A DNA stretch of 64,000 bases from Gilliamella sp. wkB108 (GTDB lineage Bacteria; Pseudomonadota; Gammaproteobacteria; Enterobacterales; Orbaceae): assembly GCF_001690195.1 (NCBI RefSeq), contig NZ_LZGM01000073.1, forward strand, positions 1 through 64,000. Reading direction: 5' to 3'. The position numbers and the translations under genes are program-made. Below the pieces are notes generated by a model. The model searched no databases. It was not told the DNA's origin and saw only the letters and a list, made by a program, of their open reading frames with translations. Shown here in pieces: positions 1 through 64,000 of the stretch (position 1 is its first letter; the number at the start of each line of letters is the position of its first letter).

Positions 1-299
1 TCTATTTAATGTATATTGTAAAAATTATTCTTTATTTATAAAAATACTACAATCAAAATTGAAGAAAAATTAATATTAAGCACGGAAGCAACAATAGTTC
101 TGTCTGGTAACAAATTAAAAAATAAAATTTATTTTCTGTGTATGCGATTGATAGAAAATGATTTAACTACCTAGATTCAATATATTGTATTTTAAATTAA
201 TTATTATGCAATTTTTGATATACTGTCGACTTTATATAGTAGCTATTCTTAATTAAAGAATAGATAAGGTTAAATCAATACACAAATTATTTATGATTT
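1..299. other. Left-edge intergenic region
   Basis: About 300 bp of very AT-rich sequence before the SorC-type regulator. No open frame, tRNA or clear terminator was seen. It should contain the regulator's promoter; several TATA-like stretches exist, but none has a convincing -35 partner, so no promoter is called. Confidence 0.5.
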
Positions 300-1277
300 G
301 TGATAATGCGTAAACAGGTAAACTTTATCAATATGCTTACACAAAATGAACAGCGATTAATTGTAAAAATAGCTCACCTTTATTACTATGAAGGATTAAA
401 GCAATCGGAAATATCAGCGGCGTTACATATCTCTCAGTCTTGTGTGTCTAGGATGTTATCCCGAGCGACAAAGGAAGGTATAATCAAAATCAATATCATT
501 CAACCGGCTAATATTTTCATTGATTTAGAGTTGGAAATTCAAAATAAATATAAAATAGATCAAGTGATTATTGTAGATGTTGTCGATGAAAATAATGAAG
601 AACAAATAAAACAAACTATTGGTGCAGCTGCTGCACATTATTTGCAAACGACAATTCGAGAGGATGATTTTTTAGGGATTTCGTCATGGAGTAGCCATAT
701 AAGAGCAATGGTTGATAAACTTCATCCTTTAAATATAAAGGCAAAAGGTGTCATTCAATTATTAGGTGGTGTAGGTACTAATGGTAATGTTAATGCAACA
801 ATTCTTACCCACACCTTAGCAAATTACCTAAATTGTGATGCGTTTTTGTTGCCTTCACAAAGTATAGAAATGTCTAAAGAATATTTCGATCATGTTATGG
901 GAACCGATGAAGTCAAGCAAGTTGTTTCAAAATTTAAAGAAGTTTCTATGGCAATTATTGGTATTGGTGAGCTGACACCGTCTTCCCTTCTAAAAAACTC
1001 AGGTAATTATTATAATGAAAGCATGCTCAAAAATCTTGAGTCGAAAGGTGCTGTTGGTGACATTTGTTTACACTATTTTGATAAAAAAGGTAAACCTATT
1101 TTATCTCCCGATGAAGATACAGCGATCGGAATGCAATTAAATGAAATAATTGCTTGTCCTCATGTTGTTGCTCTTGCTGGTGGTCGTCGCCGAGCTCAGG
1201 CAATAAAGGGGGCATTAATGGGCGGTTATGTCGATGTTCTTATTACTGATAAAGTTGTTGCAGAAATGTTAGTTTAA
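300..1277 (+). CDS. SorC/DeoR-family sugar-binding transcriptional regulator
   Basis: The protein is 325 aa. Residues about 28-62 form a helix-turn-helix of SorC type (LYYYEGLKQSEISAALHIS, then SQSCVSRML). The remainder is the SorC effector-binding domain, related to phosphosugar isomerases, with a glycine-rich LLGGVGTNGNVN stretch and a C-terminal VVALAGGRRRAQAIKGAL segment typical of the family. Members bind sugar phosphates and control carbohydrate operons. The first start is GTG at 300; ATG at 306 or 333 would also work and no strong ribosome site decides. The regulated operon is not identifiable here: the next genes are redox proteins, so its target may lie left of the window. Confidence 0.85.
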   Translation: MIMRKQVNFINMLTQNEQRLIVKIAHLYYYEGLKQSEISAALHISQSCVSRMLSRATKEGIIKINIIQPANIFIDLELEIQNKYKIDQVIIVDVVDENNEEQIKQTIGAAAAHYLQTTIREDDFLGISSWSSHIRAMVDKLHPLNIKAKGVIQLLGGVGTNGNVNATILTHTLANYLNCDAFLLPSQSIEMSKEYFDHVMGTDEVKQVVSKFKEVSMAIIGIGELTPSSLLKNSGNYYNESMLKNLESKGAVGDICLHYFDKKGKPILSPDEDTAIGMQLNEIIACPHVVALAGGRRRAQAIKGALMGGYVDVLITDKVVAEMLV

Positions 1278-1672
1278 CCATGTAAAACAAAGCTTGTTGT
1301 TTAATGATCTAAGTAAGTTTATCGATTTCTCAGTTAAAGGTGATAGATGATGCTATCACCAAATTTTAAGGTAAACTAAATAAACATCTTTATATCTATC
1401 AATATTATCCTTCATTTAAACTATCTCTTATAAATAGGATTATTTAGTTAACTATATCGTCCTTAAATTGTAATGAGGGAAAACCAATTTGTTATTATCA
1501 GCTATCGTTTTTAAGGCGATTCACTCTTTAAAATCTTCGCTTAACTAAATATACAAGAGGATTAGGCAATAATTTGCAATTATTGTATCTATACGAATGA
1601 TATGATTAGTATTATATTCAAAAACCTACAATCTTATTTTTTTAGATCTTACCAGTATTATAAGGGAAATGT
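1278..1672. other. Intergenic region with one hairpin
   Basis: Nearly 400 bp between the regulator and the flavodoxin gene. Apart from the hairpin at 1339-1360 nothing coding or structured was recognised. The sequence just before the flavodoxin start (AAGGGAAA) is a plausible ribosome site. Confidence 0.5.
1339..1360 (+). terminator. Hairpin after the SorC-type regulator, possible terminator
   Basis: GGTGATAG and CTATCACC form an 8-bp perfect stem around a 6-nt loop, followed by AAATTTTA. It lies 62 bp after the regulator stop codon. The U tract is weak, so termination is likely rather than certain. Confidence 0.5.
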
Positions 1673-2308
1673 ATGTTTTGTTATTTCACTTTTATTTGGA
1701 CTATGTTTTATCAAAAAACCATGCAAAATCGTCATTTTTTATTTATAACACTTTTAACTCTATTAAGTACCATTTTCGTGGTAAGTAGTGCAAATGCAGA
1801 TCAAAATAAGTCATCAGAAGATAAAAATAATAAAAAAATCTTAATTGTTTATTACTCTCGTACTGGTAATACGGATTTTATTGCTAAACAGATTCATGAG
1901 CAAATCGGAGGGGATGTAATTAAACTAGAAACTGTTGAACCTTATCCTGAACAATATCGTGCTACAACTATTCAAGCAAGAAAAGAACTCGAAGCTGATT
2001 TTCGTCCGGCTTTGAAAAACCAAATTGATAATATTGCTGATTATGATTTGGTTTTTATTGGTTCTCCCAATTGGTGGGGAACTATGTCTATGCCAATAAG
2101 AACCTTTCTTTATAGTTATGATTTATCTGGTAAAACAATTGCATTATTTATCACCCATGAAGGCAGTGGTTTAGGTCGATGTATGGATGACCTTAAAAAG
2201 TTTATACCAAATGCGACTATTTTGGATGGTATTGCCATTCGAGGAGGCAGTGTACAAAACAGTCAGAAACAAATACAAGAATGGCTTACCAATATCGACA
2301 TAAGGTAA
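1673..2308 (+). CDS. Exported flavodoxin-family protein
   Basis: A 211-aa protein with a flavodoxin fold. The FMN phosphate-binding loop is at about residues 60-67 (YYSRTGNT) and a second flavin loop is in GSPNWWGTMSMP. A hydrophobic segment ending in SSANA-D at about residue 42 looks like a Sec signal peptide, unusual for flavodoxins, which are normally cytosolic. ATG at 1673 has an AAGGGAAA ribosome site; ATG at 1721 gives a more standard signal peptide but lacks a ribosome site. The DUF4405 gene follows after only 4 nt, so they are probably co-transcribed. It may carry electrons to or from a periplasmic partner; this is inference. Confidence 0.85.
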   Translation: MFCYFTFIWTMFYQKTMQNRHFLFITLLTLLSTIFVVSSANADQNKSSEDKNNKKILIVYYSRTGNTDFIAKQIHEQIGGDVIKLETVEPYPEQYRATTIQARKELEADFRPALKNQIDNIADYDLVFIGSPNWWGTMSMPIRTFLYSYDLSGKTIALFITHEGSGLGRCMDDLKKFIPNATILDGIAIRGGSVQNSQKQIQEWLTNIDIR

Positions 2309-2312
2309 TAGC

Positions 2313-3014
2313 GTGAATAAAAAATTGTTTTTTAGGTTGTGTATTGATTTTTCAATGTTCATTCTGTTTTTACTGTTAATGGCTTATCCTTTGTCTTTTC
2401 ATTATCTTCATGAAATATTTGGCGTTGTTTTTGCTCTATTTTTAGGTTTACATACTGGGCTTAATTGGTGGTGGTATAAAAATCTGAACAAAGGTAAATA
2501 TAATTTAATCCGCAAATGTCATACAGCTGTTAATTTACTACTTATTGCACTTATATTAGTAAATATTATTAGCGCTCTTGGGATCTCCCAGTGGTTATTT
2601 CTTTTTTTACCTATAGATTGGGGACTGACAGGTCGTAATTTGCATGTTTTATCAGCTTATTGGGGAATGATCCTTCTGGCAATGCATATCGGTTTTCATT
2701 GGGATATGCTAATGAGCATAATGAGGAAAACGCTAAACCTTTCATCTCCACATATTTATAGGACATATTTACTGCGAATATTGACTTTCTTAATTGTTTT
2801 TTATGGGTTTTTAGCTACGGTTAAATTGGAGATAGGTGCGCGATTAGTCGCCTATTATTCCTTTTTCTTTTTAGATCCGGAACAATCCTATTTTATGCTA
2901 CTGATAGATTATCTTGCTTTCTGTGGACTTTGTATTGCTATTACCCATTATGGTATTAAATTCTTACGTAAACTTCATAAAATCAATACTAATCAGAATA
3001 ACATCAAGATATAA
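2313..3014 (+). CDS. DUF4405-type integral membrane protein, cytochrome b-like
   Basis: The 233-aa protein has about six hydrophobic segments. Histidines occur in or beside helices (FHYLHEIFGV, LGLHTGLNWWWY, LHVLSAYWGMILLAMHIGFHWDM), the pattern of DUF4405 and other small b-type haem membrane proteins. It starts at GTG, 4 nt after the flavodoxin stop, which suggests translational coupling. A role as membrane electron carrier for the exported flavodoxin fits the context but is not proved by the sequence. Confidence 0.75.
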   Translation: MNKKLFFRLCIDFSMFILFLLLMAYPLSFHYLHEIFGVVFALFLGLHTGLNWWWYKNLNKGKYNLIRKCHTAVNLLLIALILVNIISALGISQWLFLFLPIDWGLTGRNLHVLSAYWGMILLAMHIGFHWDMLMSIMRKTLNLSSPHIYRTYLLRILTFLIVFYGFLATVKLEIGARLVAYYSFFFLDPEQSYFMLLIDYLAFCGLCIAITHYGIKFLRKLHKINTNQNNIKI

Positions 3015-3054
3015 AAACAATGATTGGTAAAATGAGTAAAATAGTTTATTGTTG

Positions 3055-3124
3055 ACAGTATTGATAACAATACTGTAGCCAATTCTACATTACATTAATG
3101 GTGTGAAAGGAAATTATTTCACAC
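3055..3124. terminator. Two hairpins between convergent genes
   Basis: ACAGTATTG/CAATACTGT (3055-3076, loop ATAA) and GTGTGAAA/TTTCACAC (3101-3124, 8-nt loop) lie between the convergent DUF4405 and decarboxylase-like genes. Neither has a clear T run on either strand. They are probably ends of transcription or RNA-stabilising structures. Confidence 0.4.
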
Positions 3125-3142
3125 TATTGAATGGAAAATATG

Positions 3143-3877
3143 TTATTTATGGTTGATTAAAACTTGTTCTAATACACTTGTGGCATTTTTAGCTGTTTTG
3201 GTGCTAATGTGATCATTAATTAACGCGATTAAACTCCTAAGTTGTGATTCAGTTACCCCATTATACATACTCACATTCATATGTGATCTAAGTTGTGGAT
3301 TAACATTACCTAAACTAGCCAATGCGGCAACTGTTACTAATTCGCGAGTCTGATAATCTAGTACTCCACGTTCAAAAATATCCGCAAACAGGTGTTCTTT
3401 TAGAAATACTTCAATCGTAGGTACAAACACTGCATAACCGGATTTAGTGTCTGAAGGGGGTATACCTGTTAATAAAGCTAAATTTTCTTTACCTATCTCA
3501 TATTTACTTTTATCAGTACGAACTTTTTCGGGGTTAATGCCTACAACATCTTTAACCCCTTTTTCTTGACGAGATTTGACAACTTTTTCAAAAGTGATAA
3601 TACCATTTAAACTACGAGGAAAACCTGTATAAGCGTACATTTGGATCAATATTTCTTTGATTTCATTGATGGTTAATCCTTGATTTAATCCTGCATCTAA
3701 TGCCTTTTCTAGTGATTCAAGATCACCTTGAGCCGTTAGTGCAGATATCAAAACTATACTTTGTTGTTTTGGTGTAAGTGAAGATAAAGCATCATCAGAT
3801 TGGGCATTCGCTATAGAACTTAAACAAAAGATTGTCATCAACAAGCTTGCAAAAAAGGGTCGAATTTTATTAGGCAT
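3143..3877 (-). CDS. Exported carboxymuconolactone decarboxylase-family protein
   Basis: The product from ATG 3877 is 244 aa. It has a Sec signal peptide (MPNKIRPFFASLLMTIFCLS, then SIANA-Q) and two CMD-like halves: about residues 30-110 (EIKEILIQMYAYTGFPRSLNG) and 150-235 (TRELVTVAALASLGNVNPQL). There is no CxxC pair, so it is not an AhpD-type peroxidase. ATG 3877 is preferred because AGGA lies 8 nt upstream; a GTG at 3907 would add ten residues. Its start lies 110 bp after the stop of the alpha/beta hydrolase gene, probably the same operon. CMD proteins with signal peptides are less usual; the substrate is unknown. Confidence 0.85.
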   Translation of the reverse strand: MPNKIRPFFASLLMTIFCLSSIANAQSDDALSSLTPKQQSIVLISALTAQGDLESLEKALDAGLNQGLTINEIKEILIQMYAYTGFPRSLNGIITFEKVVKSRQEKGVKDVVGINPEKVRTDKSKYEIGKENLALLTGIPPSDTKSGYAVFVPTIEVFLKEHLFADIFERGVLDYQTRELVTVAALASLGNVNPQLRSHMNVSMYNGVTESQLRSLIALINDHISTKTAKNATSVLEQVLINHK

Positions 3878-3987
3878 ATTAGTATTTCCTGTCATATTAT
3901 ACGGCACAAGCTATGATCGATATTTTGTTATTTATACATCTACCGATCATCTTGTGCCAATTGTAAAAGCATTGGTTAAATTAATAA

Positions 3988-5037
3988 TTAGAGATTTTTA
4001 CCGTAAAATTGAGTTAATTTATTCACGGCCTGATCAACATATTTTGGTACCCAATAGGTTTCAATATGAGTCGCATCAGGAATAAGAAACAATTCTTTCT
4101 CTGTAGTGCCAGTTGCCACTTTAAATGCTTTTTCAGTCATATATAACGAGTCAGCTTTACTTCCAGCCATCATTAGTAGTGGTTGATTAATTAAATCCAT
4201 GTTGCTTGCTGCATCAAAATTCATCAAATCAAGCAAACTACTCATTGTGTATTTGGAACTTGAATTTGGATGTTCATGAGTATATTGATAATACTCCATT
4301 CCTTGTCGGTAAAGCTCAAAAGGTAGCTTTGCAATTTGTTCTTTGGTTAATTTGGTATCCCCTCCAACATAGGTAACCTCACCACCGGCAGCTTCTTTAG
4401 CTCTTGCATCAGAAGCTTGTTTCAAACGCTGTTGAATAGTATCTAGTTGTGAATCCATATAGCCGTTACGACGTACTAAACCGGAATCAAACATACTTAA
4501 TGTAGCCACGGCTTTAAAGCGTTTATCTGTTTGTGCAGCCTTAAGTGAATAACCACCACCACCACAAATACCTAGTAATCCAAGTCGATTTGCATCAACA
4601 CCAGGGTACTGAGAAATAAAGTCTGCCATACCGTGAATATCTTCAATTCGGTTTGCTGGTTTATCGACATTACGTGGTTCACCACCACTACCACCTTGAT
4701 AAGCAGCGTCAGCCACAATAGTTATGTAGTCAAGTTCAGCTAAACGTTGTGCATAAAGTCCCGCGACTTGTTCTTTAACGCCACCATTAGGGTGAGCAAT
4801 GACTATTGTAGGGTATTTTTTCGCCGGATCATAATTAGCTGGAGTGTAAACATTGGCTACAATTTTAATACCATTAAGTTGATAGGTGACAGGATGAATA
4901 TTAACTTTACCGACTACATTTTCGGTGATGGCATTAGCATAAGTTAACGTAAACGGATTTTTTCGATAATCATCGGCAACTGCACCACCGGCTAATGATG
5001 CAGTTACCACGGCGGCAACAACCATTTTTTTTATCAT
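3988..5037 (-). CDS. Exported alpha/beta hydrolase, dienelactone-hydrolase-like
   Basis: This is a 349-aa protein with signal peptide (MIKKMVVAAVVTASLAGGAV-ADD). The nucleophile elbow is GICGGGGYS with Cys158, so the nucleophile is cysteine instead of serine, as in dienelactone hydrolases and YcjY-like proteins. A candidate acid is in AGSKADSLY near residue 294 and the catalytic His in PDATHIETYW near 324. It is first in a minus-strand pair with the CMD-like gene. Substrate unknown. It faces a 340-bp divergent intergenic region shared with the DUF4424 gene. Confidence 0.85.
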   Translation of the reverse strand: MIKKMVVAAVVTASLAGGAVADDYRKNPFTLTYANAITENVVGKVNIHPVTYQLNGIKIVANVYTPANYDPAKKYPTIVIAHPNGGVKEQVAGLYAQRLAELDYITIVADAAYQGGSGGEPRNVDKPANRIEDIHGMADFISQYPGVDANRLGLLGICGGGGYSLKAAQTDKRFKAVATLSMFDSGLVRRNGYMDSQLDTIQQRLKQASDARAKEAAGGEVTYVGGDTKLTKEQIAKLPFELYRQGMEYYQYTHEHPNSSSKYTMSSLLDLMNFDAASNMDLINQPLLMMAGSKADSLYMTEKAFKVATGTTEKELFLIPDATHIETYWVPKYVDQAVNKLTQFYGKNL

Positions 5038-5380
5038 TTTTTAATTCCTCAAAGTAAGTAAAATGGACAACTAGTCAATTACTCTTTATTGGTAAGTTAA
5101 TTAAATTAAACAGCATTAATTGCAATATTTATAAAATTATAGTTATCAATTTAAATCCTTAAATATTCGATCCGAGCAAATATGTGCCTAATTCATGCTT
5201 TATTGGTATTATGTGTGTGATTCGTTTGTTTTTTACTCTTCAGGGTTTGAGGTTATCTATTTAAATTACAAAGAAAAATGAAAAGTTAACTTAATGATCT
5301 AAAATCAATAATTTTGTTTTTTATGATTATTATTTTTAAGTTAATAATTATATTGAAGTGACAGTTTTGGAGGTAATGAA
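5038..5380. other. Divergent promoter region
   Basis: 343 bp between the hydrolase (minus) and the DUF4424 gene (plus). It must hold both promoters. A clear GGAGGT ribosome site precedes the plus-strand gene. No palindromic operator, riboswitch or small ORF was recognised. Confidence 0.5.
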
Positions 5381-6346
5381 ATGGTAAACAAATTGTTTTT
5401 ATTAGGGTTAGCGCTATTATCTTTTGGAACATTTGCTAACGATAGCACTGGTTATGTAGGAACAGGTGGTATTAACTATATTAAGAATATAAATATTGCT
5501 ATGGAAACAGAAGATCTCTTTATCAGTAAGGAGAAAATAGATGTTGCTTATCAATTTAAAAATTTAACCGATCATGATATTACTGAAACAATTGTATTTC
5601 CATTGCCGATAATGAGTGGCTTAGGTGAGGGTGATTATGCGGATACTGAACGCCTGCTTAATAGTTTTCAAGTTTTGGTCGATGATAAAATAATCATACC
5701 TAACCGTCATGTCAGAATCGCTTTTTATCCTAATATTGAGGATGAATACGGTGTGAAACTTGATTTCAACCACAATGATGCTATCGATGTTACTGCTGAA
5801 ATAATGCAATGTGGAGTTACCGAGTCAATGCTCCTAAATACTTGGACAAGGAAAGAATCCTCAGAAGATATTGATGAAAAAATTGATGCTTGCCAAAACC
5901 AAACACTGAAGCAACTTGCCGATACCCATAGTTGGGGAGTGCAAGTAATTTATAGTTGGCAACAAACGTTCAAAGGTAATGCCATTACTAAAGTTAAACA
6001 TCATTATAATCCATTGGTTGGTGGTGGTATTATCGTCTTTAGTGATTTAACTACTGATGAATATAAAAATTTTTGCGTAGATAATAATTTTATGCGCAAA
6101 CTCAAACAATCAAAGTTAAAACCTGAGCAACCAACAATACCATCACAAGAACTTAGTTATATCTTAACAACAGGCGCGAATTGGGCTAAACCGATTGGAA
6201 CATTTACTTTAACTATTGAAAGGGAACCTGACGAAATAGTATCACTGTGTTGGGATGAATCATTACAAAAAATCAACGCCACCCAATTTAGAGCCGTTAA
6301 AACCGATTTTATACCAAAACAGGATATATATGTTTTATTTCTTTGA
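5381..6346 (+). CDS. DUF4424-family periplasmic protein
   Basis: A 321-aa protein with a short signal peptide (MVNKLFLLGLALLSFGTFAN). It begins with the typical DUF4424 pattern: DSTGYVGTGGINYIKNINI, then a beta-rich section on ionic or anionic forms (VAYQFKNLTDHDITETIVFPLP). The function of the family is unknown; it is exported. A perfect GGAGGT ribosome site supports the ATG at 5381. The next gene (DUF2867) follows after 85 bp in the same direction. Confidence 0.8.
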   Translation: MVNKLFLLGLALLSFGTFANDSTGYVGTGGINYIKNINIAMETEDLFISKEKIDVAYQFKNLTDHDITETIVFPLPIMSGLGEGDYADTERLLNSFQVLVDDKIIIPNRHVRIAFYPNIEDEYGVKLDFNHNDAIDVTAEIMQCGVTESMLLNTWTRKESSEDIDEKIDACQNQTLKQLADTHSWGVQVIYSWQQTFKGNAITKVKHHYNPLVGGGIIVFSDLTTDEYKNFCVDNNFMRKLKQSKLKPEQPTIPSQELSYILTTGANWAKPIGTFTLTIEREPDEIVSLCWDESLQKINATQFRAVKTDFIPKQDIYVLFL

Positions 6347-6431
6347 TTCATCGGGTAGTGTACTTAATTGTTATTCCGCATGTTCGTTGGTCATTACAAT
6401 AAATAATATGAAAAATTAATCAAATTAGCCT

Positions 6432-6947
6432 ATGAATACCAAACAAAAGGAAACTCTTAATACACTCAAAGCGTTATTAAATAACATAACGCTTATAGCG
6501 GAGGATGTTGATTATTTGAGCTATCAAAGTGTGAATATTCCCAAAAATATTTCGTCGTATGATGCTTATAAGATGATGACTTGCCATCAACCTAAATGGC
6601 TGGGAGTGTTGTTTAGAATTAGAGATTTTTTAGGCAAAATAGCGGGTATTGAGCCGATTAAAGGATTCGATAAATTGGGCGAGGATGAACCAAGTGTAGG
6701 TAGCACAGTACATTTTTTCACAATAACCGAGAAAGAAAAGCAAAAACTAACATTGGTGGTAAGAGATTCACATCTTGATGTTTGTGTACATATCCGTATT
6801 GTTCATGCTAATGATGATCAAAATAAATTATACTTAATTACCTCAGTTAAGAATCATAATGTGATTGGGAAATTATATATGTTACCAGTTTCTGTTATGC
6901 ATCCTTATATTGTGAGGAGATTATTTAAAAATATAAAGGTTAGTTGA
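6432..6947 (+). CDS. DUF2867-domain protein
   Basis: A 171-aa protein without signal peptide. The pattern (PKWLGVLFRIRDFLGKIAGI, GSTVHFFTI, LTLVVRDSHLDVCVHIRI) matches DUF2867, a lipocalin/START-like family of unknown function. It lacks membrane segments. It lies downstream of the DUF4424 gene in the same direction but with an 85-bp gap, so operon membership is uncertain. Confidence 0.75.
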   Translation: MNTKQKETLNTLKALLNNITLIAEDVDYLSYQSVNIPKNISSYDAYKMMTCHQPKWLGVLFRIRDFLGKIAGIEPIKGFDKLGEDEPSVGSTVHFFTITEKEKQKLTLVVRDSHLDVCVHIRIVHANDDQNKLYLITSVKNHNVIGKLYMLPVSVMHPYIVRRLFKNIKVS

Positions 6948-7165
6948 AGGAAGTAATAAGAAATAGGAAATAGCTTATTAATTCTTATTTGCTAATAAAT
7001 TGGAAGCAGAAAAGGTGTTGATTTATGAGGTAGAAAAATTCTAGTTAGAATATTAACAGAAAATAATTTTTATGAATCAATAAGTTATAAACAGCTTTAG
7101 GTGTTTGTTTTTAAATGCGAATTTTGCTATCTTAGATTTAATTTTTACAAATTAAGGAAAATAAA

Positions 7166-7447
7166 ATGATAATTGTAACGCTTACATTTAAAAAACCGAT
7201 GCCTGAGCTTTTGGCAAAATTGGATGAACATAATATCTTTTTAGATAATTATTTCGCTCAAAACAAATTTATAGCTTCTGGACTTTTCGAGAATAAAACA
7301 GGTGGAATAATATTAGTAATGAGTGATTCACTTGAAGAATCAAAAAATATTATGAAAGAAGATCCTTTTTATATCCATGATCTCGTAGATTTTGATTATA
7401 CCTTCTTTCAAGCATCAAAATTGTCACAAAGCTTATTGGGCAAATAA
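7166..7447 (+). CDS. YciI-like small protein
   Basis: A 93-aa protein of the ferredoxin-like YciI fold: MIIVTLTFKKPMPELLAKLD, later GGIILVMSDSLEESKNIMKE and DPFYIHDLVDFDYTFFQAS. The DPF motif and the Asp/His pattern are typical of YciI-type proteins. These are suspected enzymes or ligand-binding proteins without a firm reaction. AAGGAAAATAAA before the ATG is a good ribosome site. Confidence 0.8.
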   Translation: MIIVTLTFKKPMPELLAKLDEHNIFLDNYFAQNKFIASGLFENKTGGIILVMSDSLEESKNIMKEDPFYIHDLVDFDYTFFQASKLSQSLLGK

Positions 7448-7833
7448 ATCATCTTTTGTATCCGTAACCAAGTAAAATAGTTCGGACAAAATATTATCCT
7501 GCAATTGTTTATCATTGTTGTAAAGTTAGTGAAATGATTTGATTTTTGTTGGAATTACTGAGGCTAATGATTCTTATTGGTACTAAAATAATTGTAACTA
7601 AAGATGCTCCTCAGTACACGATAATTGTTAATAATACTGAATTTAAACAAATTCGTTTAATAAAAGCTAATAATATGAACAATTAAGTTTGACTTATTAG
7701 ACTAAAATCCATTTAACTTTTTGAAGAGGTCTTTCATCGTAACTTAAAACACATATCCATTTTTGTATTAATTAACATTAGCTATAATTCACAGATTTAT
7801 TAGTATTCTAATAAACCTGTGGTCGTTCTTGTG
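7448..7833. other. Intergenic region between convergent genes, with a possible gene remnant
   Basis: 386 bp between the YciI-like and MOSC genes. A 40-codon frame at 7568-7687 (plus) is described separately. No terminator with a T run was found. Confidence 0.4.
7568..7687 (+). pseudogene. Short frame, possible remnant of a small exported-protein gene
   Basis: The frame reads MILIGTKIIVTKDAPQYTII and continues VNNTEFKQIRLIKANNMNN before a stop. The spacing of LxGTK, D, I and FxxIRL weakly recalls the DUF2541 (YaaI-like) beta-sandwich family, but signal peptide and C-terminal half are absent. It has no good ribosome site. It may be a decayed fragment or chance. Confidence 0.2.
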
Positions 7834-8484
7834 TCAATTCATTTGATTTAAACGCTCAATGAAAATTGATTTCCAATTATCAGATAAGTAAGGTAGTGCA
7901 ATTAATTGTGTCAATATAGCGTGAGTATTTTCTCGCTGTTGATAACGATAGGATTGAACCAGAGCAATCGTCCATTGAGGGTTAGGGCGCTCAAGTAAAA
8001 CGATAGGATCGCCTTGTTTAATGCAACCTTCTTCTAATACACGATAAAACCAGCCTGTTTTATGATTATCATGCATTTCCTTACTCATTGAACTAGAATT
8101 AAATAAATTGTCCATCGTTTGGCAAGCATCTCGTCCATGTGTTACTTGTACTTTACTGGTTCCTAAAGCCAAAATATCACCAATACATAGGTTATCCTCA
8201 GTTAAACCAATTGATGAAATGTTTTCACCAAAAATACCAATTTGATCGAGTTGTGGTTTGTAGTCGGGGTGAAGATGTTGCCAGAATGTATAATGTTCAA
8301 GTGCATAATGGAGCAGTGCTTTATCGGCATCTGTGTAGCGTTCTTCTCCTCCATTATCGGTAATTAAACCGTTATAGACGATTTGAGCATTTAATACAGG
8401 ATCTTTTGTTCTAGTGCTATTAGCATGCGAACAATAACAAAAAATAGTATTTATATTTGACGATAATCTATTTTCGAAATTCAT
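7834..8484 (-). CDS. MOSC-domain protein, YiiM-like
   Basis: The 216-aa protein fits the MOSC (molybdenum cofactor sulfurase C-terminal) fold followed by a three-helix YiiM-type tail. Typical stretches are FGENISSIGLTEDNLCIGDI, a VTHGRDACQTMDNLF segment whose Cys is the expected sulfur or Moco ligand, and GWFYRVLEEGCIKQGDPIVL. YiiM in E. coli reduces N-hydroxylated compounds with Moco. An AAGGAA ribosome site lies about 10 nt before the ATG at 8484. The gene is divergent from the metal-uptake operon. Confidence 0.85.
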   Translation of the reverse strand: MNFENRLSSNINTIFCYCSHANSTRTKDPVLNAQIVYNGLITDNGGEERYTDADKALLHYALEHYTFWQHLHPDYKPQLDQIGIFGENISSIGLTEDNLCIGDILALGTSKVQVTHGRDACQTMDNLFNSSSMSKEMHDNHKTGWFYRVLEEGCIKQGDPIVLLERPNPQWTIALVQSYRYQQRENTHAILTQLIALPYLSDNWKSIFIERLNQMN

Positions 8485-8576
8485 TCTATTGATTCCTTTA
8501 CGCTAGATGCCAGACAATATATTAACCGAATTATTTTATCATTTTATTCCTTTTTCATAGTAATAAAATTGTTAAT

Positions 8577-8595
8577 TTTAATGATAAAAGATATA
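8577..8595 (+). promoter_or_regulatory. Weak Fur-box-like sequence before the metal-uptake operon
   Basis: The 19 bases around AATGATAAAAGATAT agree with the Fur consensus at about 12 of 19 positions by eye. It sits about 100 bp upstream of the binding-protein gene, a sensible place for metal repression, but the match is borderline in such AT-rich DNA. Confidence 0.25.
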
Positions 8596-8689
8596 TTATT
8601 GATGACTGGAAAATATCTTGATTCGGCAACACAGTCACTCACATTTTTATAACAATATTAAACAAATGACGATCAAGTGAGGCATTATT

Positions 8690-9745
8690 GTGGTAAATCG
8701 CTATTATTCAAAAGTAATCATTATTGTTACTATTCTTTTTTTTACTATTTTTTCAGTTACAGCAAACCCAAATGATCAATCTGAAATTATGCAAAAATTT
8801 GGTGATATACCGCCGCCAGATGAAATAAACCGAGTATTGAGCTCGGGGCCTGTAGCGGATGTTATCTTATTGTCAGTAGCTCCCAATAAATTAGTGGGAT
8901 TATCATCTCTTTCATTGTCTCCCCAACAAAAGAAGTTTTTTTCGCCAGCTATTCAAAATCTTTCAATGACAGGTCGTTTAGCCGGTAGAGGGACAACCGC
9001 TTCTTACGAGAAAATTATCCAATTAACCCCCAACTTAATTGTTGATATTGGTAATATTACTCCAACCTATGTCGATCTTGCTAAGCAAGTTGAAAAGCAA
9101 ACTCGTATTCCTTATTTATTGATTAATGGAACGCTATCTAGTTCACCTCAGCAAATAAGACAATTGAGCCATATTTTAAATAACGATGAACAAGGTAATG
9201 CGTTAGCTGAATATGCAGAAAAAGTATTAAAACAGACTAAAAATATCGGTAATCTAACTAGTAACAATCAAGCCATCAAAGTGTATTCAGCAAGAGGACC
9301 TGATGGATTAGAAACGGGATTACGTGGATCGATTCACACGGAAGTCTTAGATTGGATTGGTGCTAAAAATGTTGCCGAACAATCTGGTAAAAATATCATA
9401 ACTCGCGTATCCATTGAACAGTTAATGATTTGGCAACCAGATGTAATCATTATTTCAGATCGTAATTTTTATGCTAAAGTGAAGAAAGATCCGTTATGGC
9501 AGCGTATTAATGCTGTAAAAGAAGGGCGCGTTTATTTAGCTCCTTCTCTTCCGTTTGGTTGGATTGATGGGCCTCCAAGTATTAATCGCTTAATGGGATT
9601 AAGCTGGTTAAGTTACATTCTATATCCACAAAATATGTCGAAAGAGCAATTTACAGCTAATATTGTTGAGTATTTCCAATTATTTTATAACTATCAACTA
9701 TCGTCAGATGAATTAGAACAAATTTTAACACCGGAACCATTGTGA
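8690..9745 (+). CDS. Metal-chelate ABC transporter, periplasmic binding protein
   Basis: A 351-aa protein of the FecB/BtuF (class III) binding-protein type with an N-terminal signal peptide ending near SVTA-NP. Helical-backbone features include LTPNLIVDIGNITPTYVDLA and, near the C-terminus, GWIDGPPSINRLMGLSWLSY. It captures a chelated metal in the periplasm for the adjacent permease. Substrate could be a ferric siderophore, another metallophore, or an oxyanion as for Haemophilus MolA. GTG start with GAGG 9-10 nt upstream. Stop overlaps the permease start by 4 nt (GTGA). Confidence 0.9.
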   Translation: MVNRYYSKVIIIVTILFFTIFSVTANPNDQSEIMQKFGDIPPPDEINRVLSSGPVADVILLSVAPNKLVGLSSLSLSPQQKKFFSPAIQNLSMTGRLAGRGTTASYEKIIQLTPNLIVDIGNITPTYVDLAKQVEKQTRIPYLLINGTLSSSPQQIRQLSHILNNDEQGNALAEYAEKVLKQTKNIGNLTSNNQAIKVYSARGPDGLETGLRGSIHTEVLDWIGAKNVAEQSGKNIITRVSIEQLMIWQPDVIIISDRNFYAKVKKDPLWQRINAVKEGRVYLAPSLPFGWIDGPPSINRLMGLSWLSYILYPQNMSKEQFTANIVEYFQLFYNYQLSSDELEQILTPEPL

Positions 9746-10728
9746 TCAAAAAAATAACACCATTTTTAATCCTAATGATTTTATTGATTATTGCCTTCTT
9801 TAGTGGAAAGCAGTTGTTCTCGGTTAGCGAGTTTTGTTCATCAATCCAACGAGTGATAACCGGTCAAAAATACACAGATCTAGATATTATTCTCTGGCAA
9901 ATACGGTTGCCTCGAATTTTAACTGCATTATTAGTTGGTGCTTCTCTATCTGTTGCAGGTAGTACCTATCAAGGGATGTTTAAAAACCCGTTAGTATCTC
10001 CGGATATTTTAGGTGTATCAGTGGGGGCTAGTCTTGGTGCAGTAATAGCCATTTATTTTAATTTATCTATCTTTGGCATCCAAATTTGTGCATTTTTATT
10101 TGGTTTTATTACCGTACTATTGGTGTATGTCATTGCTCAACTAACTAAGCGACTAGAACCTATTTTGGCGATGGTACTTGCTGGTATATCAATATCCGCA
10201 GTATTGGCCTCAGCCATATCATTAATTAAATTATTGGCTGATCCTTATAGCCAATTGACCACAATCACATTTTGGATGATGGGGTCTTTAACCATGGCAA
10301 CAATGAGTGATTTGTATGTTGTGGCTCCAATTATTCTAATCTGCTTAGTGCCTCTATTTTTACTCCGTTGGCGAATGAACTTAATGAGTCTAGATGATGA
10401 AGAGATATCAACGCTTGGTATAAATATTCGTTATTTGCGCATTATTTTTATTTTGATTGCTACTTTGATTACCTCAGCTACCGTTTCAATCACGGGTATT
10501 ATTGGTTGGATAGGGTTGGTTATTCCTCATTTAGCTCGTTTATGGCAAGGGCCTGATTTTCGTCATTTATTGCCCACTTCAATATGCTTAGGTGCAGGTT
10601 TTCTATTAGTCACTGATACCATTGCAAGGTCAGCATTTCCAATTGAATTGCCATTAGGAATATTAACGGCTTTTATTGGTGCTCCTTTCTTTTTAGGGTT
10701 GTTAATTAAAGGAAAAACAAAGGTATGA
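9742..10728 (+). CDS. Metal-chelate ABC transporter permease, FecCD family
   Basis: A 328-aa inner-membrane protein with about ten helices. Signature stretches are LWQIRLPRILTALLVGASLSVAG near the N-terminus, FKNPLVSPDILGVSVGASLG, and SITGIIGWIGLVIPHLARLW, all typical of BtuC/FecCD permeases. GTG start inside a GTGA overlap with the binding-protein gene and an ATGA overlap with the ATPase gene show a tightly coupled operon. Confidence 0.93.
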   Translation: MIKKITPFLILMILLIIAFFSGKQLFSVSEFCSSIQRVITGQKYTDLDIILWQIRLPRILTALLVGASLSVAGSTYQGMFKNPLVSPDILGVSVGASLGAVIAIYFNLSIFGIQICAFLFGFITVLLVYVIAQLTKRLEPILAMVLAGISISAVLASAISLIKLLADPYSQLTTITFWMMGSLTMATMSDLYVVAPIILICLVPLFLLRWRMNLMSLDDEEISTLGINIRYLRIIFILIATLITSATVSITGIIGWIGLVIPHLARLWQGPDFRHLLPTSICLGAGFLLVTDTIARSAFPIELPLGILTAFIGAPFFLGLLIKGKTKV

Positions 10729-11483
10729 GTAACCTTATAGAACTAAAAAATGTGACCATTGGTTATACTGATCGGTTAATAGCTACTCACTTAAATCTTT
10801 GTTTACAAGATCAGCAGATTGTTTGTCTACTTGGCGCTAATGGTTGCGGTAAAACAACATTATTAAAAACGATTCTAGCTATTTTACCCCTCAAGGCTGG
10901 GCAAATTTTTATTAATCAAATACCATTAGCACAATGGTCTAAAAGGGCATTGGCTCAGTTTATCGCTTATGTTCCACAAACACATAATTTTGTTTTTCCC
11001 TTTACAACGCAAGAAATGATATTAATGGGGCGATCAATGCATCTTAATTGGTATAGTGTACCCAGTAAAAAAGATCTTGAAATAGCTCAACAATGTATGG
11101 CAAGGGTAGGGATAAGCCATTTGCAAAGTAGAACATATAGCCGTTTAAGTGGGGGAGAGAAGCAATTAGTGTTAATTGCTCGAGCATTAGCACAACAACC
11201 GACGATATTAATTATGGATGAACCTACGGCCAGTTTAGATTATGGTAATCAAATCCGTGTATTAGAATTGATTAAATCATTTCGTCAACAAGGTTTAACT
11301 ATTTTGCTGACAATGCATCAACCGGAGCATGTATTTGATATATCTGACAGAGTGATATTATTTGATCAAGGAAAAATTTTAGCTGATGATACCCCTGCAA
11401 CGTGCTTAACCATCGATAATTTATCAAAAATATATTCTTTGGATAAAAGTATTATTAGCAAAAATTTGCGGTTTATAAAATGA
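10725..11483 (+). CDS. Metal-chelate ABC transporter ATP-binding protein
   Basis: A 252-aa ATPase. Walker A is GANGCGKTT (about residues 37-45), the signature LSGGEKQLVLIARAL, Walker B ILIMDEPTASLDYG and the switch His is in TMHQPEH. It powers the FecCD-type permease encoded just upstream, with which it overlaps by 4 nt. The methyltransferase gene follows after 40 bp. Confidence 0.93.
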   Translation: MSNLIELKNVTIGYTDRLIATHLNLCLQDQQIVCLLGANGCGKTTLLKTILAILPLKAGQIFINQIPLAQWSKRALAQFIAYVPQTHNFVFPFTTQEMILMGRSMHLNWYSVPSKKDLEIAQQCMARVGISHLQSRTYSRLSGGEKQLVLIARALAQQPTILIMDEPTASLDYGNQIRVLELIKSFRQQGLTILLTMHQPEHVFDISDRVILFDQGKILADDTPATCLTIDNLSKIYSLDKSIISKNLRFIK

Positions 11484-11523
11484 GAGTAATCGGTAATGAA
11501 TAACAACAGGAAAATGATTAACT

Positions 11524-12354
11524 ATGAGAGATATACAATCTATTTACGATATTGATTTTGCATCCTTATATCGAACTCATGCTAGTTTAACATTAAGACA
11601 AAATAAAAAGCAGTCCGATTGGGATGCAAGAGCGCCTAGGATGAGGGAAAATGGTGGCAGCTGTTCAAATAGTAATTACATTCGTGATTTTGTGGCTAAA
11701 ATGGATCTGACCCATGCGAAAACATTATTAGATGTTGGTTGTGGTGGCGGTGCAATTTCGTTAAGTGTGGCACCAAAGCTTCAGCAAGTATACTCCTTAG
11801 ATTTTAGCTCGAAAATGCTGGACGTGGTCACAGAACGCGCACAACAATTAAATATTCATAATAATACTAATATATTACGAGCTTGGGAGGATTCATGGGA
11901 TGACATTCCCGAATGTGATATTTGTGTGTCATCGCGGTCATCTATGGTGGCAGATCTTGAACCAGCCTTAGCAAAATTAAACGCTAAAGCAAAAAAAGCT
12001 GTCTATATGACTATGACAGTTGATAAGGACTTTATTCAACGAGATATACTAACAGCAATTGGTCGTGATGGTATTGGTTTTCCAACTTATATTTATGCGG
12101 TTAACTTACTCTATCAACAAGGATATCAAGTTTCGGTCGATTTCCTTAATACTGAGCCATTAATCAATCCAATGCCAGTAGATGATGAAAAAAGCTTCAT
12201 TGATTCAGTGATTTGGTCTATTGGCGACTTGAATGAACATGAACTTGAACGCTTAAAGTATTACTACCAAAAAAATAAAGATCATTTAATATCAGGCGGT
12301 AATAAAAATCGGACATGGGCATTTTTAGCATGGAATCCCTCACAAAAGAGATAG
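11524..12354 (+). CDS. Class I SAM-dependent methyltransferase linked to metal uptake
   Basis: The 276-aa protein contains SAM motif I LLDVGCGGGAISL (about residues 68-80) and the acidic end of beta-2 in VYSLDFSSKML. The usual post-I and motif II regions are present. It follows the ABC transporter genes and is convergent with the TonB receptor, so it probably serves the same metal-chelate system, for example by modifying or releasing the ligand. That role is inference. No other biosynthetic gene for a metallophore is nearby. Confidence 0.85.
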   Translation: MRDIQSIYDIDFASLYRTHASLTLRQNKKQSDWDARAPRMRENGGSCSNSNYIRDFVAKMDLTHAKTLLDVGCGGGAISLSVAPKLQQVYSLDFSSKMLDVVTERAQQLNIHNNTNILRAWEDSWDDIPECDICVSSRSSMVADLEPALAKLNAKAKKAVYMTMTVDKDFIQRDILTAIGRDGIGFPTYIYAVNLLYQQGYQVSVDFLNTEPLINPMPVDDEKSFIDSVIWSIGDLNEHELERLKYYYQKNKDHLISGGNKNRTWAFLAWNPSQKR

Positions 12355-12400
12355 AGAACCATTTTTTACCACTATAAAAAGATATGATTAACCTTTACAG

Positions 12401-12440
12401 ATTTATTTCATCATGATCAATATTTCATGATGAAATAAAT
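12401..12440. terminator. Bidirectional terminator-like inverted repeat
   Basis: A perfect 16-bp stem (ATTTATTTCATCATGA and its complement) encloses an 8-nt loop between the convergent methyltransferase and TonB receptor genes. The stem is AT-rich and contains the T tracts itself, so it can serve both strands. Confidence 0.65.
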
Positions 12441-12464
12441 GATTATCGACTTTATCTCTATTTT

Positions 12465-14420
12465 TTAATAATTATACTCAAAACCTAACCAAAAATTACG
12501 ACCTTCTTCTATGTAACCATTTGTAAATTGATAAGATTTATCGAAGATGTTATTAACGGCAATATGGGTAGAAAGTTCCTTATTGAAACGATATTCTATT
12601 CGTAGATCTGTTTTGCCAAATCCAGCTACTTTTTCGTTGCTATCACTGTAATTATAACTGGAATAACGTAGATCTTGCATGATAGTTATATCCATCGAAT
12701 CAGTTGGACTGAAATCTATCCAAGAATACAATTTATGTTTTGGTAAACCTTCAACATGATCTATTTTTTTCGGGTTACTATAAATATAACCATAATTAGT
12801 ACCCACTTTCATCCATGAAGTAACATCACCTTTTATACTTAAATCTATACCATAAAAATTAACAATTCCGCTATTTTGATTCTGAAAAAATGGTTGCCCA
12901 TTTTTTATTACTGTATGAGCCAAAATAGCATCATTAATGTGGTTATAATAGAGACTAGCCTGATATCCCCATTGTTTATTAAGATTACCGTCATAGGTTA
13001 AATCTAATGTTAAAGCTCGTTCTGGTTTTAAATCGGGATTCACTATTCCAAGCGAATTATCTTTTGGTTTCTGAGTCGTATAACGCTCTTTCTGGGTAGG
13101 AAAGCGACTACGGTCAGAAAGTGAAAAACGTAATAAATCATCATTATCAAATTGGTATTTTACTAACATTTCCCAATTGAAAGCCTGTTGGTCGTTATCC
13201 TGTGATTTTTCATTAGTTTTTTTGCTATTGCGCCAATCATAGCCTATTGCTGCGACTACCTCTAAAGGAGGTGTAACTGACCATTGATATTCAGTTGCTA
13301 CTGAATAAGTGCGATCTTTATAATGTAACCAGCTACCACCGCGTTTACTTTGTGCTTGATGCACATCATCTTTCCAATGAGCTGAAAAAGATAATACATC
13401 TGTTTCACGCATATCAATACCTAATTGTAGTGAGGCTCCATTGCTATAGTCATCATAATGACTATAATCTGGCGCTAAAGTAGTATTCTTCTTATACATT
13501 AATAAGGTATTAATAAATTTATCGTGGAAAAAACGGCTTTGTAAATTGATTTTATCTGTTAATTGTGTAATACCATTATAATAAAAACTTTCTTTGTTAT
13601 AATCAGGCCATTTCCAATAACGATATTTACCTTTGCTTACACCTACAGTTGGCGGACTATCTTTATTATTGTCTTGTTTAGAATAGGTAAAAATATATTG
13701 ATCAAGTTCGCGTGGGGTCAAACCGATTTTTATCATGCCTTGTTTATCATCGGATGATGAGTTGTAACGTCGACCATTAGCGCCAGCGTTTTTGTTGTTA
13801 TCATAGTCGGTAGGCAATCCCCAAAAGCGTTGCTTGTATTGACTACCGCTAAATTGTAAAAAACCAATATCATTACTTACACTCAATCGCGCACTACCGT
13901 TATAGGCATTGTCTGCACTACGAGCAAATCCTTCGCTATAAGCGATTTTAGCTTCAAAGGGTTTCGATGGTACTATTGTTGATAAATTAATTGCACCGCC
14001 CATTAAGTTAGGACCTTGTAATAAGGAAACATAGCCTTTACTGACTTCAATGTTAGCAAGTTCACTCGTCATAAATCGACCAAGATCTAAATTGCCATCA
14101 TAAGGAACGTAGATAGGGATACCATCAAGAAAAATAGGTACTTGTCGGCTATCAAAACCTCGTAATCTAATCGTTAACTCATTCCGATTCCCTGATTTAT
14201 CAAGAATTGCGCCTGGCATAGTACTAATTGCTGTTGCAGCATTGTTTTTATTACGGGATTGCATCTGAGACTGCGTGATGACGTCTGGATTCATTGCTTT
14301 CGTGCTTCCCCAAATATTCATCACCTCAATATTTTTCACTTTTGTATCTTCATCAGCAAAAACAATAGCAGGGGTTACACATAGTATCATGATATAAATT
14401 GATGTTTTTTTCATAGTCAT
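12465..14420 (-). CDS. TonB-dependent outer-membrane receptor
   Basis: A 651-aa receptor with signal peptide (MKKTSIYIMILCVTPAIVFA). The plug domain covers about residues 35-150: IEVMNIWGS near the TonB-box end, ISTMPGAILDKSG, LTIRLRGFDSRQVPIFLDGI, then LLQGPNLMGGAINLST. The barrel follows and ends in an aromatic residue (FEYNY), as needed for insertion by BAM. It is convergent with the FecBCD-type operon and presumably admits the same metal chelate. ATG at 14414 is an equally good start. Size and plug are complete; ligand unknown. No strong Fur box was seen upstream. Confidence 0.92.
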   Translation of the reverse strand: MTMKKTSIYIMILCVTPAIVFADEDTKVKNIEVMNIWGSTKAMNPDVITQSQMQSRNKNNAATAISTMPGAILDKSGNRNELTIRLRGFDSRQVPIFLDGIPIYVPYDGNLDLGRFMTSELANIEVSKGYVSLLQGPNLMGGAINLSTIVPSKPFEAKIAYSEGFARSADNAYNGSARLSVSNDIGFLQFSGSQYKQRFWGLPTDYDNNKNAGANGRRYNSSSDDKQGMIKIGLTPRELDQYIFTYSKQDNNKDSPPTVGVSKGKYRYWKWPDYNKESFYYNGITQLTDKINLQSRFFHDKFINTLLMYKKNTTLAPDYSHYDDYSNGASLQLGIDMRETDVLSFSAHWKDDVHQAQSKRGGSWLHYKDRTYSVATEYQWSVTPPLEVVAAIGYDWRNSKKTNEKSQDNDQQAFNWEMLVKYQFDNDDLLRFSLSDRSRFPTQKERYTTQKPKDNSLGIVNPDLKPERALTLDLTYDGNLNKQWGYQASLYYNHINDAILAHTVIKNGQPFFQNQNSGIVNFYGIDLSIKGDVTSWMKVGTNYGYIYSNPKKIDHVEGLPKHKLYSWIDFSPTDSMDITIMQDLRYSSYNYSDSNEKVAGFGKTDLRIEYRFNKELSTHIAVNNIFDKSYQFTNGYIEEGRNFWLGFEYNY

Positions 14421-15150
14421 TCGCTATGTATTTATTTATATAACGGTAATAAATTAAACCATTAAAAATATGTATTATCAACTATTATGTGAATTTTGGC
14501 TGTATTTTGTCCATTTACACATAAAACAGTAATCCTCCCCAATAAAGATAATCACCATAACGTTTATTTTTTCTTATTTTTTAGAATAAAGCCTTCCAAA
14601 TTTAATACACCAATAACGAATAGGTTCATAAGTAACAGAAATGCCTTTTTGCATCATGATCAGTTAAATATCGCGATGGCTTAACGTAAAGTGATAATAG
14701 CGTCAGACACAATGACTAATAATAGATGCAGGATAACGATGACGTTGATAGATTTTGCAGGAGTTTCATCTTTATGATTATACAAAAGAATAGTTAACTT
14801 GACCGTATCCACATATGGATAATATAGGGCTGAATTTTGTCTCAGGATAAACTAGATCAATTGCATTAGGTATGTGGTCTATAAAGAATGTGAGATCACA
14901 TTGATCTCTTTATTAAAGTTACTTTAAGTTGCAGACTCATCGACTGCCGTTAGCGAGAAAAAGAGGGGGGATGCTAGGGATACCCCGTCCCCCCAATATA
15001 ACACCTGAATTTTCATTGGTGCTAGCAATGTAATAAAGTTGCTTGAAGATTTATCTCAGTTGGCAAAAAAAGAAATAGGAAACGCAGAGCTTAGCCCTGC
15101 ATCCCAGAAGATCTTAATCCATGCACTTGAATGTAGAACGCGCAAATGAA
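14421..15150. other. 730-bp intergenic region with dense hairpins
   Basis: Lies upstream of the TonB receptor and downstream of the phosphoglucosidase gene. It contains the hairpin GAGATCA/TGATCTC (about 14891-14909, with partly paired flanks ATAAA/TTTAT), overlapping palindrome AATGTGA/TCACATT (14887-14902), the GC-rich hairpin at 14965-14994, and CATTG/CAATG (15014-15030). A 46-codon open frame without ATG (15009-15149, plus) abuts the end of the phosphoglucosidase gene. No full gene was recognised. Confidence 0.5.
14965..14994 (+). other. GC-rich hairpin of unknown role
   Basis: GGGGGGA pairs with TCCCCCC and an inner GGG/CCC pair lies in the loop. This is extreme for the AT-rich background and lacks a T tract after it, so it is not a standard terminator. 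The eight bases TTAGCGAG at 14951-14958 (within CCGTTAGCGAG) just before it resemble the branch-site region of retron msr RNA, but no a2 partner or reverse transcriptase was found. Confidence 0.4.
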
Positions 15151-16482
<1,332 letters not shown>

Positions 16483-16497
16483 TTATACCTTTTATTG

Positions 16498-18051
16498 TTA
16501 CTCTAATTTACCTAGTTCTTGATCAACAAGATTACGTATTTCATTAATTTTCATACCATAGACAATTTGAATATGATTACTCTTTTTGACAATACCGGCA
16601 GCACCCGTATCTTTTAATTTACTCTCATCGATTAACGTATCATCTTTAATATCAACGCGTAATCGTGAAAAACAATTTTCGACCAAAATGATATTGCTTT
16701 CTCCACCCAAAGCCGACACAATCATTTGACCAATTAAGGCCTTTTCTTCCGTTGTGACCAATGGCTTATCCTCGATCATTTCTGAACTATCAGAATTTTC
16801 TTCTCTTCCTGGTGTTCTTAGTTTCATTTTGAGAATGATAAACTTTGAAACAAAATACATAACGGATGTTTCTGTTACACCTAATAATACAAAGACAGGC
16901 CAATTAGTTCTTCCGACGCCGGTTGGTATGTTATAGATAAGGAAGTCTATAATTCCATTTGTAGCACATACGCGTACATTAAAAATATCGGCTAACATTT
17001 GGAATGTACCGTCTATAAGCGAATAAATAACCCAAAGTAATGGAGCACAGAATATAAATAGAAATTCAAATGGTTCGGTGATCCCGACTAATAATGAAAC
17101 TAAAACAACTGGTAATAAGATGACCTTTAGTTTTTGTTTATTTTCCGGCAATGCAGTTTTATAAAATGCATAAGCAACACCTGCAACACCAAAAATCTTC
17201 ACCATACCAAAAGTTAAGAAACGGGCAGAACTATCTAGTGTCGTGATAGTTGCATCGGCCATTTCTGCCAAAAATATAGGTTTGGCACCTATAACGATTT
17301 GACCATCGATTAACATCTGTCCACCAATAGAGGTATAAACAAAAGGTGACCAGATTAAATGGTGTAAGCCTGTAGGAATAAGAAATCTATTTAGAAAACC
17401 ATAAATAAAAACACCTGCAGCACCAATAGATTCCATCAAGCTAATTAGAGAGCTAATACCCAACGCGACAATTGGCCAGAAATAAGTTATAAAAATAGAG
17501 AAACAGGCAACAATTGGAATCATAACAATTAGGACAAATTTGCTGTTTCCGTAAATAGAAAAGGCGCCTTTAAATTCTTTATTAATAAATTTATTATGAA
17601 CACTGGCAATAATTACGCCCAAAATAATGCCAAGGAATACACCCATATCGATAACTTGAAAGCCTAAAACAACCACTTGACCTGTACCATATAATGACGA
17701 GTTATTTTTCCCTTCGACAAGAAGATCTGTCACTTGTAACCAAGCATTGTTAGACGCGAGATACATAAAGTAAGATAGTGCAGCAACAAATACAGCATCT
17801 GCTTTCCTTGTTTTTGCCATGCCTGATGCAATACCTAAACAGAAGAAAAAGCTTAGATTATTCATAATAACCCACATCATACTGGCGATATATTTTCCAA
17901 AAATATAAACGTAGCTTTCTGGCTCTATCCATGATTTATTGGAAAGAACACTCATTAAAGCAATGAGCAATCCAACTATCGGTAGGAATAATACAGGACC
18001 AATCATCGATTTAGAAAATAATTGTAATTTATTCAAAATATTATCTCTCAT
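16498..18051 (-). CDS. PTS transporter EIICB, alpha-glucoside type
   Basis: The 517-aa protein has an N-terminal EIIC membrane domain of the glucose superfamily (VLFLPIVGLLIALMSVL; the motif GITEPFEFLF at about residue 330) and a C-terminal EIIB domain with the phosphorylated cysteine Cys460 in VENCFSRLRV. There is no EIIA domain, so it should use the glucose EIIA (Crr), like GlvCB and MalX. With the CDMP-type GH4 enzyme downstream, an alpha-glucoside such as maltose or isomers is the expected sugar. AAGGAAG ribosome site before ATG at 18051. Transcribed away from a GntR-type regulator. Confidence 0.92.
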   Translation of the reverse strand: MRDNILNKLQLFSKSMIGPVLFLPIVGLLIALMSVLSNKSWIEPESYVYIFGKYIASMMWVIMNNLSFFFCLGIASGMAKTRKADAVFVAALSYFMYLASNNAWLQVTDLLVEGKNNSSLYGTGQVVVLGFQVIDMGVFLGIILGVIIASVHNKFINKEFKGAFSIYGNSKFVLIVMIPIVACFSIFITYFWPIVALGISSLISLMESIGAAGVFIYGFLNRFLIPTGLHHLIWSPFVYTSIGGQMLIDGQIVIGAKPIFLAEMADATITTLDSSARFLTFGMVKIFGVAGVAYAFYKTALPENKQKLKVILLPVVLVSLLVGITEPFEFLFIFCAPLLWVIYSLIDGTFQMLADIFNVRVCATNGIIDFLIYNIPTGVGRTNWPVFVLLGVTETSVMYFVSKFIILKMKLRTPGREENSDSSEMIEDKPLVTTEEKALIGQMIVSALGGESNIILVENCFSRLRVDIKDDTLIDESKLKDTGAAGIVKKSNHIQIVYGMKINEIRNLVDQELGKLE

Positions 18052-18143
18052 ACTATACTTCCTTTAAAATATTACACTTCCTATAAAATCGTTCTTTTTA
18101 TTATTGTTATGATTTAATGATGTGTTTATTTTTAGATAAAAGT

Positions 18144-18149
18144 ATTATC
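18144..18149 (-). promoter_or_regulatory. Predicted -10 box for the alpha-glucoside PTS operon
   Basis: GATAAT on the minus strand starts about 32 bp downstream of the centre of the CRP site at 18172-18191. That places CRP near -42, the class II activation position, so no good -35 is needed. Inferred from spacing only. Confidence 0.4.
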
Positions 18150-18171
18150 GACTTACAGTAAATTAATCAAG

Positions 18172-18191
18172 AACGTGATTTATATCACGTT
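18172..18191. promoter_or_regulatory. Predicted CRP site between PTS operon and regulator
   Basis: A near-perfect palindrome, AACGTGAT, TTAT, ATCACGTT, matching the core GTGA-N6-TCAC of CRP sites. It lies 120 bp upstream of the PTS gene and 144 bp upstream of the divergent GntR-type gene. Catabolite control of an alpha-glucoside operon is expected. Confidence 0.75.
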
Positions 18192-18334
18192 TTTTTTCAG
18201 CCATTAGAAATACATTTTTCGATAATTTCATATATGAGTGATAGTGTTACTATAGTAATTTATTTTTTATATTGAAAATTCAACTAATTAAAGTAAAATA
18301 AATTGATTTAAATAGATATATAAGAGATCTAAAA

Positions 18335-19036
18335 GTGATATATATTAAAATTGCGAATGAACTGAAAGTAAGGATCAATGATGACAGCTTTAAGATAGGT
18401 GATACCTTGCCGAGTGAGAAAGTTCTCGCTAAAGAATTTAATGTATCAATAATGACAATCAGAAAAGCTCTTGCCATTCTTCAACAAGAGATGATCATTG
18501 TGAAAAAACATGGTAGTGGTTCTTATATTCAGAAAAAAATGAATTTTTCAGGTGGCGAACTTGATGGTTTTAAAAAACAAATGGATGATATTGGGTGTCA
18601 AAATTATCAAAATAAGGTCATCGACTTTCGTATTATTAGTTGCCCGTTCAATATCGCCAATCATCTGAAAATTGCGGCGGATGAAAAAATCTATTTTGTT
18701 AAAAGATTGAGATTAATAAATAATTCGCCGGTATTAATTGAAGATAGCTATATTCCAGTTAACCTCTTTCCTTATTTAAGTGTTGGACATTTAGAAAAAT
18801 CAAAATTTTCTTACTTTAAGGAAAATTGTAATATTGAAATAACTAAAAGCCTAAGATGGTTCACTCCTGCGATTGCCACTACAGAACAAGTAGATCTACT
18901 AAAAATTGAACGTAATTCATTATTACTTAGAATTCAATCAATTAATTATTCTCAACACAATAAAATTGTCGAATTATCTGTTATTCACCAAGATACAAAC
19001 AAATATAATGTGAAACGTTATGTTGAAAGACGATAG
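18335..19036 (+). CDS. GntR-family regulator with UTRA domain
   Basis: A 233-aa regulator. Residues 1-70 are a GntR winged helix (YIKIANELKVRINDD, LPSEKVLAKEFNVSIMTIRK). The rest is a UTRA/chorismate-lyase-like ligand domain (VKRLRLINNSPVLIEDSYIP, then LRIQSINYSQHNKIVELSV). It is divergent from the alpha-glucoside PTS operon and most likely represses it until a phosphorylated sugar binds, as for TreR/GlvR-like proteins. GTG start at 18335; ribosome site is weak. Confidence 0.88.
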   Translation: MIYIKIANELKVRINDDSFKIGDTLPSEKVLAKEFNVSIMTIRKALAILQQEMIIVKKHGSGSYIQKKMNFSGGELDGFKKQMDDIGCQNYQNKVIDFRIISCPFNIANHLKIAADEKIYFVKRLRLINNSPVLIEDSYIPVNLFPYLSVGHLEKSKFSYFKENCNIEITKSLRWFTPAIATTEQVDLLKIERNSLLLRIQSINYSQHNKIVELSVIHQDTNKYNVKRYVERR

Positions 19037-19715
19037 GGGCATTTTAGGATCATTCCTTCGCTTATAAAATACCTGAACCATATTGGTTCCCTATTTTTTA
19101 ATTTAAAATCTAATTTTTATTATTCATTATGTTACGGTAATGATCTTATTGCGGATCCGGAAGTCAATCACCAAATTTTAAGGTCTGTTTCAAGCAGTTT
19201 TTTTATATCTAAAGTCTTTTCAGATAAGCTTTCAATGTGTTTTTCTTGCCAACCGACATCCACCAAAATCAACTCAAACCAAGTACAAAATCGGATACAA
19301 AGACTGGTCATTTGGTTCGATAATGGTGTGTATCGGTAAAATGAATTTGACGTTTTTATTTTCAATATATCTGGCTAATAGATTATATAAAAATGATACT
19401 AATTTAGTATGAATTTTATTAATTTAAAATGGCAAGTTTTATCTAATTGTTATGTGTATTTTGTATACTGATCTACTTATTATGGCATAAAGCAAGAAGA
19501 GAAATATTCTTTATCTCTAAATAGTATTGCTAATTCTGCTTCTTTAGCTGTTAATTATCGCTAGTTATGATGTAATAAACTAAGTTTTATTGTAAGTAAT
19601 GCTGGGGGGGGGGTAATACTATCCAAAATTAAATGGCATACTAGATAGTCTACTGAAAATATTCTTATTTTATCTTGTTGGTTTTTAAATTGATTGAAGA
19701 GGTTCTTTGGAAAGA
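19037..19715. other. 680-bp intergenic region with a G10 tract
   Basis: Between the GntR gene and tRNA-Ser. It has a run of ten G at 19604-19613. A 65-codon frame on the minus strand (19168-19365) encodes no recognised family and lacks a ribosome site; it is left uncalled. Otherwise AT-rich sequence without repeats or a clear terminator. Confidence 0.5.
19604..19613. repeat. Homopolymer run of ten G
   Basis: Ten consecutive G in AT-rich intergenic DNA, about 100 bp beyond the 3' end of tRNA-Ser. Such tracts slip during replication. It does not lie in a recognised gene or between promoter elements. Confidence 0.8.
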
Positions 19716-19803
19716 TGGCGGAAGCGCAGAGATTCGAACTCTGGGAGGGTCGCCCCTCGCCGGTTTTCAAGACCGGTGCTTTCAACCGCTCAGCCACACT
19801 TCC
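19716..19803 (-). tRNA. tRNA-Ser (anticodon TGA)
   Basis: An 88-nt class II tRNA with encoded CCA. Acceptor stem GGAAGTG/CGCTTCC, anticodon stem CCGGT/ACCGG around loop CTTGAAA with anticodon TGA, a long variable arm (GCGAGGGGCGACCCTCCC) and T arm CAGAGTTCGAATCTCTG. All arms pair. Confidence 0.97.
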
Positions 19804-19816
19804 GCAATGCCTGAGG

Positions 19817-19845
19817 ATATTAAAGGAGAGACGCCTATTTGTAAA
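19817..19845 (-). promoter_or_regulatory. Promoter of tRNA-Ser
   Basis: On the minus strand TTTACA (-35) and TAATAT (-10) are separated by 17 bp, and the tRNA begins 13 bp after the -10 box. Confidence 0.6.
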
Positions 19846-19959
19846 TAGCTAATTTTAAAAAAATGTGCGTTCGCTTTAAATTTCACCAATTTTATTAGTA
19901 ACCAATAGGGTTAAGGCGTTTTTACTATTAAAATTAGTGTTGGATTTTATTTAATTGAG

Positions 19960-19965
19960 TATAAT
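19960..19965 (+). promoter_or_regulatory. -10 box before tusE-ftsB
   Basis: A perfect TATAAT. The -35 is poor (TTGGAT at 19940 is only 14 bp away). Its position means a TTG start at 19955 would lie upstream of the transcript, which argues for a start at 19985 or 19997. Confidence 0.5.
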
Positions 19966-19996
19966 ACGCAACAAATTAAATTGTGTGTTTGGGAAA

Positions 19997-20314
19997 ATGT
20001 TAGAGCTGATAGAGACTGATGAAAATGGTTATTTGAAGAATTGGCAGGATTGGTCTGTTGATTTAGTTCCTGAATTAGCTTCAAAAGAATCTATTGAATT
20101 AACCGATGCACATTGGGAAGTTATTTTATTTGTTCGCGATTTTTATCTGGAATATAAAACCTCTCCTGCTATTCGAGCTTTAGTCAAAGCAATGGAAAAA
20201 AAGTTTGGTTCAGAAAAAGGTAATAGCCGTTATTTGTATAAATTATTTCCACAAGGACCTGCCAAGCAAGCAACCAAATTAGCAGGTTTACCTAAACCTG
20301 TTAAGTGTATATAG
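19997..20314 (+). CDS. tusE: TusE, DsrC-family sulfur relay protein
   Basis: The protein is 105 aa from ATG 19997. It has the family core [20 protein letters not shown] and ends GLPKPVKCI, whose penultimate Cys accepts persulfide from TusBCD and passes it to MnmA for 2-thiouridine in tRNA wobble positions. Starts at TTG 19955 and GTG 19985 are in frame. A TATAAT box at 19960 rules against 19955; GTG 19985 gives FGK before the ATG, loosely like the E. coli N-terminus, so the start is not settled. ftsB follows 21 bp later. tusA is also in the window (57.99 kb). Confidence 0.92.
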
Positions 20315-20335
20315 AAAAAGGAAGGTATCAAATTC

Positions 20336-20632
20336 ATGATCAGATGGAAACTACCTTTGTTATTAATGGCAATACTTGGATATTTACAATACTCCTTGTG
20401 GTATGGAAAAAATAATATCTATGATTATCAAGATAACGTAAAAATGCTGGCCAACTTGCATGAAGAAAATAATCAATTAAAAGCTCGTAATGAGCAGATG
20501 TTTGCTGAAATTAATGATTTACAACGTGGCGTTGAAGCAATTGAGGAGCGAGCTCGCAGTCATTTAGGTATGGTTAAGCCAAACGAATATTATTATCGAA
20601 TTATCATTGATACCAGTTCACAAAAACGATAA
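20336..20632 (+). CDS. ftsB: Cell division protein FtsB
   Basis: A 98-aa bitopic protein: short cytoplasmic N-terminus, one membrane helix (LPLLLMAILGYLQYSLWYG, residues 5-23), then a coiled coil (LANLHEENNQLKARNEQMFA, then EINDLQRGVEAIEERAR). It forms the FtsQLB complex at the septum. It is followed 8 bp later by ispD, the usual gammaproteobacterial order. Confidence 0.95.
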   Translation: MIRWKLPLLLMAILGYLQYSLWYGKNNIYDYQDNVKMLANLHEENNQLKARNEQMFAEINDLQRGVEAIEERARSHLGMVKPNEYYYRIIIDTSSQKR

Positions 20633-20640
20633 GGCCTGAC

Positions 20641-21342
20641 GTGAATAATACTAATAAAATTATTGCGATAGTTCCAGCGGCAGGTGTTGGCTGTCGTATG
20701 AATAGCAAAATTCCTAAACAATACCTAAAAATTGGTTCAATGACGATTTTGGAACATACTTTAAATAAATTATTAACGCATCCCAAAATAGATAAAGTAA
20801 TTGTGGTAATAAGTCCGAAAGATAGACTATTTCAAACACTTTCGATCGCTACACATGATAAAATTAGTGCTGTTTTAGGTGGTGTGACTCGAGCCGAGTC
20901 TGTTTTAGCTGGGTTAAACTCGTTGGATGACAATGTTTGGGCGTTAGTTCATGATGCGGCAAGACCTTGTGTCGATCAAGATGATATTAGTCGATTAATT
21001 GAAACGGTAACTTATTCACAACGTGGGGGGATTTTAGCAACCCGAGTTAGTGATACGATAAAACATGCTTATCCAAATGAAGACATTATTGATCATTCAA
21101 TTGATCGTACTTATTTATGGGGCGCTGCAACACCTCAGTTATTTAAAGTGGGTGAACTAAGGTCTTGTTTAAAGCGGGCTTTAAAAAATCATGTGGTGAT
21201 TACAGATGAGGCTTCGGCAATTGAGTATTGTGGTGGGCATCCTTTACTCATTGAATGCCGTCGAGATAATATAAAAATTACACGTCCTGAAGATTTAGAA
21301 TTAGCAAAATTTTATTTAACCAATCATATTACTAATAGGTAA
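20641..21342 (+). CDS. ispD: 2-C-methyl-D-erythritol 4-phosphate cytidylyltransferase
   Basis: The 233-aa IspD makes CDP-methylerythritol from MEP and CTP in the non-mevalonate isoprenoid pathway. Visible motifs are the nucleotide loop AAGVGCRM with [20 protein letters not shown], and VHDAARPC. A threonine/arginine pair (ATRVSDTIK) is also normal. GTG start with AAGG upstream. ispF follows 5 bp later. Confidence 0.96.
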
Positions 21343-21347
21343 AAAAC

Positions 21348-21821
21348 ATGAGAATAGGTCATGGATTTGATGTTCATAAATTTGGCGGAGAAGGACCAAT
21401 TACACTGGGTGGTGTGAAAATTCCTTATGAGCATGGACTTATTGCACATTCTGATGGTGATGTGGTATTGCATGCTATTACCGATGCGTTGATTGGTGCA
21501 TTAGCATTAGGAGATATTGGAAAGTTATTTCCTGATACTGATCCTAAATATCAAGGCATTGATAGTCGTATTTTGTTGAGAGAAACATATAGTATTATTC
21601 AAACTAAGGGATATGAACTGGTTAATCTTGATGCAACGATTATTGTCCAACAACCGAAAATGCGTCCTCATGTTGATCAAATGCGTGTCAATATCGCTGA
21701 AGATCTTAATGTTCACTTCGATCTAATTAGTATAAAAGCAACGACGACTGAACAATTAGGCTTTACTGGGCGTAAAGAGGGTATAGCTTGTGAGGCAGTA
21801 GTTTTATTAAAAAAAAATTAA
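21348..21821 (+). CDS. ispF: 2-C-methyl-D-erythritol 2,4-cyclodiphosphate synthase
   Basis: A 157-aa trimeric zinc enzyme. Metal ligands Asp8 and His10 (GFDVH) and His42 (VVLHAITDA) are present, as is the C-terminal [19 protein letters not shown] for CDP binding. It converts CDP-ME 2-phosphate to the cyclic diphosphate. Part of the ftsB-ispD-ispF-truD run. Confidence 0.97.
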
Positions 21822-21854
21822 CGATTAATTAAATCAGGTAAATAGGTAAAAGTA

Positions 21855-22880
21855 GTGTTAGTAGAAGAACTCAGTTATTTATACGGAAAACCAACAGTTA
21901 CTGGGCAATATAAACAGCAGTATGATGATTTTGTTGTTAAAGAAGATCTCGGTTTTGAGCTGACCGGTGAAGGTGAACATGTTTTAGTTTATTTACAAAA
22001 ACGCGATTGTAATACCATTTATGTTGCTGAACAACTTGCTAAATATGTGGGCATTTCTGCTAAATTAGTAAGTTATGCAGGTTTAAAAGATCGTCAGGCT
22101 GTCACTTCCCAATGGTTTAGCTTACATATGCCAGGCCAATCAACCCCTGATTTTTCCGCATTTAATTTGGCAGATTGTCAAATATTACAAGTGACGCGAC
22201 ATAATAAAAAGTTAAAAATTGGTGCGCTAAAAGGTAATCACTTTAATATTAGACTTAAAGAGTTAACCGCTAAGACGGAATTGGATTCTAAACTCGCCTT
22301 AATCAAACAACATGGTGTACCTAATTATTTTGGTGAACAACGATTTGGTCGAGATGAAAATAATATTACACAAGCTATAAAATGGGCAAATGGAGAAATT
22401 GCTGTTAAAGATAGGAAAAAAAAGAGCTTTTATTTATCTGCCGCGCGAAGTGCTATTTTTAATGATATAGTAAGCAAACGAATTGAGAAGGATCTACATC
22501 AACGAGTGCTTGATGGTGATATATTGCAGTTAGCCCAGCGTGGAAGTTGGTTTGTAGCGCAAGCGAATGAGCTAACGGTTTTACAACAACGTTTATTGCA
22601 AGGCGAAATTAATATTACAGCACCAATGGTTGGCGATTCGCCACTTGGTACTTTGTCTGTTGCTCTTGAATTTGAACAAGAGTGTTTACAAAAATGGTCT
22701 AAATTTGGTGACTTGTTTGAAAAAGAGCGGATTGAAACAGCAAGACGTTCGCTGTTATTACGTCCGCAACAACTTGTTTGGCAATGGTTAGATGATAATT
22801 GTATTGAAGTCAGCTTCTATTTACCTTCGGGTTGTTATGCAACAAGTGTGATACGTGAACTGATAATAGGGAAAGTGTAA
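21855..22880 (+). CDS. truD: tRNA pseudouridine(13) synthase
   Basis: The 341-aa TruD has catalytic Asp79 in [16 protein letters not shown] and the family stretch [16 protein letters not shown] plus [11 protein letters not shown]. It modifies uridine 13 of tRNA-Glu. The start is GTG at 21855. In E. coli surE follows; here pcm comes directly 5 bp after the stop. Confidence 0.95.
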
Positions 22881-22885
22881 CGCAA

Positions 22886-23512
22886 ATGCAAAGTTTGAAA
22901 ATGCAGTCTTTAATTAAATTATTGCGTCAGCAAGGAATCAAAGATGAGCGTGTCTTAACAGCAATCGCCTCAATTCCTCGTGAACATTTTATTGATGAAG
23001 CGCTGTCTCACCAAGCGTATGATAACCGTTCATTACCTATTGGTAGTGGGCAAACTATTTCACAACCTTATATTGTTGCGCAAATGACCGAGCTGTTGCA
23101 ATTACAACCTAACTCCAGAGTTCTTGAAATAGGAACAGGGTCTGGATATCAAACAGCAATATTGGCTAAATTAGTCGATCAAGTTTGTTCAATTGAGAGA
23201 ATTAAAAGTTTGCAATGGAATACAAAACGAAGATTGAAACAACTTGATATTCATAATATAGCAACACGTCATGGTAATGGTTGGCAAGGGTGGCCTGAAC
23301 GCGCTCCTTTTGATGGTATTATCGTTACAGCTGCCGCATCAGAAGTTCCTCAAAGTTTAGTAGAGCAATTAGCCGATAAAGGACGCTTAGTTATTCCGGT
23401 AGGTGAACATGAACAGATTTTACAGGTGATTGAGCGAGATGGTGATAACTTTATTACTAACAATATGGGCGAAGTAAAATTTGTACCATTAGTTAAAGGT
23501 GATATAGAGTAA
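22886..23512 (+). CDS. pcm: Protein-L-isoaspartate O-methyltransferase
   Basis: A 208-aa repair methyltransferase. SAM motif [19 protein letters not shown] is at about residues 78-95; upstream [20 protein letters not shown] is the family signature. It methylates isoaspartyl residues in damaged proteins. ATG at 22886; ATG at 22904 is an alternative. It closes the conserved block; no nlpD or rpoS follows. Confidence 0.96.
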
Positions 23513-23872
23513 AAACTATCATGATAGACGATGGTTTCATCTTGTTAAATTAATTAATGCATATATTTTTCTCACTTTATCTGGTGTGGCTGGGCGTTAT
23601 TCATCGGTTTTTATGAAGATATATTGATATATACAGCTCAGTTTAACAAACCGATAGTTTGATTTGGTTAATTCCGCTTTTGTATAATAAACATTATTTT
23701 TCCTTCCTATATGTCTACTTATTGCAATAGAAGCATAAAGAGTCGGTAAATGATGAGAGCCATACCAAAAACCGACCATGCATTATGTTGTTAAGGTGAT
23801 AATTTAATCACCTATTTATTTTATATTGAAACGTATAGCTAACCTGAAACTTCTTGTCAAAAATAGTTGTGT
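23513..23872. other. Intergenic region between convergent pcm and pnuC
   Basis: 360 bp. It contains a copy of the dispersed repeat (23815-23862) next to pnuC and a short CTATCATGATAG palindrome just after pcm. A 60-codon minus-strand frame (23597-23779) matches nothing recognised and is not called. The E. coli genes that follow pcm (nlpD, rpoS) are absent. Confidence 0.5.
23815..23862 (-). repeat. Dispersed short repeat, copy A
   Basis: Minus-strand TTGACAAGAAGTTTCAGG followed by TTAGCTATACGTTTCAATAT. It is related to copies at 37199, 44341 and 58246. This one lies just past the pnuC stop, in the direction of that gene. Confidence 0.7.
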
Positions 23873-24562
23873 TTATGACTTATTTTCAGATTGTTTCCAT
23901 TCACAAATCCCATAAATGGCATTAAATAGATAGATTAAGTATTGGGTAGCAATAATGAGGTTATCAGTATAAATGTTTAGACCAATAACAAGTACGTTTA
24001 ATATCACCCATAAATACCAATTAAATGAGTACCTTAGCATTAACAGCAGTTGTGCCACCACGCCTAATCCAAAAATAAAACAGTTAGTAATCAGTTGGTA
24101 AATAGTATTATCAACACCAATGGCATTAGTTAGGTAGATATTAAAAAATACTGCACAGATAAGGAAGATAATTGTGTATAAAAATGCCTGTTCATTAAGC
24201 GCGCGAACTTTGACACTTTTATTATCGTCTTGGTTTTTGTGCCAAGTGATGATCCCATAGATGTGAGAACAAAAATAGTAGAAAGTAGGTAGGCTGGCAC
24301 CAATATTACCACCTAAGAAATTAGCAACACATTCTCCGGTTACAGCGAACATACCAAGTAAATTACCGCTATTTTTACGCTTAGCGAGTAAAATAACACA
24401 AAGTAAACCACAAAACGCTCCAAAATAAGATATCGCATAGCGTATGTTTACAGTAGTAAAAGGATCGGTGTATAGAAAGGCTAAAGAGACACAGACTATA
24501 CAAAATACCGGATAAAATTTATTACGGCCAATGAGTATGATACCTGCGATTAATTTATCCAT
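23873..24562 (-). CDS. pnuC: Nicotinamide riboside transporter PnuC
   Basis: A 229-aa membrane protein of the PnuC family with about seven or eight helices. Recognisable are LAKRKNSGNLLGMFAVTGEC and the NxxxxxYGICEWKQ-type C-terminal helix (YLIYLFNAIYGICEWKQ). It takes up ribosylnicotinamide by facilitated diffusion, trapped by the kinase domain of NadR, whose gene lies 5 bp upstream. Confidence 0.92.
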   Translation of the reverse strand: MDKLIAGIILIGRNKFYPVFCIVCVSLAFLYTDPFTTVNIRYAISYFGAFCGLLCVILLAKRKNSGNLLGMFAVTGECVANFLGGNIGASLPTFYYFCSHIYGIITWHKNQDDNKSVKVRALNEQAFLYTIIFLICAVFFNIYLTNAIGVDNTIYQLITNCFIFGLGVVAQLLLMLRYSFNWYLWVILNVLVIGLNIYTDNLIIATQYLIYLFNAIYGICEWKQSENKS

Positions 24563-24567
24563 AACTA

Positions 24568-25809
<1,242 letters not shown>

Positions 25810-25836
25810 TTATATTTCGTTTTATATTTTTTACTA

Positions 25837-25864
25837 AATGTACATTATTTTATTTAAATGTTCA
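25837..25864 (-). promoter_or_regulatory. Candidate promoter of nadR-pnuC
   Basis: On the minus strand TTGAAC and TACATT are 17 bp apart, roughly at 25864 and 25837. The -35 lies inside the predicted NadR operator, so bound repressor would block polymerase. Confidence 0.4.
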
Positions 25865-25876
25865 ATATATTAAACA
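25859..25876. promoter_or_regulatory. Predicted NadR operator
   Basis: TGTTCA-N6-TAAACA matches the known NadR box TGTTTA-N6-TAAACA with one mismatch. It lies 59-76 bp upstream of the nadR start. Confidence 0.65.
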
Positions 25877-26033
25877 AATAATTTATTTTTTTATCTACCT
25901 TATTTACATATAATACAAATTAAGATTCTTTATTATTGATGGGACAAGTTAGTGTGAGATTTGATGGTGATTCAATCAAGATCACTTTGTTCTATTGTTA
26001 AAGATGATAACCATACTAAAAAAGGATAAAACA

Positions 26034-27626
26034 ATGAAAATTCAGAAAATCGCCTTGCTAATTGCAGTTATTTCTGGCTCAGCTTTTGCTGATAACAATA
26101 TCACCTTAAATAAAGTCACCTTATTTTTAAAAGGTGCGGAGTTACAAGGACAATCAACTGTATCATTGACCAAAGGTGAAAGTGAGATTTTGTTAACTGG
26201 TATTGCTGATGGTGTTAATCCTAACTCAATCAATGTCGGTTTTAATTCAGATACGAGTATCAAGATATTATCCACTACTTTAAAAAATAATGATGTTGCA
26301 AAAAGAGAAGAAAGTAGTGAACTAAAGTCGTTAGGTGATCAGTTACAACAATTAGAGACAAAATATGTTACTACTGAGATTCAATTGAAAGCAGTGTCTG
26401 AAACAGTTACCTTATTACAAGGCAATCGTTTAGATGGTTTAGTCAAAACAGCACATGATGAATTGACTGATATGAAAAATGTATTAGATTTTGTTAAAAC
26501 AAATTTAGCGACTGCGTTGAATGAGCAATATACTTTACAAACAGAGTTAGACAAGCTAGAGCAACAACTCAGTGATTGTAAACAGAAAATAGAACAAGCA
26601 AGGGCTGCCTCACACAACTTAAATAATGCCATTGCTGTTAAAGTCTATTCTGATAAAAAAGTAGAACTACCGATGACACTTTCATATGTGACCGAGAATG
26701 CTGGTTGGAAACCCGTTTATGATGTACGGGTCGCTGATATTAATTCACCACTACAATTAACCTATAAAGCTGATGTTTATCAGCAAACGGGTTTAGATTG
26801 GCAGAATATCGATTTTAGTTTATCAACCGCTAATCCAAGTGAAGGGATCACCGCTCCGGAACTAACACCTTGGCATGTTGATATGTATAGCAATGAGAAA
26901 GGTGGTGGTTTCTTCTTTTCTAAGAGTGAAAAAGATTATGATCAAATTAGCGCTAGAGTATCCAAATCTGTAAACCCGATGATTGATAATGTATTAATTA
27001 ATGCTACCGGTATTGATACTCGTTTTGATGTTAAATTACCTTATACGATTAAAACTAATAGCCAAAACAATATATTAACCCTACAAGATAAACAAGTTGA
27101 GGCTAAATATCGTTATATTTCTATACCAAAATTAGATAGTAATGCTTATTTACAAGCCCAAATTGCCGATTGGGATAAACTTAATTTATTACCCGGTAAA
27201 TCTACTGTATTTTTCAATGGTAATTATATAGGTGAAAGTTTTATTACGACTGCAGATGTGAAAGATACACTTAACCTATCATTAGGTCGAGATAAAAATA
27301 TTTTGATTACCCGTAATCGTAATCTGGATGAAACTTCAAAACCCTCTTTTTTTAAAGATGAAGTCTCTCAAAAATATGCTTATATTATTACTGTAAAAAA
27401 TACCAAACCATTACCAATTGATATTGCTATTTACGATCAGTTACCGTTAATTCATCACAAGACAATAGAACTTGATGATGCGAAGTATGGCGACGCTACT
27501 TATGATAAAGATACCGGATTATTAGCTTGGGAATTTACATTAAAACCAAGTGAAGCCAAGAATCTTAACTTAAGCTTTAAGTTAACTTATCCAAACGATA
27601 AAGCTAACACTATAATAGGCTTATAG
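26034..27626 (+). CDS. DUF4139/DUF4140 exported protein, MuiA-like
   Basis: From ATG 26034 the protein is 530 aa with signal peptide (MKIQKIALLIAVISGSAFA-D). DUF4140 covers about residues 25-120 (KVTLFLKGAELQGQSTVSL); a coiled coil around 80-185 follows; DUF4139 covers the C-terminal half (TLSYVTENAGWKPVYDVRV). The family includes the so-called mucoidy inhibitor A but has no defined reaction. AAGGA lies 8 nt before ATG 26034; the upstream ATG 25995 lacks a site. recD follows after 21 bp, an unusual pairing. Confidence 0.85.
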   Translation: MKIQKIALLIAVISGSAFADNNITLNKVTLFLKGAELQGQSTVSLTKGESEILLTGIADGVNPNSINVGFNSDTSIKILSTTLKNNDVAKREESSELKSLGDQLQQLETKYVTTEIQLKAVSETVTLLQGNRLDGLVKTAHDELTDMKNVLDFVKTNLATALNEQYTLQTELDKLEQQLSDCKQKIEQARAASHNLNNAIAVKVYSDKKVELPMTLSYVTENAGWKPVYDVRVADINSPLQLTYKADVYQQTGLDWQNIDFSLSTANPSEGITAPELTPWHVDMYSNEKGGGFFFSKSEKDYDQISARVSKSVNPMIDNVLINATGIDTRFDVKLPYTIKTNSQNNILTLQDKQVEAKYRYISIPKLDSNAYLQAQIADWDKLNLLPGKSTVFFNGNYIGESFITTADVKDTLNLSLGRDKNILITRNRNLDETSKPSFFKDEVSQKYAYIITVKNTKPLPIDIAIYDQLPLIHHKTIELDDAKYGDATYDKDTGLLAWEFTLKPSEAKNLNLSFKLTYPNDKANTIIGL

Positions 27627-27647
27627 ACAACATAAAAAGAACAAAGT

Positions 27648-29504
27648 ATGTTATTGCAATGGTTAAATCAGTTTAAACAATATAGTCAAGTGAGTTTGCT
27701 AGATATACATTTAGCAAACTTTTTAACGAGTAAAGCGCAGTTAAATGATGAGATTTGGGCTAAACGATTTAGCTTTTTGATTTTATCCCTTAGTATGGAA
27801 GTGAGAGAAGGACATGTATGCCTCTCTCTTTCACGTTTAACCCAACAAAATATTGAACCTGAAATCTGGTTAGCATTGTTATCACCCACTGAGCAAGATT
27901 GGATAACAACCCTTGAACACGCCACAAAAAAACAGGTAGTAAGTAGTGGTGAACAGCTATCACCACTCATTTTTACTCAAAATAAACTCTATTTTCAACG
28001 AATGTGGCTGGATGAAAAGTTAGTTGCCCACTATTTTAATCATACTACATTGGAGCAGAAACCGTTTACTACGAATGATCTGAAAAATATTCTTGATCAG
28101 CTATTTACTAATAATGAGGTTACGATCGATTGGCAGAAGGTCGCGGTGGCCGTTGCATTAACACGTAAAGTAGCCATTATTTCTGGTGGTCCTGGTACAG
28201 GTAAAACGACAACGGTGGCTAAAATCTTAGCCGGAATTATGTTAACAACCCCTAATGCACGAATAGTTACAGCTGCGCCAACGGGGAAAGCGGCTTCAAG
28301 GTTGACCGAATCACTTAGCCGTGCGATCGATTTGCTCTCTTTTCAGTCGTTAAATATAAGGGCTGAAGCAGTGACTTTACATCGTTTATTAGGTGCTAAA
28401 GCTGACAATCGTTCGTTCTCTTATCATAAAAATAACCCATTACATGTTGATGTTTTAGTGATTGATGAAGCCTCTATGGTCGATTTAAATATGATGGCAA
28501 GGGTTATTGATGCCTTGTCAACGTCAGCTCGACTAATTTTGTTAGGAGATAAAGATCAACTTTCGTCAGTAGAAGCGGGAGCCGTTTTTGGTGATTTATG
28601 TGCTTTCATAGCCTCGGGATACAGCGAGGGGAGAGCAGAAGAGTTGAGCTACCTAACCGGGTATTTTGTTCCTGTAAATCAGAATGTTGCATCTATCACA
28701 GATAGTATTTGTTTGTTACAAAAGAGCTATCGCTTTAATGAATCATCTGGCATTGGTTTATTAGCAAATGCTGTTAAAGAAGGTCACTATTTGACAGTCA
28801 ATAAGCTGTTAGCTGATGCTTCACTTAAGGATGTTCAGTATCATCCTTTATCATCCCAACAAGCCTATGAATCGGTGCTTAACGACTGCGTTACACATTA
28901 TAAGCATTACTTAAATACCATAAAACGATATGGCAATGATGACATTGCTTTAATATTAGACAAGTTTGCCGAGTATCGCTTACTTTGTGCGGTACGGGAA
29001 GGATTATTTGGTGTTGAAGGTTTAAATAAACAAATTGAATCATTATTGGCTAAAGATAATTTAATTCGACTGAAAAACAAAGAAACATGGTATATAGGGC
29101 GCCCAATCATGATTTTACGTAATAGTGCCTCATTAGGGTTATATAATGGGGATATTGGTATTACGTTAGCCGCTGAACACGATAGTTCAAAACTGCGAGT
29201 TTATTTTCCTTTTGCTGATGGATCAATTAAAGGATTTTCACCTTTTAGATTACCTGAACATGAAACGGCGTATGCCATGACAATTCATAAATCACAAGGT
29301 TCAGAATTCGATCATGTTAATATAATATTGCCTACTGATTACTCCCCGTTACTGAATCGATCTTTACTTTATACCGCGATCACGCGAGCTAAAAAATCAG
29401 TTTCAATTTATGCAGAAGCAAAAATATTAGAAAGAATCGTTAAAAGTCAGATATATCGTGAAAGTGGTTTAGCAGAGCAGATTAATGATTATAGCGCGCA
29501 ATAG
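27648..29504 (+). CDS. recD: RecBCD enzyme subunit RecD
   Basis: The 618-aa helicase is close in length to E. coli RecD (608). Walker A GGPGTGKTT lies near residue 180, Walker B VLVIDEASMVD, and the C-terminal UvrD-like motif AYAMTIHKSQGSEFDHVNII with YTAITRAKKSVSIY. It is the fast 5'-3' motor of RecBCD. recB and recC are not adjacent, in contrast to E. coli; the upstream neighbour is a DUF4139 gene 21 bp away. Confidence 0.95.
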   Translation: MLLQWLNQFKQYSQVSLLDIHLANFLTSKAQLNDEIWAKRFSFLILSLSMEVREGHVCLSLSRLTQQNIEPEIWLALLSPTEQDWITTLEHATKKQVVSSGEQLSPLIFTQNKLYFQRMWLDEKLVAHYFNHTTLEQKPFTTNDLKNILDQLFTNNEVTIDWQKVAVAVALTRKVAIISGGPGTGKTTTVAKILAGIMLTTPNARIVTAAPTGKAASRLTESLSRAIDLLSFQSLNIRAEAVTLHRLLGAKADNRSFSYHKNNPLHVDVLVIDEASMVDLNMMARVIDALSTSARLILLGDKDQLSSVEAGAVFGDLCAFIASGYSEGRAEELSYLTGYFVPVNQNVASITDSICLLQKSYRFNESSGIGLLANAVKEGHYLTVNKLLADASLKDVQYHPLSSQQAYESVLNDCVTHYKHYLNTIKRYGNDDIALILDKFAEYRLLCAVREGLFGVEGLNKQIESLLAKDNLIRLKNKETWYIGRPIMILRNSASLGLYNGDIGITLAAEHDSSKLRVYFPFADGSIKGFSPFRLPEHETAYAMTIHKSQGSEFDHVNIILPTDYSPLLNRSLLYTAITRAKKSVSIYAEAKILERIVKSQIYRESGLAEQINDYSAQ

Positions 29505-29549
29505 ACTATTGTTATAATTAGTTATCAACAATTTGTTAACTAATATAGG

Positions 29550-29843
29550 TTAATACAGCTCAAGTTCCCAATCTTCGTAGGGTGGATCAATGACATAATC
29601 ATTATCAAAATAGTAGCGCAAAAAATCTGTAGCACGTTTTTCCGCATAGGGAGCATTTAAAACTTCACCATTTTCATCAAGTTCAATCACATTAGCATAA
29701 ATGGCAAATACTTGTTCTATAGCGCTAGGATCTTCACCATAAAGAGATAAATAATCAATCCCCTTTAAAGTATATTGGGTTCCACTTGCCATAAAATAGA
29801 CAAATGTTCTTAATGCTCCACTAAATGAATGACTTAACTTCAT
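29550..29843 (-). CDS. Small acidic protein of unknown function
   Basis: A 97-aa protein rich in Asp, Glu and Tyr (LSLYGEDPSAIEQVFAIYAN, ending DPPYEDWELELY). No signal peptide or membrane segment. I do not recognise a characterised family. It is convergent with recD and just downstream of the gltL terminator, so it probably has its own promoter. The ATG is preceded by a weak AGAAGT site. Confidence 0.6.
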   Translation of the reverse strand: MKLSHSFSGALRTFVYFMASGTQYTLKGIDYLSLYGEDPSAIEQVFAIYANVIELDENGEVLNAPYAEKRATDFLRYYFDNDYVIDPPYEDWELELY

Positions 29844-29882
29844 ATTTTACTTCTATTGAGATAGAAAAGAGGGGGATATTAT

Positions 29883-29916
29883 AAAAAGCACCGGCTAGTT
29901 TAGCAAGGTGCTTTTT
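29883..29916 (-). terminator. Rho-independent terminator of gltIJKL
   Basis: AAAAAGCACC pairs with GGTGCTTTTT across a 14-nt loop, giving a GC core and T run on the minus strand 15 bp past the gltL stop. The symmetric A/T tracts would also allow it to work on the other strand. Confidence 0.85.
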
Positions 29917-29931
29917 ATTTTGCATGATCGA

Positions 29932-30657
29932 TTAATGGATGATCTTAGCTAAGAAATCTTTGGCACGATCTGATTGTGGATTAGTAAAGAACTGCTCTTT
30001 AGAGGTATCTTCAATAATTTCCCCTGCATCCATAAAAATAACGCGGTGTGCCACTTTACGAGCAAAGCCCATTTCGTGAGTAACAACCATCATTGTCATT
30101 CCTTCGTAAGCAAGTTCAACCATTACATCTAACACTTCATTAACCATTTCAGGATCAAGTGCTGAAGTTGGTTCATCAAATAGCATCACAATTGGATCCA
30201 TACAAAGTGCGCGAGCAATAGCAACACGTTGTTGTTGACCACCTGAAAGCTGAGCTGGGTATTTATTTGCATGTGCAAGCAAACCAACGCGATCTAGCAA
30301 ACTAAGTGCTTTTTCTTGTGCTTCTTTATCAGCTCGCCCAAGTACTTTAATTTGAGCAAGAGTTAGATTTTTTAATATTGTTAAATGTGGAAACAGTTCG
30401 AAATGCTGGAACACCATACCAACTTTGGAACGCAATTTAGCCAAATTAGTTGACTGGCTCGTGACTTCTGTTCCATCAATAATAATTTGACCTTTTTGTA
30501 CTGGCTCTAAACCATTGACAGTTTTAATCAGCGTTGATTTACCGGAACCTGACGGACCACAAACTACCACAACTTCGCCTTTACCGACTCTTGTTGTACA
30601 GTTTTTTAATACTTGAAATTGTCCATACCATTTTGATACATTTTCTAAGGAGATCAT
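29932..30657 (-). CDS. gltL: Glutamate/aspartate ABC transporter ATPase
   Basis: A 241-aa ATPase with Walker [11 protein letters not shown], signature [15 protein letters not shown], Walker [16 protein letters not shown] and H-loop TMMVVTHEM. It is the last gene of gltIJKL, overlapping gltK by 4 nt. The order gltI-J-K-L next to lnt is the enteric arrangement, which supports the acidic amino acid specificity. Confidence 0.93.
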
Positions 30658-31355
30658 CTATTTATCCCTTTTTTGAAATAATTAACTAAACGTGAAGCAG
30701 TAAAACAAATTACAAAATAACTCGCTGCTGCAAAAATAATCATTGAATATTTAACAGTGCCACCTTGCACATTACCAATTTGTGTAACGCTTGCGCCAAA
30801 AAGGTCGATTAAACTCATTACATAAACTAAAGAGGTATCCTGAAATAAGATAATACCCTGCGTTAATAGTAATGGCACCATCGATCTAAATGCTTGAGGT
30901 AAAATAATCAAGCGCATTGCTTGGCTTTTTGTCATTCCTAATGCATACGCTGCATGGTATTGACCTTTAGTCACTGCATTAATACCGGCACGAATGATCT
31001 CAGAATAATAAGCCGCTTCAAAAAGTGCAAATGCAATCATAGCTGAAACAATTCGAACATCAGCATAAGGCGGAAGATTAAATACATATTTTATAACTTG
31101 CGGTAATGCTAAATAAAACCATAACAATACTAATAGTAGTGGTATAGAACGGAATAAATTGACATAGCATTTGGCAAAAATATTAAGTATTTTACAATTT
31201 GACAAGCGCATAAGTGCCAGCACTGTACCCCAGACAATACCAAAGATAACGGCATTTAAAGTAATTTTAGTTGTTAGCCATAAACCACTTAATAATAAAT
31301 GATAATTATCTAATACCAATGAAGGTATATTGGCAATCCAATCAAATAATTGCAT
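30654..31355 (-). CDS. gltK: Glutamate/aspartate ABC transporter permease GltK
   Basis: A 233-aa inner-membrane permease from ATG 31355. The EAA-type loop is [22 protein letters not shown]. The start at 31355 is 1 nt after the gltJ stop and has GGAGG 5 nt upstream; the longer frame from 31367 would use an ATG lying upstream of that site. Pairs with GltJ to form the channel. Confidence 0.93.
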
Positions 31356-31356
31356 C

Positions 31357-32091
31357 TTATCCTCCATGATTCATATTAGGTAAACGCGTATGTTTTTCAA
31401 CAATTCGCATAATAGTAATAACGGCATAATTGATCAGCATAAAGGCTATGGTGACGCCGCATAATATTTCGATGATACTATTAGTTGACTCATTGATACG
31501 ATCAATTTGGCCAATTAAATCGATTAGACCAATAGTTGAAGCAACCGATGAGTTTTTAATAATATTTGTCATCTCAGAGGTCAGTGGCGGAATAATGCGT
31601 CGATAAGCATTTGGCAATAGTATATACCGATATGCTTGGCAATTAGTTAAGCCAAGTGCTAAAGCAGCATATCGTTGACCTTTAGGTAAAGTTTGAATAC
31701 CTGTTCTGACTTGTTCAGCAACACGAGCCGAAGTAAATAATCCCAAAGCAAGTGCTGCAGTGATAAACGAGCTTATATTTGGCGATAATCCAGATATAAA
31801 CCAAGTTTTTAGACTGCCTGTCAATATTTCTGGCAGAATCATATACCACAAAAACATTTGCACAAGTAATGGAATATTGCGGAATAGCTGAATATAGCTA
31901 GCAGCAAAATTTTGTAGAAATTTATTTTCTAAAGTTCGGCAGATCCCTACCAGTGATCCTAGTAAGAAGGCGATGATCCAAGCAGTAACTGCTAAAGAAG
32001 CTGTTACAAAGACACCATCTAAAAGCCAGTTTAAATAAATTCCATCACCGTAGGGAGTGGGTTCAAAAAATAATGTCCAATTAAAACTCAT
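31357..32091 (-). CDS. gltJ: Glutamate/aspartate ABC transporter permease GltJ
   Basis: A 244-aa membrane protein with the HisMQ permease loop [20 protein letters not shown] and then [14 protein letters not shown]. It follows gltI after a 91-bp gap that contains a hairpin, a common way to lower permease expression relative to the binding protein. Confidence 0.93.
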
Positions 32092-32116
32092 AATATATTT
32101 AATTCATTAAATTAGA

Positions 32117-32160
32117 TTATGTACCAAATATAACGATATATCGATATAGTCAGTACATAA
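32117..32160 (-). other. Intercistronic hairpin between gltI and gltJ
   Basis: TTATGTAC and GTACATAA form the outer stem, with an inner ATATCGATAT palindrome. There is no T run. It probably stabilises the gltI message or attenuates reading into gltJKL. Confidence 0.5.
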
Positions 32161-32182
32161 GATTAGAAAGATAAGAAAAGTA

Positions 32183-33097
32183 TTAATCTAATGCTTTATC
32201 ATTTGGATTTGCAAAAAGTTCAACCATCTTAGGTGAAATCTCTAGTGCCATATTGGCACCTTTTGGTGGAACTGGTTGAGTAAACCATTTATTGTAAGAT
32301 TCTAAAGCTTTTCCTGATTTCTGTGCGTCAGCAATTGTTTTGTCCATTAATTGTTTAAATTGAACATCGTCTTTTCTGACCATACAACCATAAGCTTCAT
32401 AAGAGAGAGGTTCACCAACAATTTTCCATTCTGTAGGATTTATCGCTCGTGAACGTTCACCAGCAAGTAAAGCATCATCCATTAAGAATGCAACAGCTCG
32501 ACCTGTTTCTAAAGCATTAAATGCATCACCATGATCTTTAGGTGTAATAATACGAATACCTAAATTTTCTTTACTATTGATTTGATTTAAGCGAATTTCA
32601 GAGGTTGTTCCTGCGGTAGTTACCACATTTTTACCTTTAAGATCGTTAATACTATTGATATTACTATCTGCTTTCACTAAAAAGCGAGTACCAACAATGA
32701 AGATAGTATCTGAAAAACTAACAGTTTTTTGACGTTCTAGGTTGTTAGTGGTTGAGCCACATTCAAAATCATAAGTATAGTTATTAAGTAATTGAATACG
32801 AGTCTTAGAGGTAACTGGTAAATATTTTACTTTAAGATTGGGTAAATTTAACTCTTTTTTAACTGCTTCTACAATTAAATTAGAATAATCTTGGGAGTAA
32901 CCAATTACTTCTTGATTATCACCGTAATAAGAAAATGGAATAGAAGATTCACGATGACCAACAACAATAACACCACTATCTTTTATTTTGGCTAATGTAC
33001 CGCTTAGTTCCTCTGCAACTGCGGCACCACTCATTAGTCCCAACATTGCAAATGATAACACTAATTTGGTTAATTTTGTTTTTTTGTTCATACTCAT
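32183..33097 (-). CDS. gltI: Glutamate/aspartate periplasmic binding protein
   Basis: A 304-aa protein with signal peptide (LVLSFAMLGLMSGAAVA-EE). The type II fold shows GTLAKIKDSGVIVVGHRESS at the start, SIPFSYYGDNQEVIGYSQDY, and GTTSEIRLNQ with the ligand-contacting Thr/Arg. It is the first gene of the operon and lies downstream of lnt, the enteric order. Confidence 0.93.
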   Translation of the reverse strand: MSMNKKTKLTKLVLSFAMLGLMSGAAVAEELSGTLAKIKDSGVIVVGHRESSIPFSYYGDNQEVIGYSQDYSNLIVEAVKKELNLPNLKVKYLPVTSKTRIQLLNNYTYDFECGSTTNNLERQKTVSFSDTIFIVGTRFLVKADSNINSINDLKGKNVVTTAGTTSEIRLNQINSKENLGIRIITPKDHGDAFNALETGRAVAFLMDDALLAGERSRAINPTEWKIVGEPLSYEAYGCMVRKDDVQFKQLMDKTIADAQKSGKALESYNKWFTQPVPPKGANMALEISPKMVELFANPNDKALD

Positions 33098-33318
33098 CTC
33101 CTACTGTTTAATTTGTATCATATTAAATATATTTAATATTTTTACAAAGGGGGTATATTATAACTTATTTTTTAGCATAAAAGTACTTTTTACTGTTTAT
33201 TTGTATATTATTGAAGTCAGGTGATGCCTATAAATCTTAAGTTTCAGATGCAAATTGGTGTCACCCATATAGTTTATAACCATATAAATTAAAGCAATAA
33301 TTATGCCATTATCTTAGA

Positions 33319-34860
33319 CTATGAGCGTTTTTTTATGAAAAGTGAAATAAACATCAACAACATGATGACAGAAGAGATCATATCCTTCCATTTAGCATAA
33401 GGTGTTAAACCAATTGTTGGCGATATTGTTTGGGTTAAGACGGCGGTTTCAAATTGAGGAAGTTGTTTAATAATATTGCCATGGTGATCAATGATAGCGG
33501 TAATCCCATTGTTGGTGCTACGAATTAACGGACGACCAAACTCTAATGCTCTGGCTTGTGCCATTTGTAGATGCTGCCATGGACCAATACTGTCACCAAA
33601 CCAAGCATCATTAGATACAGTTAGTAAAAAATCTGTATCAGGTGCAAAGTTCTGTAAGATTAAATTAGATAAAATTACTTCGTAACAGATAGCGGTAGTG
33701 AACTTGAACCCTTTAATTGTAAGTTGTGGTTGTGTTGCTTCACCAGCTTTCATTGATGACATAGGAATATCAAGAAGAGCAGCAATTGGTTCAAGTACCG
33801 ATTCTAAAGGGGTGAATTCGCCAAACGGAACTAAGTGATGTTTCTGATAGCGGTTAGTCGTCGGGTATTCATAAGGATTTTTTTCACCAAGAACTAATAA
33901 CGTATTGTAAATATTGCTGTTGGTTTCGTGAATTCGATCTGCGGGTCGGAAATCAATAATGCCAACTGCAATTTCCGCATCATTTTCTCTGGCTTCATTA
34001 TCTAGATATTGTAAATAAGGTTGTTGATTTAATTCAAAATCAGTAATACTTGCTTCTGACCAGATAATGATTTTATCTTTACTCAGGTTTGCTTTAGTTA
34101 GTTCAGCATACGTACTTAAGGTTTTATTTAATTGCTGGCTTGACCAGCGTAAAGATTGAGCAATATTTCCTTGTATTAACACAAAATTAGCAGAACGTTG
34201 ACTATTTACTGTCGTCCAATTGATATTTTTGAATGAAAATGGTGCAATAAAGATCACCAATAGTGCAATTACAGCACCAAATGTGTGCGTTTTTTGCGCT
34301 AAGCGTTTTATGTTATATAACGTGTAAACAACCAATCCGCATATAATAGTGGTTAATAAATTTACCCCATTAATTCCTATGATTGGAAAGTAAGCACGTA
34401 AAGGGCTATCAAGCTGGCTATAACCTATTTGCAACCAAGCAAATCCAGTGAGAATATAACCACGTAAAAACTCAGTTAATTGCCAAATTAGTGGGGCAGC
34501 TAGTACTAACTGTTTAAATGAATATTTATGAAAAAATCGATTTAATAAGCGAAGTAAAAGCGCAAATAGCATTGGGTATAACGATAGATATAAGACTAAC
34601 AGTCCTAAAATGGTAATCGCAATAGGAGTACTAACTTCACCATACTGCTTAATACTGATATAAACCCAATGGATACCAGATGCAAAATAACCAATACCCC
34701 AAGTTAAACCAATTCGCATGGCTTGTTTTCTGGTTTTGTCTGCAATTAGCCATAATAGGCCGGCAAATGAGATAATAGATAAAGGCCAAATATGAAAAGG
34801 TGCATAGCTAAAAACAGCTATACCACCTAAAATTAAACCTAAGAAAAGATGTTTAAGCAT
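33319..34860 (-). CDS. lnt: Apolipoprotein N-acyltransferase
   Basis: A 513-aa inner-membrane enzyme with about six to eight N-terminal helices and a periplasmic nitrilase domain. The catalytic Glu is in WSEASITDF (about residue 268) and the catalytic Cys in [10 protein letters not shown] (about residue 391). It transfers the third acyl chain to lipoproteins. Its start overlaps the corC stop by 8 nt. Confidence 0.95.
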
Positions 34861-35725
34861 TGTCAGCTAACTCTAAACTAGGCACAGTTGCACCTTCTGG
34901 AATAGTCACATGTAATTGAATGATTCGCCGACGATCAGCAATGGTCACTTTAAATTGGTAACCATCAATTGTGATACTTTCACCGCGTACTGGTAAACGA
35001 CCAAAATGCTGCATTACCAATCCTCCAATCGTATCCATTTCTTCATCACTAAAGTTTGTTGCAAAGGTTTCATTAAAATCTTCAACTGGCGTTAGAGCGC
35101 GGACTGTATAAACGGATTGAGATAGGCGACGGATATCACGGTCTTCAACCTCGTCATACTCATCTTCGATATCACCAACAATAAGCTCTAAAATATCTTC
35201 AATGGTAACTAGACCAGATACTCCGCCAAATTCATCAATAGCAATTGCCATATGATAGCGCTGCATACGGAACTCTTTTAACATATGATCTACACGCTTA
35301 CTTTCTGGCACAACAACAGTAGGACGTAAAATATTTTTGAGATTAAAGTTATCAACACCTTCACGAATAAAAATGAGTAGATCTTTGGCTAACAAAATGC
35401 CTTCAATATGATCTCGATTTTCACTAATAACAGGATATCGGGAGTGACCATGTTCAGAAATAATATCTAAACATTCATCAAGAGTGTAGTTGTCATTAAT
35501 GGTAACAATTTGAGAACGGGGGATCATAATATCGCGAACACGTTGTTCTGCTATATCCATTACACCCTCAATCATATCAAGAGTATCAGGATCGATAAGT
35601 TCATTTTCTTCAGCTTCGCGTATAACTTCGATCAATTCTTCCTTGTCTTTTGGCTCTGAATTAAATAACTGATTTAACCATAATGTGAACCCTTTTTTCG
35701 GTCTCCGGTGATTATCATCACTCAT
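34853..35725 (-). CDS. corC: CorC/YbeX, CBS-domain magnesium-cobalt efflux protein
   Basis: The 290-aa cytosolic protein has two CBS domains ([40 protein letters not shown]) and a CorC_HlyC C-terminal domain ([20 protein letters not shown]). It is a putative regulator of Mg/Co efflux and in E. coli is linked to ribosome quality. It lies between ybeY and lnt as in enterics. Confidence 0.93.
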
Positions 35726-35837
35726 TTGCTCTCATCCCTTTCTGTTAGTGAATTATTTATTTTTATAATTAGGTATTAAATGTACAATTTCATCATCAAG
35801 ATTACAACATGAATAAACGAAGTAATCTATATTTTTG

Positions 35838-36302
35838 TTAATCAATTGGTTGATAAGGATTATCAAAACCTAATTGTTTCATGATATCAATTTCGATATT
35901 TTCCATTTCTTCGGCTTCTTCGTCAAGAATATGATCATAACCTAACAAATGTAAACAACCATGGACAATCATATGCGCCCAATGCGAAGTTAATGATTTA
36001 TTTTGTTCTTTTGCCTCTGCTTCTACAACTTGCTTACAAATAATTAAATCACCTAATAGAGGTACTTCAATTTCAATAGGTGATTCAAAAGGAAACGATA
36101 ATACATTAGTCGGTTTATTTTTATGTCGATAGGTGTTATTTAATTGCTGAGATTCTTGTTCATCAACAATACGAATAGTGATTTCGGCATTATCCATAAA
36201 TTGCGGCAGAATAACTTCGAGCCACTGCATAATTTGTGGTTCATTTGGCAAATTGTCACAGTTTTGAGTAGCGATTTGTAAGTCTAATATAATTTCGCTC
36301 AT
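35838..36302 (-). CDS. ybeY: Endoribonuclease YbeY
   Basis: A 154-aa metalloprotein with the zinc site [11 protein letters not shown] (about residues 114-124). It acts in 16S rRNA 3' end maturation and 70S quality control. The E. coli neighbour ybeZ (PhoH-like) is missing; rlmH lies upstream instead. Confidence 0.96.
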
Positions 36303-36320
36303 TATCTATTTCCTGACTAT

Positions 36321-36791
36321 TTATTCTCGATGATAAGGATGATTGGTGGTTAAACTCCAAGCCCGATAAAGGCTTTCAGCAACAATCACACGGACTAATG
36401 GATGAGGTAGTGTTAATGGTGAAAGTGACCAACTTTGCTCGGCAAGAGCTTTACAAGCAGGGGATAAACCTTCAGGGCCACCAATTAATAAACTGACATC
36501 CCGGCCATCAGTTTTCCAACGCTCTAGCTGCTCAGCTAGATTGTGAGTAGTGTAAGGTTTACCGGGAATGTCGAGGGTAACGATACGATTACCTTTACCA
36601 CAAGCGCCAAGCATTAACTCACCTTCTTTATCTAAAATCCGTACAATATCTGCATTTTTAGTTCGTTTACCCGCAGGTATCTCAATGAGATCTAAAGGCA
36701 TATCTTTAGGAAAACGAGAACAATAGTCATCAAAAGCGGTAGTGACCCAATTTGGCATTTTTGTACCGACAGCAATAAGCTGTATCTTCAC
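36321..36791 (-). CDS. rlmH: 23S rRNA (pseudouridine1915-N3)-methyltransferase
   Basis: A 156-aa SPOUT enzyme. The SAM knot motifs are [11 protein letters not shown] and [20 protein letters not shown]. It methylates pseudouridine 1915 of 23S rRNA. Starts at GTG, 4 bp after the rsfS stop; the two form the usual rsfS-rlmH pair. Confidence 0.96.
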
Positions 36792-36795
36792 GCAG

Positions 36796-37110
36796 TTAAC
36801 TCCATAACTTCTCGAGTTCGTAAAGTTGACGGCTCTCTTCTTGCATTATATGTACAATCACAGAATCCATATCAACCACCACCCAATCAGCATCATTCTG
36901 GCCTTCACTACCTAATACTAGGTGTCCTTGTTTTTTGGCTTCATCAAGAAGGTGACCGGCAATAGAAGCTACATGGCGGTTGGAGGTACCAGTACAAATT
37001 ATCATGTAATCGGTAATACTGGATTTACCACGGACATCAAGGGTGACAATATCTTTACCTTTTAAATCATCAATTTTATCGAAGATAAAATCTTGTAACG
37101 ATTGCTGCAA
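36796..37110 (-). CDS. rsfS: Ribosomal silencing factor RsfS
   Basis: A 104-aa protein with the family pattern [34 protein letters not shown], and [20 protein letters not shown]. It binds L14 (uL14) and blocks subunit joining in starvation. It is the first gene of the run to lnt. Confidence 0.96.
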
Positions 37111-37198
37111 AATAATCTCTCTATGATTAAATAATAAAGTGTTAGTATAGCATATTTTTTAAAAATCACGGTTATGATTGAATGAGATCTTAAGACAA

Positions 37199-37245
37199 TT
37201 GACAAAATATTTCAGGTTAACTATACGTTTTAGTATAAAATTTAA
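37199..37245 (+). repeat. Dispersed short repeat, copy B
   Basis: TTGACAAAATATTTCAGG followed by TTAACTATACGTTTTAGTAT. It shares most bases with copy A. Lies between the rsfS promoter side and the cydC stop, antisense to both genes. Confidence 0.7.
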
Positions 37246-37278
37246 TGATCATCAAATAAATTTAATCGGTCATAGTTG

Positions 37279-38910
37279 TTAAAGTGAAATAATACGATCA
37301 AACAGTGGATCATGAGTTAAACGGTGTGTCACCATTATTAAGGTTTTATCCTTACAAGTTTGCTTAATTAATGCAATAATTTGTTGTTCGGTTTGCTGAT
37401 CAAGGCTTTCTGTTGGCTCATCCATTAATATTAATGGTGAGTTGTGTAGTAATGCTCTGGCAATACCGATTCGACGAATTTCCCCTCCAGAAAGTGAACG
37501 TCCTCCTTGTCCGAGAGGTAAATCTAACCCTTCTTGTGTCGTTAACAATTTATCAAGTTCTACTTGTTGTAATACCGCAATCAATTGTTGATCGGTTGCT
37601 TGCTGATCACCTATAAGTAGATTTTGACGTAAACTATCACTAAATATGGTAATAATTTGTGGAACAACTGCAATTGCTTGTCGTAAGGTTTTTTCATCTA
37701 GTTGATTAAGTGGGGTATCATTAAAATAAATATTACCTGAATTAGGCTCCCAAGCACGATTAATCAGACTTAATAGCGTTGATTTGCCACAGCCTGTTTT
37801 ACCAATCAAGCCAATATGTTCACCGGCTTGAATCGTTAACGAAAAATTGGTTAAGATAGCAAAAGGTTGATTTGGATAACTAAAATTGATTTGCTTAAAT
37901 TGTAATTTGGCTGAACTTAAATCAATGGTTTTTCCAGATTTAACAAATTTGATATTTGGTGTTTGATTGAAAATAGCACTGGTGCGAGTAGCTGAAGTTA
38001 ATACCTGTCCTAAGAAGATAAAAGCCCCCGGGATAGGGGTTAAAATTTCAGCACTAGCAAGACAAACAAACACAAACAGCGCAACTAATGGCGATAAAGT
38101 GTATTGAGTAATTAACCATAAAACCAGTAAAGTCAGAAATCCTACAATCAGTAATACGACAGCACTGGATAAAGCCATTAATGTTGACTGGCGTTGCTGA
38201 TTTCGTAGCCAATTGGTTTCGAGTTCATCCAGTTTAGCTCGGTAACGTAATTGAGCATTAAACAGCGTCAATTCAGCTTGACCTTGTAAATAGTTAATTA
38301 AAAGTAGACGGTATTCACTTTGCTGTTGAGCCAGCGTTACGCCTAACTGTTTACCTGCTTGGTAAAATATAATCGGTACAGCAAGCAAGGTGATGGTGAG
38401 AACAATGGTGATGATAAGAGCAATGGGTAGATTAATTGTACTTAAGCCTACAAATAGCATCACAATTATGATTAATGCGGTGACAATAGGTGAAAATAAC
38501 TTTAAATAGAGATGATCTAAAGCATCAATATCAACAATAAATCGGTTGAGCAGATCGGCTCTTTGATACTGGGCTAATTGATTAGCGCTCAAAGGTAAAA
38601 TCTTTCGAAAAGCTAATGTTCTTAAATAAGCTAAGATCTTAAAGGTAGTGTCGTGATCAACTAAACGTTCCATGTAGCGAGCAGCAGTGCGAGTGATCGC
38701 AGCACCACGTACACCAGCAGCAGGTAACATATAGTTGAATGTATATAAACCGGCAACACCAACAAATGCAGTAGAGGCTAAAAACCATCCTGATAATGAT
38801 AGTAGAAATACACTGGCAAAAAGTGTAAGAATCGATAATGATAAACCAATTAAGATCTGCCAAAAATAGTGTTTATAAAGAGCAATATAAGGTCGTAGTA
38901 TGGCTAGCAT
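37279..38910 (-). CDS. cydC: Glutathione/cysteine ABC exporter subunit CydC
   Basis: A 543-aa half-transporter: six helices, then ATPase with Walker A GLIGKTGCGKSTLL, signature LSGGEIRRIGIARAL and Walker B LILMDEPTESLD. With CydD it exports thiols to the periplasm and is needed for cytochrome bd assembly. It overlaps the cydD stop by 7 nt; the ribosome site lies in the cydD end. The frame ends FDRIISL, a little short of E. coli CydC (573 aa). Confidence 0.95.
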   Translation of the reverse strand: MLAILRPYIALYKHYFWQILIGLSLSILTLFASVFLLSLSGWFLASTAFVGVAGLYTFNYMLPAAGVRGAAITRTAARYMERLVDHDTTFKILAYLRTLAFRKILPLSANQLAQYQRADLLNRFIVDIDALDHLYLKLFSPIVTALIIIVMLFVGLSTINLPIALIITIVLTITLLAVPIIFYQAGKQLGVTLAQQQSEYRLLLINYLQGQAELTLFNAQLRYRAKLDELETNWLRNQQRQSTLMALSSAVVLLIVGFLTLLVLWLITQYTLSPLVALFVFVCLASAEILTPIPGAFIFLGQVLTSATRTSAIFNQTPNIKFVKSGKTIDLSSAKLQFKQINFSYPNQPFAILTNFSLTIQAGEHIGLIGKTGCGKSTLLSLINRAWEPNSGNIYFNDTPLNQLDEKTLRQAIAVVPQIITIFSDSLRQNLLIGDQQATDQQLIAVLQQVELDKLLTTQEGLDLPLGQGGRSLSGGEIRRIGIARALLHNSPLILMDEPTESLDQQTEQQIIALIKQTCKDKTLIMVTHRLTHDPLFDRIISL

Positions 38911-40619
38911 GAGATCTCCTTAATATCACAATGAAGTTTACCTTTTGCTAGTTGCCAAATTAAGTCATATTGTTCAACATCATCTATCTGATGTGTGATA
39001 GTAATGCTATTAGGTGCAATATGATGTTGTTCAAGGTTTTGTACGGTTTGTTTATCTAAGCTTGCGGTAGGTTCATCGAGTATTAACAGCTGGCAAGGTT
39101 TTAACATTGCTCTTGCTAATGCAATCCGTTGCGCTTGCCCAACCGATAGGCGTAATGCATCTTCACCCACTTGCGTATCCAGACCTTCAGGTAATTTGGC
39201 AATGACATCGCTTAATTGCGCTTTAATAATAACCGATAAAAGTTCTTCATTGGTAGCATTAGGTTTACCAAGTAAAATATTTTCACGTACAGAGCTATTA
39301 ATTAGGTAAGGCGATTGTCCTATCCAACTAACTTGTTGTTGCCAATCGGCAAGATCTAATTGATTAAATTCGATACCATTTATTTTGAGCGAGCCTTTAT
39401 AGGGTAAAAAACCAAGTAATACATGCATTAAAGAGGTCTTACCTTCACCACTGGTACCAATTAGAGCCAGTTGGAATGGTGCTTGCAGTTTAAAAGATAA
39501 TGGTCCAACAATAGGTTGTTGTTCAATGGATAAAACAATCAGATCTTGTGCTTCAATCGTTTGCAGTGATGTATTGAGTCTATCTTTAATCGTGGTTTGG
39601 TTTACTTGTTGTTGTGGTATTTTTTTATTTAAAAAGGCTTCTATATTATCGGCAGCAGCAATGGCTTCAGCTTTAGCATGATAGTAAGTACCTAAATCAC
39701 GCAAAGGTTGAAAAAATTCAGGAGCCAAAATTAATGCAAAAAATCCGGCAAATAGCGTCACTACACCATTATATGAACCGAAATTAAATTCACCTAAGTA
39801 AGAAAATCCAAAATAAACAGCTACAATAGCGATAGAGATAGATGTAAAAAACTCTAATACAGCAGAAGATAAAAACGCCATTTTAAGTACTTGCATGGTT
39901 TTAACACGAAAATCTTCAGATGCACGTTGGATCTCCTCGGCCTGCTTTTCTCCTTGATCAAATAAGCGAATAGTATTCAGTCCTTTCAAACGATCTAAAA
40001 AGTGACCACTTAAATAAGCAAGCGCCTTAAAATGACGACGATTAATATCAGCTGCGCCCATACCGACTAAAATCATAAAAATAGGAATTAAGGGGGCCGT
40101 ACAAAGTAAAATTAAAGCAGCTGTCCAGTTGAAAGGTAAAATGGCGATGCAAATTAAAATGGGTGCCATACTGGCCAATCGCATTTGTGGTAGATAGTGA
40201 GCATAAAAATTTTGTAGATTATCGACTTGCTCAATCACTAAAGTACTCCAAGCACCAGTAGTACTTTGGTTTAAATAAGCAGATCCACGAGATTCAAGTT
40301 GATTAATCAGATTTTGACGAATTTGCTTTCGTACTTTACTGCCCATAGTAAAATTGATTTTTTCGCGTAAATAAATCAATAAAGCACGAGCTAATAGTAC
40401 GGTAAGTAAAGAAAAAAAGTAAATAAGGACATCTGAAAAATTAAGTTGTTCAATAATGATTTTTTGTAAAATCATCGCCAATAATGAAGCTTGTAAAATC
40501 ACCAAAATGGTCAAAATAAAGCCGGTTAAAGTGGAAATACGCAAATCTGTTTTATACATTTTTGCATACTGCTTTAACCAACCCAGAAGATAAGTTTGAC
40601 GGTTTTTATCTAATGACAT
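38904..40619 (-). CDS. cydD: Glutathione/cysteine ABC exporter subunit CydD
   Basis: A 571-aa partner of CydC: membrane domain up to about residue 330, Walker A GTSGEGKTSLM, signature LSVGQAQRIALARAM, Walker B LLILDEPTASLD. The order trxB-cydD-cydC matches E. coli. It begins 15 bp after trxB. Confidence 0.95.
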   Translation of the reverse strand: MSLDKNRQTYLLGWLKQYAKMYKTDLRISTLTGFILTILVILQASLLAMILQKIIIEQLNFSDVLIYFFSLLTVLLARALLIYLREKINFTMGSKVRKQIRQNLINQLESRGSAYLNQSTTGAWSTLVIEQVDNLQNFYAHYLPQMRLASMAPILICIAILPFNWTAALILLCTAPLIPIFMILVGMGAADINRRHFKALAYLSGHFLDRLKGLNTIRLFDQGEKQAEEIQRASEDFRVKTMQVLKMAFLSSAVLEFFTSISIAIVAVYFGFSYLGEFNFGSYNGVVTLFAGFFALILAPEFFQPLRDLGTYYHAKAEAIAAADNIEAFLNKKIPQQQVNQTTIKDRLNTSLQTIEAQDLIVLSIEQQPIVGPLSFKLQAPFQLALIGTSGEGKTSLMHVLLGFLPYKGSLKINGIEFNQLDLADWQQQVSWIGQSPYLINSSVRENILLGKPNATNEELLSVIIKAQLSDVIAKLPEGLDTQVGEDALRLSVGQAQRIALARAMLKPCQLLILDEPTASLDKQTVQNLEQHHIAPNSITITHQIDDVEQYDLIWQLAKGKLHCDIKEISC

Positions 40620-40634
40620 GGATAGGGCAACTTA

Positions 40635-41984
<1,350 letters not shown>

Positions 41985-42170
41985 ATGAACAATCCTTCTA
42001 AAGAAAAAGTAGAGACAGTCCTACAAAAAATCAATTGGGCGCAAGAGATTTTGCATTCAGTGCAACAAAATGTCAGTGATCCACAAATAGGCAATGTTCT
42101 TTCTGGTATTGCATTTATTATGGATTCAGCTTCATTAGATGCAGAAGCGCTCTATCAATTGGTTAAGTAA
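41985..42170 (+). CDS. Small helical protein of unknown function
   Basis: A 61-aa protein (MNNPSKEKVETVLQKINWAQ...). It appears fully helical, without signal peptide or membrane segment. A strong AAGGAG site and a long perfect hairpin 25 bp after the stop mark it as a real single gene. I do not recognise the family. Confidence 0.7.
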   Translation: MNNPSKEKVETVLQKINWAQEILHSVQQNVSDPQIGNVLSGIAFIMDSASLDAEALYQLVK

Positions 42171-42195
42171 AATAGCATTACTTCTTTGTGTTTTT

Positions 42196-42236
42196 ATCAA
42201 TAATATTCCGTCCATGGACGACGGAATATTATTGAT
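42196..42236. terminator. Perfect 17-bp inverted repeat between convergent genes
   Basis: ATCAATAATATTCCGTC and its complement enclose a 7-nt loop; TTATTTAATT follows on the plus strand. It separates the 61-aa gene from the convergent nitroreductase gene and is probably a terminator, perhaps for both. Confidence 0.75.
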
Positions 42237-42240
42237 TTAT

Positions 42241-42903
42241 TTAATTAGATTCAGTCAAATAAGTGGTAATATTGGCAAGTGGCCAGCGTGTATGCGATTC
42301 AGGCTCATTAATTCGATAGCCAAAAGCTAAGCAAAGTCCAACTCCAAAGCTTTCGCGACTAAATTTAGGCATATATTTTCCCAAAATCTGAACAACGCCA
42401 TCATGTTGGAATCCACCAATTGTACATGAATCAATGCCACGATATGCTGCAGCTGTGAGCATATTAGCGCAAGCAATATAATCTTGCATTTCAGATGAGT
42501 GATTAATGGTTAAACCATTAGCTAAACCGTGCTGATAAAAGTTTATAATTGATTGGCAGGCATCATCAATGGCAGTTTGATCATTTGCATCAGGTAATGT
42601 ACGAGCAATAGTTTGGCGTAGATACTCACTTTGTAGTGTAAAATTGTTGGCTTTACGATAAAGCACAATGACAAAATGTGAACAAGTTGTGACTTGCTCT
42701 TGATTATAACAAACTGTATGCAGCTCTTTTTTAATGTTCTCACTATCTACTATAACAAAGTGCCAAGGCTCCAGTCCAAATGCTGATGGTGATTGTCTTC
42801 CTGCTTCTAAAATGTATTCAAGATCTTGCTGACTAATTTTTTTAGTGTTATCAAATTTTTTACATGCATGCCGAAAATCAAACGCTTGTTCTAATTTATC
42901 CAT
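42241..42903 (-). CDS. NAD(P)H-dependent nitroreductase-family oxidoreductase
   Basis: A 220-aa FMN-dependent enzyme of the NfsB-like group: FDFRHACKKFDNTKKIS and EAGRQSPSAFGLEPWHFVIV near the N-terminus, then TIGGFQHDGVVQILG and VGLCLAFGYR. Likely reduces quinones, nitro compounds or similar. AGGAGA site sits within the end of ampG, 9 bp upstream, so it is the second gene of that operon. Confidence 0.88.
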   Translation of the reverse strand: MDKLEQAFDFRHACKKFDNTKKISQQDLEYILEAGRQSPSAFGLEPWHFVIVDSENIKKELHTVCYNQEQVTTCSHFVIVLYRKANNFTLQSEYLRQTIARTLPDANDQTAIDDACQSIINFYQHGLANGLTINHSSEMQDYIACANMLTAAAYRGIDSCTIGGFQHDGVVQILGKYMPKFSRESFGVGLCLAFGYRINEPESHTRWPLANITTYLTESN

Positions 42904-42912
42904 ATTATCTCC

Positions 42913-44172
42913 TCATTTTCTATTCCAAGGTGCTACTTTGAAAAGTAGTAACATACCGGGAATGGCTAGAATCGTACATAAACAGAAGAAACTTGTCCAT
43001 CCTAAATATTCAACCATGATACCGGTGGTGGCATTAATCAATGTTCTTGGTACAGATGCAATACTGGTAAATAAAGCAAATTGCGTTGCGGTATAAAGTG
43101 GGTTGGTCGTTTTAGCAATAAATGCCACAAATGCGGCTGAACCAAGACCAACCCCAAGCGCTTCAAATCCTATTACAATCGCTAATAAGATTTTTTCATA
43201 AAGACCAATTTCACTGAATGGTCCTTCAATAGACAGCCAAGCAAAACCTAAAATAGAGAAAACCTGTACAAAACCGAAAGACCAAAGTGCGCGATTGATA
43301 CCGATTTTGATCATCAAAACTCCACCTAATAAAGCACCAAATACACTTGGCCATAAAGATGCATTTTTAGCAATCCAACCAATATCAAAACGGCTATATC
43401 CCATTTGCAAGTAAAAAGGGGTAGCAAGCGAAGTAGCCATACTATCACCCAACTTATATAAGAAGATAAATGCTAGAATAATCATCGCTGTTTTAACACC
43501 ATTACGGGTAATAAATTCACGAAATGGGTTAATGATTATATCTTCTATATGGTGGGTTTTGGGTGCTTGGTTTATGGGTTCTTTGACTAAAAGCGTCATT
43601 ATAATTGCTGGTATCATAAATAATCCAGTAATCACAAAAACACTGTCCCATGGTAAATAGTTCGATAAGATTAATGACAGAGATCCCGGTACCAATCCTG
43701 CCACGCGATAAGCATTAGTATGGATACTATTACCTAATCCTAACTCTTTATCTAATAATAGTTCTCGCCTAAAGGCATCAAGTGCGATATCTTGGGTGGC
43801 AGAAAATAGTGCGATGATAAAGCAAATTGTAGCAATTAACCAAATATCTAATGAAGGCGAAAAAAATCCCAGTAACGCGATGAAAAGTAATAATACTATT
43901 TGTGAAGCGAGCATCCAACCACGTCGCCTACCTAGTCCTAAAAGCGAAATATTGTCCATAAATGGAGCCCAGACAAATTTCAAAATATAGGGTATTTGGG
44001 TTAATGAAAATGCACCAATAGTTTTAATGTTGATGCCTTCGCTTTCTAACCAAGCAGGGAGAAGTTGTAATAATAGATAAAAGGGTAGTCCTGAGGCAAA
44101 ACCAGTAAAAATGCAAATAAGCATTTTAGTTGTGAAAATAGTTTTAAAAATGGAGTTTTGCGTGAAATTCAT
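42913..44172 (-). CDS. ampG: AmpG-like muropeptide permease (MFS)
   Basis: A 419-aa major-facilitator protein with 12 helices. It resembles AmpG, which imports anhydromuropeptides for cell-wall recycling: FASGLPFYLLLQLLPAWL at the start, the loop LGLGRRRGWML, and FSATQDIALDAFRRELL. Another AmpG-like MFS function cannot be excluded. Divergent from ldhA. Confidence 0.88.
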   Translation of the reverse strand: MNFTQNSIFKTIFTTKMLICIFTGFASGLPFYLLLQLLPAWLESEGINIKTIGAFSLTQIPYILKFVWAPFMDNISLLGLGRRRGWMLASQIVLLLFIALLGFFSPSLDIWLIATICFIIALFSATQDIALDAFRRELLLDKELGLGNSIHTNAYRVAGLVPGSLSLILSNYLPWDSVFVITGLFMIPAIIMTLLVKEPINQAPKTHHIEDIIINPFREFITRNGVKTAMIILAFIFLYKLGDSMATSLATPFYLQMGYSRFDIGWIAKNASLWPSVFGALLGGVLMIKIGINRALWSFGFVQVFSILGFAWLSIEGPFSEIGLYEKILLAIVIGFEALGVGLGSAAFVAFIAKTTNPLYTATQFALFTSIASVPRTLINATTGIMVEYLGWTSFFCLCTILAIPGMLLLFKVAPWNRK

Positions 44173-44340
44173 TATACAACATTATTGGTTAGTTTTTTGG
44201 CAAAGTGTTATCATAGCACACTAATAAAAAAAGTAATTATCAAAGCCCATTTAGACCATTTCGTTATCACTATTTTTTTATCAGTAGCTCAACGCTATTC
44301 TTAAAAGTAGAAAACTGATTATAAGCGTATTTTGATTTAT

Positions 44341-44390
44341 TGTGATCAAGAAGTTTCAGGAATGCTATGTGTTTGAGTATATCATTTTAA
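44341..44390 (+). repeat. Dispersed short repeat, copy D (diverged)
   Basis: TGATCAAGAAGTTTCAGG followed by AATGCTATGTGTTTGAGTAT. It shares the AAGAAGTTTCAGG core with copy A. It lies in the divergent region between ampG and ldhA, in the ldhA direction. Confidence 0.55.
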
Positions 44391-44442
44391 ATAAATGACT
44401 CATTAACCTATTAATTAATCGCCAAAAAAGAGGTATTGCAGT

Positions 44443-45444
44443 ATGAAAAATCCAATTAAAATTGCTGTTTTTAGTAGTAAGCATTATGACAAAGAACATT
44501 TGGATATCGCAAATAAAAAGTTTGGTTTTGATCTTGAATATTATGAACATAAACTTAGCCATAAAACCGCTGTCACAGCGCAAGGTTTTGACGCTGTTTG
44601 TGTATTTGTTAATGACGAAGTCGATAAAAAAGTACTACAAAAGTTAGCGAGTTTTGGTATTAAAATCTTAGCTCTACGTTGTGCTGGTTTTGATAATGTT
44701 GATTTAGCTGAAGCCAAAAAACTAGGCATAACGGTTGTTCGAGTACCGGCTTACTCACCTGAAGCAGTGGCTGAACATGCCGTTGCGTTGATGATGACAT
44801 TAAATCGCCGGACACATAAAGCTTATCAACGCACAAGAGATGCTAACTTCTCGCTTGACGGCCTTACCGGATTTAATATGCATAATCGCACTGCTGGTGT
44901 AATTGGTACAGGAAAAATAGGACAAGCTGTAATTCGTATTTTAAAAGGATTTGGTATGAATATCTTAGCTTATGACCCATATCCTAATGATACAGCCGTT
45001 GAATTAGGTGCCAAGTATGTTGAATTAGACGAACTTTATGCTAAATCAGACGTTATTACGCTTCATTGTCCAATGACCCCAGAGAATTATCATCTTTTAA
45101 ATAAAGATTCATTCAATAAAATGAAAAATGGTGTAATGATTATTAACACCAGCCGTGGTGCATTACTTGATGCAACAGCTGCTATTGACGCTTTAAAACA
45201 GACTAAAATTGGTTCGCTCGGAATGGATGTTTACGAAAACGAACGTGATCTGTTTTTTGAAGATAAATCCAATGATGTAATTTTAGATGATGTTTTTCGT
45301 CGTTTATCATCGTGTCATAACGTCATTTTTACTGGTCATCAAGCTTTTTTAACTCAAGAAGCGTTACTTAATATTTCAGACACGACCTTAAATAATATTA
45401 AACAAATAATAGAAGGGAAAACATGCGTAAATATTGTCCAATAA
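44443..45444 (+). CDS. ldhA: D-lactate dehydrogenase, fermentative
   Basis: The 333-aa enzyme strongly resembles E. coli LdhA: IALRCAGFDNVDLAEAKKLG-like N-half, NAD loop GVIGTGKIGQA, catalytic Arg in NTSRGALLD, Glu in DVYENERDLFF, and His in FTGHQAFLTQEAL. It reduces pyruvate to D-lactate in fermentation. The start matches E. coli. Confidence 0.95.
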   Translation: MKNPIKIAVFSSKHYDKEHLDIANKKFGFDLEYYEHKLSHKTAVTAQGFDAVCVFVNDEVDKKVLQKLASFGIKILALRCAGFDNVDLAEAKKLGITVVRVPAYSPEAVAEHAVALMMTLNRRTHKAYQRTRDANFSLDGLTGFNMHNRTAGVIGTGKIGQAVIRILKGFGMNILAYDPYPNDTAVELGAKYVELDELYAKSDVITLHCPMTPENYHLLNKDSFNKMKNGVMIINTSRGALLDATAAIDALKQTKIGSLGMDVYENERDLFFEDKSNDVILDDVFRRLSSCHNVIFTGHQAFLTQEALLNISDTTLNNIKQIIEGKTCVNIVQ

Positions 45445-45507
45445 CTGGAAATACTTTATGATGTCGTCGATTTTTTAATTACTTATAATATGTAAAATGG
45501 ATTGTTT

Positions 45508-46581
45508 ATGAAACGTATTATTGTTTTGCTCTCTATGATTTTATTGTTGTCTGCTTGTAATAGTAATAAGCAGTCAACCGTCTCACCTATGAAAGAGCAT
45601 CGAGGTCATGCCAAAGTCAAAGGTGGCGTTTATCTAGAGAAGGAGCATACTCAACCTAAAACGAATGCACCATTAGCGATGGACAAAGAAAAGTTCATTA
45701 AAAAAATGGTAAGTCAGCATGGTTTTAATCGTCAACAGCTTCATGATGTTCTGGAACAAACCAATAAATTGGATTGGGTCATTAATTTAATGGATAAACA
45801 AGCACCTAAAGCCGGTACATCCACAGTACCCAATGGTGCTTGGATTCGTTATAAAAATAAATTTATCACCGCAAGTAATATTGCCAAAGGTGTTGATTTT
45901 TGGAATCAATATCAGTCGGAATTACAGCGAGCGTATAAACAATATGGTGTACCGCCTGAAATCATCGTCGGTATAATTGGCGTCGAAACAGGGTGGGGCA
46001 GAGTTATGGGTAAAACCAAAATCATTGATGCTCTATCAACATTGGCTTTTTACTATCCAAGGCGATCTGAATATTTTTCTAACGAACTAGAAGATTTTTT
46101 GATAATGGCTCGTGATGAAGGTGTTGATCCGTTTGATTTAACAGGATCATTCGCTGGAGCCATGGGATATGGTCAATTCATGCCTTCTGCTTTTAGACGT
46201 TTTGCGGTTGATTTTAATAGTGACGGTCATGTAGATCTATGGGATCCCGTTGATGCGATTGGAAGTGTGGCAAATTATTTCAAATCTCATGGTTGGCAAC
46301 GTGACAAAAAAGTTGCCGTTATGGCAGACGGTCAAGCGTCACAACTAGAAAATGGTTTTCATACTAAATATTCAATAGAAACCCTATCTAAAGCGGGATT
46401 AAAACCACAAAGCTCGTTAGATAATTATCGAGAGGTGAGTTTATTACGACTTGATATGGGTGATCGTTATCAATTTTGGTATGGGTTACCAAATTTTTAT
46501 GTCATAACTCGTTATAACCATAGTTCACATTATGCAATGGCTGTTTGGCAATTAGGCCAGGCAGTAAAAAATGCAAGATAG
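45508..46581 (+). CDS. mltB: Membrane-bound lytic murein transglycosylase B
   Basis: From ATG 45508 the product is a 357-aa lipoprotein with lipobox LLSAC (Cys17). The catalytic Glu is in VGIIGVETGWGRVMG. Features such as GAMGYGQFMPSAFRRFAVDF and AVDFNSDGHVDLW (calcium site) are typical of MltB. It cleaves peptidoglycan glycan strands. A TTG two codons earlier is the only other start. A strong terminator follows. Confidence 0.94.
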   Translation: MKRIIVLLSMILLLSACNSNKQSTVSPMKEHRGHAKVKGGVYLEKEHTQPKTNAPLAMDKEKFIKKMVSQHGFNRQQLHDVLEQTNKLDWVINLMDKQAPKAGTSTVPNGAWIRYKNKFITASNIAKGVDFWNQYQSELQRAYKQYGVPPEIIVGIIGVETGWGRVMGKTKIIDALSTLAFYYPRRSEYFSNELEDFLIMARDEGVDPFDLTGSFAGAMGYGQFMPSAFRRFAVDFNSDGHVDLWDPVDAIGSVANYFKSHGWQRDKKVAVMADGQASQLENGFHTKYSIETLSKAGLKPQSSLDNYREVSLLRLDMGDRYQFWYGLPNFYVITRYNHSSHYAMAVWQLGQAVKNAR

Positions 46582-46621
46582 AATTAATGGTTTGAGACCA
46601 TACTTTATTTTTTTCATGATT

Positions 46622-46649
46622 AAGTCGTAGCTAGCTACGACTTTTTTTG
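46622..46649 (+). terminator. Rho-independent terminator after mltB
   Basis: AAGTCGTAG, loop CTAG, CTACGACTT, then a run of T. It lies 40 bp after the mltB stop. Confidence 0.92.
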
Positions 46650-46754
46650 TCCATTTTTGTATTCAATAAAATCAAAATTAGCTGTGTTACATATTGACTG
46701 CGATGTTATACCTTAATATAAAAGGGTAATAATAACGATGCATAGCAATCTCAC

Positions 46755-47564
46755 TTATAAACTAGAGCTGATTAATTTTAATGCAATCAATAATAAGAGT
46801 CCGCCAAAAAATTTAACTAATTTAGTTAATGATAGTTTTTGACCAATTTGTACACCAACTTTAGCCATAGGTATGCTAGCAAGCATAATAGTGATAACAG
46901 CAGGAAGATAAATAAAACCGAAGCTATATTCAGGTAAACCTTTAATATTCCATCCGGAAATAATATAACCAATTGCACCACCGAAAGCGACAGGTAAAGT
47001 AAAGGCTGCAGAAGTACCAATAGCTTTACGCATATTAATACCACATTTTTTCAAAAAAGGTACCACTAAAACTCCGCCACCAACACCTACTAAGGCTGCA
47101 AAAATACCGATCAAACCACCCACAATGACATAAATACTATTATTTAACGATATTGCTGTAGGTTGGCTTTTGGTAATATTATTCGTTTTAAATAAAAATT
47201 TACCACCAGTGTAAATAAGAAAAATAGTGAAAATCCATTTTAACCCTACACCGGGAATATAAGGTGTAATATATGCTCCACCTAAAGTGCCGATGATACA
47301 TCCTAAGACCATGCGTTTTAGAATACTCCATTCCACATTATGATTTTTGTTGTGATTCCAACTTGAAGATAGGCTTGTACCAATAATGGTTGCTAGTGAT
47401 GAAGCAATAGCAATATGTGTAACCCAAGGTCCACCAAGATTGAAATGATCTAAAGTGAAAATTAAAGCTGGTACAATTAATGCTCCTCCACCAACACCGA
47501 ACAGACCAGATAAAAGTCCAGCACAAGCGCCAACGCAAATTAGGATGAAAAGTTCAAGGACCAT
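46755..47564 (-). CDS. TauE/SafE-family sulfite/anion exporter
   Basis: A 269-aa membrane protein with about eight helices. The two family repeats are visible: LLSGLFGVGGGALIVPALIF near the N-terminus and IFAALVGVGGGVLVVPFLKK near residue 155. Substrates are likely sulfite or organosulfonates or other small anions. It stands alone. Confidence 0.9.
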   Translation of the reverse strand: MVLELFILICVGACAGLLSGLFGVGGGALIVPALIFTLDHFNLGGPWVTHIAIASSLATIIGTSLSSSWNHNKNHNVEWSILKRMVLGCIIGTLGGAYITPYIPGVGLKWIFTIFLIYTGGKFLFKTNNITKSQPTAISLNNSIYVIVGGLIGIFAALVGVGGGVLVVPFLKKCGINMRKAIGTSAAFTLPVAFGGAIGYIISGWNIKGLPEYSFGFIYLPAVITIMLASIPMAKVGVQIGQKLSLTKLVKFFGGLLLLIALKLISSSL

Positions 47565-47867
47565 AGCAAATCCCTTTAATAATGGATGTTAAATATAATG
47601 AGTAATGTTATTCAGTCATCTTAAATTTAGAGAAGTATTATACTGAAAATTCCAGATTTTTAATTGTATGTATTTTTACCAATTCCAACATGTTACTTGA
47701 GTTTATTAATGAATTTCAATAAATATTTCTTTGGACATCAAATCACATGATGAGTTTATTGTAAACATTATGAGCTAATAAGTGATATATTAAATACAAT
47801 AATAGTTTTAATGAACATAAATATTAATATAATTTTTAGTAATAAATTAATACAAAAGGAGTGAGTA
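47565..47867. other. Intergenic region between divergent genes
   Basis: 303 bp of AT-rich DNA between the TauE/SafE gene and the OsmC-like gene. Nothing beyond probable promoters was seen. A good AAAAGGAG site precedes the OsmC-like gene. Confidence 0.45.
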
Positions 47868-48281
47868 ATGAAAGATCGTTTAAAATGGATTGATGAATTT
47901 GGTTTTATTGGCGAAACGGCAAGTGGTCATACTTTAATTATGGATGGTGGCATTGAACATGGTGGTCGAAATCGTGGCGCACGCCCAATGGAACTTCTTC
48001 TTCATGGTGCAGCTGGTTGTATGGCTTATGATATCATGGCTATTTTAAAAAATGCTAAAAAGGAGATCACCGATCTCTGGATAGATATAGAAAAATCTCA
48101 AGCTGCATCTTCTCCAAAAGTCTATACTGACATTCATTTTCATATTGTTATAACAGGTAAAAATATTGATACTGAAGCAGTAGAGAAAGCCATAAAACTA
48201 TCGTCAGAAAAATATTGTAGCGCATCTATTATGTTAAGCAAAACGGCGAAAATGGTTTACACCTATGAACTTCGAGAGTAG
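47868..48281 (+). CDS. OsmC/YhfA-family protein
   Basis: A 137-aa protein of the OsmC fold, YhfA-like. The two conserved cysteines are in HGAAGCMAYDIM and EKYCSASIML. Such proteins reduce organic peroxides or have unknown YhfA-type roles. The AAAAGGAG site gives a firm start. Confidence 0.88.
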   Translation: MKDRLKWIDEFGFIGETASGHTLIMDGGIEHGGRNRGARPMELLLHGAAGCMAYDIMAILKNAKKEITDLWIDIEKSQAASSPKVYTDIHFHIVITGKNIDTEAVEKAIKLSSEKYCSASIMLSKTAKMVYTYELRE

Positions 48282-48401
48282 TTATGACTTATTAATTTAG
48301 ATTAACGGGTTATATTGTTAATAACAATTTAATTTCGATTTGTGTGTTGTTAATGATTTAACATTTTGATCTAATCACCTTATTTTAATGTGAGAATGAT
48401 T

Positions 48402-49751
48402 ATGCAACAGTTAAACAAAAATATGCGCTTTCGAGATCTGGTGATCTTGGGTTTGCTTTTTATAGGGCCAGCGGCACCTGTTGGTTTATTTGGTGTATTA
48501 GATGTAATGACTGACGGTGCAGTCGCATTAGTCTATTTTGTGGCAACATTAGTCATGGCATTTACTGCATATTCGTATGCTAGAATGACAAATGTTATAC
48601 CGCATGCCGGTTCTGTTTATGCCTATTGCTCTGCCGGTATTCATCCACATGCTGGCTTTTTAGTGGGTTGGCTTTTACTACTCGATTATATGTTTATTCC
48701 GGCCGTAGCTTATTTGTTTACCGGTATTTTTCTTAATGCATTAATACCTGATATACCGGTATGGGCATGGACATTTTTTGCTGTGGCAGTAACGACAACC
48801 TTAAATTTTATGGGAGTGAAAAAATCTGCTAAAATCACCTTCCTTTTTTTAGCCTTCGAAATTATCGTTCTTTCTATCATCTTATTTGTTGGTATTTGGA
48901 TGTTGGTCACCAATGGCATTAAGCGAGATTGGTTACAGCCTTTTATTGGTGGAGAGTTATTTACCTGGAATAATCTATTTTCAGCTGTCTCTGTTGCTGT
49001 TCTATCATTCCTTGGGTTTGATGCAATTGCCACTTTTGCTGAGGAGAATGGAGGTAAGCCTAGTTTAGTCAGTAAAGCCATTCTTGGCTGTCTAGTTTTA
49101 GCAGGCTGCTTATTTGTTATTCAAGTTTATATTGGTGAACTACTTAATCCTTACTCACCAGAATACTTACATGAACATCCCGAACTACAAGGAAAAGCCT
49201 TTTATAATATCGTCAATCAGGAAATGAACCCTTGGCTTGGTTGGGCTTTAGGGTTAATGAAAGCTATCGGTGCTTCTTTTTCTGCTATGGTAGGACAGGC
49301 GGCAGCAAGTCGTTTATTATTTAGCATGGGTCGGGACAAGCGTTTACCTTCAATTTTAGCTAAGGTCGGTAAAAAAAGTGGTGTACCAACCATTGCGATT
49401 CTATTTTCAGCAATCTTTAATCTCTGTTTAGCGGCTTATGCTGCAAATAGAGAACAAGGATTATCAACTTTGGTTTCATTTGTTGATGTGGGTGCTTTAA
49501 CAACATTTATAATGCTACATGTATCAGTTATTGGCTATTTTAAATTTAAAAAAGGTAATCGTGGTACTACTTCATTAATTTTAGATATTGTGATCCCTGC
49601 TATTGGTATAGTGAGTTTATTACCGGTATTAATACATATCGATAATTATGCCAAAATTGTCGGTATTGTTTGGTTAATTATTGGGGGCATAATTCTATTT
49701 TTTAACAAAAATAAACAGCCTCTTTTATGGTTGGAAAAGAATAAAATATAA
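48402..49751 (+). CDS. APC-family amino acid or polyamine permease
   Basis: A 449-aa membrane protein from ATG 48402, 12 helices. RDLVILGLLFIGPAAPVGLFG is the N-terminal APC motif and FLGFDAIATFAEENGG the conserved helix 6-loop segment. The pattern is close to PuuP-like putrescine or amino acid importers; substrate is not certain. GAGA 7 nt before 48402 supports that start over GTG 48390. Confidence 0.85.
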   Translation: MQQLNKNMRFRDLVILGLLFIGPAAPVGLFGVLDVMTDGAVALVYFVATLVMAFTAYSYARMTNVIPHAGSVYAYCSAGIHPHAGFLVGWLLLLDYMFIPAVAYLFTGIFLNALIPDIPVWAWTFFAVAVTTTLNFMGVKKSAKITFLFLAFEIIVLSIILFVGIWMLVTNGIKRDWLQPFIGGELFTWNNLFSAVSVAVLSFLGFDAIATFAEENGGKPSLVSKAILGCLVLAGCLFVIQVYIGELLNPYSPEYLHEHPELQGKAFYNIVNQEMNPWLGWALGLMKAIGASFSAMVGQAAASRLLFSMGRDKRLPSILAKVGKKSGVPTIAILFSAIFNLCLAAYAANREQGLSTLVSFVDVGALTTFIMLHVSVIGYFKFKKGNRGTTSLILDIVIPAIGIVSLLPVLIHIDNYAKIVGIVWLIIGGIILFFNKNKQPLLWLEKNKI

Positions 49752-49771
49752 TCTCGATCTACTACTTCCAG

Positions 49772-49814
49772 ACACCTTAATTATTTGGTAGTATTTCCAA
49801 TTTATTTAAGGTGT
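49772..49814 (+). promoter_or_regulatory. Hairpin covering the LysE ribosome-binding site
   Basis: ACACCTTAA pairs with TTAAGGTGT, with an inner TTGG/CCAA. The right arm contains AAGGTG, the best ribosome site of the next gene (ATG 49824). It could shut translation or simply be a transcription end of the permease gene. Confidence 0.45.
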
Positions 49815-49823
49815 TGTGGTGAA

Positions 49824-50450
49824 ATGATTTCAGAAATAGTACGTGGAGCAATGATCTCCGGTAGTCTAATTATTGCCATTGGTGCGCAAAATCTATTTGT
49901 GTTAAAACAAGGTTTACTAAAAAATCATATCTTTTTTGTATCTGCAATTTGCTTTGCTTGTGATTTTATTTTAATGACAATAGGTATTTTAGGTATTGGG
50001 ACATTTATCAGTAGTAATCCTTTAATTACCAATATTCTTGCCTTATTAGGCGCCGTTTTTCTTCTCTGGTATGGTTTTTGTGCTTTTAAGAGTGCAATTA
50101 AAGGTACCAGCAGTATGCAAGTTGAATCTCACGATCCACAAAATAACCGTTTAATGAAAGTTGTTTTATCAACATTAGCAGTTACCTTACTTAATCCTCA
50201 TGTTTATTTAGATACAGTGGTCATTGTAGGTGGTATTGCCGGCACACTAAATAGCGAACAAAAGTTAGCATTTTTGATAGGGGCGATTTGTATTTCATTC
50301 ATCTGGTTTTTTGGTATTGGTTATGGAGCTAGATTATTAACTCCTTTATTTAAACGAAAAAAGATGTGGGTGATCTTAGATTGTTTAGTAGGTATTGTCA
50401 TGTTTTATATCGCTTACCGATTAGTATGGTATGTTATTTATGGTAGTTAA
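49824..50450 (+). CDS. LysE/ArgO-type amino acid exporter
   Basis: A 208-aa membrane protein with six helices from ATG 49824. GAMISGSLIIAIGAQNLFVL, then KQGLLKNH and TLLNPHVYLDTVVIVGG are typical LysE signatures. It likely exports lysine, arginine or similar. The longer frame from 49785 lacks a ribosome site. It follows the APC permease, so import and export genes are paired. Confidence 0.92.
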   Translation: MISEIVRGAMISGSLIIAIGAQNLFVLKQGLLKNHIFFVSAICFACDFILMTIGILGIGTFISSNPLITNILALLGAVFLLWYGFCAFKSAIKGTSSMQVESHDPQNNRLMKVVLSTLAVTLLNPHVYLDTVVIVGGIAGTLNSEQKLAFLIGAICISFIWFFGIGYGARLLTPLFKRKKMWVILDCLVGIVMFYIAYRLVWYVIYGS

Positions 50451-50522
50451 TAACTATTAACCGATAAGTATAATTGTTACTCTGATCTGATAATCTAAAA
50501 ATAGAGTTTTCTTAATTAATAG

Positions 50523-50538
50523 TGTGACAATTATCACA
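50523..50538. promoter_or_regulatory. Predicted CRP site upstream of the GH3 gene
   Basis: TGTGA-CAATTA-TCACA, an exact match to the two conserved pentamers. Confidence 0.8.
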
Positions 50539-50560
50539 ACAATATAAACTAATTACGTTG

Positions 50561-50566
50561 TATTAT
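50561..50566 (+). promoter_or_regulatory. -10 box placed for class II CRP activation
   Basis: TATTAT, 30 bp from the CRP-site centre; the start site would be near 50573, with CRP at about -42. The predicted leader is about 330 nt. Confidence 0.5.
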
Positions 50567-50653
50567 CTCTTCATATGATTATTCATGCTCGCTTAATTTA
50601 TATCAATTTGGATTGTTACTGTAAAGTTAACTAACTTTGCAGGCAAAACCTAG

Positions 50654-50685
50654 CAACTTAGTTCAACAAGATAGTTGTTTTTTTT
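50654..50685 (+). terminator. Weak terminator in the GH3 leader
   Basis: CAACT and AGTTG form a 5-bp stem around a long loop, followed directly by eight T. If it works, the promoter makes an RNA of roughly 110 nt. The stem is short, so confidence is low. Confidence 0.35.
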
Positions 50686-50904
50686 GTTTAAAAAACATTA
50701 AAACATCATGAATTAATTTTCATTTAATCCATGAGTAAAGTTGTCATCTTAAGTTAACTTTTATAAAAGTTACTTGTTTAAGTCCAAACCATATCATTAA
50801 TATTTGGTAATCCAGTTTAAAAGATTAGTTTTTTTGGTTTTCTAGATAGGTATTTTTGAAATTAGTTTTAACAACGGTGAAATAGATCCCTCAAGGAGAA
50901 CGAA

Positions 50905-52866
50905 ATGAAAAGAAAGGCATTAAAATTAACGCTATTAATAAGTACGATTTTTGCAGTTACTCCATTATTTGCTATAGAACAAGCTAAACTTGAAAGTTAC
51001 CAATTAAAAAAAATTGTTGTCGATAATCTTGAATTTAAAGATATGGATAAGGATGGCAAACTTACCCCTTATGAGGATTGGCGTTTATCTCCAGAAGAGC
51101 GAGCAAAAGATCTTCTTTCAAGATTGTCATTAAAAGAAAAAGCTGGAATTATGATGCATGGTAATGCACCAAGTTTAGATGATGCTATTGGTCGAGGGGA
51201 TAAATACGATTTTGATAAACTGAGTACCATGATTTTAACTGATAAAGTAAATAGTTTTATCACACGTTTACAAGTAAATCCCCAAGATTTTGCTGCACAA
51301 AATAATCAACTTCAAAAAATTGCAGAATCTGATCGTTTATCCATTCCTTTAACCATTAGTATCGATCCTAGAAATACCTTTTATTATGATGATGAGTTAA
51401 GTAGTAAAAGTGGTTTTAGTCAATGGCCGGGAACATTAGGAATGGCAGCAATTGGCATTGAGCAAGATATCAATGAGTATGGCAATATTATTCGCCAAGA
51501 GTACCGATCATTAGGAGTAACTCAAGCATTATCTCCTCAAGCAGATTTAGGTACCGAACCTCGTTGGGCTCGTTTTGAAGGTACTTTTGGTGAAAGTCCA
51601 GAACTCAGCAAAAAAATGGTGCGAGGTTATATATCCGGCATGCAAAATGGTAAAGGTGGCTTAAATTCGCAAAGTGTTGCTGCTGTTGTTAAACATTGGG
51701 TTGGATATGGTGCTGCTGAAAATGGATTCGATAGTCATAACGCTTACGGTAAATACGCGCTTTTCACTAAAAAAGATAGTTTGAAAGAACATATTATTCC
51801 ATTTACAGGCGCTTTTGAAGTTAACGTTTCAGGAATCATGCCAACCTATTCTATATTAAAAAATGCACAAATAAATAATCACCAAATTGAAGCAGTTGGT
51901 GCGGGTTTTAACAGTTATTTATTAAAAGACTTATTACGTGATACCTACAAATTTAAAGGTGTGATTATGAGTGATTGGAGTATCACAAATGATTGTAATG
52001 AGGTTTGTGAAAATGGTACTCCTCCGGGTGTAACCCCTAAAGTTGAAGGTATGCCGTGGGGTGTTGAAAAATTAACTAAAGAAGAACGTTTTATTAAGGC
52101 AGTTGAAGCAGGTGTTCAACAATTCGGTGGAGTTAGTGATAGTTCAATCATTGTTAATGCAGTTGAAAATAAAAAATTAACTGAAAAAATGTTAGATGAA
52201 GCTGTATTAGCCATTTTAATTCAAAAATTTGAACTTGGTCAGTTTGAAACACCTTATGTAGATGAAAATATTGCTAACCAATTTGTAGGTAATGAGGATT
52301 TCCAAAAAGTCGCCAGTCAAGCTCAATACCATTCAATGGTATTACTTGAAAATAAACAAAAAATCTTACCATTAAAGAAAGCCGCTAAAGTTTACCTGTA
52401 TGGTTTTTCAGCGACAACTAAAAACCAACTAAGTAATAATGTTAATATTGTCGATAGTCTGGATAAAGCCGATGTAGTGGTCGTTCGCCTTAATGCCCCT
52501 TATGAGCAAAATCATAAAAATTACTTTTTTGGTACTATGCATCATGAAGGATCTTTAGCTTTTCCAACAAACGACAAAGATATTGCATTTATAGCCCAAG
52601 CAAGTAAAAAACACCCGGTGATTGTTTCTGTTTATTTAGATAGACCAGCAATACTCACTCCGTTAAAACAATATGCTAATGCAGTTATTGCTAATTTTGG
52701 TGTAAATGATGAAATACTCTTTACTCGATTATTTGATAATAAACCGTATGTAGCTAAGATGCCTTTTGCACTACCAGATTCTATGGCAAGTGTGAAAAAA
52801 CAAGCACCTGATTTACCAAATGATATGAAAGCATTATATCCGCTTGGATATGGTTTAACTAAATAA
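50905..52866 (+). CDS. Secreted glycoside hydrolase family 3, beta-glucosidase-like
   Basis: The 653-aa protein has a signal peptide (LTLLISTIFAVTPLFA). An EF-hand-like calcium loop DMDKDGKLTPYE lies at residues 46-57. The GH3 barrel includes SPQADLGTEPRWARFEGTFG, a VVKHWVGYGA segment and the nucleophile Asp in GVIMSDWS (about residue 356). The C-terminal GH3 domain (HSMVLLENKQKILPLKKAAK) is compact and ends YPLGYGLTK. It should release glucose from beta-glucosides in the periplasm, useful for plant-derived sugars. AAGGAG ribosome site. CRP control is predicted. Confidence 0.9.
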   Translation: MKRKALKLTLLISTIFAVTPLFAIEQAKLESYQLKKIVVDNLEFKDMDKDGKLTPYEDWRLSPEERAKDLLSRLSLKEKAGIMMHGNAPSLDDAIGRGDKYDFDKLSTMILTDKVNSFITRLQVNPQDFAAQNNQLQKIAESDRLSIPLTISIDPRNTFYYDDELSSKSGFSQWPGTLGMAAIGIEQDINEYGNIIRQEYRSLGVTQALSPQADLGTEPRWARFEGTFGESPELSKKMVRGYISGMQNGKGGLNSQSVAAVVKHWVGYGAAENGFDSHNAYGKYALFTKKDSLKEHIIPFTGAFEVNVSGIMPTYSILKNAQINNHQIEAVGAGFNSYLLKDLLRDTYKFKGVIMSDWSITNDCNEVCENGTPPGVTPKVEGMPWGVEKLTKEERFIKAVEAGVQQFGGVSDSSIIVNAVENKKLTEKMLDEAVLAILIQKFELGQFETPYVDENIANQFVGNEDFQKVASQAQYHSMVLLENKQKILPLKKAAKVYLYGFSATTKNQLSNNVNIVDSLDKADVVVVRLNAPYEQNHKNYFFGTMHHEGSLAFPTNDKDIAFIAQASKKHPVIVSVYLDRPAILTPLKQYANAVIANFGVNDEILFTRLFDNKPYVAKMPFALPDSMASVKKQAPDLPNDMKALYPLGYGLTK

Positions 52867-52880
52867 TCACATATACTTTG

Positions 52881-52924
52881 ACCAATTCTATTGTTGCCAC
52901 ATTGGTTGGCACAATAGAATGGTT
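52881..52924. terminator. Hairpin between the GH3 gene and the repeat array
   Basis: TTCTATTGT-TGCCA pairs with TGGCACAATAGAA (one bulge) and outer ACCA/TGGT. No T run. It may end both the GH3 transcript and the tRNA transcript coming from the other side. Confidence 0.55.
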
Positions 52925-52937
52925 GAAAATGATGATA

Positions 52938-53446
52938 ATTATTCGGCACTTCCTGTGCCTCACTCCTTCGGAGCCAACTCTTTGAGTTGTTCAAATTCGT
53001 TCCAGACGAATTTGTCGAACGCTGGCGTTCTCATCGCTTTTTGTGTGATTAATTAAGTATTTTTGTTGCTTGAAGTATGAGGAAGAAAAGTGGTGGGTCG
53101 TGAGCTGATTATTCGGCACTTCCTGTGCCTCACTCCTTCGGAGCCAACTCTTCGAGTTGTTCAAATTCGTTCCAGACGAATTTGTCGAACGCTAGCGTTC
53201 TCATCGCTTTTTGTGTGATTAATTAAGTATTTTTGTTGCTTGAAGTATGGGGAAGAAAAGTGGTGGGTCGTGAGCTGATTATTCGGCACTTCCTGTGCCT
53301 CACTCCTTCGGAGCCAACTCTTCGAGTTGTTCAAATTCGTTCCAGACGAATTTGTCGAACGCTGGCGTTCTCATCGCTTTTTTGTGTGATTAATTAAGTA
53401 TTTTTGTTGCTTGAAGTATGAGGAAGAAAAGTGGTGGGTCGTGAGC
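52938..53446 (-). repeat. Three tandem 168-171-bp repeats carrying a tRNA-Lys 3' end
   Basis: Units at about 52938-53105, 53106-53275 and 53276-53446. Each ends, in plus orientation, with TGGTGGGTCGTGAGC, the complement of the last 15 nt of tRNA-Lys with CCA; the last unit runs into the real tRNA. Each unit has five hairpins in a row: GGCAC/GTGCC, CTCC/GGAG, CAACTC/GAGTTG, CAAATTCGT/ACGAATTTG and GAACG/CGTTC. The copies differ at four places: two in hairpin loops, one in the spacer and one T insertion. The tRNA operon would be transcribed into them. Confidence 0.9.
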
Positions 53447-53507
53447 GATTCGAACGCTCGACAAACGGATTAAAAGTCCGCTGCTCTACCGACTGAGCTA
53501 ACAACCC
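53432..53507 (-). tRNA. tRNA-Lys (anticodon TTT)
   Basis: A 76-nt tRNA with encoded CCA. Acceptor GGGTTGT/ACGACCC (one GU pair), anticodon arm GCGGACTTTTAATCCGT, T arm CGAGCGTTCGAATCGCTC. Last gene of the Val-Val-Lys operon, followed by the repeats. Confidence 0.97.
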
Positions 53508-53527
53508 ATATGAATGACGAATAAAAT

Positions 53528-53603
53528 TGGTGGGTGATACCGGGTTCGAACCAGTGACCCCCTCCTTGTAAGGGAGGTGCTCTCCCAACTGAGCTAATCA
53601 CCC
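53528..53603 (-). tRNA. tRNA-Val (anticodon TAC), second copy
   Basis: A 76-nt tRNA with encoded CCA. Acceptor GGGTGAT/ATCACCC, anticodon arm CCTCCCTTACAAGGAGG. Identical to the copy at 53639-53714. Confidence 0.97.
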
Positions 53604-53638
53604 CAAATGTTTCATTTCTGAAACGTCACGGTAAAGAT

Positions 53639-53714
53639 TGGTGGGTGATACCGGGTTCGAACCAGTGACCCCCTCCTTGTAAGGGAGGTGCTCTCCCAAC
53701 TGAGCTAATCACCC
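53639..53714 (-). tRNA. tRNA-Val (anticodon TAC), first copy
   Basis: A 76-nt tRNA with encoded CCA, first gene of a Val-Val-Lys transcript. The arrangement corresponds to E. coli valUXY-lysV. Confidence 0.97.
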
Positions 53715-53731
53715 TTACCGTGTGGATGTGC

Positions 53732-53759
53732 ATTATAAGGCACGGCTTAATTCAGTCAA
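53732..53759 (-). promoter_or_regulatory. Promoter of the Val-Val-Lys tRNA operon
   Basis: TTGACT and TATAAT on the minus strand, 16 bp apart, 18 bp before the first tRNA-Val. Strong stable-RNA type. Confidence 0.85.
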
Positions 53760-53873
53760 CCTTTTTTTTAATATTTCTGTGAAATTGATTGAGTTCGATG
53801 TAATTTTAAACATTTTTTGGATGATATATCCCAAAAACTTGTTTTGCGGATTTTTATTTTCAAATTTGTGAAT

Positions 53874-54884
53874 ATGATTGACAGAACAATCACTAGATAT
53901 ATTAGAAGTTCATTCATTATGTTAATAAAAAAACACTTAATCGATAAATGCCGAGTTATTATCTATATCGAACCCAACCTTCTGCGTTATGTGTTACTAA
54001 AATCGGTGAAACAACCTTTATGTATCGATAATGAAACCATGATTGAATATCCCTATCAAGATATGACCGATATTGAGTTATTCATTGAGGATTTACTTAA
54101 GAACGTTACTGGGTTTAAAATTATTGAACTAAATCTTGATAAAATTTATATCCAATCTGAGTGGTTAACCTTACCGGAAGAAGTGAAATTAAATATCAAT
54201 GAAATTTCATTATTTATTGAAGCTTCAATTTATAAATTATTTCAAGTATCGGCAAAAGATATCTATTTCGATTTTACTTATTCTCATCAGCAGCCAAAAC
54301 AAATTCAAGTGGCAATATGTGAACGTCAATTTATCGACACTTTGATTAATTTGTTTAATAAAGATAATTTATCATTAGTATTTATTGGTGAAGTTATTGA
54401 AAACGGTCAAATCAATTTTTTACCTTGGCGCAAAACCAAACAAAAACAGCAGAAACTACAATTAGCTATAGTAGTCATCTGCTTTATGGGTATTGTTAGT
54501 TGCTTGTTTGGTTATTTGTGGCTACATGCTAGGTACAAATTAGAATATTATTCTACACAGGTAATTGATAAACAAAAACTTCAACAAAAGTTAGCACATG
54601 AATTATCTATTTATCTACCCAATCCCTCACCAAGTCAAAAACAAATTCAACAGTTTCTGTTAATGATATCAAAACAGATACCAACAACGATTTGGCTAGA
54701 GACCTTAGTATATATACCTCAAAAAATCACTGTGAAAGGGCATAGTTTTAGTTATGTTCAAATCACAACCTTAAATGAAGATATACTACAACAGCAACAT
54801 ATAGCTAAGAGCCAAGTAACTTCAGTTACCTCAAATAAAGATGATTTACTGTTTGAATTGGATATTAAATTGAGTGAAGAGTGA
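53874..54884 (+). CDS. HofM-HofN (ComA-ComB/PilM-PilN) fusion protein
   Basis: The frame opens at TTG 53817; ATG 53874 or 53919 are more likely starts (none has a strong ribosome site). From 53874 it has 336 aa. The first part (to about residue 185) resembles the HofM/ComA pilus-assembly family but lacks the C-terminal third. It passes directly into INFLPWRKTKQKQQK and a membrane helix (LAIVVICFMGIVSCLFGYLW), the hallmark of HofN/PilN, then a coiled and periplasmic domain. The pair is normally two genes. It should anchor the pilus/DNA-uptake machine in the inner membrane. Confidence 0.7.
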   Translation: MIDRTITRYIRSSFIMLIKKHLIDKCRVIIYIEPNLLRYVLLKSVKQPLCIDNETMIEYPYQDMTDIELFIEDLLKNVTGFKIIELNLDKIYIQSEWLTLPEEVKLNINEISLFIEASIYKLFQVSAKDIYFDFTYSHQQPKQIQVAICERQFIDTLINLFNKDNLSLVFIGEVIENGQINFLPWRKTKQKQQKLQLAIVVICFMGIVSCLFGYLWLHARYKLEYYSTQVIDKQKLQQKLAHELSIYLPNPSPSQKQIQQFLLMISKQIPTTIWLETLVYIPQKITVKGHSFSYVQITTLNEDILQQQHIAKSQVTSVTSNKDDLLFELDIKLSEE

Positions 54885-55347
54885 ATTTTTTAATCGTCCA
54901 ATTTGGCAACAATATTTACTAAGTTGCTTGTTTTTATTATCAATATTCTGGATTGGTTATCTTTTGTTTATTGTAGATATTGAGCGTGAAGCTGAGCAAC
55001 AAATGCAACTTTACCATGAAAAAAAAGTCGAAATTGAATTACTACAAGCTAGATTAACACGGTATCAGGCGAGTAAAAGTAATTCATTAAGTTTAATATC
55101 AGAAAAAGAGTTAGCACAGGCGATTGAACATAATCATTTAGCTTTAAGCTCCTTTAAACATTATGAAGATGATAGTTATATAAATTGGGAGATTGAACTC
55201 TATGGCAAATTTGTTGATTTTATAGCTTTAATTACATCATTGAATGATGATTACTATTATCTTGATTTTCATCATTTAATGATAAATAAGCAAGATCAGC
55301 AATTACAAATAACCTTTACATTACTGTTTAAAAAGGAAGTAAAGTGA
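54874..55347 (+). CDS. HofO/ComC (PilO-like) pilus assembly protein
   Basis: A 157-aa bitopic protein: short cytoplasmic N-terminus, one helix (YLLSCLFLLSIFWIGYLLFI), a coiled coil and a small periplasmic domain. Size, order and shape fit HofO/PilO; sequence alone is weak. GTG start overlaps the previous gene by 11 nt. Confidence 0.7.
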   Translation: MKSEFFNRPIWQQYLLSCLFLLSIFWIGYLLFIVDIEREAEQQMQLYHEKKVEIELLQARLTRYQASKSNSLSLISEKELAQAIEHNHLALSSFKHYEDDSYINWEIELYGKFVDFIALITSLNDDYYYLDFHHLMINKQDQQLQITFTLLFKKEVK

Positions 55348-55721
55348 GAAGTTTGATTGTTATAGGATTAAGTTTGTTAATGGCTAATTTTAATATGGTT
55401 AAGGCTAATATTGATACAGTTATATTGCGCGATCCGTTTGCACAACAGAATTTAATACCTTGTAAAGAACATACCAACATTTTATTACAACAGATCCAAA
55501 GTTGGCAATTTAAAGGAATAATTGTACAAGTTGATCATTCTTATCGGCAAATTTGGTTAGCATCACAAAGTCAATGGTTATCAATAACCGATAATATTGT
55601 ACCTAATATTCTATTTCCATGGCAGATGCAATCAATATCTGCCGATAATATCGTATGGCAAGCAAATTTACCTGAGTATTGTCATGATGAAATTTTATGG
55701 ACGATGCGATTAAATGAATAA
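55344..55721 (+). CDS. HofP/ComD (PilP-like) pilus assembly protein
   Basis: A 125-aa exported protein with the RDPFAQQ motif near residue 29 and a WQFKGII beta strand, as in PilP/HofP, which link the inner-membrane complex to the secretin. It overlaps hofO by 4 nt and hofQ by 8 nt. Confidence 0.7.
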   Translation: MRSLIVIGLSLLMANFNMVKANIDTVILRDPFAQQNLIPCKEHTNILLQQIQSWQFKGIIVQVDHSYRQIWLASQSQWLSITDNIVPNILFPWQMQSISADNIVWQANLPEYCHDEILWTMRLNE

Positions 55722-57045
55722 ACAGTTTAAACAGACAATAATAGGCAGTGTCATTTATCACTTACAAAAAATAATAAGCTGGCTATTGAAAAAAGTAATT
55801 GCAATAGTGTTTGTTTTTGCTTTCATCAGCACTATCGGTTTTGCTGATCCTAATCAATATTCAGATATTGACCACAACGATCTTATTTCGATGAGTTTTT
55901 ACCAAACTGATATCGCCGTTATATTGCAAGCGTTAGCCGATAGTAGACAGTTGAATTTAGTGATGACCGAAGATTTAACTTTAAAACAGACCATAAAACT
56001 GCAAAATGTGCCATGGCAAAAAGCATTATCGATCATATTAAACTCAGCTAAATTACAAGCTGAAATTGACGGTAACATACTCTTTATTTCAAAAGCAATT
56101 GAACCAGAAGATTTACATCAAAAAGAGTTATTAGAAAAAAGAGAACAAGAGCAAAAGCAACCACTCGATTCGTTAGTGTTAACCGTTAACCATGTTGATC
56201 CCACTATATTGCTTGAAACAGTTCAACAACAAGGATTATTGTCTGAAAGAGGTAAAGCAGTGATAGATAAACGAACTAATTCACTAATTATTATCGATTT
56301 ACCTAAACAATTTGATGATATTAAAAAACTAGTTAAAGTGTTTGATAAATCGTTACCGCAAGTTCATATCTCTGCCCAAATTGTTACCATGAGTGATGAA
56401 AGTATGTCAGAACTTGGAATCAAATGGGGATATACAGGGAATTCATCCCAAGTAATAGATAAATTTGATGTAGGACTTGGTGTGACAAATCCTAACTCAA
56501 ATATAGGTTTTAATTTAGCTAAGATTTCAGGGAATTTGCTTAATTTAGAGTTATCTGCACTTGAATCGGAAAATAAACTCGAAATTATTGCAAGTCCTAA
56601 TTTACTTACCGCAAATCAAAATATGGCATCAATAAAGCAGGGTACCGAAATCCCTTATGAAGTTTCGAGTGGTAGCAATGGGGCAACTTCAATAGAATTT
56701 AAGCAAGCGGTTTTAGGATTAGAAGTGACACCTAAAATATTATCAGATAATCAAATGATTTTAGATCTTTATATCACCCAAAATACAGCAGGACGATCTA
56801 TAAAACGCGGTGACGGTGGGGAAGCATTAGCAATTGATACTCAAGAAATCAAAACACAAGTAAAAGTGAAAAGTGGTGAAACTGTTGTGTTAGGTGGAAT
56901 TTTTCAACAACTTAATAGTGCAAATCAAAGTAAGGTACCCGGTATAAATAAGATCCCCGTAGTAGGAAATTTATTCAAATATCAAGGTAAAAAACAACAG
57001 AAACGAGAATTAGTGATCTTTATTACACCTCAATTAGTTGAGTAA
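55714..57045 (+). CDS. hofQ: Secretin HofQ/ComE, DNA uptake and pilus pore
   Basis: The 443-aa outer-membrane secretin includes a signal segment (VIAIVFVFAFISTIGFA), STN/N0 domain (SFYQTDIAVILQALADS), N1 domain (LTVNHVDPTILLETVQQQGL), and the secretin core with VHISAQIVTMSD and a C-terminal VKSGETVVLGGIF, KVPGINKIPVVGNLF. Length equals H. influenzae ComE (445). It forms the channel for transformation DNA or the pilus; in E. coli HofQ is needed to use DNA as a nutrient. Confidence 0.92.
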   Translation: MNKQFKQTIIGSVIYHLQKIISWLLKKVIAIVFVFAFISTIGFADPNQYSDIDHNDLISMSFYQTDIAVILQALADSRQLNLVMTEDLTLKQTIKLQNVPWQKALSIILNSAKLQAEIDGNILFISKAIEPEDLHQKELLEKREQEQKQPLDSLVLTVNHVDPTILLETVQQQGLLSERGKAVIDKRTNSLIIIDLPKQFDDIKKLVKVFDKSLPQVHISAQIVTMSDESMSELGIKWGYTGNSSQVIDKFDVGLGVTNPNSNIGFNLAKISGNLLNLELSALESENKLEIIASPNLLTANQNMASIKQGTEIPYEVSSGSNGATSIEFKQAVLGLEVTPKILSDNQMILDLYITQNTAGRSIKRGDGGEALAIDTQEIKTQVKVKSGETVVLGGIFQQLNSANQSKVPGINKIPVVGNLFKYQGKKQQKRELVIFITPQLVE

Positions 57046-57096
57046 TTGTCTAGGGAGTTGTATTATACTGCATCTTGATTTAGTCATTCACTTTTA

Positions 57097-57114
57097 CACA
57101 TCAATGTTGATGTG
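57097..57114. other. Hairpin between hofQ and yigL
   Basis: CACATCAA and TTGATGTG with a 2-nt centre. No T run. It may end the hof operon. Confidence 0.35.
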
Positions 57115-57166
57115 AAAGTATTGTATCAATCATTATCATTAATCTTATTATAGAATAGAGAAAATT

Positions 57167-57973
57167 ATGTTTCGTGTTGTAGCTTCTGATTTAGATGGCA
57201 CTTTATTAACTCCTGAACATAGATTATCACGCTATACCAAACAAGTTCTACAAGCATTACGTCGAAAAGATATTCATTTTGTTTTTGCAACAGGACGACA
57301 TCATATTGATGTTGCTCAAATGCGAGAAGATATGGAAATTGATGCGTTTATGATTACTTCAAATGGTGCTAGGGTTCATGACAGCAAAGGTAATTTGATT
57401 TTTAGTCAAAGTTTTACGCCAGAGCTAGCTAGTGAGATCGCTAAAATATGTATTGATGATCCTCTGGTTTATACTCATTTGTATCGTGGTGATAATTGGT
57501 TAATCAATAAAGAAGATTCATACTCTCTTGAATTTCATAAGCTTACGCAGTTTTCGTACCAGCTTTTTAATCCATTAGATTTTGATACAAATGACATTGC
57601 GAAAATCTATTTTACAACAACCGATGATGCACTTTATCCGCATTTAGTTGAGTTAAAAAACAGACTTGAAGCAATATTTGGTAATAAAATTAGCGTGGCA
57701 TTTTCAACCTTAAATTGCCTTGAAGTGATGGCTGAAAATGTATCAAAAGGCAACGCATTAAAAAATGTCGTTGAAAAATTGGGTCTTAATTTACAAGATA
57801 GTATTGCTTTTGGCGATGGGATGAATGATTTAGAAATGTTAAGCGTGGCAGGGAAAGGCTGCATAATGCAAGATGCAAGTGTTGAATTACGTAAAAAATT
57901 ACCTAATTTAGAAGTGATAGGCTCTAATGCTGATGATGCTGTTCCTCATTATTTAAGTAATCTTTTACTCTAA
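57167..57973 (+). CDS. yigL: Cof-type HAD phosphatase YigL
   Basis: A 268-aa phosphatase highly like E. coli YigL. Motif I DLDGTLL, the cap with HHIDVAQMREDMEIDAFMIT, Lys in GNALKNVV, motif IV GDGMNDLEML. YigL dephosphorylates pyridoxal phosphate and sugar phosphates, including glucose 6-phosphate in sugar stress. tusA follows after 21 bp. Confidence 0.94.
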   Translation: MFRVVASDLDGTLLTPEHRLSRYTKQVLQALRRKDIHFVFATGRHHIDVAQMREDMEIDAFMITSNGARVHDSKGNLIFSQSFTPELASEIAKICIDDPLVYTHLYRGDNWLINKEDSYSLEFHKLTQFSYQLFNPLDFDTNDIAKIYFTTTDDALYPHLVELKNRLEAIFGNKISVAFSTLNCLEVMAENVSKGNALKNVVEKLGLNLQDSIAFGDGMNDLEMLSVAGKGCIMQDASVELRKKLPNLEVIGSNADDAVPHYLSNLLL

Positions 57974-57994
57974 ATTATTTAAGTTATTTGTGTA

Positions 57995-58231
57995 ATGAAT
58001 ATGACTGTAGATAAAGAGCTTAATACACTTGGTTTACGTTGTCCTGAACCGATTATGTTAGTGCGAAAAACGATAAGAGAACTAGCTATAGGTCAAGTTC
58101 TTTATGTTATAGCAGATGATTTTGCAACTACTCGCGATATTCCTAGCTTTTGCCGACATATGGATCATGAGTTAGTTGCATCGCAAACGGAATCCAAACC
58201 TTATCAATATTGGATTAAAAAATCTCATTAA
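57995..58231 (+). CDS. tusA: Sulfur carrier protein TusA
   Basis: A 78-aa protein with the active Cys16 in [14 protein letters not shown]. It receives sulfur from IscS and hands it to TusBCD, then TusE and MnmA. ATG 58001 is also possible. A copy of the dispersed repeat begins 15 bp after its stop. Confidence 0.96.
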
Positions 58232-58245
58232 TTATTGCTAAAAAG

Positions 58246-58290
58246 TTGACAAGATGTTTCAGGTTAAGGGTATGTTTCAGTTAAATCAAT
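58246..58290 (+). repeat. Dispersed short repeat, copy C
   Basis: TTGACAAGATGTTTCAGG followed by TTAAGGGTATGTTTCAGTTA. It overlaps the last eight codons and stop of the convergent ygfX. Confidence 0.65.
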
Positions 58291-58680
58291 TTGCCTTAAA
58301 TAGTAATGCAATGTACGCCAATCACAAGGGCAAATACTATCTATCATTAAAAAAAGAGTGTGTCTTTTGCCATTACGACGTGATTTTAAATTCAAGATGA
58401 TCATATAACGAAGTAATAGTGGTTTTTGCATTAAATACCAACGTTGTTTATGCCAATAGATCTGATGTATATAATGAAAGAGTGCTAGTTCGCCTTTTAT
58501 AGTTCGACAGTAACTAATACTACGCCACCATTCTATTACTAATAACAATATGATAATAAACGTGTAACAATTTAACGAAGTATCTGCTAGTAATATCCAA
58601 CTTAAAATAATCAGTACTAAATAAAAAACACATAACATCATTACTTGTTGATAAGAAATAGTAAGTGTTGTACTCCACAT
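58264..58680 (-). CDS. ygfX: YgfX/CptA-family membrane protein
   Basis: A 138-aa protein with two N-terminal helices, then the YgfX-type soluble part: IKGELALFHYIHQIYWHKQR, MIILNLKSRRNGKRHTLFLM, CPCDWRTLHYYLRQ. In E. coli ygfX follows sdhE and has been linked to cell-division and succinate dehydrogenase flavinylation; no sdhE is next to it here. The C-terminal end is encoded within repeat copy C. Confidence 0.7.
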   Translation of the reverse strand: MWSTTLTISYQQVMMLCVFYLVLIILSWILLADTSLNCYTFIIILLLVIEWWRSISYCRTIKGELALFHYIHQIYWHKQRWYLMQKPLLLRYMIILNLKSRRNGKRHTLFLMIDSICPCDWRTLHYYLRQIDLTETYP

Positions 58681-58860
58681 AATGACTTTTGATTAAGTTA
58701 AAATAGCATTATTCCACTATGACAAAAAGATACTTAAAATAATGCTAAAATTGGGAGGTAATGCACATATCAGATGTATTTATTGCAAAAAAGATATATC
58801 TAAATTAATAGTAATCTATTTGATTTATTATTTAAAAACAATGTGATAACACCCAATCTT

Positions 58861-59439
58861 TTACTTACATATAGTTGCATTCTCAAATCGATATTCAAAA
58901 CTGTTTGACTTTGTTTTTACCTTTTTTATTTGAAATTTATTATCTTGTAAAATACGCTCTAAATTATTGATAAAATTATCTAAAGTATTAATATCGACTT
59001 TGTTAGAGAAGGGTGCTAATAATGAAGTCCCCACGCGTATTTTATAATTGATACGTGTGGATTTAATTTTTAAATAGCGTAATTCATTGCGAGTTCCAAT
59101 ATAAATGAGGCTGTTCAATTCTTGAACTATATCTATTTTCTCTTCTTCTTTACCTTTCTGTTTTATGATAAAAACGGGGCAATGCTGTTCATCTATGTTA
59201 ATAAACCATAATTGTCTGAACTTTAAACCCAAAAAACGTAATAAAAATAAAAATACTGTACATCCCAGAAACATAGCCCCAAAAAATATATTTTCAGGTA
59301 TATCATGTATTGAATTTAATTGATTAAATTGATAATAAAATATAATAGATAATACCCAAGTTGCAATAAACAGTAATCCCGATAACAGACCAATTCGTAT
59401 CTCTGTTTTAAAATTAACTCCGTAAAATTGATATATCAT
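58861..59439 (-). CDS. Membrane protein of unknown function
   Basis: A 192-aa protein with two adjacent helices (IGLLSGLLFIATWVLSIIFY and IFFGAMFLGCTVFLFLLRFL) and a C-terminal beta-rich cytoplasmic part of about 110 aa. No family recognised. It stands alone with 180-bp and 280-bp gaps on its sides. Confidence 0.6.
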   Translation of the reverse strand: MIYQFYGVNFKTEIRIGLLSGLLFIATWVLSIIFYYQFNQLNSIHDIPENIFFGAMFLGCTVFLFLLRFLGLKFRQLWFINIDEQHCPVFIIKQKGKEEEKIDIVQELNSLIYIGTRNELRYLKIKSTRINYKIRVGTSLLAPFSNKVDINTLDNFINNLERILQDNKFQIKKVKTKSNSFEYRFENATICK

Positions 59440-59591
59440 CGTATAAACCTTAACTTATTAAAATAATCGAATTATTTATTTTGTTAACTGAAAATAACAA
59501 GAATCTTATAGAATAAACATCGTGATAGATAATAATGCTTATTAAGCATGGATATATTAACTCATTAACGATACAATTGAAGCACTTTATT

Positions 59592-59621
59592 TTGCGCCTT
59601 TTAATGTAATAGGTGTATAAT
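59592..59621 (+). promoter_or_regulatory. Candidate promoter of mrcA
   Basis: TTGCGC and TATAAT, 18 bp apart, about 100 bp before the GTG start. Confidence 0.45.
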
Positions 59622-59719
59622 TATTGTCATAAAAATATATGTTAAACATTTTCTAGGGGAACAGGGGTGACTTTGTTGCCCTTACTTTTACCTTTAAGAA
59701 ATTAGGTAGGAATAATTTT

Positions 59720-62260
59720 GTGATTTTAATTAAACTATTAAAAATTATTTTAAAGCTTTTAATCGGTTGTTTTATTTGTGGCCTAATCATTGGGATTGCT
59801 GGGTATGCATATTACTCAAAAGATCTGCCTGATGTTGCTTCATTGAAAGATGTGCGTTTACAAACACCATTACAAGTATTAAGTAAAGATGGTGAATTAA
59901 TCGCTATTTTTGGTGAACGACGTCGAACACCACTGAAATATGACGAAATACCCCAATTAGTTGTTAATGCTGTTATCGCAACTGAAGATGCGCGTTTTCA
60001 TGAACATTTTGGAATCGATCCAATCGGTATCATTCGAGCTATGTATATCGGATTGAAACAAAAAGGCTTTTCACAAGGTGGGAGTACCATTACCCAACAA
60101 GTCGCAAAAAACTTCTTTCTAACGCCTGAAAAAAGTATATCTCGTAAAGTGAAAGAGATGATTTTGGCCATTCGTATGGAAAAAGAGTTGTCAAAAGAAG
60201 AGATAATGGCACTTTATCTCAATATGATTAATTTTGGTTCAAGAGCCTATGGTGTAGCTGCTGCAGCTTATACTTTTTTTGGAAAATCGCCACAAGATTT
60301 AACGGTTGATGAAGCTGCCTTATTAGCTGGATTACCGAATGCGCCGTCTGCATTTAATCCAATTGCGCACCCTGAAAAAGCCTTAACTCGCCGTAATTGG
60401 GTATTAGGGCGTATGTTAGACCAATCTTATATTACTCAAGCACAATATGATGAAGCGATTAGTAAACCATTAAATGTTAGTTATCATGCACCACAAATCG
60501 AATTTTCTGCTCCTTATGTTGCTGAAATGGCTCGTCAATTTATGTACGAAAAATTTGGCGAAAATGCTTATACTGATGGTTATAAAGTCTATACCACAAT
60601 TTCTAAACAAGATCAGATAGCAGCAACTGAATCGGTACAAAAACATATCATTGATTACGATATAAGACATGGTTACCGAGGTCCTGAAAAAGTATTATGG
60701 AAGAATAATGAATCGCCTTGGGATGCAGAACAAATTAAGAAAGAATTAGAAAAGTATATTTGCTATGGTGGCATTTGTCCTGCAGTAGTAATTAAAGCGT
60801 CTGATTCAGAGGCTACGGCTGTGTTAACTGATAGTAGCAATATCGTGATTACTTATCAGGGAATGAAGTGGGCTCGTCCATTTATCAGTGATACGCAGCA
60901 AGGTGGTTTCCCTAAAAAAGTATCGGATACCATAAAAGCTGGACAATTGATCTGGGTGAGAAAACCTCAAGATAATTGGGAGCTAGCTCAAGTTCCGGCG
61001 GTAAATGCTGCTTTAGTTTCATTGGATTCAGACAATGGTGCTATCAAAGCTATTGTGGGTGGGTATGATTTTAATTTGAGTAAATTCAACCGAGCTACTC
61101 AAGCATTACGTCAATTAGGTTCAAATATAAAACCATTTATTTATACGGCAACATTAGAGCAAGGATTGACTATGGCTACATTACTCAATGATGCGCCAAT
61201 TGTGCGCACTACGGGTAGTGAAACTTGGCGACCTAAAAACTCTCCGCCGAGTTATGCAGGGCCATTACGCTTAAGAATTGGTTTAGGTATGTCAAAAAAT
61301 GTAATGATGGTAAGAGCGCTTCGTGCTGTTGGCATTGATTATGCTGCATCTTACTTAGAGCGATTTGGATTTCCAAAAGAAAATATTTCGCATAATGAAT
61401 CATTAGCTTTAGGATCAGCATCATTTACTCCACTGCAAGTTGCAAGGGCGTATTCTGTAATTGTTAATGGTGGGTATTTAGTTACTCCATATTTGATTGA
61501 AAAGATAGAGTACTATAATAATAAAGATGTCATTTACCAACATCAACCTCTTATTGCTTGTCAGAATTGTAACGATGAAGTTCAGACAACGGAGTCTACA
61601 CCAGCATCATTAGATAACGTTGAGGATGTTGCTAATCAAACAGATAATGAAGAGCCAGAACTTGCTAATATGAAATCAGAAGATAATTTAATATTACCTG
61701 ATATGAATAAAGATAATAAATCAAATGACATTACACCAAAATATGCACCACATACATTAAGTAGTGGCATTGCATTTATTATGAAAGACGGACTTCGATC
61801 AACGGTATTTGGTGGCTCGGATTGGCAAGGTACAGCTTGGCGAGTCAAATCACTAGGGCGTAAAGACGTGGGTGGTAAAACCGGTACAACTAATGGTTCA
61901 AAAGACGTTTGGTTTTCTGGATTTGGTGGTAATATCGTCACAACTGTATGGATGGGCTTTGATGATCATCGTCGTGAATTAGGACGAACTTTCCGCGCAG
62001 AAGCAGGGGCGGTGACCGCTAATCCGATCTGGGTCGATTATATGAAAGTGGCACTGAAAGATGTACCTGTAAAAGAAGATGTCAAACCAGAAGATGTTAT
62101 TTCGGTAACGATAGATCAAAGAACAGGTTTATTACCTCAACCTGGTTCGCAAACTATGTCAGAATATTTTATTAAAGGCACTGAACCAACACATTATGCT
62201 ACACAAGAAATTGGTACTAAAGTTACCGATTCTGAAGGCAATACTTCTGAATTATTCTAA
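59720..62260 (+). CDS. mrcA: Penicillin-binding protein 1A
   Basis: The 846-aa bifunctional peptidoglycan synthase has an N-terminal anchor, glycosyltransferase motifs (ATEDARFHEHFGID with catalytic Glu near 88; GGSTITQQVAKN; RKVKEMILAIRMEKELSKEE) and a transpeptidase with SxxK in RQLGSNIKPFIYTA (Ser about 467), SxN in SKNVMMVR, and KTG in GGKTGTTNGSKD (about 720). GTG start. In E. coli mrcA also lies beside hofMNOPQ, but divergently. rsmD follows after 13 bp. Confidence 0.96.
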   Translation: MILIKLLKIILKLLIGCFICGLIIGIAGYAYYSKDLPDVASLKDVRLQTPLQVLSKDGELIAIFGERRRTPLKYDEIPQLVVNAVIATEDARFHEHFGIDPIGIIRAMYIGLKQKGFSQGGSTITQQVAKNFFLTPEKSISRKVKEMILAIRMEKELSKEEIMALYLNMINFGSRAYGVAAAAYTFFGKSPQDLTVDEAALLAGLPNAPSAFNPIAHPEKALTRRNWVLGRMLDQSYITQAQYDEAISKPLNVSYHAPQIEFSAPYVAEMARQFMYEKFGENAYTDGYKVYTTISKQDQIAATESVQKHIIDYDIRHGYRGPEKVLWKNNESPWDAEQIKKELEKYICYGGICPAVVIKASDSEATAVLTDSSNIVITYQGMKWARPFISDTQQGGFPKKVSDTIKAGQLIWVRKPQDNWELAQVPAVNAALVSLDSDNGAIKAIVGGYDFNLSKFNRATQALRQLGSNIKPFIYTATLEQGLTMATLLNDAPIVRTTGSETWRPKNSPPSYAGPLRLRIGLGMSKNVMMVRALRAVGIDYAASYLERFGFPKENISHNESLALGSASFTPLQVARAYSVIVNGGYLVTPYLIEKIEYYNNKDVIYQHQPLIACQNCNDEVQTTESTPASLDNVEDVANQTDNEEPELANMKSEDNLILPDMNKDNKSNDITPKYAPHTLSSGIAFIMKDGLRSTVFGGSDWQGTAWRVKSLGRKDVGGKTGTTNGSKDVWFSGFGGNIVTTVWMGFDDHRRELGRTFRAEAGAVTANPIWVDYMKVALKDVPVKEDVKPEDVISVTIDQRTGLLPQPGSQTMSEYFIKGTEPTHYATQEIGTKVTDSEGNTSELF

Positions 62261-62273
62261 ATAAGGATTCACA

Positions 62274-62837
62274 ATGAATGGTTCAATTAGAATAATTGGT
62301 GGAAAGTGGCGTGGACGTAAACTATCTGTTTTAGATAAACAAGGGCTTCGTCCTACAACTGATAGAGTTAAAGAAACCTTGTATAACTGGTTAATGCCAG
62401 TTATACATGACAGTATTTGTTTAGATTGTTTTTCAGGTAGTGGATCATTAGGCTTTGAAGCAGCTTCAAGAGGAGCTAAAAGTGTAACACTACTTGAAAA
62501 GGATAAACAAGTTGCGCAACAACTTAGTAAAAATAAACAAATTATTGCTAGCGAGGCTATCGATATTTATCAAACTGATACCTTGCTTTGGCTCAACAAA
62601 ACCGCGCAAAAGCAGTTTGATATTGTATTTATTGATCCACCATTTCATCGCGCTTTGGTTGCCAAAACGGTTAATCAACTTGAAGCAAATAACTGGCTTA
62701 AACCTTCATCTTACATCTATGTTGAGACTGAAGTTGATCATAATGTAATGGAATATATCCCATTGAACTGGCAATTACATCGAGAAAAAACGGCTGGTCA
62801 AGTTCATTGTTATCTTTTTATTAGAGAAAATAGTTAA
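62274..62837 (+). CDS. rsmD: 16S rRNA (guanine966-N2)-methyltransferase
   Basis: A 187-aa enzyme: GGKWRGRKLSVLDKQGLRPT, then TTDRVKETLYNWL at the start, SAM motif LDCFSGSGSLGFEAASRGA, and catalytic IDPPF. AAGGA upstream. The next gene overlaps its stop by one base (TAATG). Confidence 0.96.
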   Translation: MNGSIRIIGGKWRGRKLSVLDKQGLRPTTDRVKETLYNWLMPVIHDSICLDCFSGSGSLGFEAASRGAKSVTLLEKDKQVAQQLSKNKQIIASEAIDIYQTDTLLWLNKTAQKQFDIVFIDPPFHRALVAKTVNQLEANNWLKPSSYIYVETEVDHNVMEYIPLNWQLHREKTAGQVHCYLFIRENS

Positions 62838-63094
62838 TGTTTGTATTAATTGGTAAGATTTTATATTCATTTATATGGCTTTTTTTATTATTTAATTTAG
62901 TTCATCCTTATCCCAAACCAGCTAATGTTGTAGCTAATATTGGTTTAATTGCTTTTGTGGTCATGCATGGCTTGCAAGCTTGGATGTTACATTCGACCAT
63001 GACTAATCAAGAAAAACAGCAGGACAAATTTAAAGTACTTCGTTTATTTTTATTTGGTGTTTTTGAATCACTTAGCTGGAAAGATAAAAAATAA
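62837..63094 (+). CDS. DUF1145-family membrane protein, YhhL-like
   Basis: The 85-aa protein has two or three helices and the family stretch HPYPKPANVVANIGLIAFVV. E. coli yhhL follows rsmD in the same way. Function unknown; coupled to rsmD by a TAATG overlap. Confidence 0.85.
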   Translation: MFVLIGKILYSFIWLFLLFNLVHPYPKPANVVANIGLIAFVVMHGLQAWMLHSTMTNQEKQQDKFKVLRLFLFGVFESLSWKDKK

Positions 63095-63107
63095 TGGCAA
63101 AAAAGGG

Positions 63108-63135
63108 TTGCGACAGCCAGAAATTTTTGTATAAT
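63108..63135 (+). promoter_or_regulatory. Promoter of tRNA-Gly
   Basis: TTGCGA and TATAAT, 16 bp apart, 31 bp before the tRNA. Confidence 0.85.
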
Positions 63136-63166
63136 GCTTTCCACTTCTTACGAAGCCTTCTAATAA

Positions 63167-63242
63167 GCGGGAATAGCTCAGTTGGTAGAGCGCAACCTTG
63201 CCAAGGTTGAGGTCGCGAGTTCGAACCTCGTTTCCCGCTCCA
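63167..63242 (+). tRNA. tRNA-Gly (anticodon GCC)
   Basis: A 76-nt tRNA with encoded CCA. Acceptor GCGGGAA/TTCCCGC, anticodon arm CAACCTTGCCAAGGTTG, T arm CGAGTTCGAACCTCG. Confidence 0.97.
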
Positions 63243-63497
63243 AATTTTGTTTTCTAGTTGCAATAAAATCCCAAAAAAATTGATAAATATCGCGTTGATC
63301 TTATCCATTGTATTAGTATTAATTGTCTATGAGATTAATTTTTGATTTTTATTGCCAGTAAAACCAAATTAAACAAAACATATTACATGATAGATTTTTC
63401 TATTTAGATCCTTAACTATTATAATGAATAAGATAAGTTAGAAATTTATCTATCATAAATACATTTTGCTATTTATCACATTTTCCAGAAAATTTAA

Positions 63498-64000
63498 TTA
63501 TACATTTTGAGCGGCACTCTCTCCAGCAATACGTCCATAAGTAAAAATATCGATTAGTGCATTTCCACCTAAACGATTACCTGCATGAATTCCACCAGCC
63601 ACCTCACCTGCTGCGTATAATCCTTGAATGATATTGCCTTGTTTATCAATTACACGGGCATTTTTATCTATCTTTAATCCTCCCATTGTGTGGTGAACGG
63701 AAGGTTTTCTTGGTGTAGCATAAAAAGGAGGTTGCTCAACTTTTAAGCTTAATGCACTTTTATTAAATTCAAGATCTTTTCCTCGCTCCACATATTGATT
63801 ATAGCAATCTATTGTTTCTATTAAAGTAGTTGCAGGAACTCTAATTTTATTAGCTAATTCCTCTAAAGTCTCAGCTTGATAAATAATGCCTTCACTGATT
63901 TCTCTTTCAATAATTTCATCTGATGTATTGGCCGCCGTTTGGCGAATTTTTTCATCTGCAATCATGTAAATTACACCACCATTATCCATAAACGCTTGTG
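63498..64000 (-). CDS. FAD-dependent reductase, C-terminal part (flavocytochrome c / fumarate reductase type)
   Basis: The frame is open to the right edge, so the N-terminus lies outside the window. The visible 167 residues contain GREISEGII-like linker, KPSVHHTMGGLKIDKNARVI (His of the active site) and the C-terminal FAD segment GLYAAGEVAGGIHAGNRLGG, typical of soluble fumarate reductases, flavocytochrome c and urocanate-type reductases. It ends SAAQNV. It probably reduces fumarate or a related enoate in anaerobic growth. Confidence 0.85.
   Translation of the reverse strand, partial: QAFMDNGGVIYMIADEKIRQTAANTSDEIIEREISEGIIYQAETLEELANKIRVPATTLIETIDCYNQYVERGKDLEFNKSALSLKVEQPPFYATPRKPSVHHTMGGLKIDKNARVIDKQGNIIQGLYAAGEVAGGIHAGNRLGGNALIDIFTYGRIAGESAAQNV

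Follow-up and report, generated by a model that had tools for sequence, protein, structure and literature searches.

Three tandem units follow tRNA-Lys on the minus strand of the window (the whole 64-kb stretch of Gilliamella DNA analyzed here), where a tRNA-Val, tRNA-Val, tRNA-Lys operon is equipped with a promoter-like site. With moderate confidence, we interpret this array as a tRNA-Lys variant of the rtT kind, in which the units are predicted to be cotranscribed and trimmed at each CCA. The units would be transcribed together with the Val-Val-Lys operon, and within each of them the copied tRNA end and a complementary strand would form the acceptor/T half of a tRNA, with a string of hairpins replacing the T-loop. 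Processing of tRNA 3' ends would then cut the precursor in the AU-rich spacers and trim it to each CCA, releasing RNAs of ∼165 to 171 nt that end like a tRNA, while copy number would rise and fall through recombination between the long direct repeats. The evidence comes from the layout and predicted folding of the array, from covariation in the hairpins, from reciprocal model matches with rtT, and from copies of RNA gene ends at related loci. rtT, which was first reported in 1991 (according to the reference list of PMC4986893) and which is little studied as far as our searches show, looks from these comparisons less like an Escherichia coli oddity than like one instance of a more widespread type of RNA.

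Layout and predicted folding of the tRNA-Lys array

Each unit has the same layout (Table 1): the CCA is followed by an AU-rich spacer, then by AGCGATGAG, a run of five short hairpins, and a tail of GAATAAT. In all three units, the hairpins are preceded by a short sequence that complements the T-stem of the neighboring tRNA. The 15-mer GCTCACGACCCACCA, which is the last 15 nt of tRNA-Lys, occurs at three sites in the 64 kb when both strands are searched: the tRNA itself (53432-53446), 53261-53275, and 53091-53105. It closes units 1 and 2, and none lies behind unit 3. Successive sites are 171 and 170 nt apart, which confirms the three tandem units and the periods given in the original prediction. 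The same prediction had assigned a tRNA-Lys 3' end to each unit; two extra copies are indeed present, and what had been counted as the third is the tRNA's own end.

Table 1 Coordinates of the tRNA operon and of the array behind tRNA-Lys in the window
Feature	Position	Strand	Basis or remark
Sigma-70-like promoter of tRNA operon, TTGACT-16-TATAAT	53732..53759	-	11/12 consensus positions; consensus match only
tRNA-Val(TAC), first	53639..53714	-	tRNA search
tRNA-Val(TAC), second	53528..53603	-	tRNA search
tRNA-Lys(TTT)	53432..53507	-	3' end 53432-53446 opens the array
Unit 1, 171 nt, predicted RNA with CCA end	53261..53431	-	
First extra tRNA-Lys 3'-end copy, GCTCACGACCCACCA	53261..53275	-	
Unit 1 hairpin core HP2-HP5	53277..53356	-	model R1, 97.0 bits
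Unit 1 hairpin 1, GAACGCCAGCGTTC	53357..53370	-	paired in minimum-energy fold
Unit 1 hairpin 2, CAAATTCGTCTGGAACGAATTTG	53332..53354	-	paired in minimum-energy fold
Unit 1 hairpin 3, CAACTCGAAGAGTTG	53315..53329	-	paired in minimum-energy fold
Unit 1 hairpin 4, GCTCCGAAGGAGT	53302..53314	-	forced fold and covariation; absent from minimum-energy fold
Unit 1 hairpin 5, GGCACAGGAAGTGCC	53285..53299	-	forced fold and covariation; absent from minimum-energy fold
Unit 1 outer helix, 5' strand AGCGAT	53373..53378	-	complements T-stem part of end copy; weak in window
Unit 1 outer helix, 3' strand ATCAGCT, bulged A	53273..53279	-	forced structure, 1.4 kcal/mol above minimum
Unit 2, 170 nt, CCA end	53091..53260	-	
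Second extra tRNA-Lys 3'-end copy	53091..53105	-	
Unit 2 hairpin core	53107..53186	-	model R1, 97.0 bits
Unit 3, 153 nt, without end copy behind	52938..53090	-	
Unit 3 hairpin core	52937..53016	-	model R1, 96.6 bits

The three units differ from one another by one base of the spacer (TTCCTC/TTCCCC), by the length of an A run (6 or 5 A), and in the loops of hairpin 1 (CCAG/CTAG) and hairpin 3 (GAA/AAA). As had been claimed, no difference falls in a hairpin stem. Relative to the tRNA, both extra end copies are directly preceded by an added A (AATCAGCTC versus AATCGCTC), and this base forms a bulge in the weak outer helix.

Folding of the 509-nt array gave a z score of -4.1, with 0 of 100 shuffles as good; for unit 1 alone, the z score was -2.1, and 7 of 200 shuffles were as good. 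The five hairpins attributed to each unit were recovered in part. All five are complementary in sequence in unit 1 and all form once the outer helix is forced, at +1.4 kcal/mol over the minimum; the minimum-energy fold itself contains hairpins 1 to 3, and hairpins 4 and 5 are not present as drawn. The outer helix of the window comprises 6 pairs with a bulge and lies outside the minimum-energy fold, and 11 of 34 foreign gene ends pair with unit 1 equally well or better. At a related locus (L021), a perfect outer helix of 6 pairs is predicted in the fold. Curated RNA families at or above their cutoffs gave no hits in the window except tRNA.

Between the array and a convergent glycosidase-like gene, a long inverted repeat without a T run is located at 52880-52925 (repeat and gene were both identified by eye). 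This repeat may end transcription from both sides; it is absent from the output of the scan that gave the promoter-like site.

The hairpin core and its relation to rtT

Thirteen cores, taken from tRNA loci, Rhs genes, a Proteus 23S-5S spacer, Salmonella ERIC elements, and a Klebsiella tRNA-Phe locus, have four hairpins and similar linkers in common. In this set, 97.8% of alignment cells are paired and double changes occur in 15 of 26 pairs, values that 0 of 500 shuffles reach. Among 121 distinct cores, 96.7% of cells are paired, all 26 pairs have double changes, and the covariation score is 0.627, compared to 0.184 for shuffled and at most 0.079 for slid alignments; this alignment was fitted to the model, and the samples favor high-scoring cores. 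Covariation had been named as a check in the original prediction, and both sets return conserved hairpins with strong compensatory change.

G-U pairs outnumber A-C pairs by 38 to 13 (p = 6e-4) with three weak pairs left out after inspection, and by 84 to 38 over all 26 pairs, where 46 of the 84 G-U pairs occur at one pair; the model R1 itself favors G-U. A reading of the core as a pure DNA palindrome is weakened by the 38-to-13 excess. Together with the near-constant orientation of cores relative to their genes (28/29; see below), the lean toward G-U was counted in favor of RNA over DNA.

Because only the best 18 to 23 candidates per genome were scored with R1, copy numbers and tallies from these surveys are lower bounds, and the E values of R1 are rough. 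At E ≤ 1e-4, R1 matched at least 95 of 247 genomes of the order (36 of 87 genera). At E ≤ 1e-6, it matched at least 88 of 229 genomes of the class (79 of 196 genera) and at least 43 of 200 genomes drawn from the phylum, 27 of them outside the class and mostly from one family. For Rfam RtT, 53 of 345 genomes of the order had a match above the cutoff, as did one of the 14 control genomes, that of E. coli. A core match was present in 143 of 5,426 E. coli genomes. One apparent member, a Haloarcula contig (L131), was rejected as a chance match to a DNA pattern, with no core, tRNA, or array in the stretch read.

The Rfam RtT model (RF00391) aligns over positions 1 to 130 of 130 with the three window units, at 22.4, 26.1, and 26.4 bits, and none of the three reaches the gathering score of 45 bits. 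Conversely, R1, which was built without rtT, recovers all three rtT repeats of E. coli as well as the spacer between tyrT and tyrV, at 24.6 to 27.4 bits (E values in L191 of 7.5e-6 to 4.8e-5 for 16 sources searched). The spacer match (L191, 1779-1862; 26.3 bits) is accompanied by a copy of the tRNA-Tyr end 175 nt after tyrT. E. coli rttR is annotated at 1287066-1287236, and position 1287066 is the last base of a tRNA-Tyr end copy, 178 nt after tyrV; since this annotated end lies at the copied CCA, it was counted in favor of CCA trimming.

The layout is likewise common to the two systems: tandem units of 170 to 178 nt stand behind a tRNA gene on the same strand, are bounded by copies of the tRNA 3' end, and contain a multihairpin core. 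The description of the array as rtT-like, tRNA linked, and tandem therefore holds. The original prediction had further called it independent of rtT, and this part is contradicted, as reciprocal matches between separately built models and a common layout point to one family. The window array is probably homologous to rtT; given its RtT scores below 45 bits, it is filed here as a variant of the rtT kind outside RF00391. It differs from rtT in having tRNA-Lys in place of tRNA-Tyr, in its short outer helix, and in the score of its HP2-HP5 core, which is 97 bits with a model derived from ERIC inserts, an rRNA spacer, and Rhs genes, against the lower range given above for E. coli rtT.

Two further systems resemble the array in part. 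Arrc20 and Arrc21 of Actinobacillus pleuropneumoniae, which are assigned to RtT, lie beside tRNA-Asn and tRNA-Lys and were seen on Northern blots (PMC4986893); this detection of related RNAs was counted in favor of the RNA reading. In the parts of that report available to us, they are placed upstream of the tRNA genes, and neither end copies nor a minihelix is described (PMC4986893). Aggregatibacter sRNA 22 (RF02902) matches the hairpin string over its full length at 26.0 to 30.5 bits, under its cutoff of 39.8. RU-3 of enterobacteria was considered as the same repeat and set aside, as its printed sequence (PMC2759123) is by eye a different repeat.

Copied RNA gene ends and the outer helix

In related genomes, the core is often flanked by a stable RNA gene on one side and, on the other, by a repeat of that gene's last 18 to 19 nt. 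We assembled 99 loci from best matches (30 by R1 in the order, 40 by RtT, and 29 by R1 in the class); several of these overlap one another, and some of the Gilliamella loci had been used in building the model. At 67 of the 99 (14, 39, and 14 for the three sources, respectively), the 400 nt upstream contain a same-strand tRNA or tmRNA gene. In 58 of these 67 linked loci (10, 36, and 12, respectively), a copy of the gene's own end is present, as judged by the last 14 nt of the gene with at most 2 mismatches; the remaining 9 have no end copy under this 14-nt test. The exact match is 18 or 19 nt long (tRNA positions 58/59 to 76) in 50 of the 58, and 15 nt in the window and its near kin.

End copies were found for Lys, Tyr, Pro, Ser, Arg, Gln, and Glu tRNAs and for tmRNA, as well as for Phe (reversed) and, once, for 5S rRNA, where the core stands between the 5S gene and a second 5S 3' end (L153, by eye). 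Three of four tmRNA loci carry a copy of the tmRNA 3' end (L147, L158, and L255), and the fourth (L233) is without one. At three loci of another class, the end copies are partial only. The core points in the direction of the gene in 28 of 29 linked loci chosen by R1, some of which supplied the model; the opposite orientation is seen at L256 (tRNA-Phe, chosen by R1) and at the Klebsiella tRNA-Phe locus L137. Units may also follow several genes of one locus: in G114 (L197), a unit is visible by eye after each of five tRNA-Lys genes in one operon, four of which pass the unit test, and L203 and L206 have units behind several tRNA-Arg genes.

For analysis of pairing, we collected 91 distinct units (Lys, 21; Tyr, 19; Pro, 12; Ser, 11; Arg, 11; Gln, 7; Glu, 3; tmRNA, 3; Phe, 2; and Ala, 2, the last being short) from loci picked for a core or RtT match or for tRNA-Lys. 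In many of these, the sequence leading up to the core is complementary to the end copy, covering its T-stem portion and some or all of its acceptor strand. The resulting outer helix has 10 pairs at Tyr (GGGGAAGGAT), 14 at Gln (TGGGGGGCAAGGGT), and 9 at Ser (GAGGGAGGG). The mean duplex energy is -14.1 kcal/mol with a unit's own end versus -10.4 kcal/mol with the ends of other genes, with the own end beating every foreign end in only 22 of the 91 units.

Folding was carried out for 84 of the 91 units, dropping four in L197, two at tRNA-Ala (84 to 86 nt), and one of 266 nt. The outer helix is closed in the unconstrained minimum-energy fold of 42 of the 84, compared to 12.9% with other genes' ends; when one unit was taken per distinct gene end, the helix is closed in 17 of 35, compared to 16.9%. 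Closure varies by gene: Ser, 11/11; Gln, 6/7; Tyr, 10/19; Lys, 7/17; Pro, 5/12; Glu, 1/3; tmRNA, 1/3; Arg, 1/10; and Phe, 0/2. In the predicted fold of L238, an acceptor/T minihelix is formed with the CCA free and the hairpins where the T-loop would be. According to these folding models, half of the units examined would use the end copy and a gene-specific strand to re-form an acceptor/T minihelix enclosing the hairpins.

Among 46 single units, the sequence past the CCA has only background likeness to the trailer in 21, the end copy being kept, and in 20 a likeness of at least 0.68 continues into the trailer or terminator. As the units were collected for having a copy, its presence in the 21 does not itself show selection; a copy kept beside background-like sequence is suggestive, and only suggestive, of a role at the RNA level.

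A broader proposal, which we put forward tentatively, is a class-wide RNA family that includes rtT and in which the acceptor/T minihelix of the upstream RNA gene (tRNA, tmRNA, or perhaps 5S) would be rebuilt around a mobile core. Such elements would be SINE-like, borrowing the 3' end of a host RNA together with its maturation machinery. If rtT is one member of a family spanning the Gammaproteobacteria, its function becomes testable by comparison and simple mutations, and the proposal, if true, raises the questions of why the end of a host RNA is copied, why it is paired again, and whether tRNA maturation enzymes make the RNAs. It would also link rtT, ERIC inserts, and rRNA-spacer hairpins, whose joint treatment was not met in the literature searched. 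Within that literature (titles and the beginnings of abstracts, with most subscription papers outside its scope), we found no mention of gene-specific end copies at many RNA genes, of a rebuilt minihelix, or of a core common to ERIC inserts and rRNA spacers.

Possible mobility, duplication, and decay

Outside the window's genome, the core is also found without tRNA ends: within ERIC elements, in an rRNA spacer, and in Rhs genes. HP2-HP5 is inserted in ERIC-like elements at L133, L134, L135, L136, L138, L148, and L151, which we take to be ERIC on the basis of the ERIC consensus; ERIC elements with inserts of ∼70 bp were reportedly described by Sharp in 1997. These inserts are the same hairpin core as in the array, and they differ from it in having no tRNA end, in not being tandem, and in sitting inside another repeat. 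In a Proteus mirabilis record, the core is found at six places, and the one examined (L132, 3851-4250) lies in the 23S-5S spacer. In Rhs/YD-repeat genes of Gilliamella (G016, G019, G009, and G017), it is present at two sites and in both orientations (L111, L112, and L117 by open frames; L110, L113 to L116, and L121 to L123 by common flanks), where it appears to break the reading frame and has been multiplied along with the Rhs copies. Copies spaced 1.3 to 3 kb apart in G016 and G019 had raised the idea of an integron-like cassette, which was rejected, as they sit in the repeated Rhs genes. At least 16 dispersed 86-nt cores outside the tRNA-Lys locus were found in the many contigs of G. bombicola (G022).

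Integrative elements that target tRNA genes settle at the 3' ends of such genes, and the hairpin string could likewise be a mobile DNA element that targets stable RNA genes at their 3' ends, the end copies being target or attachment duplications and any RNA incidental. We regard this explanation as rather unlikely. It draws on the ERIC, Proteus spacer, Rhs, and G. bombicola copies, on the end copy at the tRNA 3' end with its boundary at tRNA position 58/59 in most cases, on the tandem, head-to-tail arrays, and on the identical first unit at both tRNA-Lys loci of Lep-s35 (G028; L092 and L093). Against it, the core points with the gene in nearly all R1-chosen linked loci, the gene-specific complementary strand and the G-U excess fit selection on RNA, and a unit of ∼170 bp is too small for a recombinase. 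Moreover, duplications that run on into the trailer or terminator are unlike a fixed attachment core, and the empty orthologous site in Gilliamella (L062) is equally explained by loss between repeats. The CCA-processing model is likely, and we treat mobility of the core as a serious addition to it, not as an exclusive alternative.

To follow the unit across the genus Gilliamella, we inspected the sequence downstream of tRNA-Lys(TTT) at 64 loci, which come from 33 of its 35 genomes. Excluded were G031, which gave no match, and G015, whose gene is cut off by a contig end, along with genes truncated in this way in G005 and G024 and a third match of 84 to 86% that is present in most genomes. Using R1 at E ≤ 0.01, with limits chosen after the scores were seen, 16 loci have an intact core (at least 57 bits), 9 have a weak core only (20 to 49 bits), and 39 have none. 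Copies of the tRNA-Lys end (within 300 nt, at most 2 mismatches in 14) accompany 14 of the 16 intact cores, 1 of the 9 weak cores, and 0 of the 39 coreless loci. This distribution indicates that units and end copies are gained and lost together and that decay is common; with 9 weak and 39 coreless loci among the 64, the unit is dispensable.

Such decay and absence in many species, the empty site, and a copy number that varies from 3 in the window to 5 in G. apis (L059) are also what a neutral process would give, in which a segment made up of the tRNA 3' end, the trailer behind it, and a hairpin string close by was duplicated in tandem and copy number drifts by recombination. Neutral duplication would not be expected to yield one boundary and one layout at nine different kinds of RNA genes, or gene-specific pairing, and we consider it improbable. 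For the favored reading, an rtT-like RNA processed at its CCA ends, the decay in Gilliamella and the free-standing copies (ERIC, rRNA spacer, and Rhs) argue against an essential role. The putative RNA is most likely either a nonessential regulatory RNA or a tolerated passenger stabilized by its tRNA-like end.

The original prediction had offered a dispersed hairpin element as its alternative. That suggestion holds in part: it fits other genomes, including Gilliamella genomes in which dispersed copies were found by BLAST and R1. In the window's own genome, BLAST returned 17 unit matches and 16 core matches, and every one falls within the window array or at an end of contig C105 or C107; by BLAST, this is not the pattern of a genome-wide repeat unconnected to tRNA ends. 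When the best 18 of 564 candidates were scored with R1, 15 of 16 matches were listed, all in the same arrays, and remote copies may lie beyond these candidates. C105 carries, in order, a cpoB-like gene (by eye), tRNA-Lys, and an array running to the contig end, and C107 ends inside an array. The orthologous locus L062, in which no core was detected, can be aligned to the flanking sequence of each contig, so that C105 and C107 most likely represent the two sides of a single array behind the second tRNA-Lys; this array would hold at least 12 core copies (3 full ones on C105 and 9 on C107), a number that also enters the copy number variation cited for neutral duplication.

Rfam RtT additionally scores above its cutoff at two loci of this genome. 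On C49 (87764-87885; 50.2 bits), a tRNA-Pro precedes the match, and no intact copy of the tRNA-Pro end was found at this locus. On C16 (107510-107804), two units scoring 76.3 and 75.7 bits lie behind the tRNA-Pro of a His-Pro tRNA operon, and each of them holds a terminator-like hairpin and ends in a tRNA-Pro end.
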